The notes under the pieces: model-generated | The model's input: only the letters and a program-made list of their open reading frames with translations | Databases searched by the model: none | What the model was told of the DNA's origin: nothing | Source of the DNA: Adlercreutzia hattorii | GTDB taxonomy: Bacteria; Actinomycetota; Coriobacteriia; Coriobacteriales; Eggerthellaceae | Reading direction: 5' to 3' | Length of the DNA stretch: 64,000 nucleotides | Assembly (NCBI RefSeq): GCF_011405655.1 | Contig: NZ_AP022829.1 | Span: 2,031,001 to 2,095,000, forward strand | Made by a program: the position numbers and the translations under genes | Shown here: positions 1 to 64,000 of the stretch, in pieces | How the letters are laid out: each line of letters opens with the position of its first letter | How positions within the stretch are numbered: the stretch's first letter is position 1

Positions 1-61
1 GTTCGTAGCTCGAAAGACCCTCGTGCAACCATACTGTCGATTCGCTCAAACCCATCAATGC

Positions 62-1417
62 CTACTCAACCTCCGATATGACAAACTGCAGCTTCCCAGC
101 TTTTGTTTTCGGAATACTTTCTACATAACGGAAACTCACCGGCACATCGCAGCCGCTCTCACGTAACTCGCGCAGAGCAATCGCCTCGTCGGCAGACGTA
201 TCCTGCTGCGTCGAAACAACCCACAATTCGAGCGAATAATCAGCTGCCTGGCGAATTTGAGCCTCACGAAAATGCCGGGTATCCTTGAATACGTGGTCTA
301 GCTTTCCCATCCGTATTCCCGAGGGAAGACGGAGGTAATCCTCGGTACGTCCGTCGATAGATACAAGAGTGCGATACCCGTCCCCATCTCTTCCTTCGCG
401 ACCAATATCGCGCAAGCGCCAGCGCAGCAACGGCATAGCATAATTGGTTAGCGAGGTGCCTACGATCTCACCAGAGAGAGGATCTTCATCGAGCGGCAGT
501 ACTTCTGTCACAGCATAGTCTTCATCTATGCGATACGCCTCCCCCTCTGGCCCCTGAGACGCATTCGCCACTCCTTCCGTAGATGCGTAATGCATGCGAG
601 GCTCCACCCCGAACGCCTCCACCATAAGCGCCCTTTGATGGGCGAGCAGATTCTCCGCTGCCAATGTTACATGAGATAGCGGACGCGAAAATCGCCTCCC
701 CTTCTCCACCATATAAGCAGCGAGGGGGGTAACGAGGGAAGGATATCCATGAATCCAGGAGAACCCTCGTCGCTCTATTTCATCGAAGTAGGCCGGCATA
801 TTCTCGTCAGACTCATGGAAAGCGCTGAAGTACCATTCTTGTACAGGCGCCTTACTGCGCCAATAGGGTGGTTTGGCCTGAGAGGGAGAGGCAATGCGCC
901 GGGTGCCGAACATGGCATGCGGAGTATCGAAGGAAATGCCCAAACCCTCCCAATAGCGCCATGTAACGGCCCATTGCTCCATAACAGCGCGCCTGTCCAT
1001 AACGAACTGGAACGAACTTCCCGTCGTGCCACTTGTATGGCGTCGAATCACGCGCCTATTTGCAAACAAGCACGATAGAAAATCTTCAGGACATGCCCTG
1101 ACATCATCTTTGGAAAGCACTGGAAGCACCGCTAGATCGTCGACAGTTTTGATAGACGCAGGATCAATCTCGTTATCGCGAAACCAACGGGCGTAATAGG
1201 GCACCGTGCGATAGCAGTGGTCGACCATCAGCCTCAAACGCTCATCACGATAGGCGGCCAAATGATCGGCAGACCAAGAGGCGCGTTCTCTATAGCCGGC
1301 CATAATCTCGCCGAAGGGAGCTCCATAACGTTCCCAACGATTTTTTGCGGCCACAATATAGGTCGCTGCATTTTGCATTGGCAACGGCAACCTGAAGTAC
1401 CAATCAGTCGCACTCAC
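62..1417 (-). CDS. CapK/PaaK-like adenylate-forming enzyme
   Basis: A protein of about 451 residues related to phenylacetate-CoA ligase and CapK (coenzyme F390 synthetase family), which activate a carboxylate as an acyl-adenylate. The loop RRHTSGTTGSS in the first third is the AMP/phosphate-binding motif; YASTEG and the C-terminal SIPKTKAGKLQ segment with a catalytic-type lysine fit the family. I place the start at GTG 1417 because a GGAGG lies 5 bases upstream; an ATG at 1468 would overlap the upstream gene much more. The start overlaps the end of the heparinase-like gene by 14 bases, so the two are translationally coupled. In polysaccharide operons such proteins are thought to help modify the polymer, but the substrate cannot be read from sequence. 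The fold is confident, the role is inference. Confidence 0.8.
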   Translation of the reverse strand: MSATDWYFRLPLPMQNAATYIVAAKNRWERYGAPFGEIMAGYRERASWSADHLAAYRDERLRLMVDHCYRTVPYYARWFRDNEIDPASIKTVDDLAVLPVLSKDDVRACPEDFLSCLFANRRVIRRHTSGTTGSSFQFVMDRRAVMEQWAVTWRYWEGLGISFDTPHAMFGTRRIASPSQAKPPYWRSKAPVQEWYFSAFHESDENMPAYFDEIERRGFSWIHGYPSLVTPLAAYMVEKGRRFSRPLSHVTLAAENLLAHQRALMVEAFGVEPRMHYASTEGVANASQGPEGEAYRIDEDYAVTEVLPLDEDPLSGEIVGTSLTNYAMPLLRWRLRDIGREGRDGDGYRTLVSIDGRTEDYLRLPSGIRMGKLDHVFKDTRHFREAQIRQAADYSLELWVVSTQQDTSADEAIALRELRESGCDVPVSFRYVESIPKTKAGKLQFVISEVE

Positions 1418-3059
1418 AACGACCTCCTTCAGCTTCTGGAATTTGCGCACAGGTCGGCACGGCAACATGATAAGTCACCTGACCCTCGCCAACGAAAACA
1501 AGCCGTCGCGCTTCGTCAATTCGGCCGAATTCGGGAGCATAGGGGCACAACTCGCCTTCAGAGAATATTCCTTCGCCGATTCTCCCGGGACTCCGTAGCG
1601 ATGACACGATTCGCGCCCCGTCGGGCGCCATGTCAGTTACGACAATACCTCCCTCAGTAAGCTCGATTCGGCGCTTCAGCGCCCCTCCCCGATGATCCCG
1701 CATGGCAGCCTCCACGAAACGAGGACCATGGCAGACTTCCTGCACCTGAGCCATACGGGCCATGCGAAAGGGTGCCCAGCATTCCGACTGCTCCACCCCG
1801 GCTCGTTGAGGAGCGTTGTGCGCCGCCGTTCGCTTGAAGGCGAGGCGACGCGCATCCTGATAGGCAAAAGTGCCAGTATTCACCAACCACGGATGCCCCC
1901 CAACGAAGGCCTCAAAAGAGAGCATGTCGCAATGAGCGTGCCCGGCTGCAAATTCGGGACCCGGACGCCCAGCATCAAAGATAACTTTTACCTCAGTCTC
2001 CCCTATCGTACCTCGAAGAAAATAGTACCCTGCATCAGGGAGACAATCCTTTAGTCGAGGAGCTAAGCCGAATTGCTCGCGGGCACAAGCTAAAAGCGCG
2101 TCACGGCTTTTAGCCACATTATCGCCTGAATCGTTGAACAATGGGGTGCGGTCTGCATCATGTTCCAAGGAATAAAGACAGTCGCACATATCTTGCAATC
2201 TGCATAAGGTGGCAACGTCTCGCGCCCATTCGCCAGCCTGCAACGTACATGCTATGCGCATCAAGCACTCCAATATCACCTTGTGATACATGGGAGAGAG
2301 TTCGAAGTGCATGCCGTCGGGGAGAATCTGCTCAGCGATCTGCTCCTCCAGTACCGGCATCAGGTGCCGCAACGTGGCCTCATCCCTAAAATAGCAGCTA
2401 AGCAGCACGAGAGCCTTGAGATTCTCAAGATAGTGGTTGCCCAGGATGTCCTTCTCTAAATGATCTGCGAGAAACGCATACTGTTCGGCGAGCGACTGGT
2501 TCATGCGATCAATGAAGGCGCTGTCTTCTTCGAGCAAGACGCGCACTTCTCCATAAAAGGCAAGCCATTGGGTCACCCTCATGGAGATAACGTAGGAATC
2601 CCAACCAACACCCCCTGTCGACCGAGGATTCGCAACAATCCAAGCGTCAATAATGGACTTCGCCTTGATAAGGTATCGCTTATCACCTGATTTCAGAGCT
2701 GCGGCAGCCAGCGGCAGAAGATATTCGCAGTAATGCAAATTGAAACGCCAAAGCGGGGTCCCCAGTTTGCTATGCCACGAGGCATTCCAATCAACTGCCT
2801 CTCCGTGATGGAGCAGTTCTACTTGGTCATCCAGCAGAGCGTCCACATCATAGCGGCCCAAAAAGACCGGATCAAAATCCAAGAGAGGCAGAACAGGTAC
2901 TGAAGCAATAGAGGCACGGGATACCTCGGGACGCACTCGATATCCTCGGACAAGCGGTGTCGAACCGCCAACTCGGCGCCATATCCTAAGAGCTATTTGG
3001 CTTAACCTCAAATGACGCATGGTGTTGAAGTAAAGCCAAAACCGCGAAGGCAACGTCAT
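1404..3059 (-). CDS. Heparinase II/III-family polysaccharide lyase
   Basis: About 551 residues with the alpha-helical N-terminal half typical of heparinase II/III and alginate lyases (FNLHYCEYLLPLAAAALKSG, then an ILGNHYLENLKAL segment carrying N-H-Y) and a beta-rich C-terminal half containing AAGHAHCDMLSFE, where the histidines sit at the expected catalytic/metal region. No obvious signal peptide is seen, as in many operon-borne members. ATG 3059 overlaps the wecB stop as ATGA and is preferred over TTG 3068. It sits between wecB and a CapK-like gene in a ManNAcA-polymer operon, so it probably acts on that uronic-acid polymer. This is an inference from context; the exact linkage cut is unknown. 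Confidence 0.8.
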   Translation of the reverse strand: MTLPSRFWLYFNTMRHLRLSQIALRIWRRVGGSTPLVRGYRVRPEVSRASIASVPVLPLLDFDPVFLGRYDVDALLDDQVELLHHGEAVDWNASWHSKLGTPLWRFNLHYCEYLLPLAAAALKSGDKRYLIKAKSIIDAWIVANPRSTGGVGWDSYVISMRVTQWLAFYGEVRVLLEEDSAFIDRMNQSLAEQYAFLADHLEKDILGNHYLENLKALVLLSCYFRDEATLRHLMPVLEEQIAEQILPDGMHFELSPMYHKVILECLMRIACTLQAGEWARDVATLCRLQDMCDCLYSLEHDADRTPLFNDSGDNVAKSRDALLACAREQFGLAPRLKDCLPDAGYYFLRGTIGETEVKVIFDAGRPGPEFAAGHAHCDMLSFEAFVGGHPWLVNTGTFAYQDARRLAFKRTAAHNAPQRAGVEQSECWAPFRMARMAQVQEVCHGPRFVEAAMRDHRGGALKRRIELTEGGIVVTDMAPDGARIVSSLRSPGRIGEGIFSEGELCPYAPEFGRIDEARRLVFVGEGQVTYHVAVPTCAQIPEAEGGRCECD

Positions 3060-4171
3060 AGCTCGCAACCTAGGATATCGGCGATGCGCTGACTCGCCCG
3101 ACCGTCTCCGTAGGGATTCGAGGAGCAGGCCATGGCCGCATAGGCCGCCTCGTCATCGAGCAACTCGGTAAATGCTTGATAGATATCATCCTCATCGGTT
3201 CCCACAAGACGCAACGTTCCAGCCGCAACTCCTTCGGGGCGCTCGGTCGTATCGCGCATGACAAGCACGGGCTTTCCCAAACTTGGCGCTTCTTCCTGGA
3301 TTCCGCCCGAATCAGTTAAGATAAGGTAGCTTGCCGCCATGAAATTATGGAAGTCGAAGACTTCCAGTGGCTCCACCAAGCGCAAGCGATCAAAGCCGTC
3401 GAGCTCAGCATGAGCAGCCTCGCGTACTGCTGGATTCATATGAATGGGATAAATCGCCTTCACATCAGGATGTTCTTCCATCACGCGCCGAATGGCACGG
3501 AACATTTGATGCATGGGCTCACCAAGATTCTCTCGGCGATGAGCTGTGATGAGGATCATGCGGCCATCGCGCGCCCAGGTCAAATCGGAGTGGTCGTAAC
3601 CGTCTACGATAGTTGTCTTCAGGGCATCGATACCCGTATTGCCCGTGACATAAATCCTCTCGGAAGGCTTGCCCTCGGACAAAAGATTAACCCGCGCCCG
3701 CTCGGTCGGGGCAAAATAGTACCGAGAAATTATGTCCACTGCCTGGCGATTGAATTCCTCGGGCCAAGGGGAGTACACATCCCCTGTGCGCAGGCCTGCC
3801 TCAACATGGCCAACGGGGATATGCAAATAGAATGCCGCCAAGGCGGCCGCGAACGACGTCGTCGTATCTCCGTGAACTAGGACGATATCGGGGGCAACGC
3901 TCTCGAGAACAGCTTTTATATCAAGTAAGACATGGCACGTAATGTCAAACAACGTTTGGTTCATGCTCATGATATCAAGGTCGCAGTCTGGCACAACGTC
4001 GAACGTGTCAAGCACCTGGTCGAGCATCCGGCGATGCTGCCCCGTGACGCAAACCACAACCTCGAACTGATCGGAGCGGCGCTTTAACTCATTGACGAGC
4101 GGGCACATTTTGATCGCCTCGGGACGCGTCCCGAACACGAGCATGATCTTCTTTTTCCCCACGAGTGTCAC
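3056..4171 (-). CDS. wecB: UDP-N-acetylglucosamine 2-epimerase (non-hydrolysing)
   Basis: Interconverts UDP-GlcNAc and UDP-ManNAc in the cytosol, supplying the substrate of the dehydrogenase encoded just upstream. The N-terminus LVFGTRPEAIKMCPLV is diagnostic, as are VHGDTTTSFAAALAAFY, HVEAGLRTGD, TAHRRENLG and LTDSGGIQEEAPSLGKPVL. The reading frame stays open to 4300, but that part overlaps wecC; GTG 4171 or GTG 4162 just after the wecC stop gives a normal family length of about 370 residues. The stop overlaps the next gene's ATG as ATGA. A complete and typical member. Confidence 0.93.
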   Translation of the reverse strand: MTLVGKKKIMLVFGTRPEAIKMCPLVNELKRRSDQFEVVVCVTGQHRRMLDQVLDTFDVVPDCDLDIMSMNQTLFDITCHVLLDIKAVLESVAPDIVLVHGDTTTSFAAALAAFYLHIPVGHVEAGLRTGDVYSPWPEEFNRQAVDIISRYYFAPTERARVNLLSEGKPSERIYVTGNTGIDALKTTIVDGYDHSDLTWARDGRMILITAHRRENLGEPMHQMFRAIRRVMEEHPDVKAIYPIHMNPAVREAAHAELDGFDRLRLVEPLEVFDFHNFMAASYLILTDSGGIQEEAPSLGKPVLVMRDTTERPEGVAAGTLRLVGTDEDDIYQAFTELLDDEAAYAAMACSSNPYGDGRASQRIADILGCEL

Positions 4172-4175
4172 CAAT

Positions 4176-5402
4176 CTACAACTTGTAAATGTTCGGCGCC
4201 GTTCCGCACGCATCGCGAGTGTCGAGCACGGCCACGCCCTCGAGCACAGACAGGTTGCTACGCAACTCCGAATGGCCAACCATAACGATGACCAACTCAA
4301 CTCCCTGAAGGAACTCGTTCATAGAATGCACCTGATGCGGCACGATGTCTTCGGTGACCCATGGATCGTATATCTTGCAGAAGCCAGTGGCCAAATGCCG
4401 CTCCATAGACTCCAGCATCTGCAAAGTAGGAGACTCGCGCACGTCGTCGACGTTCTCCTTATAGGTGAGACCGTAGATGCCCACCCTGGAAAGGTCCTCG
4501 ATCCCTCGCTCCTTCATGATTTCGCTCGCCCTAGATAGCACAAAGTCAGGCATGGAGTCATTGACCTCTCGCGCACAGCGGATCAGCTTTGCCGTCATCG
4601 GATAATCGCCTACCAGAAACCACGGATCGACGCTGATGCAATGACCGCCCACGCCAGGTCCGGGAGACAGAATATTCACGCGCGGATGCATATTGGCGAT
4701 ACGGATGATCTCATATACATCCATGCCATCTTGGCGGCAAATCTTTGCCAGTTCGTTCGCGTAGGCAATATTGATATCCCTGAACGTGTTTTCCACTACT
4801 TTGGTCATCTCAGCCGTGCGAATATCGGTCACGGCAATTTCTCCCTGGCAAAACGAGGAATAGAGCTCTTTGACACGCTCCCCTATTTGCGGGTCATCTG
4901 CGCCGATAGTCCGATTGTTGTGCAACAGCTCGTTTATCATATTGCCAGGAATAATGCGCTCGGGAGCATGGACAAGATGGACACCTTCGCCGACGACGAG
5001 TCCATGAGCTTCCACAACTGGGCGAACAAAATGGTCGATGGTGCCTGGGGACACTGTTGACTCGATAACGATCGTCGCGCCCTTGGGGGCTACGTCCATG
5101 ACAGTTTGCACGGCAGTACTCACATAGCTGGCATCTATTTTTTTAGAATCCGCATCGTAGGGAGTGGGCACGCTGACGATGTACGTGTCGCAAACTTGAT
5201 ACTCCGTGGAGAACGTAATGCCAGCCTTTAAGGCTTGGCCGAAAAGTTCATCGAGGCCATCTTCTTTGAACGTGGTTCGGCCATCCTTTAGAGTTGCCAC
5301 TAGCTCCTCGTTGTAATCAGTGCCAACAACCTCGACTCCGTGAGCTGCAAACATAAGCGCAGTCGGCAAACCGATGTAGCCAAGACCAATTACGTTAATC
5401 AT
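4176..5402 (-). CDS. wecC: UDP-N-acetyl-D-mannosamine dehydrogenase
   Basis: Oxidises UDP-ManNAc to UDP-ManNAcA with NAD+. The N-terminal Rossmann motif is GLGYIGLPTALMFAAHG; STVSPGT and the substrate-site region GPGVGGHCISVDPWFL with the catalytic cysteine are present, and the C-terminal UDP-binding domain begins near GIYGLTYKENVDDVRES. 408 residues is a normal length. ATG 5402 overlaps the stop of the upstream glycosyltransferase (ATGA). Together with wecB it makes UDP-ManNAcA, so the polymer of this operon should contain N-acetylmannosaminuronic acid (inference). UDP-glucose 6-dehydrogenase is the less likely alternative because wecB is adjacent. Confidence 0.93.
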   Translation of the reverse strand: MINVIGLGYIGLPTALMFAAHGVEVVGTDYNEELVATLKDGRTTFKEDGLDELFGQALKAGITFSTEYQVCDTYIVSVPTPYDADSKKIDASYVSTAVQTVMDVAPKGATIVIESTVSPGTIDHFVRPVVEAHGLVVGEGVHLVHAPERIIPGNMINELLHNNRTIGADDPQIGERVKELYSSFCQGEIAVTDIRTAEMTKVVENTFRDINIAYANELAKICRQDGMDVYEIIRIANMHPRVNILSPGPGVGGHCISVDPWFLVGDYPMTAKLIRCAREVNDSMPDFVLSRASEIMKERGIEDLSRVGIYGLTYKENVDDVRESPTLQMLESMERHLATGFCKIYDPWVTEDIVPHQVHSMNEFLQGVELVIVMVGHSELRSNLSVLEGVAVLDTRDACGTAPNIYKL

Positions 5403-6637
5403 TTATCTTTCGACCTTTCTGACCTAGAGGCATTATCCAATATGGCAAGTACGCGATCCGCCAAAACGGTACGCGAGTACTCTTTTCTTATAAGATCATG
5501 GGCATTTCTTCCCATAACTTTAGCCCTTTGTCTCCAATCTTCCTGATTAAAAAAGGACGCGAGTTTTTTTTCATTATCCCTTTCGTCGCCGCATAAAACA
5601 AGACCCGCCTCATGATCTCGGATAATCTTGGCAGCTTCGCCATCAGGCCCGAGGAAAATGACAGGAACGCCACGGGCGAAAGACTGGAAGATCTTCGAAG
5701 GCACAGTAGCTCCAAAAGAGTCGGAGCGCTTAAGGCTCACAAATGTAAAATCACAGTTGGCGTAGAACCTCTCGAGCTCTTCTTGGGGCAAGCCATGCAA
5801 AAGGTTGACGGACGGGTATTCCGCCTCTACGAGATCTTCAATTTCGCGCCGAGCCGCCCCCTCTCCTATTAGCGTGTACTTTACGGCAGAGCCTGTAATA
5901 GCACCAATCAATTCGGAGATCTCAAGGGTCTCCGGTACGTTTTGGGAAATACCCATAGTCCCAAAATATCCAAATGTAATTTCCGCTTCGCTCGATGTCT
6001 TTTTCAGGGAATGAACACTAGCGCCATTGGGTATAACAGAGACAGAGGCTGGACGAATGCCGCACTCGATCAGCCTTTTTCTAAACCCCTCCGTCAACAC
6101 AATAACCGAATCCGCCTTGCGGGCAAGTCGCAATTCGAGAGATCTCATAAGCCGGACTTTCCAGCTGTTTCTTTTTGACCCAGTTGCAACCATTTGATCA
6201 AATGTAAGATCACGGAACTCCACTACAAAAGGAATATGATGAAGGATCGCATGAAAAAGGCCGATATAAGCAGCAAATACCGTGCCCGAGGAAGCGAGCA
6301 CGATGTCATAATCCTTGCCGATTTTTTCTCTCTGCACCAAGGCATTTAGACAGCCGAAAAAGAAGAAGCTGCCGCCATTCACAATCCGTTTCAAAAAACT
6401 GGTATTAGGCCGTACCGCCAATTTGCTGCGGAGCACCCGAACATTCCCGTCCTCAAACTCTCCTAGAAGTTGAGGAGTATAGCCATCAAAAAGTCGGCCA
6501 GTTGGATAGTTAGGCCACCCTGTCAGCACAGTAACTTCGTTGCCTGCGCACGCCCATCGTGCGGCATGCTCTTTCGCTCGGAAGGCTCCGGCAATACTCT
6601 CAGGAGGGTAGAACTGCGTGACATACAGAATTTTCAT
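5399..6637 (-). CDS. Glycosyltransferase family 4 (WbuB-like)
   Basis: 412 residues with a GT-B layout: an N-terminal acceptor domain beginning KILYVTQFYPPESIAGAFRA, and a C-terminal donor domain with FGYFGTMGISQNVPETLE and the family motif region around SKIFQSFARGVPVIFLGPDGEAA (an E-like donor-binding loop). This pattern is close to WbuB-type enzymes that add amino sugars such as L-FucNAc to lipid-linked saccharides; the sugar here is unknown. It sits between the Wzz-like gene and wecC on the same strand and overlaps wecC by 4 bases. It probably builds the repeat unit at the inner membrane face. Confidence 0.85.
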   Translation of the reverse strand: MKILYVTQFYPPESIAGAFRAKEHAARWACAGNEVTVLTGWPNYPTGRLFDGYTPQLLGEFEDGNVRVLRSKLAVRPNTSFLKRIVNGGSFFFFGCLNALVQREKIGKDYDIVLASSGTVFAAYIGLFHAILHHIPFVVEFRDLTFDQMVATGSKRNSWKVRLMRSLELRLARKADSVIVLTEGFRKRLIECGIRPASVSVIPNGASVHSLKKTSSEAEITFGYFGTMGISQNVPETLEISELIGAITGSAVKYTLIGEGAARREIEDLVEAEYPSVNLLHGLPQEELERFYANCDFTFVSLKRSDSFGATVPSKIFQSFARGVPVIFLGPDGEAAKIIRDHEAGLVLCGDERDNEKKLASFFNQEDWRQRAKVMGRNAHDLIRKEYSRTVLADRVLAILDNASRSERSKDK

Positions 6638-6696
6638 TGCGAATCATCACCTTGCCGAGTGAACTACGTCAAGATATCGCACCTTGCCCTCTTTCA

Positions 6697-7788
6697 TCAT
6701 TGAAGAACAATCCCAGTAACCTTAGCTTGAGCCAAATCAAGTTCCTTAATTAACGAGCTGAGTTGACTATGCGTATCCTTCCACTGCCGAATGCAAACTA
6801 TTGTCGCGTCGGCCTCATGGGCAGCCCAAAGCGCCGCCGCATCGGTTCCCAACGAAGGACAGGAGAGCAGGGTCATTTCTTTCTCTCTCACTGGAATATT
6901 CGCAAGATCGGCACGCGACTCAATTTGCTCAATAGCCACAGCGGCACCAGATCGTCTTATTGCTTCACCCAGCCGATCGCACAGTGAGGGGACGTCGGCC
7001 ATGCAGGCACCCAAGACACACAGCACTCCCGGCCGCTCCCCTGCAGCAAACTGCACGTTCGCCCACAAAAGGTCATCGCCAGTGTCGCGACTCGCCCCCA
7101 AAAGAGGATAGGGGAAGGAATCTTCCACATCGCGTTTTCCTCTGATGGGCCTCTTCACAAAGTCGAGAATTGCCACAACGCACACACCGAGAAACAAACC
7201 GGCTAAACCAGCAGCTAAGCCGAGTTTGAGGGCGCTCGGCCCTACGGCTACTGCCTCACTAGCCTCTTGAACATTAAAATTGCAGAATGCGTAGTTGCGA
7301 CTCGTCATCAAGCGAGTAATGATATCGAGCTGCTTGCCGCCCAATTCCTCAACAAGGCCGCCATTTTGTTCATAATTGCTCAATTTTTGCTCGGTGTCTT
7401 CCTGAAGAGCATCATAGATGGCCTTAGATTCTTCGGCAACTTGCTGCGCGGCCGTATTGGCTGCGGCAACGCTCGCTTCCGGATCCTGCGATACAGCGCT
7501 GAAGACAAAGCGAGTGCTTCCTGCGCCACTCGCCTTCCCCGTGATCGACACTCCATTTTGTCCCACTGCAGTCTCGACGCGAGGAGCTAGAGAACCGACA
7601 GTCGCCATAAGCTCAGAACTGGGAACAGTGCCCGACGGGTCAACGACAGATATCCCCGATGTCGCCTCATACTTGGTTGGTACAAGCACGAAATACACCA
7701 GCGGGAGAGCGAGCGCGCAAACCACTGCTGAAATTAGAAGGATCCGCCAATAATGCTTAAGTAAACTCATCAGATCGAGAAATGACAT
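6697..7788 (-). CDS. Wzz-like chain-length protein with degenerate BY-kinase domain
   Basis: 363 residues. An N-terminal membrane segment (YWRILLISAVVCALALPLVY) is followed by an extracytoplasmic domain opening with LVPTKYEATSGISVVDPSG, a second membrane segment (LKLGLAAGLAGLFLGVCVVA), and a cytoplasmic C-terminal domain. This is the Wzz/CapA-CapB layout. The C-terminal part aligns in position with a BY-kinase, but where a Walker A P-loop is expected it reads VLGACMADVPSLCDRLG, without GK[ST], and there is no tyrosine cluster. It is therefore probably a structural regulator of chain length and not an active kinase. GAGGAGG precedes the ATG by 5 bases. It is the first gene of the leftward operon. 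Confidence 0.8.
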   Translation of the reverse strand: MSFLDLMSLLKHYWRILLISAVVCALALPLVYFVLVPTKYEATSGISVVDPSGTVPSSELMATVGSLAPRVETAVGQNGVSITGKASGAGSTRFVFSAVSQDPEASVAAANTAAQQVAEESKAIYDALQEDTEQKLSNYEQNGGLVEELGGKQLDIITRLMTSRNYAFCNFNVQEASEAVAVGPSALKLGLAAGLAGLFLGVCVVAILDFVKRPIRGKRDVEDSFPYPLLGASRDTGDDLLWANVQFAAGERPGVLCVLGACMADVPSLCDRLGEAIRRSGAAVAIEQIESRADLANIPVREKEMTLLSCPSLGTDAAALWAAHEADATIVCIRQWKDTHSQLSSLIKELDLAQAKVTGIVLQ

Positions 7789-8656
7789 CTGACCTCCTCA
7801 GGCTTTTGTTGCTATCACCAGCGGCGTTAAAAGTATAGGCGCTTTTGACGCCGTTCATATTATCAAGTGAAACCAGATGCGCCACTCCAACCCGCCCGAT
7901 TCGTCATCAACGGCACAAGAGCAGCGGTGCCGGACTCGACACAACGGCCGGGTACCGCCACGTAGCGTCCGAACCGCGTAAGCGGAGAATCTTCCTATGC
8001 GCCATTGCAGATGCCCAATTAAACTAAACCTCGATAGCGATGTTTAGTTCGCGTGGACGAAACTTCCCGCCATGAAGTCCTGTGAGAGCGTCGTTTTGCC
8101 AACGTCAAACTGTTTGAAAGCCGCTACACAGCCCCTTCGTCAGCTGAAGACGCAGAACTACATCTTCCGCAGTCGGAACAGATACGTTAAGACCCATCTG
8201 GCCATCACGCTAGAGTTGCCGCGCATCAAGTTCGTCTTGGAGCTGCAAAAAGCTCAAAGATACAGTCACTCAGCGACTGTATACCCAAGCATAAGTGAGA
8301 CCGAACTAGCGGTATTGAGCGAGTGCTAGCGAACGAAAGGCTAGCAGCGGCTGGGATGAATAGGACAATCCGCTATAGTTATTTAACGAAGTTTGCGACA
8401 ACGGCAAAAGAGTCGAGGGCCTTTGATACCATGCACTGCAAGTATGACCTCTATGGGGACATTCCAAAGGAACCAGTGGAGAATTTCGAGACCGAGGGAG
8501 GGGCTCCCCATCGAAGCAATGCCGCCCCGTCACCTTCGCGTAGCTGCATTATAATTGGATTTTGCTTAATATATGCATGCTGTAAAGACTATTTTTTTTA
8601 GGAGGATTCAAGTGAATCAGAATTAATACTTACGATAATGAGCCGAGGGGGGAACA
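7789..8656. other. Intergenic region upstream of the ManNAcA operon
   Basis: About 870 bases without a supported intact gene. A leftward -10-like TATACT (complement of 7832-7837) lies about 45 bases before the Wzz-like ATG, with no clear -35. An 8-base inverted repeat, AACTAAAC and GTTTAGTT, lies at 8022-8029 and 8042-8049 with a 12-base spacer; it could be an operator or a remnant. The part near 8140-8275 resembles a fossil of an IS21 helper gene (listed separately). Downstream of about 8560 the DNA becomes AT-rich and leads into the membrane protein gene at 8657. Confidence 0.5.
8138..8278 (+). pseudogene. Possible istB fossil
   Basis: Read on the plus strand, this stretch gives QNYIFRSRNRYVKTHLAITL and then FVLELQKAQRY. 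The decayed IstB at 11762-12472 has FVFHGQTGRGKTHLAIT and LVLQLAKAKR in the same order and nearly the same spacing. The P-loop glycines are lost and about 12 residues between the blocks are missing, so it cannot be functional. No other part of an IS21 element was recognised nearby. The similarity is short and judged by eye, so this is a weak call. Confidence 0.3.
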
Positions 8657-9103
8657 ATGAAAAACGTTTTACTTCAGTTCTTTGTGGGAGTTATAGTTTC
8701 TTTTGTTGCTGCCGCATTGAGTGGGTTCTTTTTTCATAGTTTTTTTAATGCAGTAGTTTTTTTCGTCCTGATGATTGCAATTGTAACTATTGTGAGTATT
8801 TTTACGTGGCATCGTTATCCTGTAGATATTCCCTACAAAACAAAAGTGCGGAAGATTCAGTTGATCTTTCAGGAAAATGGGAATTGCATCTGCACAAACG
8901 AATCTTGCGATGTGCTGATTCGCAATAACGTTCCCTTAATAGAGAAGAAGTATTTGTGGACAGGAAACGGAACGGAGGAGGCCCCCTTCTTAGAGAAAGG
9001 AGACGAGGTTCAGCTTTTTGTTCCAGATCCGACTCAAATCATAGGCGAGGCATCGGTGTATTGCCTATACATCAATGGGAAAAAACTTCTGGATCAGAGA
9101 TAA
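8657..9103 (+). CDS. Small two-helix membrane protein, unknown
   Basis: 148 residues with two hydrophobic helices near the N-terminus (about residues 5-24 and 28-52, rich in Phe and Val), then a soluble domain of about 95 residues with three cysteines (CICTNESCD) and a strand-rich pattern. The start has a strong GAGGGGGG upstream. I do not recognise the family. Base composition is clearly more AT-rich than the neighbours, suggesting recent acquisition. It lies alone between the polysaccharide operon and IS remnants. Confidence 0.6.
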   Translation: MKNVLLQFFVGVIVSFVAAALSGFFFHSFFNAVVFFVLMIAIVTIVSIFTWHRYPVDIPYKTKVRKIQLIFQENGNCICTNESCDVLIRNNVPLIEKKYLWTGNGTEEAPFLEKGDEVQLFVPDPTQIIGEASVYCLYINGKKLLDQR

Positions 9104-9144
9104 ACTATACAGTAAAACAGGTTTTACACGATCCACAACTTACT

Positions 9145-9450
9145 ATGGCCCCTATAAATGTTTTTACAACAACAAATCAGATAGATGAGATATTCCTTAC
9201 AAGCACCTTTTGCAATGGTAGACGACCTGACCCCACAAGTATCTATGCTTTGGAGGAAAAGTGCAATGGATTCCGGGCAAACTCACCTTATAAGGAAGTA
9301 CGAAGGCTCGAATTGACTCATTTGGAAGATACTGATTCGTGGGTATTGCACCTAAAACCAGCTCGATTAAACCATAGATACTCAATAAAGTGGAAATGGG
9401 AGAAATCGAATGTCAGGGATCGGGACTCTAGTATTCCCGATTTATCGTAG
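9145..9450 (+). CDS. Possible small gene or frameshifted continuation of the membrane protein gene
   Basis: From ATG 9145 the frame encodes about 101 residues beginning MAPINVFTTTNQIDEIFLTS and ending with a basic, aromatic stretch (HRYSIKWKWEKS). Composition looks protein-like and the same frame is open upstream across the stop of the 8657-9103 gene, so this may be the C-terminal part of that gene after a frameshift. No good ribosome binding site is seen before 9145. Not recognised. Confidence 0.35.
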   Translation: MAPINVFTTTNQIDEIFLTSTFCNGRRPDPTSIYALEEKCNGFRANSPYKEVRRLELTHLEDTDSWVLHLKPARLNHRYSIKWKWEKSNVRDRDSSIPDLS

Positions 9451-9670
9451 GAAAGTTCTAAAACCCCATTGATCTCCCAGCCATACATACCTGTGCATCT
9501 AAGTGTGCAGATATACCTGATTGAGTTCCCAGAGTACAAGAAAGGGTTCGTCTGGCTCCATTATTCGCAGTCCGCATCCCATTACATACGAACTGCGAAT
9601 CAATCCAAGGGGGTTGAATTGCGAAGCCAGCCGAACACCCGATGAGGCTTAGGCGTTTTCCCAGCTCGCC

Positions 9671-9700
9671 GGACGGCCCCGCGAGGGGCCGTCCTCCTTT
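9671..9700 (+). terminator. GC-rich hairpin with T-rich tail
   Basis: A perfect 10-base-pair stem GGACGGCCCC / GGGGCCGTCC with a GCGA loop is followed by TCCTTTT, so it can act as an intrinsic terminator on the plus strand. It lies about 220 bases after the last protein-like frame. The remaining DNA from 9451 to 9804 is very GC-rich, holds no gene I can support, and abuts the IS256 remnant. Confidence 0.5.
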
Positions 9701-9804
9701 TCCGGGGAGAGAGAGGGGGCGAGGAGCCCTGGGGCCCGCCGTCCGGCTGGGTTTCGGCGCGGCTCCGCGGGCCCGCGCCGGGGCGCTTCCGGACTCAGCG
9801 GGAC

Positions 9805-10198
9805 GGTACTGTCAATAATCTTGCGCACTTTGGACGAGCATCCCCATACACTTCGGCATGATCACTCATCGAGCAGCGATACGTCCAGATACCTCCTCGA
9901 CCCCCACTCGCTGTCGGCCACGTATTTCAGCCTGGCCGTCACCAGCATGAGCGCGCTCCTCCCGTCCGGAAAGGCGCCGACGACGCATGCGCGCCTCCTG
10001 ATCTCGCGGTTGAGCCTCTCGATGGCGTTGCTAGTGCAGATGCGCCTCCAGTGCTCCATCGGAAACCGGGTGTAGGTCAGGGTCTCGCCAACGCCGTCGC
10101 GAACGCACCATGCCGCCTCTTTGAGCTTCATCTTGTCCAGGGTGGAGGAGACGATCGAATCGGCCTTTCCCATGCAGGCATCGAACGACTCCTGGGCA
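9805..10198 (-). pseudogene. IS256-family transposase remnant (C-terminal part)
   Basis: The minus strand at 9862-10198 encodes only the last 110 or so residues of a mutator-type transposase: LKEAAWCVRDGVGETLTY, FPMEHWRRICTSNAIERL with the terminal catalytic glutamate region (NREIRRRACVVGAFPDG), and ALMLVTARLKYVADSEWG. The catalytic aspartates and N-terminal domain are missing. The sequence breaks exactly where the IS21 element at 10199 begins, so that element probably inserted here, but I could not recognise the missing half on its other side. ACTGTCAATAATCTTGCGCA near 9808 may be the IS256 terminal repeat. Confidence 0.75.
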
Positions 10199-10329
10199 TG
10201 TGTATATGGCAAAGTAATTCTCGACAATTGGCATGTAGGAATTCGACACTTTGGCAGCGAACATGCCGACCATAACCAATGTCTATTCTTGTCTTGCTTT
10301 GGTAACGACAAGAAAGGCTAGAAAGGCAT

Positions 10330-11759
10330 ATGATCAGCATGCCCAAAGTACATTCTATTAGGCAAATACGCATGAGGGGGCACAACGCCTCCGAGATCAG
10401 CAGAACGTTAGAAGTCTTCCACGACACGGTGTACAGATATCTCGAAGACCCCGATCTCTCGCCGCAGCCGCCCGCCAGGCGCAAGTCGACGAGCGTCATG
10501 GACCAGCACCGCCCGCTCATCGTCTCCTAGCTGGAAGAGGACGCCAAGAACTGGCACAAGCAGCGCCACACGGCCAAGCGCATATGGGAGCGCCTGGTGG
10601 AGGAGGAAAACGCGAAGGTCTCCGACTCGACTGTCTGGCACTATGCCTGCAGACCTAAGAAGGAGCTCGGCATCGGCAAGGAGCGCTTCCTGGACCTGGT
10701 GTGGGCGCCCGGCGAGGCGCGGGCGGACTTCGGGGAGGCTAACTTTTACGTGATGGGCGTGAGGCGCCTGAGCAACTTCGTGCTCACCTTCCCGTTCTCC
10801 AACGTCGGGCTGGCTCAGGTGTTCCCCGGCGAGAACGCCGAGTGCGTGTGGCAGGCGCTCAAGGACATCTTCGAGTTCATCGGCGGCGTGCCTGCCTGCA
10901 TCGTGTTTGACAATGCCGCGGGCGTCGGGAGGCGCGTTGGCGACAAAGTGAGGGCCGCCGGACTCTTCGCCGCCCATTACAGGTTCGCGTTCTCGTTCTG
11001 CAACCCAAATGCCGGGCACGAGAAGGGGTCCGTCGAGAACAAGGTGGGGTTCATCAGGCGCAACCTGTTCGTGCCCGTGCCGTCCTTCGACACGGGCAGA
11101 CGCTTCAACAAGAGCCTGCTCGACCGGTGCATGGCGCTGTCCGAGAAGGATCATTGGGCAAGGGGCGAGGAGGAGCGTGCCCTGTTCATCGAGGACAAGG
11201 TGGCGCTTATCGGCCTCCCCCTCGCGTCCCTTCGACGTGGTGTGTTACGAGGTCCGCAAGACCGACAAGCTCGGCCGCGTGCGGCTGGAGTCGAACCACA
11301 TCTACTCGGTGGCGCCGGAGCTGGCGCTGACGGAGGTCGTCTGCGCCCTGCGCGCGCGGGAGGCGTCCATCGCCGACGCGGAGGGAGCCGCGCTCCTACG
11401 GGAGCGTTCCCTCCAGCACCAGCGATCCAGCGAACCAGCTGGCCCTGCTCGCCAGGAAGCCCGGCGCGTGGGGCAACAGCCAGGTGAGGGCCGCCCTTCC
11501 GGACGAGCTGCGCGCCTATATGGACGGCCTGGGCAAGGACGCCAGGACGGAGAGGATCAGGCTCAAGCGCAACGTGTCGGCTGACAGAGGGTGGGCGGCC
11601 ATGGTGTCGGCCGCGGAGAGCGCGCTGGCGCACACGGGGCGCGTGGACGAGGCCGGAATGGCGGTGGCGGCGCTCAGGAGCGAGAGCGGTCCGACAGACT
11701 ACGACGAGCCGGTGGACTTCGGCGTGTACGACGCGGCGTTCGGAAAGGAGGCGGCGTGA
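10330..11759 (+). pseudogene. istA: istA transposase, broken
   Basis: Translated pieces in three frames together make an IS21 IstA: an N-terminal HTH (MPKVHSIRQIRMRGHNASEI), a stop codon TAG at 10528-10530, then the DDE core from 10597 (RADFGEANFYVMGV, PACIVFDNA, HEKGSVENKVGFIRRN), a frameshift near 11225 into PFDVVCYEVRKTDKLGRVR, and another near 11480 leading to the C-terminus that ends at 11759. With one nonsense and at least two frameshift lesions it cannot be active. The istB remnant starts 2 bases later. Confidence 0.8.
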
Positions 11760-11761
11760 CC

Positions 11762-12472
11762 ATGGCCCCGAAGACGAAGGGGAGCGTGGAGGCGTTCAAG
11801 GCGCTGGCCCGCTCGATGCACTTCTCCAACGAGTCCTGCGAGTGGTTCGCGCGCGAGGCCTCGGCCGGCCAGACCCAGACCACCTGCAAGCTCATCGGGG
11901 TGGAGCAGGAGGTGAGGATCTAGCGCAAGAGGGAAAGGCTGTTCCGCAAGGCGACCTTCCCGCAGATGAAATCGTTCGACGGCTACGACTTCTCGCAAGT
12001 GGGGTTCCCGGAGAGATACGGCGCCCAGGACTTCGTGTTCCACGGCCAGACGGGGCGCGGCAAGACGCACCTGGCCATCACCGTGGCCGGGCAGCTGTGG
12101 AGGCCGGCAGCTGCGTGCGGTTCTTCACGACGGCCGAGCTGGTCCTGCAGCTGGCGAAGGCGAAGCGGAAGGGCTGCTTGGACAGGCACCTGGCGGACAT
12201 AGAAAAGAGATCTGGTTATCCTGGACGAGTTCGGGCACATGCCCATCGACCCGGAGAGGGCGAGACTGCTGTTCCAGGTAATATCGAGCTGCTACGAGAG
12301 GCGCAGCCTGATACTCACGACGAACATAGAGTTCAGCAAGTGGGGGACAATCCTCGGTGACGAGAAATTGGCTGCGGCGACCATCGACCGCATCGTGCAC
12401 CACGGGCGCTTAGTGGAGTTCGGAGGCGAGAGCAAGCGGATGGGCGATTCGCTGATGCTGGGACGACAGTAA
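11762..12472 (+). pseudogene. istB: istB helper ATPase, broken
   Basis: Begins MAPKTKGSVEAFKALARSMH, meets a TAG at 11921-11923, resumes as FPQMKSFDGYDFSQVGFPER with a Walker A-like TGRGKTHLAIT (the usual second glycine region is intact), shifts frame near 12100 (FFTTAELVLQLAKAKRKG) and again near 12205, and ends with RSLILTTNIEFSKWGTILGD and the C-terminal RLVEFGGESKR. All IstB landmarks are present in order, so the gene is a decayed copy and not a different ATPase. Confidence 0.8.
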
Positions 12473-12549
12473 GGACAAGTCGGCGTTCTCTGCCGAAGTG
12501 CCGACTCCGTTCAGGCCCCCAAGTGTCGATTCTTCTATTGCCAAACACA

Positions 12550-13264
12550 GGGCGGCATCCGCGCCACGCCGGCGCGATGGGCAGCCCGCACCCGCTGCCG
12601 GACGATTGTACCACCTCCGAGGCGCTCAGGCCGGCTCGCTCCAGAGAGCGCAGCTCGTGGGCCTCCCGGCGCCGTCCACGGCGCGGGGTCGCCGACCACT
12701 CCCGCGCGCGACGCGCGGGACGGCCCAGTCGCTCTCGCGGCGGCTTATGAGCTTGCCCACGCCGCAGACCACCGCCCTCGATCAGCCGCAGGACACCGAG
12801 TCCATCTTCGCCCCGTAGAGGTGCTGGTCGTCTAAGTCCATGGTGCCCAGCGACTTGCACCCTCTCCGTCAGCTCTCGCCTCATCGTCTCACGTCACAAC
12901 GGTGCCCGCACTCGTCACATACCTGCTGCAGATCACAGCCCCAACGGCATCCTCGGCAGACCGTCTCCGGTGTCAGCGAGGCGCACTTGGCCCGATCCAA
13001 CCTGCGGCACTCCTTTCCCCTTCTCGAGCTTTTCTCCGGCAGCCCTTTTTGGATCTGCACCTCCAGGGGGGATTCTTAAACTTATCTGGACGCGTTCGGC
13101 CGAGCCCGAAAACCCCTCTGCGTAGATGAACTTAAGGTTCAAGCAGGCTAAATGACAGAGCGACCACACCCACATGCTTCGATATTACACCAAAACACAC
13201 GACTCAGTCCTTTATAATTAACGGCAAAGAGAGTTCCCCCTACACTTTGGTCGGTGCACAACCT
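12550..13264. other. Gene-free GC-rich to AT-rich transition
   Basis: No intact gene is supported. On the minus strand near 12880-12990 a cysteine-rich piece (VCRGCRWGC, VCDECGHRC) looks like the zinc-finger part of a transposase, but frames are broken and the family cannot be named. After about 13130 the composition becomes AT-rich; a TATAAT at 13213-13218 is a reasonable -10 for hamA, about 50 bases before its ATG, without a clear -35. Confidence 0.4.
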
Positions 13265-13887
13265 ATGGAAAACTACGAACGATTGCTCATTGACTGCTCT
13301 AGTCTTTTCCAAAACCTGCAAGTAATAGAGCAGGAATTTGAAATCATTCCCAAGGGCAACCACTTTGGCCTCTCTGTAGCCTCTACTGATTTAATTGAGC
13401 GGAGAGAAGACTTCGTTGAAGAACTTGTTGATACGGTCGTTGATTGGGTGTTCTCGAAGGCAGAGCAGGAAGATTTTTTCTCCAAACGATCAGGCGAAGG
13501 TGATAGCCTAGGACGCATCTCAGAAAAAATCGTCAGGAATGCCAAAAAACGCTTTCGCACTAACAGTGATCCGAATCTTATAAAGGGACAATTTGGAGAG
13601 CTGATTCTGTTCTGCTGCCTACAACAGTTATTTAAAGCGGTTCCACTTTTGAGAAAAATGCCAATCACAACTAATCCCAAGTTGGAGCGAAATGGGGCAG
13701 ACGCCATCCATTACAAAAAGGACGGAGACATTCATTGGTTTTACCTAGGTGAATCAAAATGCTACGCTATTGGAGTCAGGTTAAATCAGCCACACCCAAG
13801 TCGGAGATAAATCGCCAATCCCGGCCAATTTAATTTCGCCAATACGCCAGTGATTCTAGTTGCGATTTACCTTTGCCTTCTGCTGCC

Positions 13888-14700
13888 TTATGCGGTCGCC
13901 CTAACTGCCAGCGGCGTTGTCTCGACTGAGAAGATCTCAAGTTCAGCGCCGCGGAAGCTGGCGCCCTTCATCACGAACACAGATGCACGGTCGAACAGGC
14001 GGTCGAGAGTGCAGAGCAGGGTGTCGTCGCCGGTGAAGAACTCGTCCCAGTTGTTCGTGGGCGTGTTGCTGGTCAATATCATCGTATTGGCGCAGTCCTT
14101 CTCGTAGCGCCGGTCGACGACATCGAAGAAGAGATCCGTGCACGCCTTGTCGAACGTGCACCGCCCCACCTCGTCGACTATGAGGCAGGACGGCTTCACC
14201 AGCGCGGCGACGGCTCGCGAGACGCTGCCGGAATCGGCGGCCCTCCTCAGTTTGTCCCTCAGCTCCGTGGCCTTCAGGTAGTACGTCTTGTAGCCGTTCA
14301 GGCAGCACTCCCGGCCATAGGCCTGGGCCAGGTGGGTCTTTCCGATGCCGCCCGGCCCTATGAACGCCAGGTTCTTGCGCGCATGCAGGTTCGCGAGCGC
14401 CGGCAGCTTGCGCAGCGCCCCCGCGTCCCGGCCGCGTATGCGGTCGAAGTCGAAGCCGGCGAAGGTTTTGGGGGCCTTCTGCGGCAGCCTGCTGAGCTTG
14501 AGCAGCGTCTCGATCACCTGGTCGTGACGCTTGTCCGCCAGATAGGAGAACACGGCGTCGAGCGCCGCGAGCTCGCCGCCTCCCATGCTGTGGCGCACGG
14601 CCAGCTCGGCCAGCTCCTCCGGGGCTATCGCCACTCCGAGCGACGCCGCCCGGGCGCTCACGCGATCGTAGACGGCCGCGGCATCTTCCGTGTCGCCCAT
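13888..14700 (-). CDS. istB: IS21 helper ATPase IstB
   Basis: 270 residues from ATG 14700, which lies 2 bases after the istA stop. AAA+ features are clear: Walker A FIGPGGIGKTHLAQAYG, Walker B CLIVDEVGRC, and the sensor ILTSNTPTNNWDEFF. The protein assembles on DNA and directs IstA-mediated transposition. The open frame extends upstream to 15510 inside istA, but that part is only an overlap in another frame. The GC content matches istA and differs from the surrounding Hachiman genes. Confidence 0.9.
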   Translation of the reverse strand: MGDTEDAAAVYDRVSARAASLGVAIAPEELAELAVRHSMGGGELAALDAVFSYLADKRHDQVIETLLKLSRLPQKAPKTFAGFDFDRIRGRDAGALRKLPALANLHARKNLAFIGPGGIGKTHLAQAYGRECCLNGYKTYYLKATELRDKLRRAADSGSVSRAVAALVKPSCLIVDEVGRCTFDKACTDLFFDVVDRRYEKDCANTMILTSNTPTNNWDEFFTGDDTLLCTLDRLFDRASVFVMKGASFRGAELEIFSVETTPLAVRATA

Positions 14701-14702
14701 GG

Positions 14703-16016
14703 CTACAGCCTCCCCTCGAAGTCGAACTTGTCGAACCCGGGCTTTCCCTTGGGAGGCTCCAGCCGGGCGATGACGGTCGTCACGGGGGCCGTCGGCAGCT
14801 CGACCGGCTGGACGTCGGCGTACTGGTCGTCGCAGCAGCTGTCCCTGCGGCCCCATGTCACGGGATGAGCCGCCAGTTCGCGAGAGAGGTCGTCGGAGTA
14901 GATGTGCAGCCATTCCCCGTCGCGGTTGACGCGGCACTCCCTCCCCGGATACCAGTACGGCACGCCGAAGCGCCTGCCCTCGTAGCTGACGAACCCGTCG
15001 AAGCTGATGCGTCGGCGGGGGCACAGGTAGAGCGCCAGCTCGTGGGTCATCGCGAGCACGGACGCGGCGGGCGCGCAGGCTGCGGAGTGCTCGTCGGCCG
15101 GAACACAGTCGACCGCCCTGCGGTAGCGCCCGGATTGCGCTGCGCACCATTCGAGAGCCTGGGCGTTCAGGTCGGTGGCGTTGCAGAACCTCCTCCCTGC
15201 CAGGAAGTTGCCCTTCACGAACCTGATCAGTCGCTCGACCTTGCCCTTCGTGAACGGGTGCCTGGGCTTGCACAGCTTCGTCTTGAACCCGACGCACGAC
15301 ATGAACGCGGCGTAGTCGGCCTGCCATACGGGCCTGCCGTCGATGTCGCGCCGCAGCACCACCGACTTCATGTTGTCGGTCAGCACGCACTCTGGCACCC
15401 CCATCACCGCGAACGCGTGGATCATGCCGATGAACAGGCTCTCCTGGCGCGCATTGGGGAAGAACTCCACGTAGCACGTGCCGCAGTGGTGGCACACCAT
15501 CGCGAAGCACGCGATTCTGAACATGCCTCCGGTCCAGTCCTCGACATCGACGAATCCCCAGTCCATCTGGTAGGACTCGCCGGGCGATGTGGAGAATCTC
15601 CTGCCGCGGCTCGCCTGCGGGTCGGCGCCCGCGAGCCTCCTCTTCGAGGGAACCAGGTCGGCATGCGCGGCGATATAGTTCTTCACGGTGGTCCTGCCGC
15701 CCTCGTAGCCCTGGCCCCTGATGCGCTCGAAAACGACCTCGGAGTTGGTGACGCCCTCCGAGAGCAGGGCGTTCACAATGCCCTCGAAGCCGCTGATCAC
15801 CGTCGTGGCAGCGCGCATCCCGCAGCGCCCGTGGGGCGCGACGACGAAACCTCTCGCTTTCAATGTGCGGGCCCTCGATCTCGAGAGCCCCGTTCTTCGC
15901 GAGAATTCGGCCAGGTTCATCTTGTCGAGTTCGAAGGAATCGCCCTCCGTCCGGGCGATATCCGATATGGCCTTGTCTATAATCTCCTGCAGGCCATTGC
16001 GCTCGTTGTCATTCAT
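14703..16016 (-). CDS. istA: IS21 transposase IstA
   Basis: 437 residues with an N-terminal HTH (NLAEFSRRTGLSRSRARTLK) and a DDE integrase core: YQMDWGFVDVEDWTGG (first Asp), ECVLTDNMKSVVLRRD (second Asp) and FTKGKVERLIRFVKGN (Glu). A C-terminal beta domain follows. AAGGAGG sits 3 bases before ATG 16016. All catalytic residues are present, so the element may still be mobile. Confidence 0.9.
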   Translation of the reverse strand: MNDNERNGLQEIIDKAISDIARTEGDSFELDKMNLAEFSRRTGLSRSRARTLKARGFVVAPHGRCGMRAATTVISGFEGIVNALLSEGVTNSEVVFERIRGQGYEGGRTTVKNYIAAHADLVPSKRRLAGADPQASRGRRFSTSPGESYQMDWGFVDVEDWTGGMFRIACFAMVCHHCGTCYVEFFPNARQESLFIGMIHAFAVMGVPECVLTDNMKSVVLRRDIDGRPVWQADYAAFMSCVGFKTKLCKPRHPFTKGKVERLIRFVKGNFLAGRRFCNATDLNAQALEWCAAQSGRYRRAVDCVPADEHSAACAPAASVLAMTHELALYLCPRRRISFDGFVSYEGRRFGVPYWYPGRECRVNRDGEWLHIYSDDLSRELAAHPVTWGRRDSCCDDQYADVQPVELPTAPVTTVIARLEPPKGKPGFDKFDFEGRL

Positions 16017-16567
16017 GGTCCTCCTTGTCTTCTGGCGTATTGGCGTACACCAGTGTAGGGCCAGCAGCGTCGCAATGGCTGTTTTTGCTTGACTGGAATT
16101 TGGCTGAACTAGTTTGACTTTAGGTGGCTATTCTCGCCCGACGCTAACAACGCGCAAGATTATGGCTTCGCGAAAGCCCTTGAAGCATCAATAGGCAGCA
16201 TCCTTGCAGAACACGCCAATCACATGAATGAGATTGAACTGTATGAGACATGTGGATTTCTGGATCCCGAACTTATCGACATAGCCCGACAATATAAAAC
16301 CAACCAATTGGCCAACACAAAAGTAAGACTAGTTTGCCAAGTAATCTACAACGAGAACAAACTACCAAATCCAACGGAAACTTCAGTAGACCTCGGGGAA
16401 TATACAAAGCAAGTCATAGAAAAACGCTTCTCTTCTTTTCCCAACAGCACTATTCTTGCCTTCGGCAAAGCCGCTGTTGTTCAGCGAATCACTTATATTG
16501 TCTTTCCTGTTAGAGACTTAGAAGGTCTTCTTGAACTATTCCTCAAAACCCTATAGGAGGGGCTATC

Positions 16568-19119
16568 GTGCACAGTAAATCTCAGGAAGTGTTGCAAAAA
16601 CTGCTGCAAGTTGAGGCAAAAAAGACTGCGTATCGGTTAGGCTTGCGCAAAGTGAGCAGTCCAGAACCTCTCAGCTATGAATTTGTGAGAAGAGCAATTG
16701 GAACCCTTGAAGGACTCGCTAATCTTAATGATGAAAAATCGCGTACAGAGTTCATTGCAATTAGTGCACTGTTGTGGACACTCGCTGCAGACACCTATCA
16801 GGGCATTCGGGACCATCTAGTTGTCCTTCTAGCAAAAATTGGGTATTCCCCCTCCAGCTCGATGCTAAACAACTCCGCCAACTCCATCGAGTCCAATGTC
16901 TCTGAACTGGAACCACTTCACAGTTTGCTTTTCGAACTGGAGACCTGCGCCTACGACCGAAGATGCACAATAGACGCGCTAGGCCACAGTTTCTTGGTAA
17001 CAGAATTTCAAAAGAAAGTCTGGGACAAGATCGGCAGTAGCGTCGTCTTAGGCATATCGGCACCCACTTCCGCCGGCAAATCATTTATTCTTGCTCTGGG
17101 TAGCCTGTCGCGCGCAATTGACAACAATTTAGATATCTTATATATAGTGCCGACCCTCAGCTTGGTAAATCAGGTTACGAGCGATTATGCCTCGCTTGTC
17201 AATAAGTTCACGGAAGAACCCTCCCGAACTATTATCCTCAACTCATTTGCAGACTACCATGACAGTGCGGAGCCGGAGGAACGGCGAATCTACGTAATGA
17301 CCCAAGAGCGCGCACTCGCTTCTGAGACCAACTGGAAAAGCTATTTTCACCATGGTGTTTTTCTTATTGCAGATGAGATTCAAAATATTGAACGAGCTCT
17401 TGACGACGCAAGCGGCGAAAGATCGAGGAGACTCCTTGACGTCTTGACTGATCTTGCAGCCTCAACGCTTGTCACACAAGCCGTCGTCTCAGGCCCTCGT
17501 ATCAACGATATCGACTTGGTCGCGTCTTCCCTGTTCCAAGATCGCGCAGACGAGGTCACAACCGACACGAGTCCTGTGCTCAATCTCACCTACGCATTGA
17601 AGAAAGGCGAGAACTCCGCTCAAATGCACCTAAAATGCGGGGCATTCGATGGGAAAATATCACTCCCACTTGATATCAAGTCGATTCCTGGATATGGAAA
17701 GAAACAATACCGGCAAGATATCCTGGACTTCCTAGCAAATCTAGCAAAAAGACTTGGACAAGACACACAAACAATTATCTTCTCACCCACTATTTCAGCC
17801 GCGCAAAAAAACGCGGAATATCTTGCGAAACAGTTAGCGACCACCAATAAAAACTGCGATCTCTCCAGTTATCTACGAGCGACCGTTCATCCAGAATACC
17901 GTCTCGCTGATTGCGTGCTCCATGGAGTAGCCTACCATCACGGCAAGCTCCCGAAACATGTCAGAAAAGCACTAGAGCATGCTCTAAGTCAGAAGCAAAT
18001 CCGCCTCGTGGCTTGCACGACAACTCTCCTCCAAGGTGTTAATCTACCAGCCAGTAATATCATTATACGAACCCGAATCTATTTATACGAAAAATGCCTA
18101 ACTCCACCGAACTTTCGAGTTATGAGCTTGCAAATCTAAGAGGTCGAGCTGGCCGACTCATGAAAGACTTCATAGGTCGCACTTTCGTTCTAGACGAAGA
18201 ATCTTTTGATAATTCGGACTCCCACGTTCAAGGCGATCTTTTTGAAGATACTTACAAATCATTGGATACCGATTACGCTAGCATCTTTTTGGCAAATCGT
18301 AGTACGATAATTGATTGCGTCGCCACCGATCACCTTGTTAGCGAGAACGCTGAAGCACCAGGCCATATAGCCATCTACATACGCCAGGCCGCCATAAAAT
18401 ATGGTAAAGACTTCAGGGGATACCTGGAGAAACGAGGAATCACTCTTTCCGAAAGTGAAGCAGCTCAGGTAGTGCGCACGTTATCAAACCTCACTATCTC
18501 ACCTGAAATTTGCGCGCAAAACAGGTATGTGGATCCAATCGCATTAGAACAAATTCTGGCAGATTCGCAGATACCCCGACTACCTGAAAATCCTAATGAT
18601 TCAAACTTAGCCAACCTGCTTAATGATTTAATACAATACCTGAGTCGACAGAGCTACTACATCCAACGCGTTGAACAAGAACTTGGGAGCAGAATAGTCA
18701 GCACCGGAAAACTTCAAGCTTTGACAATGTACGCCTCACAATGGATAAAAGGTCAGCCATTGGCCAAAATGCTCGACAATTCTTTCATCAACTCCAAGCC
18801 AGACGAAATTGATAGCGCCATCAGCATGATTGAAGGCAAGGTTGCTTATTCGCTTCCCAATCTTCTTGCGCCAGTTTATGGGGCAAAAGGGGTCGATACG
18901 GTAATTTTGACCTGCATGGAAGCCGGATCTTTCAATCCATTCACACGCAAATTAATGGATCTAGGAATTGCGCGAGAAACCGCGCTGAAAATATCCGAAG
19001 AGCCGAGAAAACAACTTATCACACCAAGCGACACATATCAAGATCTAGTAAAATTTGTAAAACTTGTCGCACCGTCGCTCGAGAAATGGGATCGTATCCA
19101 AATCCCATTTCTCGAGTAA
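16568..19119 (+). pseudogene. hamB: HamB-like Hachiman helicase, frameshifted
   Basis: Two overlapping frames (16568-18139 and 18094-19119) make one SF2 helicase of about 850 residues. The first has Walker A ISAPTSAGKSFILAL, a DEAD-like ADEIQNIER, and TTTLLQGVNLPASNIII (motif V region). The second has motif VI in ANLRGRAGRLMKD plus a long helical C-terminal region. The break is at an A-run, 18090-18094: adding one A joins LYEK to MPNSTELSS without any gap. A start with GGAGGGG lies 11 bases after the hamA stop, as in Hachiman operons. As it stands the product lacks motif VI and should be inactive. Confidence 0.8.
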
Positions 19120-19213
19120 TACGTTTTATTCAGGACGTACATACACTTAATAGAACTAACGTGATAACTAACGCCTAACCGCCTGTCATATTAATTTGTC
19201 CTTAAGATTGGCA

Positions 19214-19312
19214 ATGCCTCACAAACGCTCAGCAAGAAAGGCGCTAACCATCATGGCAACGGAAAACGAATGCTTTAAAGTAATCGGTCGCTACCTGGCA
19301 AACGATCACGAT
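19214..19312 (+). other. Short frame interrupted by the IS256 insertion
   Basis: Between hamB and the IS256 element a short frame starts MPHKRSARKALTIMATENEC and is cut by the insertion after about 33 residues (RYLANDHD). If the element and one target copy are removed, the frame would stop two codons later, so this may never have been longer than about 34 residues. Nothing else is seen in 19120-19312. No function is assigned. Confidence 0.25.
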
Positions 19313-20823
19313 CGCGTCCCGAACGTTGGTGTAGCGGACGTTTCGCGTGCCGAATAGTCGCGGCACGAGAAACGGCCATCGCTAGAATCGTTTGTTGCGA
19401 AGTAAACCGATTCGAGAAAGGCGATGACCGCAATGGACACTTTAGCAGCAATCGGCGCCGACGCGCCCGAGATTCCCAGATTCGACGACGGCATGGTCAA
19501 CATCAACGAGCTCGTCAGGACCCTCGCCGAGGCGATCGTCAACGAGATCATGGACGCGCAGGCCGAGGACGCCTGCGCCGAGGGCAACCAGCGCAACGGC
19601 TACCGGGAGCGCCGGCTCCTCACCAGCGTCGGGCGCATCACGCTGCGCATCCCGAAGCTCAGGCGGGGGACCTACTTCCCCGAGGACCTCATCGAGCGCT
19701 ACAGCCGAGTCGACCGCGCCGTGGTGGCCGCGGTGGCCGAGATGGTCACCAGCGGGGTGTCCACCCGCAAGGTGGAGAAGGTGGCCCGCGCGCTGGGGGT
19801 CGACCGCATGAGCGCCAGCCAGGTGTCCCGCATCTGCGAGTCCCTGGACGCCGCCGTGGCCGACCTGCGGGGGCGACCCCTCGGCGGCGCGCGCTTCCCC
19901 TATCTCTGGATAGACGCCACCTACCTCAAGTGCCGCGACGGCGGCCACGTCTCCAGCTGCGCCGTGGTCACCGCCATCGGGGCCGCCGACACCGGCCACC
20001 GGGTCCTCCTGGGCGTGGACTCCGCCGACACCGAGGACTACGCCTCGTGGCGGGCCTTCCTGCTCTCGCTGCGCGAGCGGGGCGTCGCCGGCGTGCGCTG
20101 CGTCACCTCGGACGCCCACGCGGGCCTGAGGCGCGCCATCGAGGAGGTGTTCCCCGGCGCGGCCTGGCAGCGCTGCGTCGTGCACCTGGAGCGCAACGTG
20201 TGCGCGCTGGCCCGCAACAGGCGCGAGCGGGCGCTCCTGGGCTCGGTGATGCGGGCGGTGTTCGCGGAGTCGGACCCCGCGCTCGTGCGCGAGCTCTACC
20301 ACCTGGCGGTCGACGAGATCGGCGCGGTCAGCGCCGCGGCCGGCGCGCTTTTGGAGGAGGCCGAGGCCGACGCGCTGGCCTACCTGGACTTCCCGCCGGC
20401 GCACCACCGCAGGCTGCGCACCAACAACGTCCAGGAGAGGATGAACCGGGAGATCAAGCGCCGCGCCAACGTCGTCCAGGTGTTCCCATCCAGGAAGTCG
20501 CTGATCCGGCTCCTGGGCGCGGTGCTGTCCGAGATGGACGAGGACTGGGCGGCGCGGCGCTGGTTCACCGAGGAGTCGATATCGGAGGTCTTCGAGGACA
20601 GGCGCCGCTGGAGGCCCGGACGGCCGCCGGCGTACGAGGGCACCGCGGCGGAGCACGCCGCGCGCATCATCGCCGTGGTGATGGCCGACGGGGGCGCCGT
20701 CAGGAAGGCGGCGTGATCCAATGGTGTAGAATAGCAGCGTTCTAGGGATGGTTCGATCTCCTCGGACGGCCTCCGGCCGCCCTCGCAGATCGAATCGCTA
20801 CACCAACAATCGGGACACTACCA
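19313..20823 (+). mobile_element. Intact IS256-family element
   Basis: Terminal inverted repeats are clear: GTCCCGAACGTTGGTGTAGC near the left end and, inward from the right end, GTCCCGATTGTTGGTGTAGC. ACGATCACGAT occurs directly outside both ends (19302-19312 and 20823-20833), a convincing 8-11 base target duplication; the exact boundaries can shift by a few bases within it. One transposase gene fills the interior. The sequence appears undamaged and therefore recently active. Confidence 0.88.
19424..20716 (+). CDS. IS256-family (mutator-type) transposase
   Basis: 430 residues. The RNase H-like core is complete: WIDATYLKCRDGG (first Asp), VTSDAHAGLRRAIEEVFP (second Asp), the conserved WQRCVVHLERNV, and NNVQERMNREIKRRANVV with the catalytic Glu. 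The start may be ATG 19424 or ATG 19433. Family members move by a copy-out route through a circular intermediate. It is much closer to a complete IS256 protein than the remnant at 9862, and differs from it in sequence, so these are two separate insertions. Confidence 0.93.
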   Translation: MTAMDTLAAIGADAPEIPRFDDGMVNINELVRTLAEAIVNEIMDAQAEDACAEGNQRNGYRERRLLTSVGRITLRIPKLRRGTYFPEDLIERYSRVDRAVVAAVAEMVTSGVSTRKVEKVARALGVDRMSASQVSRICESLDAAVADLRGRPLGGARFPYLWIDATYLKCRDGGHVSSCAVVTAIGAADTGHRVLLGVDSADTEDYASWRAFLLSLRERGVAGVRCVTSDAHAGLRRAIEEVFPGAAWQRCVVHLERNVCALARNRRERALLGSVMRAVFAESDPALVRELYHLAVDEIGAVSAAAGALLEEAEADALAYLDFPPAHHRRLRTNNVQERMNREIKRRANVVQVFPSRKSLIRLLGAVLSEMDEDWAARRWFTEESISEVFEDRRRWRPGRPPAYEGTAAEHAARIIAVVMADGGAVRKAA

Positions 20824-20831
20824 CGATCACG

Positions 20832-21038
20832 ATGCATGACATATGGCAAATGGTCTGCGGGCAAGAAGACAGAAATCCCGACAGACTCTCATCTTGGCCT
20901 TGTAAAACCTACGTGGAACTTGTCAAAATCAATATCGATTCCAAAACCAAAAGCACCCACATGAATTTTCTCAAGAAAGACTTGAGGAACTACTTGAAGC
21001 ACCGCGAAAGAAAAGCCGCAAAAAAGCCTAGACTCTAA
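20832..21038 (+). CDS. Small basic protein, unknown, at IS256 edge
   Basis: From ATG 20832, inside the right target copy, a frame of 68 residues reads MHDIWQMVCGQEDRNPDRLS and ends with a lysine/arginine-rich tail (HRERKAAKKPRL). The composition is AT-richer than the transposase and protein-like. It may be the 3' part of a gene cut by IS256, although its frame does not match the fragment on the left side. The stop overlaps the end of the converging wzy-like gene. Not recognised. Confidence 0.35.
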   Translation: MHDIWQMVCGQEDRNPDRLSSWPCKTYVELVKINIDSKTKSTHMNFLKKDLRNYLKHRERKAAKKPRL

Positions 21039-22272
21039 TAGCCGAGGTTCTCCCCGCATCCCAATAGTACGCCAGGGCCAGCATGAGGGGCCAACTGATG
21101 GTAATGAGAGATTCCATGAGACCGATCACAAAGAAGCATGCCACAACGACCGTCAGCACCGCTGACGCGAAGTCATGGCGCCCCTGATAGAGTGTGCGCA
21201 TCGCCAACAGGATGAGGATTCCGTAGAGCACCACTCCCGCCAGACCGCCCGATACCAGCACGTGCAGGAAGAAGTTGTGGGCATTGTTGTAGAGGAAGTC
21301 GTTGAAGAACAACCCGAACCTCACCGATGCGCCGTAGCCCAGAAGCAGATGATCCGGCGTCATGAGCGAGAAAACGCCATCCCATACGAAGGTGCGCAGC
21401 GTGAACGTAACCGTCTTCCCCAAGACTCCCACGATGATGGGCGCGAAAAGCTCCTGGATCTTCACTCCCATCAGAAGCACGGCCGCGACCACGTAAGCCC
21501 CGAAGCAGCTGAATCCGTTGACCGCCGGACGCGTTTTGCGAAACTGCACCGCAACAAACAGCACGGGAAAAAGAGCCAGGGCAACCACTGAGGTGGCCGA
21601 ATAGGAGACAATGCACTGCACAAGCCCTATGGCGAAAAGCGCGACACTGCGGGCGGAGCAGCGCCTCCCCCGCTGCGCATCCAAGAGCAGCGAGCAGCCA
21701 ACCGACGGCAGAGCAAGATCGATGGAAGCATTCTTGTGACCGTAGAAATTCGAGGGCTCCCGAGTGCCCGTTACCACACCCTGAGGCCATCCTAGCACTG
21801 AAATCGTATTGCAGATCGACAAGACCCCCGTGACGATCAGGATGGCCCAGAGGAGTTCAGTCATGCGATCCCTGTACGCATAGTTCACGAGCAGCACTGA
21901 CACGAGAAGAGGAGCCCAATCGTAGAAGCATTGTACGTATATCCACGTACGCCCTGCACCTTCGTTGATGAGCGTCGAAAGGAACATGAGCGCCGTTATG
22001 GCGATAGCAATGAGCGAGAAGGCATCCTTGCTGCCATGTCGTATGCACAAGCAGACGAGCGCGGCCACCGTCGCCACGCGCCACACCTTGAACAGCCCGG
22101 CCACCTCGGGAACAACACCCCGAATAAACCCCGTCGGCTCGAAGAACGGTATCAGCAGAGCAGCGAATAGGAGAACGTATCGCCAGTCCGTTCCAAACGA
22201 ATTCCGCCTTCGGGGCACGGTGCTGCGACGACGCCCGTCTTTATCCGAGTGTGCCATCAAAGCGATCGCCAT
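21028..22272 (-). CDS. O-antigen ligase/polymerase-like membrane protein (Wzy/WaaL fold)
   Basis: About 414 residues from ATG 22272 with roughly ten hydrophobic helices and, late in the protein, the typical loop MTPDHLLLGYGASVRFG followed by NNAHNFFLHVLVSGGLAG, the H-N-x-x-L motif region of the Wzy_C/WaaL family. Such proteins transfer or polymerise lipid-linked glycans on the outer membrane face. A GTG at 22386 overlaps the upstream stop and is an alternative start, but its extra 38 residues look non-coding. Last gene of the tarI-tarJ operon. Confidence 0.8.
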   Translation of the reverse strand: MAIALMAHSDKDGRRRSTVPRRRNSFGTDWRYVLLFAALLIPFFEPTGFIRGVVPEVAGLFKVWRVATVAALVCLCIRHGSKDAFSLIAIAITALMFLSTLINEGAGRTWIYVQCFYDWAPLLVSVLLVNYAYRDRMTELLWAILIVTGVLSICNTISVLGWPQGVVTGTREPSNFYGHKNASIDLALPSVGCSLLLDAQRGRRCSARSVALFAIGLVQCIVSYSATSVVALALFPVLFVAVQFRKTRPAVNGFSCFGAYVVAAVLLMGVKIQELFAPIIVGVLGKTVTFTLRTFVWDGVFSLMTPDHLLLGYGASVRFGLFFNDFLYNNAHNFFLHVLVSGGLAGVVLYGILILLAMRTLYQGRHDFASAVLTVVVACFFVIGLMESLITISWPLMLALAYYWDAGRTSAIRV

Positions 22273-22382
22273 GGCCAATGCGCCTTCCCTTGCTCTTATC
22301 TTACCTTGCCTGTTAATGATATTGAAGTGTACCACGCCCATCCCCGACCACCTGGATCGCCAAGCAAGGCACGTCGAACAAA

Positions 22383-24287
22383 TCACACGGCATCGTTAGA
22401 GCCCGTCGGCACAATCTCGGCGTTGAACAAATCCGCGAAGTCCAACAGGCTCTTCTCGGGCATGGGGCTGTAGGCGGCGAAGTCCGTGTCCGATGCGATT
22501 ATCTCCATTGCCGCGCAGAAGAGCATCTTATGGCGGCGGGAGCCGAAGGCTACCAGCTTGCCGTGGCTGCCGCAGCGGGGAGGCCGCTGGCCCTCACGTA
22601 GGGCGTAGTAGCGGGCAATGCCGTCATCCCGCTGGCCGTCGCACTCGAATTGGGTCAAGGCGCTTCGCGGGCCATCGGGGCCGTCCGTGTAAATCCAGAT
22701 GTCGCCGCCTTCGGCGAGTCGGCGAATCAGGCGCCGGTCGAGCCGCGTCTTCCAGCGCGGAACCCGGCCGTCGAGCAGCTTGATCGCATTCTCCCGGGCC
22801 TTCCCCGTCAAGTGGTCGACGACAATCTCGCCCTTGCCCAAGTCCAGCCTAACGCGCCACTTCCCCACGATCCTCGTATGACGAAGCGCATAGGCCGAGC
22901 AGGCCATCTCCCTGACCGACCACCTTAGGGGAATGCTCGCGCCGTCGAGGCGCAACTCAAGCCAGATATCCTCGCTCTCGTCCAAATTGCATGCGAAGTC
23001 GAACCGGAAGGAGCGGCCCAGCTTCACCGTTGCCGTCGGACAGCCCTCCACTATCTCCGTCAGCGCCAGGGCATCCGCACTGCCCCCGCGATCGACCTTT
23101 CGGGGGCGCCGGCGCAGCAACAATTCCACTCCCCCTTCCCAACCGGCAAAGAACGGCGAGATCAGCGTACCGGATACGTGCAGCTCGCCATCGCGCACGG
23201 CAATCCGCGTCAGTGTCGCGCTTGCGCAGCCGTCAGCAAACACGAGGGCATCACCCCTCAACACCGCAAGAGCCCCCGGCGCCACGCGCCAGCGCAATGG
23301 CTCGCGGCGCTTCAAGCTCAGTGCGAACAACCGATGCTCCTCCCGCAGATTGGGGTGCCTTAGTATCAGATCGTCATCCACGCACTCCATGAGGTTTCCC
23401 AGTCGGCCCAGCGCCCTACCGTAGGCTGCGCCTTCCAAATGCGCGGGCAGCGCGATGCCCGCCTTCAGCTTCCACGAGAGATCGTTCACAAGCAGTCCCT
23501 GGATATAGGAAGGCACTTCGTTGCCGTAGCGGCCGAAGAAGTCCTCGAACAGCGCGATGTTGTTGTCGTAGAGGCGCTCCGGCTGGCGCAGGGCAGTGGA
23601 CGCCCCCTCGTCGCTGCGAATCCACCGGTATTCCGCTTCGGCGCAGAAGCCCAGCTGCATGCTGCGCTGGAGCACGTCGGTGCAGTACTTCTCGTCCTCG
23701 TGCACGATAACGCCGTTAGCGGGCGCGAAATCGAAGAGCACATTCCCGTCGAAGCGATTGCGCACGGCCACGTTCATGGTGGCCTGGGCAATCGTGGCGT
23801 TCTCCGGAAGCGTCAAATCGTAGATGCCCGTCTCTCGCAGTACATCGTAGCGGTGGTGCAGCCGCTGACGCTTTCCTTCGCGAATCGACACGATGGGGTA
23901 AGTGGCCAACTCCACCTCATCTGGGCACGACTCGAAAAACTTCGAGACATTCTCCAGCGTCTCGGGGCTTAAGGAGTCGTCCGGATCAAGGAAGAAGAGG
24001 TAGCGGCCACGTGCGGCTCGGATGCCCGCATTGCGCGCCTCGGAGACGCCGGCGTTCGGCTGCGCGACAACGCGTACCCAGGGACGCTCTGCGGCAAAGG
24101 CCTCGCAGAGCGCAAGCGACTCATCCGTAGAGCCGTCGTCGATAAGCAAAACCTCGAGATCGCTCTTGCTGATTGTTTGGCGCTCCAGACAATCGAAGCA
24201 CGCTTTCAAGTGCGAAGCCTTGTTGTACACGGGAACGACGACGGAGGCCGCAGGCTGGCGATCTGAATATGACTCGCGGTCGGTCAT
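22383..24287 (-). CDS. Glycosyltransferase family 2 with long C-terminal domain
   Basis: 634 residues. Residues about 12-240 form a GT-A domain: ASVVVPVYNKASHLKACFDC, LLIDDGSTDESL, NAGVSEARNAG and the metal-binding YLFFLDPDDSLSPE (DxD-like). The rest (about 390 residues) is beta-rich and resembles the accessory part seen in teichoic-acid glycosyltransferases; it may bind polymer. It starts 3 bases after the TagF-like stop, so the genes are co-translated. It probably decorates or starts the poly(ribitol phosphate) chain. Confidence 0.82.
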   Translation of the reverse strand: MTDRESYSDRQPAASVVVPVYNKASHLKACFDCLERQTISKSDLEVLLIDDGSTDESLALCEAFAAERPWVRVVAQPNAGVSEARNAGIRAARGRYLFFLDPDDSLSPETLENVSKFFESCPDEVELATYPIVSIREGKRQRLHHRYDVLRETGIYDLTLPENATIAQATMNVAVRNRFDGNVLFDFAPANGVIVHEDEKYCTDVLQRSMQLGFCAEAEYRWIRSDEGASTALRQPERLYDNNIALFEDFFGRYGNEVPSYIQGLLVNDLSWKLKAGIALPAHLEGAAYGRALGRLGNLMECVDDDLILRHPNLREEHRLFALSLKRREPLRWRVAPGALAVLRGDALVFADGCASATLTRIAVRDGELHVSGTLISPFFAGWEGGVELLLRRRPRKVDRGGSADALALTEIVEGCPTATVKLGRSFRFDFACNLDESEDIWLELRLDGASIPLRWSVREMACSAYALRHTRIVGKWRVRLDLGKGEIVVDHLTGKARENAIKLLDGRVPRWKTRLDRRLIRRLAEGGDIWIYTDGPDGPRSALTQFECDGQRDDGIARYYALREGQRPPRCGSHGKLVAFGSRRHKMLFCAAMEIIASDTDFAAYSPMPEKSLLDFADLFNAEIVPTGSNDAV

Positions 24288-24290
24288 TGA

Positions 24291-25535
24291 TTATCCCTTC
24301 AACGACTTCTCAAGGATCTCCCGACCGAGCGCGAACTCGATGATGCGGTCCGTCGCATGGCCGTCGCATGCGCCCATGAAGCGGTCGCGGAACTTATCCA
24401 CCTCGGACGAATCGAAGCTCTCGGCGCTTTCTGCAATCGCCTGAATCACCTCTTCGGTCGAGGTGCAGACGGGGCCAGGGGTGAGCGCATCGTAATCGTA
24501 GTAGAAGCCGCGCCAATCAGCGTACTCGTCCTGATCGAAGGCGAAAAACACCATGGGACGACCGAAAAGCGAATACTCGAACACAAGCGAGGAGTAATCG
24601 GAGATCACCGCATCTGCGCTGCAGATAAGCTCATTGATGGCGATATCGTGCGTGACATCGAAGGCGAAATCGCGACAGCACTCTGGTATGGCGGGCAACT
24701 CGCGCACAAAGGGATGGTGCTTGATGAGGAGCACCGCATCCTCCCCCATGGCACGTTTCATGGCCTCGATGTCAAGGGCAGTTGGCGCTTCCGCATGAGC
24801 CACTCGGCCCCGAAAGGTAGGGGCGTACACGATCGCGCGTTTGCCCTTCGCCTCGGGGACTACGGATAGCAGCTTGTTGCGGCTTTTCTTCAAGTATGCC
24901 TCGTCGAAGAACACATCGGTGCGACTCACGCCTATCGGCTGCACAACGCCGGGTTCATCCTGCAGCACCATAGCCTCCTCGTAGGCCCATACGACCTCCG
25001 GGCTACTCACCGTGACAAGCGAGAGATTCTTGTAGAACGGATGGCGCAGAATCTCATCGCGAGACCCGCCGAAGATGAGATCGGCGGTGCTCATACCCCA
25101 CTTCTTGAAAGCGCCGCACCCATGCCACAGCTGAACCACCGTCGTTTCCTCTCGCAGTGGCAGGCAGCTTACGACGTTGGAGGCGTCGTTCAGGAAGACG
25201 CACTGGGCAGTGGCGAGATCACGGACGGCTTCGATGCAGTTGCGATAATACTGACGCAGCCTAACGCGGGTCTCCCCGAGAGAAATGAATTCGACGTCGA
25301 GTTCGGGCACGCAACTCAGACGCTCGTAGAGGACTTCGAAGCTTTCAGGGACAGTCGGTTCCTTGTTTTCCAGAAAGACGACCTTCCCCGGCTGAATGGG
25401 CTGCTTGGCCGCGCGGCGGTACTCGCCCGGCAGAATGCGGAAGAGCAGCAGATCCTTTGCCCATTGGCGTATCCGATGAAGCACGGCGCCCTTCGCTCGC
25501 GTCAAAAGCGGCTTCTTCTCACTGGTCTCGTTCAT
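24291..25535 (-). CDS. CDP-glycerol/ribitol polyol-phosphate transferase (TagF/TarL-like)
   Basis: 414 residues of the Glyphos_transf (TagB/TagF) family. VVQLWHGCGAFKKWG holds the catalytic-type histidine; APTFRG, LLIKHHPFV (second catalytic histidine region), and the donor-binding ADAVISDYSSLVFEYSLFGR are present. An N-terminal amphipathic basic segment (HRIRQWAKDLLLFRI) may hold it on the membrane. Since tarI and tarJ precede it, CDP-ribitol is the likely donor; CDP-glycerol is the alternative. Confidence 0.88.
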   Translation of the reverse strand: MNETSEKKPLLTRAKGAVLHRIRQWAKDLLLFRILPGEYRRAAKQPIQPGKVVFLENKEPTVPESFEVLYERLSCVPELDVEFISLGETRVRLRQYYRNCIEAVRDLATAQCVFLNDASNVVSCLPLREETTVVQLWHGCGAFKKWGMSTADLIFGGSRDEILRHPFYKNLSLVTVSSPEVVWAYEEAMVLQDEPGVVQPIGVSRTDVFFDEAYLKKSRNKLLSVVPEAKGKRAIVYAPTFRGRVAHAEAPTALDIEAMKRAMGEDAVLLIKHHPFVRELPAIPECCRDFAFDVTHDIAINELICSADAVISDYSSLVFEYSLFGRPMVFFAFDQDEYADWRGFYYDYDALTPGPVCTSTEEVIQAIAESAESFDSSEVDKFRDRFMGACDGHATDRIIEFALGREILEKSLKG

Positions 25536-25556
25536 CGCTTCCTCGCTTGGATGACT

Positions 25557-26579
25557 CTACATGTTCCAGCGGATGACCGTCTTGCCCATGGGTTTGCGGA
25601 TGTCCGCCTCGAAGGCCGCCGAAATATCCGATATTTGCCGGGCCTCGTTCACGCTGCAGACGAGAGCGGCGAGGTAGTCCAGCACCTCTGGATGCTCGTG
25701 GTAGAGCCGCACCGTGGCCTCGAAGTCCTCGCGACCGCTGCGGCTGCTGCCGAACAAGCGCAAGCCCTTCTCCAGCACCATGCGGGTGTTGATGGGCACG
25801 TTGTTCTCGGAGACGCCGAGCAGCGATACGGTGCCCTCGGGGTTGATGCGGTCGATGATCTGCTCGATAGCGGCGACGGATCCCTCGCCGCCGGCGCATT
25901 CGAAGGCGTGATCGACGAGCTCCACGCCGCTCACGTCGTCGACAAGATGCGTCTCGTCCGCGAACGTGAAATCGTGCAGCTTCGATTCGTTGCGACCGAA
26001 TACGACGATCTTCGTATCAGGGTATCTCGTATGAAGAAGCAGCGAGACGATGTAGCCCATGTTGCCGTCGCCCCATACGCCGATGCGCTCGCGTCGGCCG
26101 TGGGCGATTTTGTCGAAGCGGGAGATAGCATGGGTGGCCACGCTCACGAGCTCGGTGAAAGCCGCCACCTCGCAATTCACGTCCTGAGGAAGCAGCACCA
26201 CGCGCTCCGGCGGAAGAACCATGCTCTCCTGCATGAACCCATCGAAACCGCTGCCGCAGAACCGGCTGGATCGAAGGTAGTTCTCAGCGATAAATTCATC
26301 CTGTTCGGTGGGGGCGTTGGGGAGCATGACGACGATATCGCCGGGCTGGAACGCACCCGTGTTATCGCTGACCACACGGCCGATACCTTCGTGGATGAGC
26401 GCCATGGGCAGCTTCTTGTCCAGCACCTCCTTGCTGCGCGTCCCCTGATAGTAACGCTGGTCGGCATTGCAGATCGACAGATATGTTGGTCGAACGATGA
26501 CCTTGCCGGTGGTGTCCTGAGACACGACAACCGGCTCGATAGTTCGGGGGGCTGTGAGGCGATAGACAGTATTCAGCAT
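25557..26579 (-). CDS. tarJ: Ribulose-5-phosphate reductase (TarJ-type alcohol dehydrogenase)
   Basis: 340 residues of the zinc-dependent medium-chain dehydrogenase superfamily. ICNADQRYYQG, LIHEGIGRVVSD (zinc-site H-E) and the Rossmann-like GVWGDGNMGYIVSLLLHT match TarJ, which reduces ribulose 5-phosphate to ribitol 5-phosphate with NADPH. The gene follows tarI with a 3-base gap, the order found in wall teichoic acid clusters. It is complete. Sorbitol-type dehydrogenase is the main alternative, excluded mainly by context. Confidence 0.87.
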   Translation of the reverse strand: MLNTVYRLTAPRTIEPVVVSQDTTGKVIVRPTYLSICNADQRYYQGTRSKEVLDKKLPMALIHEGIGRVVSDNTGAFQPGDIVVMLPNAPTEQDEFIAENYLRSSRFCGSGFDGFMQESMVLPPERVVLLPQDVNCEVAAFTELVSVATHAISRFDKIAHGRRERIGVWGDGNMGYIVSLLLHTRYPDTKIVVFGRNESKLHDFTFADETHLVDDVSGVELVDHAFECAGGEGSVAAIEQIIDRINPEGTVSLLGVSENNVPINTRMVLEKGLRLFGSSRSGREDFEATVRLYHEHPEVLDYLAALVCSVNEARQISDISAAFEADIRKPMGKTVIRWNM

Positions 26580-26582
26580 CGG

Positions 26583-27287
26583 CTAGGCCTCCAGCATTGC
26601 TTCTGCCACGCGCAGATCCTGCGGATAGGTGATCTTGACGTTCGACACGTCGCCGCGCACCAGGGCCACCTTCTTGCCGCGCAGAACGAAGGCCTTGCAG
26701 GCGTCGGTGAGAATGGCGCTCTCCTCGGGAGTAAGCGATTCCAACGTTTCGCGCAATTCGCGCATATTGAAGCTCTGGGGCGTCTGGCCTTGGTAGAGCA
26801 CGCTGCGGTTCGGGATAGAAGAGATGAGCTCGCCGTCGAGACTCTCAACGATGGTGTCGGTGGCAGGCACGACGGTATCGCAGGCGCCATGAGCGAGAGC
26901 GGCGGCGATGTTATCCTCGATGATGCGCAGCGAGACGAAGGGCCGCACCGCATCGTGGGTGACGATGATGGAGGCGTCGTCCGCCTGGCACTCGTCCTCG
27001 AAGTAGCGGATGGCGTTCATGATGGTGTCGTTGCGCTCGGCGCCACCGGCGATGACGGCAACCTGGCCAGCGTACTGTGGGCAGTGCTTGGCGATGATGT
27101 CCTTCGTCTGCTGGATCCACGTTGCCGGCGTGAGCACGAGGATCCCATCAAAGCATCCAGCGGCGCAGAATTTCTCGAGAGTGTGCACAAGAATGGGCTT
27201 GTCGCCCAGATAGAAGAACTGCTTCGGCTTATTAGGGTTCCCCATCCGAACCCCCGACCCTCCCGCAAGAATAGCAGCAAACTGCAT
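26583..27287 (-). CDS. tarI: D-ribitol-5-phosphate cytidylyltransferase
   Basis: 234 residues of the IspD/TarI family. AAILAGGSGVRMGNPNKPKQ is the CTP-binding loop, and VTHDAVRPFVSLRIIEDNI and LYQGQTPQSFNMREL match TarI. It makes CDP-ribitol from ribitol 5-phosphate and CTP. ATG 27287 is preceded by AAAGGAG at 6 bases, better than the in-frame ATG 7 codons upstream. IspD for isoprenoids is the alternative; pairing with tarJ argues for TarI. First gene of its operon; 27288-27487 is the divergent promoter region. Confidence 0.88.
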   Translation of the reverse strand: MQFAAILAGGSGVRMGNPNKPKQFFYLGDKPILVHTLEKFCAAGCFDGILVLTPATWIQQTKDIIAKHCPQYAGQVAVIAGGAERNDTIMNAIRYFEDECQADDASIIVTHDAVRPFVSLRIIEDNIAAALAHGACDTVVPATDTIVESLDGELISSIPNRSVLYQGQTPQSFNMRELRETLESLTPEESAILTDACKAFVLRGKKVALVRGDVSNVKITYPQDLRVAEAMLEA

Positions 27288-27487
27288 GTACGCTCCTTTA
27301 GTCAACACGCAGCGCCCAAGACGCCACGGACCTTGTTACGTCTGCAATTCTACCATTGAGCCTCAAGCCCACAACGCCGTTCCACGACAGTCGCACATTG
27401 CCGAATGTTGTGAAAACTTACGTCAAACGGCCAAGAGTTGTATGTTCAAGCATAAAATGGATGCATCAAGCGCAAAAAGGAGCTCGT

Positions 27488-28903
27488 ATGTCGATTTTGC
27501 TATTCCTCGTCCTCGGAATCATCGCCTTTTTCCTCATCAACTACTTGGGGGGAAGGCACATTCAACAATCCTACCAAAACGATCTCTTCGATGGCGAATT
27601 CGGAAAGAGCACAGTATTCAATATCGCCTTTCGCATCATTGCCCCCGTCGTCGTCCTCACCCTCTTTGGTGCCCTTTGCTTTTTTGTTGGCCTCCGTTTC
27701 CAATTCTCGTGTCTTTTGATCTCTGGAGGAACCTATTGGACCCTTCGCATTTTGGCATGGGTGTCAAAGCGCCGAACCGTTCGCTCTAACCTTGCAATGG
27801 TCTTTGCCCAAGCCGCAGTTTCGCTCCTCTTGTCTTGGTATCTGTTTACGGCAATCGGGAATGACCCCTTGCGATCTCTGATTCCTGACGTCGGAGATGT
27901 TTCGCTGGAGTTTATCATCCTCGCCATGACCGTGCTGTTTTACATCTTGGCTGAAAGTCCGATGTTCCGAAAAGACCGCTCGCCTAGATCGCCTCTGATG
28001 GAAAAGCAGCTATTTGCCATCGACAAGCTCTGCCGAAAATCAATGCCCGAACGATATAAGCAGGATACGGCACTGCTGATCTTGTTCTACACTTTCGCGC
28101 TCATCGAGGACACCTATCGACCCTCGTGGATCCGACAAGCCGAGCGAATCGCTTACCATGTTCTCCCCTTCAAGAAACCGGGAACCTTTGGGCTGATGCA
28201 GACAACGTCTGACCGTCCGCTTTCAGATGAAGAGAGCATCGCTTGTGCGTATGACATAGTGTCGGATATTTACGATGAGTTCATCGAAACATACCCTGAG
28301 TTCACAATTGACCCCATGAATGAAGAAGGACACGCACCCTGTCTGGTTTCCTTCCAAGATGGCTATATCTACGAGTTAGCAGAGATGCTCACGGCGTTAG
28401 AGATTCGGTCAAGCACCCTATACGGAAAATACTGTGGAACGTATCTTCTGGACGTATATAGCTATTTCGATGCCGCCAAAGCTTTCGTGCTCCGGCAATA
28501 CAACATCAGCCGATCCCAGAGCGTCCAAGTTTCACACATCACGACAAAACGATGGGCTTCCTTGGCAGTTAACGGATGGTGTCCTCTGAACCAGCAGAGA
28601 GGCTTCGCTTGCCAGGGAGGAGAAGATGCGACGAGGACGCTTGTCGGCAGATATCATCCGGGCGGAGAGAAGCTGCAGTCGCACCTGATGAAGCATGATC
28701 TGAAAGGATGTGTTTATTTCGCATATTGGGGCGTTGACGGAACGGTAATCGTGCTTTCCGAGAATTCTAGAGAGGAGGAAGCTTCAACAGTAGCCAAGGA
28801 ACTCGATATGTCGATCGAATCCATTTCATACCACTTTGAAGAACTCGCCTCAAACCCTCGAGGCTTTCTTGACGCTTCGCTCATCAAAGAGACTCATGGG
28901 TAA
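27488..28903 (+). CDS. Four-helix membrane protein with soluble domain, unknown
   Basis: 471 residues from ATG 27488 (AAGGAG 7 bases upstream); the frame is open further 5' but lacks coding character. Four hydrophobic helices lie in the first 155 residues (starting SILLFLVLGIIAFFLINYLG). The soluble part contains ALIEDTYRPSWIRQAERIAY followed by GTFGLMQTTSD and SDEESI; the E-D...R-P...L-M-Q pattern recalls lysozyme-like or transglycosylase-like domains, but I cannot name the family. It converges on the retron operon (115 bases apart) and faces away from tarI. It could be an effector, a wall enzyme or unrelated. Confidence 0.65.
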   Translation: MSILLFLVLGIIAFFLINYLGGRHIQQSYQNDLFDGEFGKSTVFNIAFRIIAPVVVLTLFGALCFFVGLRFQFSCLLISGGTYWTLRILAWVSKRRTVRSNLAMVFAQAAVSLLLSWYLFTAIGNDPLRSLIPDVGDVSLEFIILAMTVLFYILAESPMFRKDRSPRSPLMEKQLFAIDKLCRKSMPERYKQDTALLILFYTFALIEDTYRPSWIRQAERIAYHVLPFKKPGTFGLMQTTSDRPLSDEESIACAYDIVSDIYDEFIETYPEFTIDPMNEEGHAPCLVSFQDGYIYELAEMLTALEIRSSTLYGKYCGTYLLDVYSYFDAAKAFVLRQYNISRSQSVQVSHITTKRWASLAVNGWCPLNQQRGFACQGGEDATRTLVGRYHPGGEKLQSHLMKHDLKGCVYFAYWGVDGTVIVLSENSREEEASTVAKELDMSIESISYHFEELASNPRGFLDASLIKETHG

Positions 28904-29018
28904 AACCAATCGAAGCAAACTATCGCGGCATAGCTAGCCGTCCGCCGTATTTTACGAGTGCCATTATTCCCGCACTCCCGAACCACGATGACAATCGATC
29001 ATTTGCACCATCTTTATT

Positions 29019-29981
29019 CTACCGATTTAACGGCTTCAAGTGTTTGCGCATCTCTTCATACTCCTGAGTAGCCAGTTGAAGCTCTTCGAGAACACGCTTT
29101 CGCAAAGTCTGAAACGAATCCAGCATCTCTTTTGGATCCCCTATCAATAAATGCGCTTCAGAGTCGTCGGTCTGGTCGTCGATGAATATCGAAAAGACGC
29201 CACCCCCGCCATCCCGAATCACATATTCCGGCAATAACTTATACGTCTCTTCGATCTCCCCGCTGCAATCTTCGTAGTAGCGAGAGACAGCATCAATGAA
29301 ATTGCTCGTCAGTTGACAGATGCTTTCGTGAATCGCCGTTACTTCGCAGTAAAACGACAGTTTCACAGAACCACTGCAGACACTTTCGATAATTTTCTGA
29401 TATATATCAATTCTTTTTTCAAACAACTCTTTATTAGTAAAAAATATCGGATTTCGCAATTGATATAAATCAAAACCAGCATGCTGGCGATCATTATCGT
29501 CTGGACAAAGAGAAACTATAAGCTGGCCATGCTGGGCGTGATTTCGAAGAGTGTGAGCCAGCGCATAATTAAAATTGCCGTCGTATTCACGACGAAGATC
29601 ATCGATAAAGACTTGGGCCTCAGCGTATCCATCCTTTTTGGCTGCATTGCAGAACGCTTCTAGGAACTCAACGAGGTTAACGCCATTGGAAACATAATTC
29701 ATCGCATAAGCATTGACAGTAATCCTATCATCCATACCCGTACCATTGTCGGTCGTTCCGTCAACGATCCCGCTATCAAACATCAAAATGCCATGAGTCA
29801 GTTGCCTATAGTTCCAGAGATATACGTCAAAAAGCTGGTCTACACTTGTCAAAGCGCCGGATAAAAGGATCCACTTCCTCATCACGGGGCCATATTTCGA
29901 ACCAAAATACCGCCCTTCAGCAACCAACTTCACAATCCAGTCATCTGATTCGTTTGCCTTATAGCTCGTACAAGAATCCAT
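29019..29981 (-). CDS. HEPN-like protein, candidate retron effector
   Basis: 320 residues, mostly helical, no membrane segment. Residues 141-153 read LAHTLRNHAQHGQ: R146-N-x3-H151 fits the R-x4-6-H motif of HEPN RNases, in the common variant where Asn follows Arg. The C-terminal 35 residues form a charged helix. It is the third gene after the XRE regulator and the retron reverse transcriptase, 77 bases downstream on the same strand, the usual place for a retron effector. Toxic RNase activity held in check by the RT-msDNA complex is an inference; the HEPN call rests on one motif seen by eye. Confidence 0.6.
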   Translation of the reverse strand: MDSCTSYKANESDDWIVKLVAEGRYFGSKYGPVMRKWILLSGALTSVDQLFDVYLWNYRQLTHGILMFDSGIVDGTTDNGTGMDDRITVNAYAMNYVSNGVNLVEFLEAFCNAAKKDGYAEAQVFIDDLRREYDGNFNYALAHTLRNHAQHGQLIVSLCPDDNDRQHAGFDLYQLRNPIFFTNKELFEKRIDIYQKIIESVCSGSVKLSFYCEVTAIHESICQLTSNFIDAVSRYYEDCSGEIEETYKLLPEYVIRDGGGGVFSIFIDDQTDDSEAHLLIGDPKEMLDSFQTLRKRVLEELQLATQEYEEMRKHLKPLNR

Positions 29982-30058
29982 ACGAGTTCCATCCTTCCCG
30001 ATTGGCGACCCTACCGATTTCTCAGGTCTTTTTCATTCCCTCCATGGCATCCTAATCG

Positions 30059-30985
30059 TTACAGAGCCGCCTCGGCAATCCTCTCCAACTCACTTCGAAT
30101 CCCCGGGAAGGTTCTCCTCCCCTCTACGTAGTCCGCAGCCTGTATCTGCCCCTGTATTCGAGACAGCAGGCTTAAGTCGCCACTCGCTTTCAGACTCCGC
30201 GTGTTACCGACTATCTTGCTTCTCAACTTGTTAGGCGCGACCAATGCACCATCAGGTGCTAGGCAAACACCTGTTACGATCTTGAAATCACCGGGAAGAC
30301 GATACTTCGTTTTGGATCCCTTCGCCCGGTGTCCATACTTGTGCAGAACGCCATCGACCTCATAGGCGAGTTTTTTCCAGGAGAAGTTGTCCTGTGAGGA
30401 GAAGGTCATGTCATCAACATAGAGAGTAAACGTGCACCCGTATGTACGAGCGAGGTCCTCTATTTCCTCGAACATTTTTGCATAGGCAAAGTACGCCACT
30501 GCCTGACTTGCCGGACTCCCTGTGGGTATCCCTCCCTGATACGTGCAAATATCTGTCAAGCACTGCGCCACATCTGGCGAGCATTCAAGCCTCTCGCGAA
30601 AAAGACGGTACACGTACTCCCGAACGCAGCTTGGGTAGAAAGAGCTGATGTCCATTGTCATAACATAGCCATTAGACCGATGCTTTGAGGCATTGTCCTT
30701 GTAAGACTTTCCCTTGGTCGCAGATATCACCCAGTCGGGCTTTTCGATTCGAGCCATCAAATCCCATACTCGACGTTGCCACTTTTTCATCTTGCTGCAT
30801 GGAGCCTCGATGGTTCTGCTTCCCCCTGAAGACTTCTCTTTGTCAAAAATGTTGTATTCTGAGAAACACTTGACGCGGCGAGAATCTCCCTTTTGCATAT
30901 ACAATAGCTCTTCAAGATCTCGCCTCCTTCCCAGGCGATAGATGGGGCTTCTCTGAAGAGGATATTGTCTGACCGTCTTCTTCAT
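30059..30985 (-). CDS. Retron-type reverse transcriptase
   Basis: 308 residues. RT motifs: RTIEAPCSKMKKWQRRV (motif 1/2 region), VMTMDISSFYPSC with catalytic D112, QGGIPTGSPASQAVAYF (motif 4), and TLYVDDMTFS with D191-D192. Retron-specific marks are present: NASKH at 98-102 (the NAxxH motif) and VTG at 237-239. Retron RTs prime reverse transcription from an internal guanosine of their ncRNA to make a branched msDNA. ATG 30985 overlaps the XRE stop as ATGA. Complete and intact. Confidence 0.92.
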   Translation of the reverse strand: MKKTVRQYPLQRSPIYRLGRRRDLEELLYMQKGDSRRVKCFSEYNIFDKEKSSGGSRTIEAPCSKMKKWQRRVWDLMARIEKPDWVISATKGKSYKDNASKHRSNGYVMTMDISSFYPSCVREYVYRLFRERLECSPDVAQCLTDICTYQGGIPTGSPASQAVAYFAYAKMFEEIEDLARTYGCTFTLYVDDMTFSSQDNFSWKKLAYEVDGVLHKYGHRAKGSKTKYRLPGDFKIVTGVCLAPDGALVAPNKLRSKIVGNTRSLKASGDLSLLSRIQGQIQAADYVEGRRTFPGIRSELERIAEAAL

Positions 30986-31272
30986 CGGAGGTTCACCGCC
31001 ATGTTTTCGATCACGGAATTCAGAACCTTAGAGGTGAGCAGCCTCGCCTTGGCCTCATCAGAACCCCCGTCGTATTGCTCTGCCAGCAACATGATAGAGG
31101 ACAACTTGATGCCAGTCACATCGGCATAGCGCTCCAAAATTCGCATGGTAGGCTGCTTCGTGTTGTTTTCGATCTCGGACAGATAGCTTCTGGATATACC
31201 CAGCATAGAGCTCATCTCCGAAGCAGAGTAATCGAAAATGAGACGTATTCTCCTCAAGGCAGTACCGATCAT
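30982..31272 (-). CDS. XRE-family HTH regulator of the retron operon
   Basis: 96 residues from ATG 31272, chosen for GAGG 5 bases upstream; a TTG at 31323 would add 17 residues. The HTH is SASEMSSMLGISRSYLSEIE with NNTKQPTMRILERYADVTG after it, a classic Cro/C1 fold. The last 35 residues may contact a partner. Its gene lies between the structured leader and the RT gene and overlaps the latter by 4 bases. It likely represses the operon through the inverted repeat at 31754-31772, or acts with the effector as an antitoxin part. Confidence 0.85.
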   Translation of the reverse strand: MIGTALRRIRLIFDYSASEMSSMLGISRSYLSEIENNTKQPTMRILERYADVTGIKLSSIMLLAEQYDGGSDEAKARLLTSKVLNSVIENMAVNLR

Positions 31273-31499
31273 CTCGTCCTCGTTTCTTTGAACGTTCACG
31301 AATGCCAGGCAGGCCTTTACCAAAATCGAAGCTCTACGAGGAAAACAGGTTCTTCATGGCCACCACGATTCTGATAATCGCAACGAGCAGATCGGCTCTA
31401 TTTAAAATAAAGCGCGCTACTCGGGCACGAAGCGAGACTCGCTTGCCCTGCCGTTCCTCCCCTTTCGTCTCGGTGCTTCCTGTAGTAGGTCCGCAGATT

Positions 31500-31713
31500 C
31501 CCATGAATCGCTCCCTTCCGCCTCGCACGACAATACTTTATTCGCGAGGCCTCCCAGAGAAGAGAGGGGTCCACAAGAAGCGGCCTACCCGGCTTTCTGC
31601 GCTCCGCGCGCTCCCAGCGCGGAGCGCCGGGCGGTGTGCACGAAGCAGTGGCTGGGGCAAAGCCCCACGGGCGTCAGAGACGCCCCAATGGATGGGAGCC
31701 GACCCGTCATAGG
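31500..31713 (-). ncRNA. Candidate retron msr-msd RNA
   Basis: On the minus strand, in transcript order: a segment at 31713-31694; a 7-bp hairpin with UCU loop (31685-31669); a 6-bp hairpin with UUU loop (31667-31653); a long 11-bp hairpin with 7-base loop (31627-31599, extended by CCCG/CGGG after a bulge); a 7-bp hairpin with 17-base loop (31550-31520); and a closing segment at 31515-31500. The first and last segments pair imperfectly (GCUCCC/GGGAGC and CCUAUGA/UCAUGGG), as the a1/a2 ends of retron RNAs do. Short hairpins then a long one is the msr-msd order. Its position upstream of the XRE and RT genes fits. The priming G is not fixed. Confidence 0.6.
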
Positions 31714-31730
31714 TGACGACCTTGATTGGG

Positions 31731-31772
31731 AGTATAACATATCATTTCGCTATTTGCGACAAAATTTCGCAA
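31731..31772 (-). promoter_or_regulatory. Promoter and operator-like palindrome of the retron operon
   Basis: TATACT (complement of 31731-31736) is a good -10 about 20 bases before the a1 segment. The -35 region is poor, but a perfect inverted repeat TTGCGA-N7-TCGCAA spans 31754-31772 and overlaps it, a good site for the XRE protein. A weak -35 with an overlapping operator is typical of autoregulated operons. Confidence 0.5.
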
Positions 31773-31782
31773 GTAGCATACA

Positions 31783-31950
31783 ATGGCAGGGTTGCCCCCG
31801 TTCCCCGTTCGAGAGCGTTCACATATTTTGATCCACAAGCTGATCGAAAACACTAGACTTTTAGTCAATGGTTCTATAACATTTCGTCGATAAGAAAAGC
31901 TCATGCCAGAGCTTTATCGGCCCCGAGCGCCCGCGTTCGGGGCCGTTTTT
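31783..31950 (+). ncRNA. Possible small RNA ending in an intrinsic terminator
   Basis: No coding frame is seen on the plus strand here, yet it ends with a strong intrinsic terminator: CGGCCCCGA / TCGGGGCCG (31918-31926 and 31937-31945) followed by five T. Just before it is a 7-bp hairpin AAAGCTC / GAGCTTT (31896-31902 and 31909-31915) with a 6-base loop. TACAAT near 31779 could serve as -10. A small RNA divergent from the retron is possible; a stray terminator of a decayed gene is the alternative. Confidence 0.4.
31918..31950 (+). terminator. Intrinsic terminator
   Basis: A 9-bp GC-rich stem with 10-base loop and a TTTTT tail reading rightward. It separates the retron promoter region from the decayed gene at 32061. 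The gene or RNA it serves is uncertain. Confidence 0.7.
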
Positions 31951-32060
31951 CTTGAATACATTTCCGTACGCGACACCGAGCGCTCCATGGTACATCAATT
32001 CTGACAGCCTCCCATGACGGCATCTTTTTCATATTCGAAACGCAAAACCGAAGGAATCGC

Positions 32061-32854
32061 ATGACCAAAGAAGCGCTCATTACCAACGTTTCTTGCAACC
32101 TGCAGAAGCAAGCCGGGATCGCTTACGCCATCGGAATCGAGAACGTACGCATACCTTTCTATCAGGCACCCTCCGACTTCTTTTGCGAAGAATACACGAC
32201 ACTTTGGAGGAAGCACAATACAGCCCTGTTTAGATCGTTGCAGCTCTACGTTCGCTATTTAACTATTAGCATGGGAAGAAGTACTTCCTGATGTCGATTC
32301 CGACGCAACACCAACATTGATCATGGACTATCTGCATCCAGTTTTCAAGACAATTTGAGACGTCCCCATCACCTTCAAAGACCAGCTTTTGAGAGCGGCA
32401 ACTATTTTGTCTCACGTTTCAATAGGAGATCTCGAATATATCTCGAGCAAGCACAAGGATCGCAGGAGAAACCAGGCAGACGCAATGAAGCGAGCTGCAG
32501 CAATAGATGCTGATTTGTCGCCCCCCATACGAACTCGCCGCTAAGGATCTGTACGGATCGGATACTGCCAAACATTTTGCAAGTCTTCATGGTAGATTCG
32601 TGCATGACGCGCATCCGACCCTTCTGGAAGAAATAAACGACGCCCAGCAAGACTCAAGTGGAGTCACCGTATACCACTCAGAAGGATCGTACAATTTGAG
32701 CGCTGAGATCAAAGTACTATTACTTCACTTGCCCCTGCTCTGCACGTCCTATCAAGCCTTCAACGAGTACGCTAATAGCAAATATCGGTCATTGAGCCAC
32801 CATCCTTATCCGGAAAACGGACGCAGCTCGAACGAGAATGCGCGATTGGACTAG
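32061..32854 (+). pseudogene. Decayed gene, unknown family
   Basis: Three frames form one continuous protein-like sequence of about 260 residues: MTKEALITNVSCNLQKQAGI..., a shift near 32270 into AWEEVLPDVDSDATPTLIMD, a TGA at about 32357, further DVPITFKDQLLRAATILSHV, a shift near 32525, and YELAAKDLYGSDTAKHFASL to a stop at 32854. Two frameshifts and one stop make it inactive. I do not recognise the family. It lies in the defence and mobile zone and has a lower GC content than the core genes, so it was probably acquired. Confidence 0.5.
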
Positions 32855-32950
32855 CTCCGCATGATATTGCCCGATACCGACCGCTTCGCTCCCGCATATG
32901 TCTCCGTTATAAAGTGAATAGACCAACCGTCAGCGAGTACGGGCGTCGCA

Positions 32951-32996
32951 CCTATTATAGATTCCCTCTCTTGCTTACGCGGTAATCTATAATAGG
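32951..32996. repeat. Long AT-rich inverted repeat
   Basis: Perfect 13-base arms CCTATTATAGATT (32951-32963) and AATCTATAATAGG (32984-32996) with a 20-base loop, about 145 bases before the TagF-like gene at 33140. There is no T-run, so it is not a simple terminator. Each arm carries a -10-like TATAAT/TATTAT, so it may be an operator or a remnant of a mobile end. The rest of 32855-33139 shows no gene. Confidence 0.5.
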
Positions 32997-33139
32997 ACAA
33001 TTGCGGTAACTTGAAAGACTTGAAGGTCTCTTAGCATCCTTGCAGCCACATTGCCAATGATCAACTCTGCTTCGACAATCTAAGATAGAATATCTAGCAT
33101 TCGAATAACGCATCACCGCAGAACCAGGAAAACAGATTA

Positions 33140-34273
33140 GTGCGCAAGATCGTCATTGGCATAGCAACTTTTCTTCTGGCGGCGCTCTATGCGCTGTGCT
33201 CGTTGTTGCCGCAACGGCAATGCATCGTGTGCATCAGCCGGCAGAGCGATAGCGCGCCGATCGACTTTCGACTCATTAAGGACTATTGCGAGCGCCGCGA
33301 CCCGGCATGGGAAGTCATCATTCTTCCCAAGCAGCTGCGCAATCCAACGACCTACCTACTCGAGATGATCCGCCAGGTCTACTACATCGCGACGAGCCGC
33401 GCCGTGGTGCTGGACTCCTACTGCATCGTCGTCAGCCTGCTGCACGACCGCATTCGCGTGCCCGTCATTCAAATCTGGCACTCCCTGGGCAATATGAAGA
33501 GGTTCGGCTACACCGCCTTCGGCACAGACGAGGGGCATTCCGAGGCGACGGCGCGCCTGATGCACATGCACGAGGGCTACGACGCTATCGCCACCTCGTC
33601 CTTAAGCTTCGCCGACGAGTTCGCCGCCGCGTTCAACGCCGAGCCGGCCAAACTCTTCGAGGCGCCCCTCCCCCGAGTCGACCTCCTGCTGGACGAGCAG
33701 CACCGCGCCCGCCAGCGCGAGGCCATCCTCGCCGCCTACCCGCAGCTGCGCGGGCGCGATACCATCGTCTACTGCCCCACTTTCCGCAAGCAGCCGGCCG
33801 CCAACGAAGCCGAGGCCGCGGGCGCGCTCGTCGATGCCGTCGACTTCGACCGCTTCAACTTCGTCTACAAGCCGCATCCCGTGAGCAAGCAGGTCATCGA
33901 CGATCCGCGCATCGTCACCATCCCCGGAGGCCAATTCGATGCCCTGTTCGTGGCCGACGTCATCATCAGCGACTACTCCACCGTCATCTACGAGGCCGGC
34001 CTGCTGGACATCCCCGTCTACTTGTACGCCTACGATTGGGCTACCTACCGGGAGAAACGCGGCCTCACTATCGATTTCGAAAACGACGTTCCCGCGCTGT
34101 TCACAGACGATCCCGACGCAATCATAAAAGCCATCGAGGACAAAGAGTTCGATGCGGAGGCCTACCGTGTCTTCGAAAACGCCAACGTCACGCTGCCGGA
34201 AAACGCGTCGTGCACGGAGACGATCTGCGAAGTCATCATCCGCGCTGCAACGCCCTGCAAGAAAAAATCCTAA
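33140..34273 (+). CDS. CDP-glycerol glycerophosphotransferase family protein
   Basis: 377 residues from GTG 33140, with an N-terminal hydrophobic anchor (IVIGIATFLLAALYALCSLL). VIQIWHSLGNMKRFGY carries the first catalytic histidine, VYCPTFRKQ and FVYKPHPVSKQVI the second, and VADVIISDYSTVIYEAGLLD the donor site. It is a second polyol-phosphate transferase, distinct from the one at 24291; in teichoic acid pathways the two roles are primer addition (TagB-like) and chain growth. Its size and anchor suit the primase role, which is an inference. It faces the tagGH exporter genes. Confidence 0.86.
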   Translation: MRKIVIGIATFLLAALYALCSLLPQRQCIVCISRQSDSAPIDFRLIKDYCERRDPAWEVIILPKQLRNPTTYLLEMIRQVYYIATSRAVVLDSYCIVVSLLHDRIRVPVIQIWHSLGNMKRFGYTAFGTDEGHSEATARLMHMHEGYDAIATSSLSFADEFAAAFNAEPAKLFEAPLPRVDLLLDEQHRARQREAILAAYPQLRGRDTIVYCPTFRKQPAANEAEAAGALVDAVDFDRFNFVYKPHPVSKQVIDDPRIVTIPGGQFDALFVADVIISDYSTVIYEAGLLDIPVYLYAYDWATYREKRGLTIDFENDVPALFTDDPDAIIKAIEDKEFDAEAYRVFENANVTLPENASCTETICEVIIRAATPCKKKS

Positions 34274-34284
34274 GCCGGCGAGTC

Positions 34285-35034
34285 CTACTCGTGACTCTCA
34301 TAGAATGCAATGGCGTCTTGGATGGAGCCGTCGAACTTCTTTGTGCCTTTGTCCAGCACGATACCGCGAGTGCAGAACTCTTGCGCAGCCGATGAGGAGT
34401 GGGTGACGAAGAGCACCGTCACGTTCTCGTCCTCCATGATCTCGCGCACGCGGGCGAAACACTTCTGCTGGAACTGTTTGTCCCCCACCGACAGCGCCTC
34501 GTCCACCACGAGAATCTCCGGGTCGCTGGACACGGCGAAAGCGAAACCCAGGCGCGACTTCATACCCGACGAGTAGGTGCGCACCGGCTGGTCGATGTAC
34601 ACGCCCAGATCGGCGAACTCCACCACCTTGGGCTCCAGCGCGGCAATCTCGTCCGCATCGAGCCCCATGGCGTGCCCGCGCAAATGAATGTTCTCGCGCC
34701 CCGTGAGCGCCATGTCGAAACCAGCCGTGAGCTCCAGAAGCGCGCTAACCGTGCCGTTCACGATCACCTCACCCTTAGTTGGGAACGTCACACCGGTAAT
34801 CATCTTCAGCGCCGTCGATTTTCCCGCGCCGTTGTGCCCGAGAAACGCCACCGCCTCCCCTTTCTTTATTTCAAAAGAGAGGTCGTTGCTGGCGTTCACC
34901 TTGGTAATGAGCTTGCGCTTGTCGCGGCTGCTAAAGATGCTGAAAAACCGCTGCCGGTCGTTCTCGTACAGCTTGTAGGTCTTCGTGACATGGTCGAATT
35001 TGATGGCGACGGGCGCCTCGGCGCTAGAGGACAT
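34285..35034 (-). CDS. tagH: Polysaccharide/teichoic acid ABC exporter, ATPase
   Basis: 249 residues. Walker A LGHNGAGKSTALKMI, signature YSSGMKSRLGFAFAV, Walker B EILVVDEALSVGD and the H-loop VLFVTHSS are all present. The start of the protein (IKFDHVTKTYKLYENDRQRF) and the HLRGHAMGLD segment are typical of TagH/Wzt/RfbE. It has no long C-terminal carbohydrate-binding domain, as in short TagH forms. The start overlaps the permease gene by 11 bases. It powers export of the lipid-linked polymer across the membrane. Confidence 0.92.
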   Translation of the reverse strand: MSSSAEAPVAIKFDHVTKTYKLYENDRQRFFSIFSSRDKRKLITKVNASNDLSFEIKKGEAVAFLGHNGAGKSTALKMITGVTFPTKGEVIVNGTVSALLELTAGFDMALTGRENIHLRGHAMGLDADEIAALEPKVVEFADLGVYIDQPVRTYSSGMKSRLGFAFAVSSDPEILVVDEALSVGDKQFQQKCFARVREIMEDENVTVLFVTHSSSAAQEFCTRGIVLDKGTKKFDGSIQDAIAFYESHE

Positions 35035-35851
35035 CGGCCACCTCCTCGTGCGTGCGCCGGTAGATCACCAGCGTGACCAGCAGCGTGACGACGAACACCA
35101 CGACAAAGCCAATAATGGCCTCCGGCTTGTCCCAAATCCACATCTTGTCGTACACCGCGCAACGGTACATCGTGACAATGAACGTGATGGGATTGAGCAT
35201 AAGGATCAGCTCAATAACGGGAATTCCCAGATTAAACACGTTGAAAATGATACCCGACAACCAAAAGAGAGGCGTCGAGAGCGTCTTCATCAAGTTCATA
35301 AAATCCTTGCTGATGGCCGAGAGCAAGCTTGTCACAAGCGAGAACATGTTGAAGAACACGAACATGAGCACAAGGGCCACCGGCAATTGCAGCAAATACA
35401 GATCCAACGGCAAACCGCAGAGGAAATAAACGACAAGTAGCGCCACCACAAGCCCCAGCTGAACGACGAACGTCGAAATGCTGAAGATCGTCGGAATGCC
35501 CGCAAGCGGAAACTTAATCTTCGTGACCAAATACGAGTAACGCTTGAAAACATTGATGCCCGTGCCGAGAATTTCCTGAATGTAGAACCAGGGAATAAGG
35601 CCGCCCATAAGCCAGAGGATATAGGGGACATCGGAACCCGTCTGGTCAGCGCTACGCAGCCCAACCTCGAGCGCGAACCAGAACACCAGAATGTACACCG
35701 CCGGCTTCGCGAAGAACCACAAAGGCCCCAGCACCGCGCCCGCCGACGTTTTCTTCAGATCGAACAGCCCCAGGCTCAAGATTTGCTTGCGCCATTGCCA
35801 CTGTTCCTTGAGTATCTCCGAGAGCGTGCCCACGATCCTCGTTTCTCGCAA
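35024..35851 (-). CDS. tagG: Polysaccharide/teichoic acid ABC exporter, permease
   Basis: 275 residues, ABC-2 type permease with six hydrophobic helices; the N-terminus LKEQWQWRKQILSLGLFDLK and the FWLSGIIFN segment are hallmarks of TagG/Wzm. It forms the channel partner of the ATPase encoded downstream. The start is at ATG 35851. It completes the export step for the ribitol-phosphate polymer predicted from tarI and tarJ. Confidence 0.92.
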   Translation of the reverse strand: MRETRIVGTLSEILKEQWQWRKQILSLGLFDLKKTSAGAVLGPLWFFAKPAVYILVFWFALEVGLRSADQTGSDVPYILWLMGGLIPWFYIQEILGTGINVFKRYSYLVTKIKFPLAGIPTIFSISTFVVQLGLVVALLVVYFLCGLPLDLYLLQLPVALVLMFVFFNMFSLVTSLLSAISKDFMNLMKTLSTPLFWLSGIIFNVFNLGIPVIELILMLNPITFIVTMYRCAVYDKMWIWDKPEAIIGFVVVFVVTLLVTLVIYRRTHEEVADVL

Positions 35852-36072
35852 CCGATAATCAGCGAGCTTCTATTCTACCATTGCTTCGCCGCCATCACAG
35901 TACCCATACGCGATTGTTCGACTGCAGGAGGCAGGATGGTGAACCGGATGGTGAACCGGGGTTGTGCCCTGAATAGCGGATCGCCCTCATGCACTCGCAG
36001 TTATTTCGCACTTCCGTTAGCCGCATCCCTCTCTTCTGCCATCATTGCCGCAACATCCTCCTCGTGATTGCC

Positions 36073-36360
36073 CTAGGCGGCAGGCACGACTTGAAGCCTG
36101 AATCCAAGGCAATCAAGCACATTAACAACAGTGCTGAAGCGAGGGTTGCCCGATTTGCTCAGCGATTTATAGAGGCTCTCGCGTCCGAGGCCCGTTTCCT
36201 CGGCAATAGCCTTCATGCCGCGCGATCGGGCGATAACGCCGAGCGCATCTGGCAGAATCGCTGGATCCCCCAGCTCTAGGACGGCATTGAGAAACGCGGC
36301 AACGTCCTCGCTGGAATTAACATCCAACGATGGATCCCATTCTATCCATTCGCTACTCAT
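36073..36360 (-). CDS. HigA-like antitoxin
   Basis: 95 residues from ATG 36360. The C-terminal HTH MKAIAEETGLGRESLYKSLS followed by NPRFSTVVNVLDCLGFRLQ is typical of the small addiction-module antidote proteins paired with HigB/RelE-like toxins. Its start overlaps the toxin end by 8 bases, so the two are made together. It should bind the toxin and repress the shared promoter. Toxin-first order supports the HigBA type. Confidence 0.85.
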   Translation of the reverse strand: MSSEWIEWDPSLDVNSSEDVAAFLNAVLELGDPAILPDALGVIARSRGMKAIAEETGLGRESLYKSLSKSGNPRFSTVVNVLDCLGFRLQVVPAA

Positions 36361-36661
36361 AGTCACGCCTCCACGACTCGTAGATCTCCTTGGCGAGTTT
36401 AATGTCCTTCGTTTGAGACGACTTCGTGCCTCCAACGAGCAGCAGGAGGAGGGCTGCGCCTTCAAGGGCGATATAGACGCGATATCCAGCTCCGAAATGA
36501 AATCTCAACTCGAATACTCCATCGCCTACCGCTTTCCAATCCCCCGTCAATGCCCCATAGTGCTTGATCTGAAGGATCCGCGCATTGATACGCGCGATCA
36601 CATTGCGATCCCTGAGAGAAGACGCCCATTTCTCATAACGCGGAGATTTGACAATCCTCAC
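36353..36661 (-). CDS. HigB/RelE-like toxin
   Basis: 102 residues from GTG 36661. SPRYEKWASSLRDRNVIARI, GDWKAVGDGVFELRFHFGAG and YRVYIALEG...LLLLVGGTKSSQTKDI match the phage-derived Gp49/HigB family of ribosome-dependent mRNA interferases; the conserved basic and aromatic positions are kept. AAGGGTGAG precedes the start. Intact. Confidence 0.87.
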   Translation of the reverse strand: MRIVKSPRYEKWASSLRDRNVIARINARILQIKHYGALTGDWKAVGDGVFELRFHFGAGYRVYIALEGAALLLLLVGGTKSSQTKDIKLAKEIYESWRRDYE

Positions 36662-36676
36662 AGTTGCTCACCCTTT

Positions 36677-36704
36677 ATTGTATCTTATAGGATACTAATG
36701 TCAA
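36677..36704 (-). promoter_or_regulatory. Promoter with overlapping palindrome for the toxin-antitoxin pair
   Basis: TTGACA (complement of 36699-36704), a 16-base spacer and TACAAT (complement of 36677-36682) form a near-consensus promoter. A palindrome GTATC-N6-GATAC (36680-36695) lies between and over the -10, well placed for autorepression by the antitoxin. Confidence 0.75.
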
Positions 36705-36871
36705 GACGGAATTTGCGCTCTAAAGCGATATCCGACCTTGAGACTGTCCTCGATTCATCGAGTTAGGGCAAGCCCAGCCTTTGCTGGAATACTACCATAC
36801 ATTTGTTCTATTTTCAACGTACAATTACCCTTTATGCAATGCCAACAGGGAGAAGGGCAGAAGCATCCCCA

Positions 36872-39868
36872 TTACATATCAACGCGACTTCGTCCATCTA
36901 ATTCGCGCCACAGCCCGTCCTTCAACTCCGCCGCCAGCTCTGCATCGCGCAGGCGTAGGCTGCAATCGTCGGTCTTCGGGAAGGCGAGCAGCGGCAAAGA
37001 ACCGTACCAAATGAGAGCGTCGTCAATAATTGCCAAACGCGTCGGCCCGTCCTCAAACCAAGTAGCTTCAATGCCAGCCTCTCTGAGCAGAGCGGCAGCG
37101 GCGGCGTCTCTGGAATCCGACCGTTCACTCGCCGCACGCTTCCGCATCGCGCAAGTCACCTCCAGACCCCTCTCGCGAGCATCCCGCAGCGCGGGCAGAA
37201 GCTTCTTTACCGCTGCCTCGCTCGCATAAGGGGCCCTCACCAAAATCGAGCGCTTCGCCTCTCGAATATCCGTTTCGAACCTACCAAGCCAATCGCCCTT
37301 CCCAATGAAAGAGCCCCCATTCGCCCCTTCATCCTCATCTGTTGACGAGCACACTTCGTAGCCAAGGTTTCCATAGGTCTTCAGCCGTTTCTTGTACATG
37401 CGCTCGAGCATGGGAACCGAAACGTCCACATAGTCGTAGACGACCACCTCGGTCTTGCCCTCGAACTCGCGATGCAGCCGACCCGACTGCTGAGTGACAT
37501 TGCCGTCCCAGGCTATGGGCGTCGTCAGGAACAGCGCATCAAGCTGCGGCATATCGAAGCCCTCTCCCAGATAGCTCTCCGTCGCTACCAGAATGAAGGG
37601 CTGGCCATCTTCGGACCGCTTAGCCCTCTCGATGGCCTCGCGTCTCTGCTTGGGCGTACCCTCCCCGATCAACAGCCTCGCGTCAAGGCCGAGCGAGCGC
37701 AAAGCGTGATGGATCATCCGAGCGTGATCCTTCCGCTTCGACACCACCAAGGGCGTGCGCCCAGCCGTTACGGCTTCATGAACATCCTCAACGATCAGAG
37801 CATTTCTCTTGTCGTGCGCGCAAAGCTTCTCCAGCACTTGGGAATAGGACGCACCCGCCTCTAAGTCGGGCAACCGTATGCCCGTAAAGCGCGGCCGGAG
37901 AACCCGCCGATAATTCTGCAGCCGGGCCTGCTGCTTAGGATCGATCTGAACGCGCACCGGCCCGCAAAGCAGATAGGTAATGCCCTCCAGCCCGTCAGCG
38001 CGCTTCGGCGTAGCGCTCAGCCCGTAGACATTGCGTGCGTTCACGGCCTTCAAAATGCGCTCAAGCTGCGGCGCGGCACCGTGGTGGCACTCGTCGACGA
38101 TGACGAGCCCATACTCCTTAACGAAGTCTTTCGCTCTCGGGTAACCCTCCTCATCCTTTTCAACCAAAGATTGGAAGGTAGCGATATCGATGATCCCGCT
38201 TCGTTCGTTTTTCCCTCCACCGATCTGCCCAATGGGCGATCGCTTCCGACGGCTCTTGCGACCGGTCGGAGTGAGCAACGGCGGCAGCTCCTCATCGATG
38301 TCAAGGAACTCGCCGAGCCGCGCCTTCCATTGGGGCACGAGGGCCGTCTTCGGCACAATGACCAGCGTCGGCGTCTTGAGCTGCGCTATAACGGCAGCCC
38401 CTATTACGGTCTTGCCAAACCCTGTAGGAGCCGAGAGAATCCCGTTCTCGAACCCGAGCAATCGCTCCACCGCCTCCGACTGGCCGTCCCGCAACTCGCC
38501 GTTGAAACTTACCCGAATGCCGGGCCCCACAAAGCGCTCATCACTCACTCGATAGGGAACTCCCGATTCTTTCAGAAGTTCGACCAGCTTCTTCTCAGCA
38601 CCTCGCGGCAGGGCGATGTGCCCGCCGCGCTCCTCGGCAAGGCAAATGATCCTCGGTTTCCCAAACACCGATTGGCGCATGGCTTGCGCACGGTAGAACT
38701 CCGGATTGCCGAAGGCGGCAAGTCGCAGCAGCCGATTGCGCGCCGCCGGCGACAGCCCCTCCTTGGAAACGTAGAGCATGTCCGCCTTGATGATATGAAC
38801 CATCGTGGGAAAGTCCCTGGGGGTCAGCAGGGCTCTCTTGGGGCACTTCCACGGCTCACCATCCGAGTCGGATCCCGCGATCTGGCGTCCGTAGGCCAAT
38901 CCACCCAGCGGGCCTCCAGCGCTTCGCCTCACCACCTCTTTCGCCTTCTCTTCGCTTACTTTCACGACCTTCGAGAGAAAGAGCCACTGATCCTCGTAAG
39001 GCTCGAATGCCTTGTCCACGAACACCGAGTTCCCTTGGCGCTGAGCGGCGCCCTGAAAAGGCAGCGCTATCAAGTTTCCGAAACCTCCCGCAGGAATGGT
39101 AGACTGCGTTGGAAACATCCTGTCGTAGGAAGAAAACGAGAGCGATTCGTCATGAGCCATACCCTCGCTTATGACTGCGCTTCCCAGATCTCGCGCCAAG
39201 GAGGCCGCTATGGGCTCATCGAAGAAAATCCAAGCATGGCCACCATTGCCGGAGCGCGACCGCTCCACGGCCACCGGAACCCCCAGGCGCTCCGCCGCGT
39301 CCCGATAGGCAGAGACCGCCTTCTGCCATCCCGTTTTATCGAAATCGGCCACGAGCACCGATGTCTTGCACTCGCTATCGAGTACATAAAGACCTACAAC
39401 ATCCTTAAAGGAAGGATCGCGCCCTTTGAAATGGTCTATCAGCTCGCGATCATTCAGCGGCGCGAACGACCACGACGGGCAATCAGCACACTTCGACCGC
39501 ACGTTCTGACACTTCGGGCACACCCCACGCGCCCATTCGTTAGCGCAGGCCGGCGCATAGGCGATGCCCCCATCTCTGCGCCGATAACCATGGGCGTGCA
39601 CATCCTCGCGCCCTTTGAACAGGCTTCGGAACAACCTTAACTTGTCAGGAGCCGGGCTCGCGGCCGTAACCAGACCTTGGGCACTCGCCTCTTCATCGAA
39701 TGCCCGCGACGCGCAAGACCACTCTTCGCCCGTTGCATAGCGCCGCTCGCCTTCGGGTGATTCGCATAGCACAACTGCGGACACCAAGCCGTCCCTAACA
39801 TGGGGAATTATTCCAAGGCACGTATAGAGCCGTCCATCGAAGAGCGCGTATTTGGACAGCTCCCCCAT
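36872..39868 (-). CDS. TOTE-type primase-helicase with C-terminal PLD-like domain
   Basis: 998 residues in three parts. Residues about 75-320 are an archaeo-eukaryotic-type primase as in TOTE conflict systems: cysteines at 117, 120, 127 and 130, VLVADFDKTGW (DFD 175-177), ERSRSGNGGHAWIFF and GGFGNLIALPFQG. Residues about 450-850 are an SF2 helicase: Walker A APTGFGKT (480-487), DECH (592-595), LSATPKRADG and QQSGRLHRE. Residues about 860-990 look like a PLD nuclease domain that lacks a clear HxK motif. The ATG lies 3 bases after the tagO/wecA stop, so it may be co-translated. Likely a defence enzyme; activity is inferred. Confidence 0.85.
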   Translation of the reverse strand: MGELSKYALFDGRLYTCLGIIPHVRDGLVSAVVLCESPEGERRYATGEEWSCASRAFDEEASAQGLVTAASPAPDKLRLFRSLFKGREDVHAHGYRRRDGGIAYAPACANEWARGVCPKCQNVRSKCADCPSWSFAPLNDRELIDHFKGRDPSFKDVVGLYVLDSECKTSVLVADFDKTGWQKAVSAYRDAAERLGVPVAVERSRSGNGGHAWIFFDEPIAASLARDLGSAVISEGMAHDESLSFSSYDRMFPTQSTIPAGGFGNLIALPFQGAAQRQGNSVFVDKAFEPYEDQWLFLSKVVKVSEEKAKEVVRRSAGGPLGGLAYGRQIAGSDSDGEPWKCPKRALLTPRDFPTMVHIIKADMLYVSKEGLSPAARNRLLRLAAFGNPEFYRAQAMRQSVFGKPRIICLAEERGGHIALPRGAEKKLVELLKESGVPYRVSDERFVGPGIRVSFNGELRDGQSEAVERLLGFENGILSAPTGFGKTVIGAAVIAQLKTPTLVIVPKTALVPQWKARLGEFLDIDEELPPLLTPTGRKSRRKRSPIGQIGGGKNERSGIIDIATFQSLVEKDEEGYPRAKDFVKEYGLVIVDECHHGAAPQLERILKAVNARNVYGLSATPKRADGLEGITYLLCGPVRVQIDPKQQARLQNYRRVLRPRFTGIRLPDLEAGASYSQVLEKLCAHDKRNALIVEDVHEAVTAGRTPLVVSKRKDHARMIHHALRSLGLDARLLIGEGTPKQRREAIERAKRSEDGQPFILVATESYLGEGFDMPQLDALFLTTPIAWDGNVTQQSGRLHREFEGKTEVVVYDYVDVSVPMLERMYKKRLKTYGNLGYEVCSSTDEDEGANGGSFIGKGDWLGRFETDIREAKRSILVRAPYASEAAVKKLLPALRDARERGLEVTCAMRKRAASERSDSRDAAAAALLREAGIEATWFEDGPTRLAIIDDALIWYGSLPLLAFPKTDDCSLRLRDAELAAELKDGLWRELDGRSRVDM

Positions 39869-39871
39869 CCC

Positions 39872-41017
39872 CTACCGCCCGTGCCTGCCGTACCAGCGGG
39901 GCTTGTCTTCTTGGCGGGTGTGGCGGCCGTGGTAGTGATGGCGCAGGACTTGGTCGAAGATGCCGAGGCGCCACAATATCAAAAACGACCCCAGCAGCAT
40001 GATGGCGATCATGGCCCACACCGCAATGCCGTGGGAGTTGCTCATGACCCAGGCGCCCACGCCCAGAAGCGCCGTCCAGGCGTACACGATGACGACGCTC
40101 TTGCGCACGCCATAGCCTTTGCGCAAAAGCATGTGGTGCAAGTGCTTGCGGTCGGCCTGCTGGATGGGCTGGTGATGGTACAGCCGCCGGATGATGGCCG
40201 CCGCCGTGTCGGCGATGGGAATGGCGGCGATCACGAGCGGCACCGCCAGCACGATGACCGTCGGCGAGCGCATGACGCCCATAAGCGAGATGACGCCGAT
40301 CATGGCGCCCAGAAGCAGCGAGCCGGAATCCCCCATGAAGATGCTCGCCGGAGCGAAGTTGTAGCGCAGAAACGCCAGCGTCGCCCCCAGCAATATGATG
40401 GACAGCATCGCGGTCTCTTCCAAACCACGCCCGAAGGCGATCAGGAACAGAAAGAACGATGCGATGGCCGCGATGCCCGCCGCCAGGCCGTCCAGACCGT
40501 CGATGAGGTTGATGACGTTCATGAAGCACACGAGGTACAGCACCGTGAGCGGATAGGACCACCAGCCGAACTGGATGAACCCGGCGCCCAGAGGGTTTGC
40601 AATGCTCGACAGCAGAAGCCCCGAGGCCGCGATGATGGTCGCCCCCAGAATCTGCCCGGCGAACTTCACGCTGGGCTTGAGCGAGTACACATCGTCCATG
40701 GCGCCCACGCACACGATGGTGAGCAGGCCGCACATCACACCAGCATGGTTGATGGCCCGATCGGTGCCGTGGATGTAGAACCCGGCCCAGCCGAAGAAGT
40801 ACTCCCCGGCCACTTCCACGATGAGCGCCGCCGCGATGCCCGCCGCCATGGCGATGCCACCCATGCGCGGCGTGGGGCGCTTGTTGACGCGCCGGGCGCT
40901 CGGGTAGTCGACGGCATCCAAACGCAGGGCGAGCCTCCGTGCCAACGGGACGCACAGATACGTCACAACGAAGGCAAGGAGGCCCAGCACCAGGAAATGT
41001 CGCAGAGTTACTCCCAC
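39872..41017 (-). CDS. tagO: Undecaprenyl-phosphate sugar-1-phosphate transferase (TagO/WecA)
   Basis: 381 residues of the MraY/WecA family with about eleven membrane helices. RRVNKRPTPRMGGIAMAAGI, the metal-binding FMNVINLIDGLDGLAAGIA and FMGDSGSLLLGAMIGVISLM, and the HLHHMLLRKGYG motif (H-I-H-H-like) are clear. It links GlcNAc-1-phosphate to undecaprenyl phosphate and starts teichoic acid or polysaccharide assembly. It is the probable starter enzyme for the polymers built by the genes at 0-35 kb. The C-terminus is basic and cytoplasmic. Confidence 0.9.
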   Translation of the reverse strand: MGVTLRHFLVLGLLAFVVTYLCVPLARRLALRLDAVDYPSARRVNKRPTPRMGGIAMAAGIAAALIVEVAGEYFFGWAGFYIHGTDRAINHAGVMCGLLTIVCVGAMDDVYSLKPSVKFAGQILGATIIAASGLLLSSIANPLGAGFIQFGWWSYPLTVLYLVCFMNVINLIDGLDGLAAGIAAIASFFLFLIAFGRGLEETAMLSIILLGATLAFLRYNFAPASIFMGDSGSLLLGAMIGVISLMGVMRSPTVIVLAVPLVIAAIPIADTAAAIIRRLYHHQPIQQADRKHLHHMLLRKGYGVRKSVVIVYAWTALLGVGAWVMSNSHGIAVWAMIAIMLLGSFLILWRLGIFDQVLRHHYHGRHTRQEDKPRWYGRHGR

Positions 41018-41033
41018 GCGGCGCGCATACGGC

Positions 41034-43301
41034 CTAGAACTCGAGGCCGCGGAGCCACTCGGTGAGCTCGGCCAAGGTCTCGTCGGTCACGCCCAGGCGC
41101 TGCTCGCGCTCCTGCAGGTACTTCTCACGCTCCACGAACTGCGCCAGCTGCTCGTCGGAGAACTCGCTCATATCGATGCCCCGCACGTCCACGACGCGCT
41201 TCGCGAAGTCCGGCAGCTTGTCGTTCATAGCCGTGATCTTCACCACATCGCCCGTGTGCGGCGCCTCCACGTAGTAGCCGTCGCCCAGATACATCGCCAC
41301 GTGGTGCACGTCCCCGCCGTCGGCAAAGAACAGCAAGTCGCCCGGAAGCAGCTCCTCGAAGGGCACTTCCACGCCCACCTCGCACTGGTAGTAGGTCGTG
41401 CGCGGCAGCTCGATGTTGAACACCTCGCGGTAGCAGTACTGCACCAGACCCGAGCAGTCGAAGCCGGCCGGCGTCGTGCCGCCCCACAGATACGGCACGC
41501 CGAGGAACGAGTTCGCGCAGGCGGTCAGGTCGTTCAGCGTGCGGGCCTCGCGCACCGGCAGGGGCTGGCCCGTGGCGATGAGCGTATCGAAGCCCTCAAA
41601 GCGCTCGGCGTCGATGGCATCCTGATGCTGCTGCATCGGCGTGTCCGCCGCGGGCATGGAGGGCTTCTCCAGATACACCGGCACGTGGTAGAGCTCCTCG
41701 GCCGCCGCCATCTGCTGGCCCCACTCGGCGAGCGCCTGCTGGTACTCGCTCGTGCGGGCGACGTAATCGCGGTACTCGGCCACGAGCGCCTCGTATTCCA
41801 CCTTGTCGGTCACCGGATCGAGGTACTTGTCCAGCCCCGTAACCTCGTCCTTCACCGGCAGCACGAAGGTGTCGGCCAGCTCGTAGGTCAGCGGCACGTC
41901 GAAACGGGTGAGGTCGTAGGTCTCGATGAGGTCCTGCAGCTTCTCGGAGTAGAAGATGTCCGTGGCGTAGCGGCCCACAAGGAAGTCGCAGGCGTCCACG
42001 AAACTGTCGGAGTTCGACTTGCGCGCGCCCGCGTAGAAATCGCCCATGGAGTTGCTGAGCAGGTCGGCGTAGTCGGAAAGCGACTCGTCCACCGTCTCGT
42101 ACTGACGGAAGTCGCTCATGATGGTGTAGGTGGCGCCGGTGCCGTCGTCCTCGCGGGTGGGCAGCTGCACCGAGTTTCCGTGGTAGGTGCCCTTGATGCC
42201 GAACAGGTTGTTGTTCGGCGCCTGGGCCAGCGTGGAATTGCCGGAGGCGGACTCCAGGATGGCCTGGGCGATCATAACCGACGCGTACAGGTCGTTCTCG
42301 GCGGCGATGGTGCGGGCCGACTCGCCCACCAGAGAGATGAACTTCTCGGTGGTGAGGTCCTCGCTGTAGTGGCGCGCCACGTAGGCCGAGTTGTCGATGT
42401 GCGTGAAGGAGATGGAAGGCACTGTGACGGCCACCTGCTTGAGGGGCGTTTGGGCCTGACCCTTGATGACGGCAGCGGTGTGCGACTCGTCCGTCACGCC
42501 GCCGGCGGCACCAGGATTCTGAATGCCGGAATCTACCGGATTGTCCGTGTCGACGACCGGCTCGTCCGGCTTTGCGGGTTCGTCGGGATCGGTCGGATCC
42601 GCGGGATCGGTCGGATCCGTGGGGTCGACGGGATTATCGGGGTCAACCGGATCAACGGGGCCAACAGGGTTATCGGGGTCGACCGGATCAACCGGGTCGG
42701 TGGGCTCAGTCGGCTCAGTCGGCTCGGTCGGATCCGTAGGGTCAACGGGATTCGTCGGATTCTCCGAATCAGTTGTCTCACCAGAGCCGGTCGTTCCGTC
42801 GGGATCGGTCGTCCCCTCCCCCGGCTTCTGATCGGAAGAACCGCCCTCATCGGCGTCTCCCGTCTCTTCCCCGTTCTCATCAGCCGGCGGATTCTCCGCT
42901 CCCGGCTCCGTCGGAGCAGGATCGGACGGCGCAGGCGTCTCCTCGGTCTGGGGCTGCTCGGGCTCCTTCTGCGCCTCCTCGGCCGGGACCGGCTCCTCGG
43001 AGACGGGCCCGTCTTCCAGCGCCTGAACCTCGAGCTCGTTAAGCTGAGTCGCCGTGAGATCGAGCTGATCCGCATGGGCCTTCATGACCTGGACGGTGGA
43101 TTTGTAGAGCTTCCCGGCATCGAGCCAACGGAGCGCCTCGTCGTAACTCTTGGGCAACGTCCGCCCTTCAGCCGTGGTAGTGAGACTATCGCCGCCGTCC
43201 TCGGCATAGCCGGTGGTGTAGGTTGCGGCCACGCCGCCCACAGGGGCAACGACCAGCGCCGCAGCAGTGAGAATAGATACTGCCTCCCTCGGTGAAGTCA
43301 T
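41034..43301 (-). CDS. Secreted glucosaminidase and NlpC/P60 wall hydrolase
   Basis: 755 residues. A signal peptide (EAVSILTAAALVVAPVGGVA) is followed by a Pro/Asp/Thr-rich spacer (about 115-265), a LytG/FlgJ-like glucosaminidase domain (ASVMIAQAILESASGNSTLA with the catalytic Glu, NNLFGIKG), a helical linker, and a C-terminal NlpC/P60 domain with C616 (GFDCSGLVQYC), H667 (VHHVAMYLG) and H682. It should cut both glycan and peptide bonds of peptidoglycan. GAGGAGG lies 4 bases before ATG 43301. It ends 16 bases before the tagO start region. Intact. Confidence 0.9.
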   Translation of the reverse strand: MTSPREAVSILTAAALVVAPVGGVAATYTTGYAEDGGDSLTTTAEGRTLPKSYDEALRWLDAGKLYKSTVQVMKAHADQLDLTATQLNELEVQALEDGPVSEEPVPAEEAQKEPEQPQTEETPAPSDPAPTEPGAENPPADENGEETGDADEGGSSDQKPGEGTTDPDGTTGSGETTDSENPTNPVDPTDPTEPTEPTEPTDPVDPVDPDNPVGPVDPVDPDNPVDPTDPTDPADPTDPDEPAKPDEPVVDTDNPVDSGIQNPGAAGGVTDESHTAAVIKGQAQTPLKQVAVTVPSISFTHIDNSAYVARHYSEDLTTEKFISLVGESARTIAAENDLYASVMIAQAILESASGNSTLAQAPNNNLFGIKGTYHGNSVQLPTREDDGTGATYTIMSDFRQYETVDESLSDYADLLSNSMGDFYAGARKSNSDSFVDACDFLVGRYATDIFYSEKLQDLIETYDLTRFDVPLTYELADTFVLPVKDEVTGLDKYLDPVTDKVEYEALVAEYRDYVARTSEYQQALAEWGQQMAAAEELYHVPVYLEKPSMPAADTPMQQHQDAIDAERFEGFDTLIATGQPLPVREARTLNDLTACANSFLGVPYLWGGTTPAGFDCSGLVQYCYREVFNIELPRTTYYQCEVGVEVPFEELLPGDLLFFADGGDVHHVAMYLGDGYYVEAPHTGDVVKITAMNDKLPDFAKRVVDVRGIDMSEFSDEQLAQFVEREKYLQEREQRLGVTDETLAELTEWLRGLEF
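42565..42775. repeat. In-frame DNA repeats coding a Pro/Asp/Thr spacer
   Basis: Short units of 9-18 bases (on the coding strand variants of CCGACCGATCCG and GTTGACCCCGATAACCC) repeat many times and encode PTDP, TEPTEP and VDPDNPVG units. The protein spacer is wall-spanning in type. Such repeats easily change length by slippage. Confidence 0.8.
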
Positions 43302-43382
43302 CGTGCCTCCTCTATCGTCGTCGTTTCGCGTTTGCGCATTTGGGTGCGCAAAACCAAGGCAATAAAATGCCTGGAAGCTTGC

Positions 43383-43411
43383 ATTATAACGTGAAGAGAA
43401 GGGCTGTCCAA
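43383..43411 (-). promoter_or_regulatory. Promoter of the large wall hydrolase gene
   Basis: TTGGAC (complement of 43406-43411), a 17-base spacer and a perfect TATAAT (complement of 43383-43388) lie about 80 bases before ATG 43301. The remaining part of 43302-43623 shows no gene. Confidence 0.75.
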
Positions 43412-43623
43412 CAGGTAATTTGCCCTTGTTGACAGATGTTGAGCGGACAAATCAGCAGATCATTTGGCAAGTAGAGCGTCTTTACCGTTGCTGAACTGGC
43501 ATTTTCTCGCAGAATCTGCATGGCACCGTCGCAAAGGCAACAAATATGGTTTTTGAACAATCGGCGCCCTACGGCCGTTTTCGCTGATGAACGGAGTCAT
43601 CTTTACTCCACGCCCATGCCGCC

Positions 43624-44199
43624 CTAGTCGATAACGCGCTTGGCGAAGTCGGGGGCGAAATAATCGAAGGTGGCGCGCATGACGCGGCCGCCGCCCGTGG
43701 AGGCGTGGATGTACTCGCCGTTGCCGGCGTAGATGCCCACATGGTAGACGCCCGAGCCGCTTCCCCAGAACAGAAGATCGCCGGGCACCAGCTCGTCCAG
43801 CGAGACGCCCGTGCCCAGCGCGCTCTGCTCGGCGGCCGTGCGCGGCAGCTCGCGCCCGAGGGCGTGGGAGAACACCCAGCGAGTGAACCCGGAGCAATCG
43901 AAGCCCGAAGGCGTCGTGCCCCCATAGGAGTACGGCACTCCGAGCTGCGCGGCCGCCTCGTCCACCACGGACTGCCGACGTCCCGCCAGCGCCTCAGCCT
44001 CAGCTTGGGCGGCCGCCTCGTCGGCCACGCCTCCAACGTAGTCGCGAATGTCTTCGGCGAAGCTTTCCACTTTGGTAAAGGGGCTTTCCACCTCCGAGGC
44101 CAAGGCCGGAGTGTGGGCGAAGGCGGTGCACAACGCCGCCAGGAGAGCAGCCGCGGCAATCATCCCCGCGGCCTTGGTGTGCGCTTTGAACATAACCAT
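43624..44199 (-). CDS. Small secreted NlpC/P60 endopeptidase
   Basis: 191 residues: a signal peptide (GMIAAAALLAALCTAFAHTP with a likely cut after PALA), a short helical linker, then an NlpC/P60 domain with C102 (SGFDCSGFTRW), H153 (VYHVGIYAG) and H165. It cleaves peptide cross-links or stems of peptidoglycan. ATG 44199 or ATG 44193 can be the start. A single-domain relative of the 755-residue hydrolase next to it; about 320 bases separate them, so they are probably not in one operon. Confidence 0.88.
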   Translation of the reverse strand: MVMFKAHTKAAGMIAAAALLAALCTAFAHTPALASEVESPFTKVESFAEDIRDYVGGVADEAAAQAEAEALAGRRQSVVDEAAAQLGVPYSYGGTTPSGFDCSGFTRWVFSHALGRELPRTAAEQSALGTGVSLDELVPGDLLFWGSGSGVYHVGIYAGNGEYIHASTGGGRVMRATFDYFAPDFAKRVID

Positions 44200-44358
44200 G
44201 GAGCGGAAGCCTAAGGGAGGAAGTCGCGCCCGCCAACCCCCTCCACAACTTGCCCGCCTTCAGTTCACGCCCCATACGCGAGAACTAAACCGAACCCCCA
44301 CGCCCCGTTCACGGGTTCGCCATTCATGACAAAGGCAATTAGAAGAAAGGGGGAGCCC

Positions 44359-44474
44359 GGCGGAGACGCGGGGTGCCCTGACCGAGCGAGTTCCGCAGCG
44401 ACTGGAACAGCCCAGTGGGCTGTTCCACCAAGCGAGGACTGTCTGAGCGAATCAGGGTACCCCGCGGCTCCGCC
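44359..44474. repeat. Palindromic intergenic element, copy A
   Basis: A long outer stem pairs 44359-44381 with 44452-44474 (two mismatches or wobbles in 23). Inside, AGCGAG...GCAGCGA, an inner hairpin TGGAACAGCCC-AGT-GGGCTGTTCCA (44403-44427), and AGCGAGGACTGTCTGAGCGA follow. A second copy is at 56860-56960 with the same unpaired blocks but different paired bases. It lies directly after the ligA stop. Confidence 0.85.
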
Positions 44475-44490
44475 CCCGGAAGCCTCGCAA

Positions 44491-46838
<2,348 letters not shown>

Positions 46839-46899
46839 TTCGCCAAAAACACGCCTCCGCTTCTCCCAGAGAGTCAATTGATCCTGCCGGGGTAACAAA

Positions 46900-46925
46900 G
46901 AGGCCCGGAAGCGTTTCCGGGCCTC
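46900..46925 (-). terminator. Intrinsic terminator of the HdeD-like gene
   Basis: An 11-bp stem GAGGCCCGGAA / TTCCGGGCCTC with a 4-base loop. On the minus strand it is followed by TTTGTT, and it lies 110 bases after the stop of the gene at 47036. Confidence 0.75.
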
Positions 46926-47035
46926 GTCGGTCGCCGCGCCTATGGTATCACTGGCACGGCCGTAGTGCTGCCAACTCCTCGCCTAGCGGGCATCGCTTCC
47001 CAAGGGTGCGACTCCCCAACGGCGCATCGCACTTC

Positions 47036-47572
47036 CTAGTGGGTGTGGGCCACGATGGTCGCCTGGGGCAGCGACACGCCGTAGACGGCCATCTGCACGC
47101 CGCGGGCCATCAGGAAGAAGCCCAGGAACAGCGCGAAGGTGCCCGGCCACAGGAAGAAGGCGATGCCGCAGAACAGCGACACGATGCCGGCGAACAGCAC
47201 CCAGCCCCAGCCGGGAAGCGCGTCGCGGAAGCGGACGGCGGCCACAATCTCGAAGATGCCATAGGCCACGACGAAGATGCCCATGACCCAGGGGATCACC
47301 ACGGCTGACGCTATGGGGTGCACGATGAACAGCACGCCCAAAATGATGTCGCAGATGGCGTAGGCGAGCGCCCAGCCGGACAGCCCCTCGGCCTCGCGGT
47401 ACTTGAAGTAAGCGTAGGCGTCCACGATGCCCGCGGCCAGAAACATGCAGCCGGCGATGACGGCGATGCTCACCAACGTGAGCCCCGGCACCATAAGCAG
47501 CACGAACCCGATGATGACCAGGGCAATGCCCGCGGCGAACAGGCCCCAGTTGCGTCCTACCTTGATGTCCAT
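47036..47572 (-). CDS. HdeD/DUF308-family membrane protein
   Basis: 178 residues from ATG 47572 (AAGGAG 11 bases upstream; a GTG at 47581 is the alternative). Six hydrophobic helices occur in three pairs, with the repeated pattern G-x-x-L-x-x-G-hydrophobic, e.g. AAGIALVIIGFVLLMVPG and AYAICDIILGVLFIVHP, as in HdeD acid-resistance proteins. The biochemical function of this family is not established. It is monocistronic, with a terminator downstream and the divergent nnrD gene upstream. Confidence 0.8.
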   Translation of the reverse strand: MDIKVGRNWGLFAAGIALVIIGFVLLMVPGLTLVSIAVIAGCMFLAAGIVDAYAYFKYREAEGLSGWALAYAICDIILGVLFIVHPIASAVVIPWVMGIFVVAYGIFEIVAAVRFRDALPGWGWVLFAGIVSLFCGIAFFLWPGTFALFLGFFLMARGVQMAVYGVSLPQATIVAHTH

Positions 47573-47801
47573 GATAATCACAACTCCTTAACCCTTTGAC
47601 GATCTGCCATCGCAGTGTGTTACGGTGACGATATTCATTCTAGAAGCGGGAATGTGAGAATTACGCCGCGCGCCCCTCCCGTTTCCGACAGGATTGCGCT
47701 GCGTTGGCGCTGCGTTTCATGAGGGTTTCGCTCATTATTTGGAAGGCGGGGAAAAGGTGTCCGGGGGAGAAAGCGCGAACGACACGGGAGGCGTGAAAGA
47801 G

Positions 47802-48824
47802 ATGGAAGCGACGCATGATACGAGGACAACGGAAAAGGGGCACGACCTGGACGTGGCGGCCGGCCGCGGCAACGCCGAGTTGGCCCGGCTCTTGCCGCAC
47901 CCGGCCGCCGACGCCAACAAATACACCCGCGGGCATTTGAGCCTCGTGGCTGGATCGGCCGCCTACCCGGGAGCGGCCTGCCTGGCGGCCGCGGCTGGCG
48001 AGCGCGCCGGCGCCGGTTACACCGAGGTGTTCTGCGCGGGGAAATCGATGATCACCGTGCGCGGCTGGCGCCCCTCGCTTGTGGTGCGCGACTGGAGAGC
48101 GTGGAAGCCGGCCAAGGCGCCCGCGCCCCGGCCGGGTCACCCGACCGCCTGCGTCATCGGCTGCGGCTTCGACGCGGCGGAGACGTCCCTCACCTCGCTT
48201 CTTATGGAAACGGTGCGGGGCTGGGAGGCGCCTCTGCTCATCGACGGGGGCGCCCTCGCGCTTCTCGCCAACGCCACCGGATTGCGCCTGGCCCGCGAGC
48301 GGGCCGCGGCCGGGCGCGCGACGCTGCTCACGCCCCACGGCGGCGAGGCGGCGCGCCTGGCCCGAGGCGCGCGGGAGGCCTTGGAAGAGGCCAAGGCTGC
48401 GGCCGCCCGCGGAACACGAGGCCCCCTGGAAGGGCTCGCGGACACCCTATCCGCCGCGGGCCGCGCCACCCTGGCCGAGGCCTCCCCGGCGCCGGCTACC
48501 CTGGCCCGCGCGCTCGCCGAGGCCTACGGCGCCGTTGTGGCCCTCAAGGGCCCGGTGACCTTCATCGCCTCGCCCGACGGCACCGCGGAGATCATGAACC
48601 GGGGCACTTCCGCGCTCGCCAAAGCCGGCACCGGCGACGTGCTCGCCGGAATGATCGGCGCCCTGCTGGCCCAAGGGCTCGACCCTCGCGACGCCGCGGC
48701 CCTCGGTTGCGCCCTGCACGCCGAGGCGGGGCGGACCGCCGCGGCAGCCCTCACCGACATCTGCGTCGCCGCCGAGGACCTCATCACCTACCTTCCCGAC
48801 GCCATCCGCGCCATCGAATCCTAG
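47802..48824 (+). CDS. nnrD: ADP/ATP-dependent NAD(P)H-hydrate dehydratase
   Basis: 340 residues from ATG 47802 (GGAGG about 10 bases upstream). Ribokinase-like NnrD/CARKD: NKYTRGHLSLVAGSAAYPGA, LLIDGGALALL, LLTPHGGEAARL, VVALKGPVTFIASPDG and the nucleotide-site AKAGTGDVLAGMIGALLAQG with the catalytic Asp. It repairs hydrated NAD(P)H. The epimerase domain (NnrE) often fused N-terminally is absent, so it must be elsewhere or missing. Ala-rich and high-GC, as the neighbours. Confidence 0.9.
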   Translation: MEATHDTRTTEKGHDLDVAAGRGNAELARLLPHPAADANKYTRGHLSLVAGSAAYPGAACLAAAAGERAGAGYTEVFCAGKSMITVRGWRPSLVVRDWRAWKPAKAPAPRPGHPTACVIGCGFDAAETSLTSLLMETVRGWEAPLLIDGGALALLANATGLRLARERAAAGRATLLTPHGGEAARLARGAREALEEAKAAAARGTRGPLEGLADTLSAAGRATLAEASPAPATLARALAEAYGAVVALKGPVTFIASPDGTAEIMNRGTSALAKAGTGDVLAGMIGALLAQGLDPRDAAALGCALHAEAGRTAAAALTDICVAAEDLITYLPDAIRAIES

Positions 48825-49023
48825 GAGATTCGGGGGCCCGTACGCCCAGGCCCGCCCGCACGGGGTTCCCTGGACCCACGGCCCCGCCCGCACGGTTCGC
48901 CCCGGCGCCGTTCGCAAGGCACGCCGCGCCTCCCCTATTGACGAGGGTTAATAGCGAATCTCATCGTATTTGCGGCTTCAAGGCTTTATACTGGAATGTC
49001 ATCGAGAGCAGAAAGGGGAGGCC

Positions 49024-51594
49024 GTGCACGCCGTCAAAGTCGACAGCCGCAAGATCATGGCCGCAGGCCTGGTCATCGTTGCCGTCTTCGCCGCCGTCGC
49101 CATCACGGTGAACCTGTTCTACTTGGGGCAGATCCAGTCCCTCGTGCGCAACACCACGACCACCTCGGTCATGGAGCTGGCCACCGCCCGCGCCCGCTAC
49201 CTGGACGAATGCCTCACCTCCGACCAGAACTCCGTGAAAAGTCTCGCCCACTTCATCGCCGACATCACCCCGCAAGAGGCCCGCGACCAGGTGAAGGACT
49301 TCATCTCCACCCACGAGGCCGCCGCCGCCTGGATTCGCTCCAAGGATGGCACCACCTGGTGTTCCTCAAGCGAGACCGACCTGTACGATCCGGCCTTGGA
49401 AGACGAGCTGTTCGGCCCGGCCATGGCCGGCGAGACCGGCTCCTCGGAGATGTACCTCGGCCACGCCGGCGAGCGCCGCATCCTCTTTTACGCCCCCATC
49501 GTCGACGCGCCCGCCACCGCCGGCCCCGGGACGACCACCACACCTGCGGATCCCGATGACGTCCTCGGCGCCGTCTACGTCTCCTACCCCGCCGACGAGC
49601 TGCAGAACTCCTATGGCACTGCCTATTCCAGCGCCGGCGCCACCTTCGTCGTCGACTCCTCCGGCACCATCGTGCTCGACGCCAACCGCGGCGCCGACGA
49701 GGCGGTCCAGGGCAGCCTTTCAGCCCTCATCAACGACAACGCCGACTCGGCCCAGGTCTCCTCGTTGCTCGCCGGCATCGCCTCCGACACCTCCGGCAGC
49801 CTCGTCATGACCCTCGACGGCGCCGACCAGTTCGTCTTCTACACCCCCATCAGCGCCAAGAGCGGCTGGTCGCTCGTGACCATCCTGCCGCTTTCGGTGG
49901 TGGAATCTGACGGCACGCAGATCGTCGGCATCACCAACCAGATGGTGGCCGTGCTCGCCGTGGCCGTGGCCGTGGCGGCGGCGGCCATGGTGGCCCTCAT
50001 GGTGTACCGACGCCGCCGCGAGCACCGCTACGAGCAGTACATCCAAAGCGTGTACTCGGCCATCGGCGCCAACATCGACACCGCCATCTTCATCGTCGAC
50101 CGCAAGGAGCGCCTCATCGAGGCCGTCTTCGAGAACACCCAGGACATCCTCGGCATTCCGGCCCGCGACTTCTTCGTCCCCAACGAGCTGTCGCCCAACG
50201 AGGCCTACACCCACGTGGCCGCCATCGTGCACTCCGGCGCCGGCGACAAGGCGCGCACCTGGGAATTCGAAGCGCACAACCCGGCGCTGGGCCGCTCGCA
50301 GTGGCTGCGCATGACGGCACGGCCCGTAATGCTCGCCGAGCGCGAGAAGACCATCTTCTCACTCACCGACGTCACCGCCGACCACGAGACCCGCGCTCGC
50401 CTCGAGCGCGCCGCCACCGCCGCCGAGGACGCCAACCGCGCCAAAAGCTCGTTCCTCTCCTCCATGAGCCACGACATCCGCACGCCCATGAACGCCATCC
50501 TGGGCTTCTCCACGCTCATCGACCGCGAGACCGACAACCCCGCCCACGTGCGCGACTACAACCGCAAGATCGCCACCTCCGGCCAGCACCTTTTGGGGCT
50601 CATCAACGACGTGCTGGACATGTCGAAGATCGAGGCCGGCAAGACCACCCTGGCGGAAAGCGCCTTCGCCCTTTCCGGCACCGTGGAATCCGTCGAGGCC
50701 ATGATGCGCCAGCAGACCGATGCCAAGAACCAAGTGTTCACGGTGGAAGTGGACAAGGTCGAGCACGATCGGCTCGTCGGCGACGAGGGGCGGCTGCGCC
50801 AGATCCTCATGAACCTTCTCTCCAACGCCATGAAGTACACCCCGGAGGGCGGCCACATCCTCTTCCGCGTCGACGGCTCCGCCAAGCGCCACGGCGAGCT
50901 GCAGCACCTGCGCATCATCGTCCGCGACGACGGCATCAGCATGTCGAAGGACTACCTCGCCACCATCTTCGACTCGTTCACCCGCGAGGAGTCGAGCCTC
51001 ACCAACAAGGTTCAGGGAACGGGCCTCGGCATGGCCATCACGAAGAACCTCGTGGACCTGATGGGAGGCACCATCTCCGTGGAAAGCGAGTTGGGGACGG
51101 GCAGCACCTTCATCGTCGATCTGGACTTCCCGCCGGCCGGCGACGAGTCGGACGGCAGCGAGGGCGGCGACGGAAAGCGAACCGGCGACGCCAGCGGGAC
51201 CGGCGGGAACGCCCTGGCGCACAAGCACGTCCTCGTGGCGGAGGACAACGCCCTGAACGCGGAGGTCATCACCGCCATCCTGAACATCCACGATGCCACC
51301 TGCGAGGTGGCGGCCAACGGCGAGGAGGCCGTGGCGAAGTTCGGGATGAGCGCCCCGGGCACCTTCGACATGATCTTCATGGACGTGCAGATGCCCGTAA
51401 TGAACGGCCACGACGCCGCCCGGGCTATCCGCGCGATGGATCGCCCCGACGCCGGCACCATCCCCATCATCGCCATGACGGCCAACGCCTTCGCCGAGGA
51501 CGAGCGCCAGGCCCTCGCCTGCGGCATGAACGCCCATGTCGCCAAGCCCATCGACGTCCACGCCCTGGAACGCGTCGTAGCCGAGCTGTCGTAA
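49024..51594 (+). CDS. Hybrid sensor histidine kinase with extracellular sensor
   Basis: About 856 residues from GTG 49024 (AAAGGGG 5 bases before). Order: membrane helix (IMAAGLVIVAVFAAVAITVN), a large extracytoplasmic Cache-like domain, second helix (VAVLAVAVAVAAAAMVALMV), a PAS-like domain, HisKA with SSMSHDIRTPMNAILG (phospho-His), HATPase_c (GTGLGMAITKNLVDLMGG) and a C-terminal receiver (DMIFMDVQMPVMNGHDAARA with the phospho-Asp). No DNA-binding partner gene is adjacent, so it may signal through the receiver or a distant regulator. The ligand is unknown. Confidence 0.9.
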   Translation: MHAVKVDSRKIMAAGLVIVAVFAAVAITVNLFYLGQIQSLVRNTTTTSVMELATARARYLDECLTSDQNSVKSLAHFIADITPQEARDQVKDFISTHEAAAAWIRSKDGTTWCSSSETDLYDPALEDELFGPAMAGETGSSEMYLGHAGERRILFYAPIVDAPATAGPGTTTTPADPDDVLGAVYVSYPADELQNSYGTAYSSAGATFVVDSSGTIVLDANRGADEAVQGSLSALINDNADSAQVSSLLAGIASDTSGSLVMTLDGADQFVFYTPISAKSGWSLVTILPLSVVESDGTQIVGITNQMVAVLAVAVAVAAAAMVALMVYRRRREHRYEQYIQSVYSAIGANIDTAIFIVDRKERLIEAVFENTQDILGIPARDFFVPNELSPNEAYTHVAAIVHSGAGDKARTWEFEAHNPALGRSQWLRMTARPVMLAEREKTIFSLTDVTADHETRARLERAATAAEDANRAKSSFLSSMSHDIRTPMNAILGFSTLIDRETDNPAHVRDYNRKIATSGQHLLGLINDVLDMSKIEAGKTTLAESAFALSGTVESVEAMMRQQTDAKNQVFTVEVDKVEHDRLVGDEGRLRQILMNLLSNAMKYTPEGGHILFRVDGSAKRHGELQHLRIIVRDDGISMSKDYLATIFDSFTREESSLTNKVQGTGLGMAITKNLVDLMGGTISVESELGTGSTFIVDLDFPPAGDESDGSEGGDGKRTGDASGTGGNALAHKHVLVAEDNALNAEVITAILNIHDATCEVAANGEEAVAKFGMSAPGTFDMIFMDVQMPVMNGHDAARAIRAMDRPDAGTIPIIAMTANAFAEDERQALACGMNAHVAKPIDVHALERVVAELS

Positions 51595-51762
51595 TAGAAC
51601 TCCTCGCGCGACACATAGGAACCGAGGGCGCGCGTCCCAGCCCCTTTCCCAGACGGGCTTTTCGTGGAAGGCGGCCGGGGACGGCGCCCCTTCGGTACAA
51701 TAGCGAACCGGCAAATGAGTGAGGGCGGCCTCGTGCCGCCCGCTTTCGATAAAGGAGCATCT

Positions 51763-53610
<1,848 letters not shown>

Positions 53611-53689
53611 CTATGAGTCTCTTTCGGCGCCGCGCTCGATCCCGAGGCGGCGCCTTTGCGTATCCCCGATGATCTGAAAGGCAGATGGA

Positions 53690-54241
53690 GTGGCCCGATC
53701 GAAGAAATCCCAAGCCGTCGTCGATGGCGCGCTTGCCATGGACGTGCCCAACGAGGAAGTGGGCCTCGGCGTGGACATCGTGGAAATCGCGCGCATGCGC
53801 AAGATCATCGATCGCTCGCCAGCCTTCGTGGAGAAGGTGTACTCTGCCGCCGAGCGGGCCTATTGCGACTCCCATGCTCACCCCGAAGTGCACTACGCCA
53901 CCCGCTTCGCCGCCAAGGAGGCGGTGCTGAAGGCGCTCGGCACGGGGTTTTCCGAGGGCATCGGCTGGCTCGATGTGGAAGTGCGCCGCACGAGCAAGGG
54001 GCGCCCCTACGTGGTGCTCACCGGGCGCGCCCGCGAAGTGGCCCGGGAGCAGGGCGTGCGGGAGATCCCCCTCTCGCTGTCCTACACCCATACCGACGCC
54101 GTGGCCTGCGCCATGGCCATCACCGAGGAGTCGGTGGCGGCCACCGAGCGGCGGCGCGACCCCATGGAGGAGCTCACCCGCCAGTTCAAGGACGCCCGCG
54201 CCCTGCTGGACGACCTCCCGGGAGCGCCTGCGGCTGGGTAG
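53690..54241 (+). CDS. acpS: Holo-[acyl-carrier-protein] synthase
   Basis: 183 residues from GTG 53690; the core (GLGVDIVEIARMRKI with the metal-binding Asp, RFAAKEAVLKALGTG with the Glu and Lys) is of normal AcpS type. It transfers phosphopantetheine from CoA to apo-ACP. The N-terminal 25 and C-terminal 35 residues exceed the usual 120-130; ATG 53738 would give a more usual N-terminus. It lies 79 bases after glmS on the same strand. The C-terminal charged tail is unusual but not alarming. Confidence 0.92.
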   Translation: MARSKKSQAVVDGALAMDVPNEEVGLGVDIVEIARMRKIIDRSPAFVEKVYSAAERAYCDSHAHPEVHYATRFAAKEAVLKALGTGFSEGIGWLDVEVRRTSKGRPYVVLTGRAREVAREQGVREIPLSLSYTHTDAVACAMAITEESVAATERRRDPMEELTRQFKDARALLDDLPGAPAAG

Positions 54242-54248
54242 AATCCTA

Positions 54249-54273
54249 GGGTGTCACGCAAAGCGCGACACCC
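54249..54273. terminator. Hairpin between convergent acpS and pheT
   Basis: GGGTGTC and GACACCC (54249-54255, 54267-54273) pair, continued by CGC/GCG around an AAA loop after one mismatch. It sits between two converging stops and lacks a long T-run; it may end transcription in both directions weakly. Confidence 0.5.
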
Positions 54274-54314
54274 TCTCCGCACAGCGCCTCGCGCCCCCCT
54301 CGCCCGACTTCTAC

Positions 54315-56765
54315 CTACCCGCGGATCTCGGCTCCGGTGGCTTTCTCCACCTTCGACACGAGCTTGCCGTGGGCGCGCTCCACTTCCTCGCTGGTCAGCG
54401 TGCGGTCGGGGGCGCGGTACACGAGGCTGTAGGCCATGGACTTCTTGCCGGCGCCCACGCGCTCCGCATCGCGGTACACGTCGAACAGCGCCACGGATTC
54501 CAGAAGCTTCCCGCCAGCCGAGGTCATCACCTGGACCATCTTCTCGTGGGGCACGTCCTCGGCCACCACGAAGGCCTGATCCACCGTGACGGCCGGGAAG
54601 GTGGGCACGTCCACGTAGTCGCGGGCCGGACGGGCCGCGCGCACGAGGGCCGCCACGTCCAGCTCGAAGGCCACCACGGGCGGCTCGGCCCCGAAGGCGT
54701 CGACCACGAGCGGATGAACCTCCCCCACCCAGCCGACGACCGCGCCGTTGGCCATCATCTCGGCGGCGCGGCCCGGCTGCAGCTGCGGGGCCTCATCGGC
54801 GGAAAGCGCCCGGAAGCGCACCTTCGGCAGCGCCAGTTCGCGGGCCAAGTTCTCCAGCACGCCCTTGGCGTCGAAGAAGTCGAAGGGCACCGCCGGAGCG
54901 TTCCACGCCCCGTCGCGCATGGAGCCGGCAAGAACCCCGGCGAGCTTCTTGCGCTCCTTGGCTTTCTTGCGGCCCTCGGCAGCGGCGAACACTGTGCCGA
55001 TCTCGTAAAGCTGGATGTTCTTCACGCCGCGGGCCTGGTTGTAGGCCACCGAGCGCAGAAGCCCGGGGATGATGGACTGGCGCATGACCGACATGTCCGC
55101 GTTCAGCGGGTTCAGCAGTTCCACGGCCAGCCCCAGCCCCTCGGCCGGCAGGCGCAGACGCTCGATGTCACCGGGCTCGGCGAAGGAGTAGGTCATGGTC
55201 TCGTTCATGCCCGACGCGCGCAGGGTGTCGTTGATCACACGCACCGTCTCCTGCTCCGGCGTGCGCGCGCCCACGCGCTCGCGGCCGCCGGGCAGCGTCG
55301 GCGGGATGCGATCCATGCCCCACAGGCGCAGCACTTCCTCGTACAGGTCGATCTCACGCTCCAGATCGGGACGGAAGGTGGGCGGCAGCACCGAGAGCAC
55401 AGAGGCGTCGTCAGTGGCCTCCACAGCGCAGCCGAGGCGCACGAGGATGTCCTCGATGAAATCGGCGGGAATGTCGGCCCCCATCATAGCCGTAAAGCGC
55501 GGGATGCGGAAGATGAGCTCCGGACGGGCGGTGGGGAGCTCGTACACGTCCACCACGCCGGGGCGCACCGTGCCCCCGGACACCTCGGCCAGAAGGGCCG
55601 CCGCAGCTTGGGAGACCACTTCGCACAGATGGTCGTCCACGCCGCGCTCGTAGCGCATGGAGGCCTCGGAGATGAGCCCCAAATTGCGGCTCGTGCGGGA
55701 GGTGCGGCCGCGCTCGAAGGCGGCGGATTCCAAAAGCACGCAGGTGGTCTCTTCGGTGACCTCGCTGTTCTCGCCGCCCATGACGCCGGCGAGCGCCACG
55801 GCGCGCTCGGGGGTGGCGATGACCGTCATGTCCTCGGTGAGCGCGCGGTCCTCGCCGTCCAGGGTGACCAGATGCTCGCCGTCGGCGGCGGCGCGCACGA
55901 TGATGTGGGCGCACCCGTCGGCGCTGGCCACTTTCGCGAAGTCGAAGGCATGCAACGGCTGGCCGTAGAGGTACAGGATGTAGTTCGTCACGTCCACGAC
56001 GTTGTTGATGGAACGGCCCCCGGCGGCGGTCACGCGCTCGGCGAGCCATTCGGGCGAGGGCCCCACCTTCACGTTGTCGATGACCCGGGCGGTGTAGCGC
56101 GGGCAGCGCGCGGCATCGGGCACCTCAACGGTGACGGCGCCGGCCACGTCCTCGCCGGCAGTGACGGCGGGCAGCTTCTCCACATCGGCAGCCAGCGGCC
56201 AGGTCACCGGCTGCTGGTACATGGCGCCCACCTCGCGGGCCATGCCCACCATAGACAGACAGTCCGGCCGGTTCGGCGTGATCTCCAGGTCGAGCACGGT
56301 ATCTCCCGCGCCCATGAAGTCCGCCATGGGCTGGCCGACGGGCGCATCTTCGGGCAGCACCCAGATGCCGGAGTGGTCCTGGCCGAGCCCCAGCTCGCGG
56401 CGCGAGCAGCACATGCCGCAGCTTACCACGCCGCGCAGCTTCGATTTCTTGATCTTGAAATCGCCAGGCAGCACCGCGCCCACGAGCGCCACGGGCACCT
56501 TGATGTCCGCCGCGATGTTCGGCGCCCCGCAGACGATCTGCACGGGTTCCTCGGCGCCCACATCCACCGTCACCACGTGCATGTGGTCGGAATCCGGATG
56601 CGGCTCGCAGGTGAGCACGTGTCCCACCACAACGCCCTCGAAGGTCTCGCCGGTCTTCTCCACGCCTTCCACACCCGTGCCCGTCAAATCGAGCCGGTCG
56701 CAGAACGCCTTCAAATCCTCCGGCACCGCCGTATACTCAGAAAGCCACTTCAAAGATACTTTCAT
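54315..56765 (-). CDS. pheT: Phenylalanyl-tRNA synthetase beta subunit
   Basis: 816 residues. The N-terminal MKVSLKWLSEYTAVPEDL, an EMAP-like tRNA-binding domain (VVGHVLTCEPHPDSDHMHVV), B3/B4 editing region (ITPNRPDCLSMVGMAREVG), B5 domain, catalytic-like core and a C-terminal ferredoxin-like anticodon-binding domain (DYVDVPTFPAVTVDQAFVV) are in order. It pairs with pheS to charge tRNA-Phe. It lies 219 bases downstream of pheS, a gap filled by the palindromic element B; both depend on the T-box upstream of pheS. Confidence 0.96.
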   Translation of the reverse strand: MKVSLKWLSEYTAVPEDLKAFCDRLDLTGTGVEGVEKTGETFEGVVVGHVLTCEPHPDSDHMHVVTVDVGAEEPVQIVCGAPNIAADIKVPVALVGAVLPGDFKIKKSKLRGVVSCGMCCSRRELGLGQDHSGIWVLPEDAPVGQPMADFMGAGDTVLDLEITPNRPDCLSMVGMAREVGAMYQQPVTWPLAADVEKLPAVTAGEDVAGAVTVEVPDAARCPRYTARVIDNVKVGPSPEWLAERVTAAGGRSINNVVDVTNYILYLYGQPLHAFDFAKVASADGCAHIIVRAAADGEHLVTLDGEDRALTEDMTVIATPERAVALAGVMGGENSEVTEETTCVLLESAAFERGRTSRTSRNLGLISEASMRYERGVDDHLCEVVSQAAAALLAEVSGGTVRPGVVDVYELPTARPELIFRIPRFTAMMGADIPADFIEDILVRLGCAVEATDDASVLSVLPPTFRPDLEREIDLYEEVLRLWGMDRIPPTLPGGRERVGARTPEQETVRVINDTLRASGMNETMTYSFAEPGDIERLRLPAEGLGLAVELLNPLNADMSVMRQSIIPGLLRSVAYNQARGVKNIQLYEIGTVFAAAEGRKKAKERKKLAGVLAGSMRDGAWNAPAVPFDFFDAKGVLENLARELALPKVRFRALSADEAPQLQPGRAAEMMANGAVVGWVGEVHPLVVDAFGAEPPVVAFELDVAALVRAARPARDYVDVPTFPAVTVDQAFVVAEDVPHEKMVQVMTSAGGKLLESVALFDVYRDAERVGAGKKSMAYSLVYRAPDRTLTSEEVERAHGKLVSKVEKATGAEIRG

Positions 56766-56859
56766 ACTGATTTCTTTCTCTTAATCGCCTGCTTCTTATG
56801 GCAACTAGTTTTCCGACTGCTCACTATCCATTCCCTGCCATGGAAATGTGTAGAGGGAT

Positions 56860-56960
56860 TTCGGGTGGTGCTCACCAAGCGAGTTCCGCAGCGAACGGAA
56901 ATGCCCAGTGGGCATTTCCGCCGAGCGAGGACTGTCTGAGCGACTGAGCACTGCCCGGAA
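56860..56960. repeat. Palindromic intergenic element, copy B
   Basis: Same layout as copy A at 44359-44474. Outer stem 56860-56874 with 56945-56960; inner 11-bp hairpin CGGAAATGCCC-AGT-GGGCATTTCCG (56896-56920). The blocks GCGAGTTCCGCAGCGA and GCGAGGACTGTCTGAGCGA are identical to copy A, while the inner and outer stems differ by paired changes. It lies directly after the pheS stop, within the pheS-pheT gap. Confidence 0.85.
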
Positions 56961-56983
56961 GCCCGACCCCGGCAGAGTCACAG

Positions 56984-58045
56984 CTAGAATTGTCGCAGGA
57001 ACCGCATATCGCCCTCAAGCAGCATGCGCAGATCGGGCACGTCGTACTTCAGGCAGGCGATGCGCTCCACCCCCATGCCGAAGGCAAACCCCGAGTACTC
57101 CTCCGGGTCGATGCCGCTCATGGAAAGCACGTTCGGGTCCACCATGCCGCAGCCCAAGATCTCGATCCATCCGGTGCCCTTGCACATGCGGCAGCCCTCG
57201 CCGTGGCAGATCCCGCAGCTCACGTCCGCCTCGGCCGAAGGCTCCGTGAACGGGAAGTAATGGGCGCGAAAACGCGTCTTGCGCTCGGGCCCGAAGATCT
57301 GCTTGCACACGTAGTCGAGGGTGCCCTTCAGGTCGCCGAAGGTGATGCCGCGATCCACCACGAGTCCCTCGATCTGATGGAACTGCGGCAGATGCGACGG
57401 ATCGGCCACATCGCGGCGGTACACCTTGCCCGGGGCGATCATGTAGATGGGCAAGTCCCAATCCTCCATGACGTGCACCTGCACGCCGGAAGTCTGGGTG
57501 CGCAGCAGCACGTCGGACTCGCCGCGCACCCGCGAGGTGTCGCCGGACAGGTCGTGCACGTAGAAGGTGTCCTGCATGGAACGGCTCGGATGGTCGGCCG
57601 GAGCGTTCAGGGCCGTGAAGTTGTAGTAGTCGGTCTCGATCTCCTCGCCTTCCACCACTTTGTAACCCAGGCCCAAGAAGATATCGGACACCTCGTCGAT
57701 GATGCCGTTGATGAGATGGCGGGTACCCACCTGCTGGGCGCGGCCGGGCAGCGTCACGTCCACGGCCGCCGCCCCCATGGCCGCCTCAAGCTCGGCGGCA
57801 TCGAGCGCCGCCTTGCGGGCGGCCAGCGCCTCTTCCACGTCCACGCGGGCCGCGTTCACGGCCTTGCCCACGCTCGCGCGCTCTTCAGCGGGCACCTGGC
57901 CCATGGATCTCAAGTACCCGGTCAGCGTGCCGGACTTGCCCAGCACCGCCACGCGCACGGCCTCGAGCGCCGCCGACGTGTCCGCTGCGGCGATTTCGGC
58001 CAAGGTGCGCTCGCGCAGCGCCGCCAACTCCTCTGCGATTGCCAT
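56984..58045 (-). CDS. pheS: Phenylalanyl-tRNA synthetase alpha subunit
   Basis: 353 residues. An N-terminal coiled coil precedes the class II core: HLINGIIDEVSDIFLGLGY, DHPSRSMQDTFYV (motif 2 region), LLRTQTSGVQVHVM, SHLPQFHQIEGLVVD, and motif 3 SGFAFGMGVERIACLKYDV. It forms the catalytic half of the alpha2-beta2 enzyme. A CxxC...CxxC-like insert (CGICHGEGCRMCKG) is seen, which some pheS proteins carry as CGxCxGxGC. AGAAAGG precedes ATG 58045. Confidence 0.97.
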   Translation of the reverse strand: MAIAEELAALRERTLAEIAAADTSAALEAVRVAVLGKSGTLTGYLRSMGQVPAEERASVGKAVNAARVDVEEALAARKAALDAAELEAAMGAAAVDVTLPGRAQQVGTRHLINGIIDEVSDIFLGLGYKVVEGEEIETDYYNFTALNAPADHPSRSMQDTFYVHDLSGDTSRVRGESDVLLRTQTSGVQVHVMEDWDLPIYMIAPGKVYRRDVADPSHLPQFHQIEGLVVDRGITFGDLKGTLDYVCKQIFGPERKTRFRAHYFPFTEPSAEADVSCGICHGEGCRMCKGTGWIEILGCGMVDPNVLSMSGIDPEEYSGFAFGMGVERIACLKYDVPDLRMLLEGDMRFLRQF

Positions 58046-58072
58046 AAGGTTCGCCTTTCTTCTCGAGCCAAC

Positions 58073-58396
58073 AAAAAAGAGCCTTCTTCCGTCCCGCCTG
58101 GGGCCGCTTGCGGCTTACCAGGAATCCAAGGACGGGAGAAGGCTCTCGCGGTACCACCTCGGTTGGCAACGCTTCAGCGACCCGAAGGGAATCGCAGTGC
58201 GGCGTCGCCCGCTTGTTCGCGCTCTGTGACGGGAGCACCCGGCACCCCTACTGGTCGCCTCGCCCGTGGGCGTTCGCGTTCGGGAATGCTGCTCGGAAGG
58301 GAATAAGACGCACTCAGAGGGTCGGGCTCTCTCAGCCGGTGAAGCCCTTCTCTGGCGACCGTGACGCGCGTCCGCTGTCTTCGTCATCGCATGTAA
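58073..58396 (-). promoter_or_regulatory. T-box leader of pheST
   Basis: The T-box core AGGTGGTACCGCG is at 58159-58147 (minus strand). It is followed by a long intrinsic terminator: GAGAGCCTTCTCCCGTCC pairs with GACGGAAGAAGGCTC and ends in six U (58078-58073). A Stem I with GCTGAGAGAGCC lies upstream, and a UUC (58303-58301) is a candidate Phe specifier. TATACT (complement of 58403-58408) is the likely -10. Uncharged tRNA-Phe should favour the antiterminator and turn on pheS and pheT. Confidence 0.9.
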
Positions 58397-58550
58397 CGCC
58401 ACAGTATAGCGCACTTCGAGGCGGAGCGAGCGCAGAACTTTCCCGCTCCCGACAGACGGGAAGCGGGCCGCGGGCACGCGGAGGCAGACGAGAAGCGGGC
58501 TCCGACGAGCCGCGAAGAAGCGCAGCGTTCCAGTGGCGCAGCGAGGCGCC

Positions 58551-59756
58551 CTACAGGAAGCGGTACTTGACGGTGCGCAGGCCCCAGGCGCGGCAGCTGG
58601 AGAAGCCGAAGGCTTTCCACACGCCCGGCTGCAAATCGAGGGCGCGGGAACCGCCGCCCATGGAGCCGCAGTCGTTCACCGTGGCATAGACGGTCTGGCC
58701 GCCGTAGACGATCTCCACGGTGCGCCCGAAGTAGCTGCGGTAGTTCGGCAGCGACTTGGGCACCGCCACGCCCATGGAGTTGTCGTCGCAGACGGCACCG
58801 GTGGACGTGGTGCCGGGGTTCGGCGTGTTCGGATCGGTGCTGCCGCCGTAGGCCGAGGCCACGCCGGAAAGCCACCCTTCCTCCGAGGAGCCGCCGGATC
58901 CGCCCCCGTTGCCGGAGCCGCCGGAACTTCCCGCGTTTCCGGAATTCCCGGATGAGCCCGAGTTGCCGGAATCACCGGACGAGCCGCCGTTATCGGAAGG
59001 GCCCTCGTCGTCGGAGACCACCGGCTCGCGATCGCCCGTATTGGCGTCGGGGCTCTCCTGCACAGCCGCGGCCGCCGCTGCGGCGGCCTCCTCTTCCTGC
59101 TTGCGCAGGGCCTCGGCCTGAGCGGCGAGCTCGGCCAGACGGGCCGCGTGCTCCTCCTGAGCGCCCTCCAGACGGGCCGTGGCATCCTTCACGACGCTTT
59201 GGGCCTCGGCGCGCTTAGCCTCCTGGGCCGCCAACGCCTCTTCCTGCTCGTTCTTCTGGGCGTTCAGCTCGTCGCTCACGTCGTCGAAGGCGCGCTTGCG
59301 CTCCTTCTGCTCGGCCACCTCGTCGGCCTGATAGGACATGATCTGAGTGACGTACTCCATGTTGCGGAGCAGCTCGTCGAAGTTCTTCGAATCAAGGATG
59401 AGGCCTAAAAGCCCCATGGAACTGCCGTCGCGGTACTCGCCCACGGCCACCTGGCCCAAAGCCGCGCGCCCCTCGAGCATGGCCTGCTGGGCCTCCATGG
59501 CCGCCGCCGCCGTCTCGTCGATCTTGGTCTGCAGCTCGGCCACCTCGGCGGTGAGCTGCTCGTACTCGCTATTGATCTGGGCCATGCGGGATTCGGCCTC
59601 GTCCAGCGTGGCCTGCGCCGCATCCACGGCAGCCTGAGTGTCGTCGGCAGGATCGGCCGCAGCCGGAATCGCGCCGATGCCGACGAGGGAGAAGGCGAGC
59701 AACAGGGCGAGAAAGACCCTCGTCGCTTTTCCTTTTCCGAACGCTCGCTGTGCCAA
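58551..59756 (-). CDS. Secreted coiled-coil protein with 3D/double-psi barrel domain
   Basis: 401 residues. A signal peptide (VFLALLLAFSLVGIGAIPAA, cut near AAADP), a PcsB-like coiled coil (about 35-235, rich in Ala, Glu, Gln), a Gly/Ser/Asn-rich linker, and a C-terminal domain with SGVASAYGG, DDNSMGVAVP, TVYATVNDCGSMGGGSRALD. The D-x-G-x-M-x3-S-R-x-L-D pattern is that of 3D (RlpA/MltA-like) domains, often with lytic transglycosylase or glycan-binding roles. It probably acts at the septum or in wall remodelling. The exact activity is unknown. Confidence 0.85.
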   Translation of the reverse strand: MAQRAFGKGKATRVFLALLLAFSLVGIGAIPAAADPADDTQAAVDAAQATLDEAESRMAQINSEYEQLTAEVAELQTKIDETAAAAMEAQQAMLEGRAALGQVAVGEYRDGSSMGLLGLILDSKNFDELLRNMEYVTQIMSYQADEVAEQKERKRAFDDVSDELNAQKNEQEEALAAQEAKRAEAQSVVKDATARLEGAQEEHAARLAELAAQAEALRKQEEEAAAAAAAAVQESPDANTGDREPVVSDDEGPSDNGGSSGDSGNSGSSGNSGNAGSSGGSGNGGGSGGSSEEGWLSGVASAYGGSTDPNTPNPGTTSTGAVCDDNSMGVAVPKSLPNYRSYFGRTVEIVYGGQTVYATVNDCGSMGGGSRALDLQPGVWKAFGFSSCRAWGLRTVKYRFL

Positions 59757-59932
59757 GGTTTCCCTTCCGTTCTGCCATTACGCCGCAGCTTTCCCCGGGC
59801 GAACATGCCGACCGGTGCGCTGCATCGCTCCATCTTCCCCAAATCGACCGACCGAGGCAAGCGTCTTACCGAAAAAGACACGAGCCGTCGACTCCTTGTC
59901 CATGGAGCATAACACTTTTTGACCATAATGCA

Positions 59933-59981
59933 AATACTTGTTCGTATTATCATTGCAATTTGTTCGGTGTTCCGTTATACT
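59933..59981 (+). promoter_or_regulatory. Promoter and palindrome for the PIN module and recN
   Basis: TTGCAA (59953-59958), 17 bases and TATACT (59976-59981) form a good promoter 28 bases before ATG 60010. Just upstream, AATAC-N6-GTATT (59933-59948) is a palindrome suited to antitoxin binding. Confidence 0.7.
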
Positions 59982-60009
59982 GCGCCAAAAGCAAGAGAAA
60001 GGAGCGGCC

Positions 60010-60300
60010 ATGCACGCCATGGTAACGGCCCGAGTGCCCCTGGAAATCCGCGACCAGGTGAACGCGAAGCTGCGGTCCATCGGCTCGTCCCCCACCGAGC
60101 TGGTGAACGCTGCCTACGATTACGTACTCGCCACCGGCGAGCTGCCCGATGCGCAACGGGGAGAATCTCCCCTGCGCATCACCCTCACCGACGCCCAGGC
60201 CAACGAGCTGCGCTTCCGCTTGCGCCAGGCCACGCGCCCCGTACCGGCGTCGTTCTGGGAGGCCCGCGACGGCGCGCCCGCAACCAGGGAAGGAGAATAG
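60010..60300 (+). CDS. RelB/VapB-like antitoxin
   Basis: 96 residues from ATG 60010 with AAAGGAG 6 bases upstream. The N-terminal MVTARVPLEIRDQVNAKLRS followed by GSSPTELVNAAYDYV is a ribbon-helix-helix of the RelB/DinJ type; the C-terminal half is disordered-looking and would wrap the toxin. The PIN gene begins 2 bases later. It should neutralise the toxin and autoregulate through the palindrome at 59933-59948. Confidence 0.8.
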   Translation: MHAMVTARVPLEIRDQVNAKLRSIGSSPTELVNAAYDYVLATGELPDAQRGESPLRITLTDAQANELRFRLRQATRPVPASFWEARDGAPATREGE

Positions 60301-60302
60301 CC

Positions 60303-60749
60303 ATGCGCCTGCTCATCGATAGCGACGTTCTGCTCGACTTCATCGGCGAACGCGAGAGCACCGCCGCCGCCTGGGTGAAGCTCCATGCCATGGAGCTGGC
60401 CGGGGCCGCGGAGCTGTGGGTCTCCGCCGAGGCCTTCGGAGAGGTGCGCGCCGCCCTCGCCGAGGCCCTATCCGACCACGACGCCCGCTCGGCTTTGCGT
60501 TCGGCCATGGCGTTTCTGTCCGTGTGCTCGATCGACGGCCCCGACGTGCGCTTCGCCCTGGAGCACGAGGGGCTGCCCTATCGCGCGGCCCTCACCGAAT
60601 CCTGCGCCCGCAAGCTGCAGGCCGACTTCATCGTCACCCACGGCGGCGAGGTATCCGTCTCCCGGGCCGTGCGCCGCGTGGCCCCCGACGAGCTGTTCAG
60701 CGTGCTTGAGGCGGAGCAGGGCATCGTCTTCGACGTCATCGACTTCTAG
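60303..60749 (+). CDS. PIN-domain toxin (VapC-like)
   Basis: 148 residues. RLLIDSDVLLDFIGER has the first two acidic PIN positions (D6, D8-like), WVSAEAFGEVRAAL the middle Glu, and DFIVTHGGEVSVSRAVRRVAP the later acidic/basic part; the usual last Asp (DxxF) appears as TH-G, so catalysis may be weakened. PIN toxins cleave tRNA, rRNA or mRNA. It is translated with the antitoxin and ends 9 bases before recN, so the pair leads the recN operon. Confidence 0.8.
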   Translation: MRLLIDSDVLLDFIGERESTAAAWVKLHAMELAGAAELWVSAEAFGEVRAALAEALSDHDARSALRSAMAFLSVCSIDGPDVRFALEHEGLPYRAALTESCARKLQADFIVTHGGEVSVSRAVRRVAPDELFSVLEAEQGIVFDVIDF

Positions 60750-60758
60750 CGGGGAACC

Positions 60759-62375
60759 ATGATCGACGAAATCCAAGTGAAGGACGTGGCCCTCATCCGC
60801 GAGGCCTCCCTTTCGCCCTCCCCCGGTCTCACCGTCCTAACCGGCGAGACGGGTGCGGGAAAGACGGCGCTCGTGAGCGCCGTGAAACTGCTCGTCGGCG
60901 AGCGCGCCGACAGCTCCTGCGTGCGCGAGGGGGCAAAAAACGCCGAAGTGCGGGGGCGCCTGTTCCCTTCCGATCCCACCGCCGAAGAGCTCGTCGCGGT
61001 GCGCAAGGTCAGCGCCGACGGCCGCAGCCGCGCCACCATAAACGGCGCCATGGCCAGCGTCTCGGAGCTCGCGCGCACGGTGGGGCCTTTGGTGGAGCTC
61101 TGCGGACAGCACGAGTACCAATCGCTGCTGAAGCCGGCGGAGCACGGCCGCATCCTCGATGGTTGGGCCGATCTGGAAAGCACCGTAGGGGCGGCCTTTC
61201 GCGAGGCCCTCGCCGATGCCCGTGCCGCCGAGGCGGCCCTAGAAGAGCTGAGGGCAACGGCGAGCGCCTCCAACACCCAGCTGGAGGAGGCACGCTTCAC
61301 GCTGCAGCAGATAGAGGCGGTGAACCCCGAGGGCGGCGAGTACGAGGAAACGCGCGACTGGCTCGCCCGGGCCGAGCACGCCGAGGTGCTCGCCCGCAAC
61401 TCCCACGGGGCCGCCGAGGCGCTCTCCGGCGACGGCGGCGCGCTGGACGCCCTGAACACGGCCATCTCCCTCATCGAGGAGGCCTCCCGGGCCGACGAGT
61501 CGCTGGCCCCCTTCGCCGCGTCGCTGAGGGAAATCTGCTTCGTCGTGGAGGACGTCTCCCGGGATATGGCCGGCTACTGCGACGCCATCGATTTCGACGG
61601 CGAGTCTCTGGCCGCGGCCCAGAAGCGCATGGGGCAGCTCATGGGGCTCATGCGCTCCTTCGGTCCCACCATGGAGGCCGTCTTCGAGCGCTGGGACGAG
61701 GCGGCGGCCCTCGTCGGGCTCGTCGACGACGCCGACGAGAACCTGGCCCGCGCCGAGGCGGCCGTGGAAGCGGCCGAAAGCGCCCTCGCCGAAGCGGCGG
61801 CCGCCTATGATGCAGCCCGCATCGAGGCCGCGCCGCGGTTCGCGGCGGCGGTCAACGAGGTGCTCGGACGCCTGGAGATGGGGACGGCGGCGCTCGTGTG
61901 CACGGTGGAGCCGCTGCCCCGCGAAAGCTGGAGCGCCGCGGGCAGCGCAAGCGTCGTCTTCGAGTTCAAGCCCGGCGCCTCCATGCAGCCGCGCCCCTTG
62001 GCCCGCATCGCCTCCGGAGGCGAAATCAGCCGCGTCATGCTGGCCATCAAGATGGCTTTGGGCGCAAAGGACGGCACGGAGACCCTTATCTTCGACGAGG
62101 TGGACGCCGGCGTGGGCGGGAGCACCGCCAATGCGCTCGCCGCCGTGCTGGCGGAGCTGGCGGAAAGCCACCAGGTCATCGCCATCACGCATCTGGCCCA
62201 GGTGGCTGTGCTCGCCGATACCCACTACACCGTGACGAAAACCGCGGGCGACGCGCCCGAAACGGCTCTGACCCCGGTGGAGGGCGACGAGCGCGTGGCC
62301 GAAGTGGCGCGCCTGTTGTCGGGCACCGCCACCGAGACCTCCCTCGCCCACGCGCGCGAACTTCTCGGCCAGTAA
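60759..62375 (+). CDS. recN: DNA repair ATPase RecN
   Basis: 538 residues, SMC-like. Walker A LTGETGAGKTALVSAVKLLV, the RecN-typical LCGQHEYQSLL, a coiled-coil middle region, signature RIASGGEISRVMLAIKMALG, Walker B LIFDEVDAGVGGSTANALAA and ITHLAQVAVLADTHY are all present. It helps to repair double-strand breaks. The gene starts 9 bases after the PIN toxin stop and should share its promoter. Length and motifs are normal. Confidence 0.96.
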   Translation: MIDEIQVKDVALIREASLSPSPGLTVLTGETGAGKTALVSAVKLLVGERADSSCVREGAKNAEVRGRLFPSDPTAEELVAVRKVSADGRSRATINGAMASVSELARTVGPLVELCGQHEYQSLLKPAEHGRILDGWADLESTVGAAFREALADARAAEAALEELRATASASNTQLEEARFTLQQIEAVNPEGGEYEETRDWLARAEHAEVLARNSHGAAEALSGDGGALDALNTAISLIEEASRADESLAPFAASLREICFVVEDVSRDMAGYCDAIDFDGESLAAAQKRMGQLMGLMRSFGPTMEAVFERWDEAAALVGLVDDADENLARAEAAVEAAESALAEAAAAYDAARIEAAPRFAAAVNEVLGRLEMGTAALVCTVEPLPRESWSAAGSASVVFEFKPGASMQPRPLARIASGGEISRVMLAIKMALGAKDGTETLIFDEVDAGVGGSTANALAAVLAELAESHQVIAITHLAQVAVLADTHYTVTKTAGDAPETALTPVEGDERVAEVARLLSGTATETSLAHARELLGQ

Positions 62376-62398
62376 GCCGTCGGCAACGGTCGGTCCCC

Positions 62399-62470
62399 CG
62401 TAGGGGCGGACCTTGGTCCGCCCTCCCGACAACGGCTATGCTCGCGACAAGGGGCGACCAAGGTCGCCCC
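62399..62470. terminator. Paired hairpins between convergent recN and deacetylase gene
   Basis: GGGCGGACC-TT-GGTCCGCCC (62402-62421) and GGGGCGACC-AA-GGTCGCCCC (62449-62468) are two perfect 9-bp hairpins of related sequence. GTAGGGGC on the left and GCCCCCTAC on the right make the whole element palindromic. It can end transcription from both sides, though neither has a long T-run; it also looks like a dispersed repeat. Confidence 0.6.
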
Positions 62471-62508
62471 CTACGAAGATTATCCGACGAGTTTTCCGAA
62501 AGATGCTG

Positions 62509-64000
62509 TTATTCCGCCTCTTGCTGGGCGGCCAGTTCCTGGGCCAGCGCCTTGGCGTCGTCGTAGGCCAGAAGCTGGTCGATGGTCACGAACTTGTAGC
62601 CCTCCGCCTTAAGCTGCGGCAGGGCGATCTTCAGCGCCTCGATGGTCTGGCTGCGATCGCCGCCGCCGTCGTGCATGAGCACGACATCCCCCGACTTTGC
62701 CGACAGCAGGCGCTCCGCAATGGCGTCGGCGCCCGGTCGCCGCCAGTCCTCGGTGTCCACGTTCCAGCCGATCTCGCCCGTGATGTAGGGCTGCAAGTTC
62801 CAGATGATCTCGTCGTGGAAGTTGCCGCCCGGCGAACGGAACACCTTCGACGCCTCGGCGCCCGTCGCATCCGCGATGGCCTGCTGGCCCATCTGCACCT
62901 CTTCAATCTGCTTCTCGGGACTCTGGCGCGTCATGTCCACGCCGTTGCCGCCGCCGGTGGCCGCATGGTCGTAGGAGTGGGTGCCGATCTGGTGACCCTC
63001 GGCTGCCATGCGCTTGATCGTCTCCACGTAATCGGTCTTATCGGAAATCTGCTCGCCGATCGTGAAGAACGTCGCCACGGCGTTGTTCTCCTTCAGCACG
63101 TCGAGCAGTTCCTGGGTCGTGGGCCACGGGCCATCGTCGAAGGTGAGCGCGATGACTTTCTCGCCGTTCGTGTTCGCGTTGTACTTCAGATAAACGTTGT
63201 CGGAGCCCTCCTTCACGGTTTCCTCCACCGTCTTGCCCGACACTTTGCCGGTGCGCTTCTCCACCTGGGCCGCCTCACCGGGCACGTACACGTGGATGGC
63301 CCCCTCGCCCAGCTCCACCTGGCCCGGGGCCGTCTCCTCGGTAGTTACATCGTATTCCTCGGTCGCATCGGCGCCGTCGTCCAGCTGGACCACATCGCCC
63401 TTGTGCAGCTCAGTTGCGCCGTCGGTCACCTCATTGCCGTTGACCGTGCCGGCAAAGGCAGCGCCGCCGCCCTCTTCCAGAACCTCCCCGTCGACGGAGA
63501 GCAGATTGCCCGGCTGCGGGGAGACGACGCCCTCGGCGATCATGTCGTTCAAGGTCGTCCCCCGATCCACCGTGCGCGTCATGCCGTTGACCGTCACGTT
63601 GAACTGCAGGGGGTTCAGATACAGGTACACCCCCACGCCGATAGCGGCCAAAATGACCACGGCGGCGATGATGGAGACGACGCTCGCCTTCTTCTTGCCT
63701 TTCTTCTTGTAGCGCCCCATGTCGGCATAGGGCGCCACCTGGCCGTCGGCCTTGGTGGCGGGAACGACCCGCGGGGGAACCTGCGCCGCGTAGCCCGCAT
63801 AGCCATGGGGCGAAGCTGCCTGATGCGGCTGCGGCTGGGGCTGGGCCTGCTGATAGGCGTGCGGCCGATAGGACGGCGCTTCATGCAGGCGCGGATCCTG
63901 CGACTGGGCGGCAGCGGCCGTCTGCTCGCGAGGCGCTGCCGGCTCCTGCTGCGGGGAAGGGGCCTGCGCTGCCGGCTGGGGGCGCATTTCCGGCAGGACG
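62509..64000 (-). CDS. Membrane-anchored polysaccharide deacetylase (5' end outside window)
   Basis: At least 492 residues; the frame is open to the window edge beyond ATG 63987 and the start may lie outside. A Pro/Gln/Ala-rich cytoplasmic region, one membrane helix (VVSIIAAVVILAAIGVGVYL), a ubiquitin-like/SLBB-type spacer, and a C-terminal NodB domain: LTFDDGPWPTTQELLDVL (catalytic D-D), THSYDHAATGGG (metal His), FRSPGGNFHDEIIW, and VVLMHDGGGDRSQTI. It probably removes acetyl groups from peptidoglycan or wall polymer. The stop faces recN. Confidence 0.88.
   Translation of the reverse strand, partial: VLPEMRPQPAAQAPSPQQEPAAPREQTAAAAQSQDPRLHEAPSYRPHAYQQAQPQPQPHQAASPHGYAGYAAQVPPRVVPATKADGQVAPYADMGRYKKKGKKKASVVSIIAAVVILAAIGVGVYLYLNPLQFNVTVNGMTRTVDRGTTLNDMIAEGVVSPQPGNLLSVDGEVLEEGGGAAFAGTVNGNEVTDGATELHKGDVVQLDDGADATEEYDVTTEETAPGQVELGEGAIHVYVPGEAAQVEKRTGKVSGKTVEETVKEGSDNVYLKYNANTNGEKVIALTFDDGPWPTTQELLDVLKENNAVATFFTIGEQISDKTDYVETIKRMAAEGHQIGTHSYDHAATGGGNGVDMTRQSPEKQIEEVQMGQQAIADATGAEASKVFRSPGGNFHDEIIWNLQPYITGEIGWNVDTEDWRRPGADAIAERLLSAKSGDVVLMHDGGGDRSQTIEALKIALPQLKAEGYKFVTIDQLLAYDDAKALAQELAAQQEAE

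Follow-up and report, generated by a model that had tools for sequence, protein, structure and literature searches.

A type VI retron of Adlercreutzia hattorii with a candidate RNA-gated peptide effector

The window analyzed here, the whole 64,000-nt stretch of Adlercreutzia hattorii DNA at positions 2,031,001–2,095,000 of NZ_AP022829.1 (coordinates below are window positions), holds an operon that is, by sequence comparison, a type VI retron: a reverse transcriptase (RT) of the type VI clade adjoins an HTH gene of type VI. Retrons of this type are bacterial RT systems with a presumed part in defense against viruses. The operon is apparently intact. We lean, with modest confidence, toward an explanation in which a retron RNA is followed by a small amphipathic effector peptide whose translation is gated, the whole standing under autoregulation by the XRE protein. 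Comparison with homologous loci supports the operon type, two msr hairpins (A and B), the small ORF, and the predicted burial of its SD. The operon is of a known kind; the mechanism proposed for it can be tested and may be new for type VI.

The operon, its relatives, and its promoter

All features described below lie on the minus strand unless another strand is given, and the gene order there is an extended −10, a structured leader, a 56-aa ORF, an XRE/HTH gene, and the RT gene. The RT (30059–30985, 308 aa, YVDD intact) scored 273.3 bits with the PADLOC model RT_VI and 138.4 bits with the next model. The 96-aa XRE/HTH regulator (30982–31272), whose gene shares a 4-base overlap with that of the RT, matched PADLOC HTH_VI at 86.1 bits (next model, 24.7 bits) and Pfam HTH_3 at 44.5 bits in profile scans that began at its third residue. 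HTH_VI by itself is no marker of type VI, since matches to it turned up in 103 of the 138 genomes scanned and also in 10 of 14 controls. Across 10 RT sequences, residues N98, H102, Y189, D191, D192, T238, and G239 were invariant and A99 was conserved in at least 90%; we take these residues to represent the motifs named NAxxH, YxDD, and VTG in retron RTs. The window genome gave no second RVT_1 match (E 0.001). A scan of 28900–33200 against the curated RNA families of Rfam 15 yielded no match up to E 5, a result that we did not count as failure of a defining feature.

Homologous operons were taken from plasmids, genome contigs, and viral contigs and were kept if an XRE ORF directly preceded the RT. 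Loci without an XRE match, or scoring below 225 for the RT and below 60 for the XRE together, were dropped (Bacteroidota-type loci among them). Scanning the viral contigs with the RT alone as the query confirmed 0 of 12 candidates, and an alignment-based scan gave 45 loci. After 12 repeated operon copies had been skipped by hand and 13 identical leaders removed, 73 distinct leaders remained. The ORF count used 69 of these, leaving out four cut leaders (L065, L077, L089, and L115); peptide and SD work used 66, with three near-copies (L154, L166, and L175) also left out by hand. Of these 66 leaders, 43 are non-redundant, and 40 of the 43 could be scored for the XRE SD control. The RNA alignment began with 27 leaders and was reduced to 26 by dropping L076, whose 5′ leader does not align (this locus has the small ORF, and its leader is possibly broken or chimeric). 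Alignment A4, the training set of the covariance model R1, comprises 17 leaders, 16 from Bacillota genomes (mostly clostridial) and one from a viral contig; the window and Coriobacteriia are absent from it, and L081 together with the staphylococcal, enterococcal, and coriobacterial leaders was kept out.

Type VI operons were found in genomes of Coriobacteriia and Bacillota and on staphylococcal and enterococcal plasmids. RT_VI exceeded 250 bits in 5 of the 396 Coriobacteriia genomes searched, the window’s own included. DNA matching the type VI operon L173 was present in 99 of the 5426 complete E. coli genomes, in 98 of them over at least 80% of the query, and an RT, an HTH protein, and a hypothetical protein are named in all 40 E. 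coli matches among the matches listed. One annotated E. coli locus is surrounded by phage genes, and the small ORF is recorded there as a hypothetical protein.

The −10 that the earlier note had placed at 31736–31731 was confirmed as TATACT with TG upstream, giving the extended −10 TG-T-TATACT (31731–31739); our guess for the transcription start is near 31722–31724. A sigma-70 scan does not list this promoter, probably because a matching −35 is wanting. At the −35 position lies the inverted repeat TCGCAAATAGCGA (31747–31759), a candidate XRE operator. The repeat TCGCN5GCGA recurs upstream in 23 of the 43 non-redundant type VI leaders, compared with a rate of 0.0 when mononucleotides are shuffled. 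The XRE may bind it, and autoregulation would require a site of this kind. Directly upstream of the promoter, on the plus strand, is a strong terminator-like hairpin with a T run (31918–31945).

The retron RNA core

The earlier note had described 31713–31500 as a leader of msr-msd architecture with four hairpins. All four were found where it had put them, at 31685–31669 (UCU loop), 31667–31653 (UUU loop), 31627–31599, and 31550–31520, and only 2 of 200 dinucleotide shuffles fold as well as the 214-nt stretch (z −4.4). The retron character of the leader is further supported by the RT and HTH of the operon, both of type VI by PADLOC, and by the first two hairpins, which recur in other type VI leaders.

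In the leader alignment, the elements run in the order 5′ hairpin, GGUC, two hairpins, long hairpin, conserved block to GCACCA, and pyrimidine tract facing the SD. The window’s 5′ hairpin, P1 (CGUCA-CCUA-UGACG, 31705–31718), stands directly before GGUC (31701–31704); in the 17 other leaders, its counterpart shows 85.3% pairing, and each of the 6 pairs has double changes. The msr hairpins A (31669–31685) and B (31653–31667) correspond to helices 4 and 5 of A4, which are 99.0% and 97.0% paired and show double changes in 3 of 6 and 5 of 8 pairs, respectively. A 31-pair structure made up of P1, A, B, and short closing helices is 91.4% paired in the 17 leaders, with 15 pairs and 58 cells doubly changed compared with 9.4 and 21.9 in shuffles, and sliding the pairing partners cuts its pairing to 34–46%.

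A covariance search with leaders of homologous operons, a check that the earlier note had suggested, bore out this relationship. Model R1, in whose 17 leaders P1, A, and B covary, matches the window at 31726–31649 (20.9 bits, E 0.0031 in 315,121 bases), a stretch that includes both msr hairpins and is the sole match in the 64 kb. An unfiltered search of 6 kb gave the window match an E of 6e-5, the next match having 1.2. Out of sample, R1 matched 12 of 40 sources at E up to 1: Gordonibacter L067 (46.9 bits), L081, three staphylococcal loci, L101, Enterococcus L104, L150 (E 0.0017), and the window, with weak matches in L066 (E 0.06) and in L160 and L164 (0.08). The remaining 28 sources gave no match, including the coriobacterial loci L090, L083, and L059 and the E. 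coli-type L173. This pattern marks the window leader as a divergent member, and R1 misses some type VI leaders.

Between hairpin B and the SD region lies the long hairpin GCGCUCCGCGC / GCGCGGAGCGC (31599–31627), which has a 7-nt loop and is our msd candidate. Similar stems, uninterrupted over at least 8 pairs, occur in this interval in 17 of 26 leaders compared with 4.0 expected from shuffles.

GGUC and, downstream, GACC (31568–31571) are the 5′ strand and the a2-like 3′ strand of the likely closing helix. ACC:GGU is present and invariant in 17 of 17 homologs and therefore lends the helix no covariation support; in the 17 leaders, double changes occur in 1 of the 11 pairs of the closing helices, the pairs next to GGU:ACC showing one in seven. 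In the window, enforcing GGGUC:GACCC gave −104.8 kcal/mol compared with −117.4 kcal/mol for the free fold. The earlier note had also proposed looking for a conserved G just after the a1 segment, and GGUC is indeed present in 17 of 17 A4 leaders and in 24 of the wider set of 26, the two others being staphylococcal leaders with GGUA. This G is a candidate for priming. Canonical retrons such as Ec86 have two msr hairpins, a longer msd-like hairpin, and a closing helix near which a conserved G lies. Type VI leaders have counterparts of these, the closing helix being a likely one; it would comprise GGU:ACC and only a few further pairs, it is preceded by P1, and the putatively gated ORF comes directly after the RNA.

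The earlier note had drawn the RNA differently, as a 214-nt msr-msd unit closed by an a1/a2-like helix between 31713–31694 and 31515–31500, so that the closing helix itself would mask the SD. The end pairing does form in the window, where ViennaRNA gives its 7-bp core a probability of 0.85–1.0; it belongs to the best full-length fold (−117.4 kcal/mol free, compared with −116.7 when P1 is enforced and −109.9 when the local SD hairpin described below is enforced), and it would also bury the SD. As a conserved closing helix, however, it fails: of 10 homologs, L087 alone (0.04) passes the 5% level, and a match of at least 7 bp like CCUAUGA:UCAUGGG occurs in 18% of shuffles of both segments. Forming it displaces P1 and the local SD hairpin; covariation is seen in the counterpart of the former and, in two other groups of loci, in the latter. 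Its 3′ strand is the SD and start-codon region of the recurrent small ORF, and the sequence from 31566 onward makes up, in the local fold, an SD-sequestering hairpin followed by the start of that ORF, so that the 214-nt extent takes in both the core of the retron RNA and the beginning of the gene after it. We consider the 214-nt architecture improbable.

The free ensemble of the window leader gives P1, GGGUC:GACCC, and the local SD hairpin near-zero probabilities, and in the free MFE structure P1 is displaced by the long-range end helix. Transcripts ending from 31600 to 31510 retain P1 when folded, and P1 is lost once the end reaches 31500. Imposing P1, GGGUC:GACCC, and the local hairpin together gave back the free fold, an uninformative outcome that probably stems from a base common to P1 and GGGUC. 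We weighed conservation above single-sequence energies in preferring the shorter core, and a real switch between the two predicted leader forms is possible. The corrected boundaries should help in locating this RNA or its putative RT-DNA.

The small ORF and its SD

The small ORF (31334–31504) encodes a basic 56-aa peptide with a C-terminal helix, which we propose as the effector. We searched the homologous operons for ORFs of 28–75 codons with an ATG or GTG start and an SD, ending 15–145 nt before the XRE gene. Such an ORF is present in 68 of 69 operons, compared with 7.6 expected from dinucleotide shuffles and 4 on the opposite strand. All 68 products are basic with a hydrophobic stretch near the end, a combination expected 2.7 times from shuffles and seen once on the opposite strand. 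The single miss, L169, reflects an XRE gene call that begins too far upstream and thereby overlaps the ORF.

In the three groups with the most differences (the window is in none of them), dN/dS was 0.21, 0.21, and 0.28 in frame compared with 0.78–1.81 in the other frames, the pairs being summed and not independent. Smaller groups gave 0.21 (5 and 5 differences), 0.50, and 0.69 (another frame, 0.52). Judged by these ratios, the small ORF shows purifying selection where the differences suffice. An ORF upstream of the XRE with structured RNA in front could also be a device for leader-peptide attenuation, its translation controlling XRE and RT expression and its product being of no importance, but selection on the product in three groups and a common charge and helix pattern make this reading very hard to credit.

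The 66 peptides are 31–69 aa long and carry net charges of +1 to +15. The positive charge is heavier in the N-terminal half in 38 of 40 non-redundant peptides, the window peptide being even and that of L070 the reverse. Compared with shuffles of the same residues, the 32-residue tails score as more amphipathic (mean z 1.6; 32 of 40 exceed 1); the window peptide, with a z of 0.7, is unremarkable in this respect. AlphaFold, run on the window peptide without an alignment, predicts a single helix at residues 25–54 (mean pLDDT 66). The window peptide is 10–22% identical to its homologs in the alignment, and a tblastn search with it against the other loci found no link apart from its own copies (best remaining E 0.56); we therefore count it as kin by position and pattern.

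None of the peptides tried matched a known toxin family: 0 of 6 reached the Pfam cut-off, and 0 of 4 matched PADLOC or NCBIfam models at E 1. The peptide of the E. coli locus L192 matches PHROG 15287 and 5826 (119.4 and 87.4 bits), families of unknown function that the window peptide does not match. In Shewanella phage MuM16-1 (L193), an unannotated 48-aa ORF lies 193–49 nt before the HTH gene at 2173; it fits the small protein better than does p31, the opposite-strand gene compared in the published work. Burkholderia phage KS5 (L194) has a weaker, unannotated 42-aa candidate with a GTG start.

The start of the window ORF lies at the foot of a predicted SD-sequestering hairpin (31511–31566), identified from the local fold and from homologs. 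It consists of the anti-SD CUCUCUUC (31566–31559), a 5′ bulge, an apical stem within 31552–31520, and the SD GAAGGGAG (31518–31511). The SD is paired with a probability of 1.00 in a 105-nt local fold; the local hairpin is absent from the full-length fold of the window, in which the SD is held by the long-range end helix instead. Across the 43 non-redundant loci, the mean paired probability of the SD was 0.82 compared with 0.59 when the upstream sequence was shuffled (higher in 38 of 43; Wilcoxon p 2e-8), and it exceeded the 0.63 of the XRE SD (40 scored; p 2e-4). At least 3 SD bases pair upstream in the local MFE structure of 39 of the 43 loci, with 30–63 nt between the strands in 37 of the 39. 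Typically, an anti-SD:SD stem at the base leads, through nucleotides left unpaired on the 5′ side, into an apical stem. Full-length folds retain the local hairpin in 17 of 26 leaders and lose it in 9, the window included; in L072, the msr pyrimidines appear to pair with the SD instead.

RNAalifold missed the hairpin in the alignment of the SD region, in our reading because a 1-nt bulge shifts the columns between groups, and we used local folds and two groups of loci of the same geometry after this miss. In eight prophage-type loci, pairing in the hairpin reaches 97.3%, and double changes affect 6 pairs and 9 cells compared with 2.2 and 2.7 in shuffles; this covariation is all apical because the basal stem never varies. 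In seven clostridial loci, pairing is complete (100%), double changes affect 5 pairs and 9 cells compared with 2.3 and 2.8, and two of these pairs are basal. The count of pair types was not above shuffles in either group (104 and 286 of 500 shuffles, respectively, reached the observed value).

A buried SD may be ordinary translational tuning, and with it the peptide could be an ordinary accessory protein: a basic component of the RT-RNA-DNA particle, such as an RNA-binding cofactor or an anchor, for which the hairpin only sets the dose, the effector being the XRE or lying elsewhere. The net positive charge of all 66 peptides and its weighting toward the N-terminal half would suit such a role, and PMC8541194 reports that type VI retrons carry a gene beside the HTH for what it calls a small auxiliary protein. 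An amphipathic C-terminal helix together with a buried SD would be more typical of a harmful peptide, however, and the neighbor downstream of the RT, a 320-aa ORF, has no match in the other fetched loci, which would speak against that gene as a shared effector. On balance we regard the accessory role as unlikely, though less so than the 214-nt architecture, and continue with the peptide as the candidate effector.

A proposed mechanism and the genomic surroundings

In the explanation that we favor, a single transcript from an XRE-regulated promoter would carry the core, the SD hairpin, the peptide ORF, the XRE, and the RT. The retron RNA core would span ∼140 nt, closed by GGUC:GACC and holding the two msr hairpins and the long msd-like hairpin. 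Most likely, the RT copies part of this core into RT-DNA, the XRE represses the promoter, and the fold of the RNA keeps the peptide untranslated or nearly so. Phage disturbance of the RT/RNA/DNA complex, of the RNA fold, or of the XRE would then raise peptide synthesis, and the peptide would damage the membrane or otherwise arrest the infected cell. Where this account goes beyond the parts, their conservation, and the predicted SD burial, we infer it from other retrons and from the character of the peptide; the single transcript, the RT-DNA, the closing helix in the window, autorepression, gating as a switch, peptide toxicity, and the phage trigger all belong to this putative portion.

In type I toxin mRNAs, of which tisB and hok are examples, a short peptide with a hydrophobic stretch is encoded behind a buried SD. 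The type VI leader is, by prediction, alike in both respects; it would work like these mRNAs, but we do not class it with them, and XRE and RT genes lie downstream of it.

Extending the reading to the whole type is a tentative step, and we give it less credence than the account of the window. Type VI retrons would be RNA-gated peptide-toxin systems, in which the RNA/RT-DNA complex holds a bulged hairpin closed over the SD of an amphipathic peptide of ∼50 aa on the same transcript until phage interference releases translation. If this is true, an RNA-gated type VI retron would act by translation control in cis rather than by protein–protein sequestration of an effector, the mechanism described for other retron types. 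The literature surveyed, short of the founding paper on type VI retrons (Mestre et al. 2020) and of most subscription papers, names no type VI effector and describes neither an SD-burying hairpin nor the peptide as effector. A small peptide that recurs across these operons, its start site predicted to be buried, gives a concrete effector candidate that can be tested.

The window matches other type VI retrons in its RT type, its XRE/HTH partner, its msr-like RNA, and its adjoining small protein gene (the last by the definition in PMC8541194). No tested feature sets it apart from them, and the SD-sequestering hairpin was derived here for the type.

Directly after the RT gene lies the 320-aa ORF mentioned above (29019–29981). 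No Pfam, PADLOC, or NCBIfam family passed threshold on it, and we rejected it as the retron effector after tblastn among the fetched loci matched only the window’s own genome. It contains an RNxxxH stretch that resembles HEPN proteins.

GC content drops to 0.44–0.53 over 27000–33000 from ∼0.60 in the flanks; the retron lies within this stretch, next to a Glyphos_transf gene. Upstream of its promoter, 32000–33100 is ∼1 kb without a convincing ORF, perhaps made up of decayed genes. Among eight other genomes of the genus, six match within 33184–34167 and none matches 32000–33183. Farther out, two short overlapping ORFs at 36073–36661, also on the minus strand, resemble, in their translations, a RelE/HigB-type toxin and its antitoxin.
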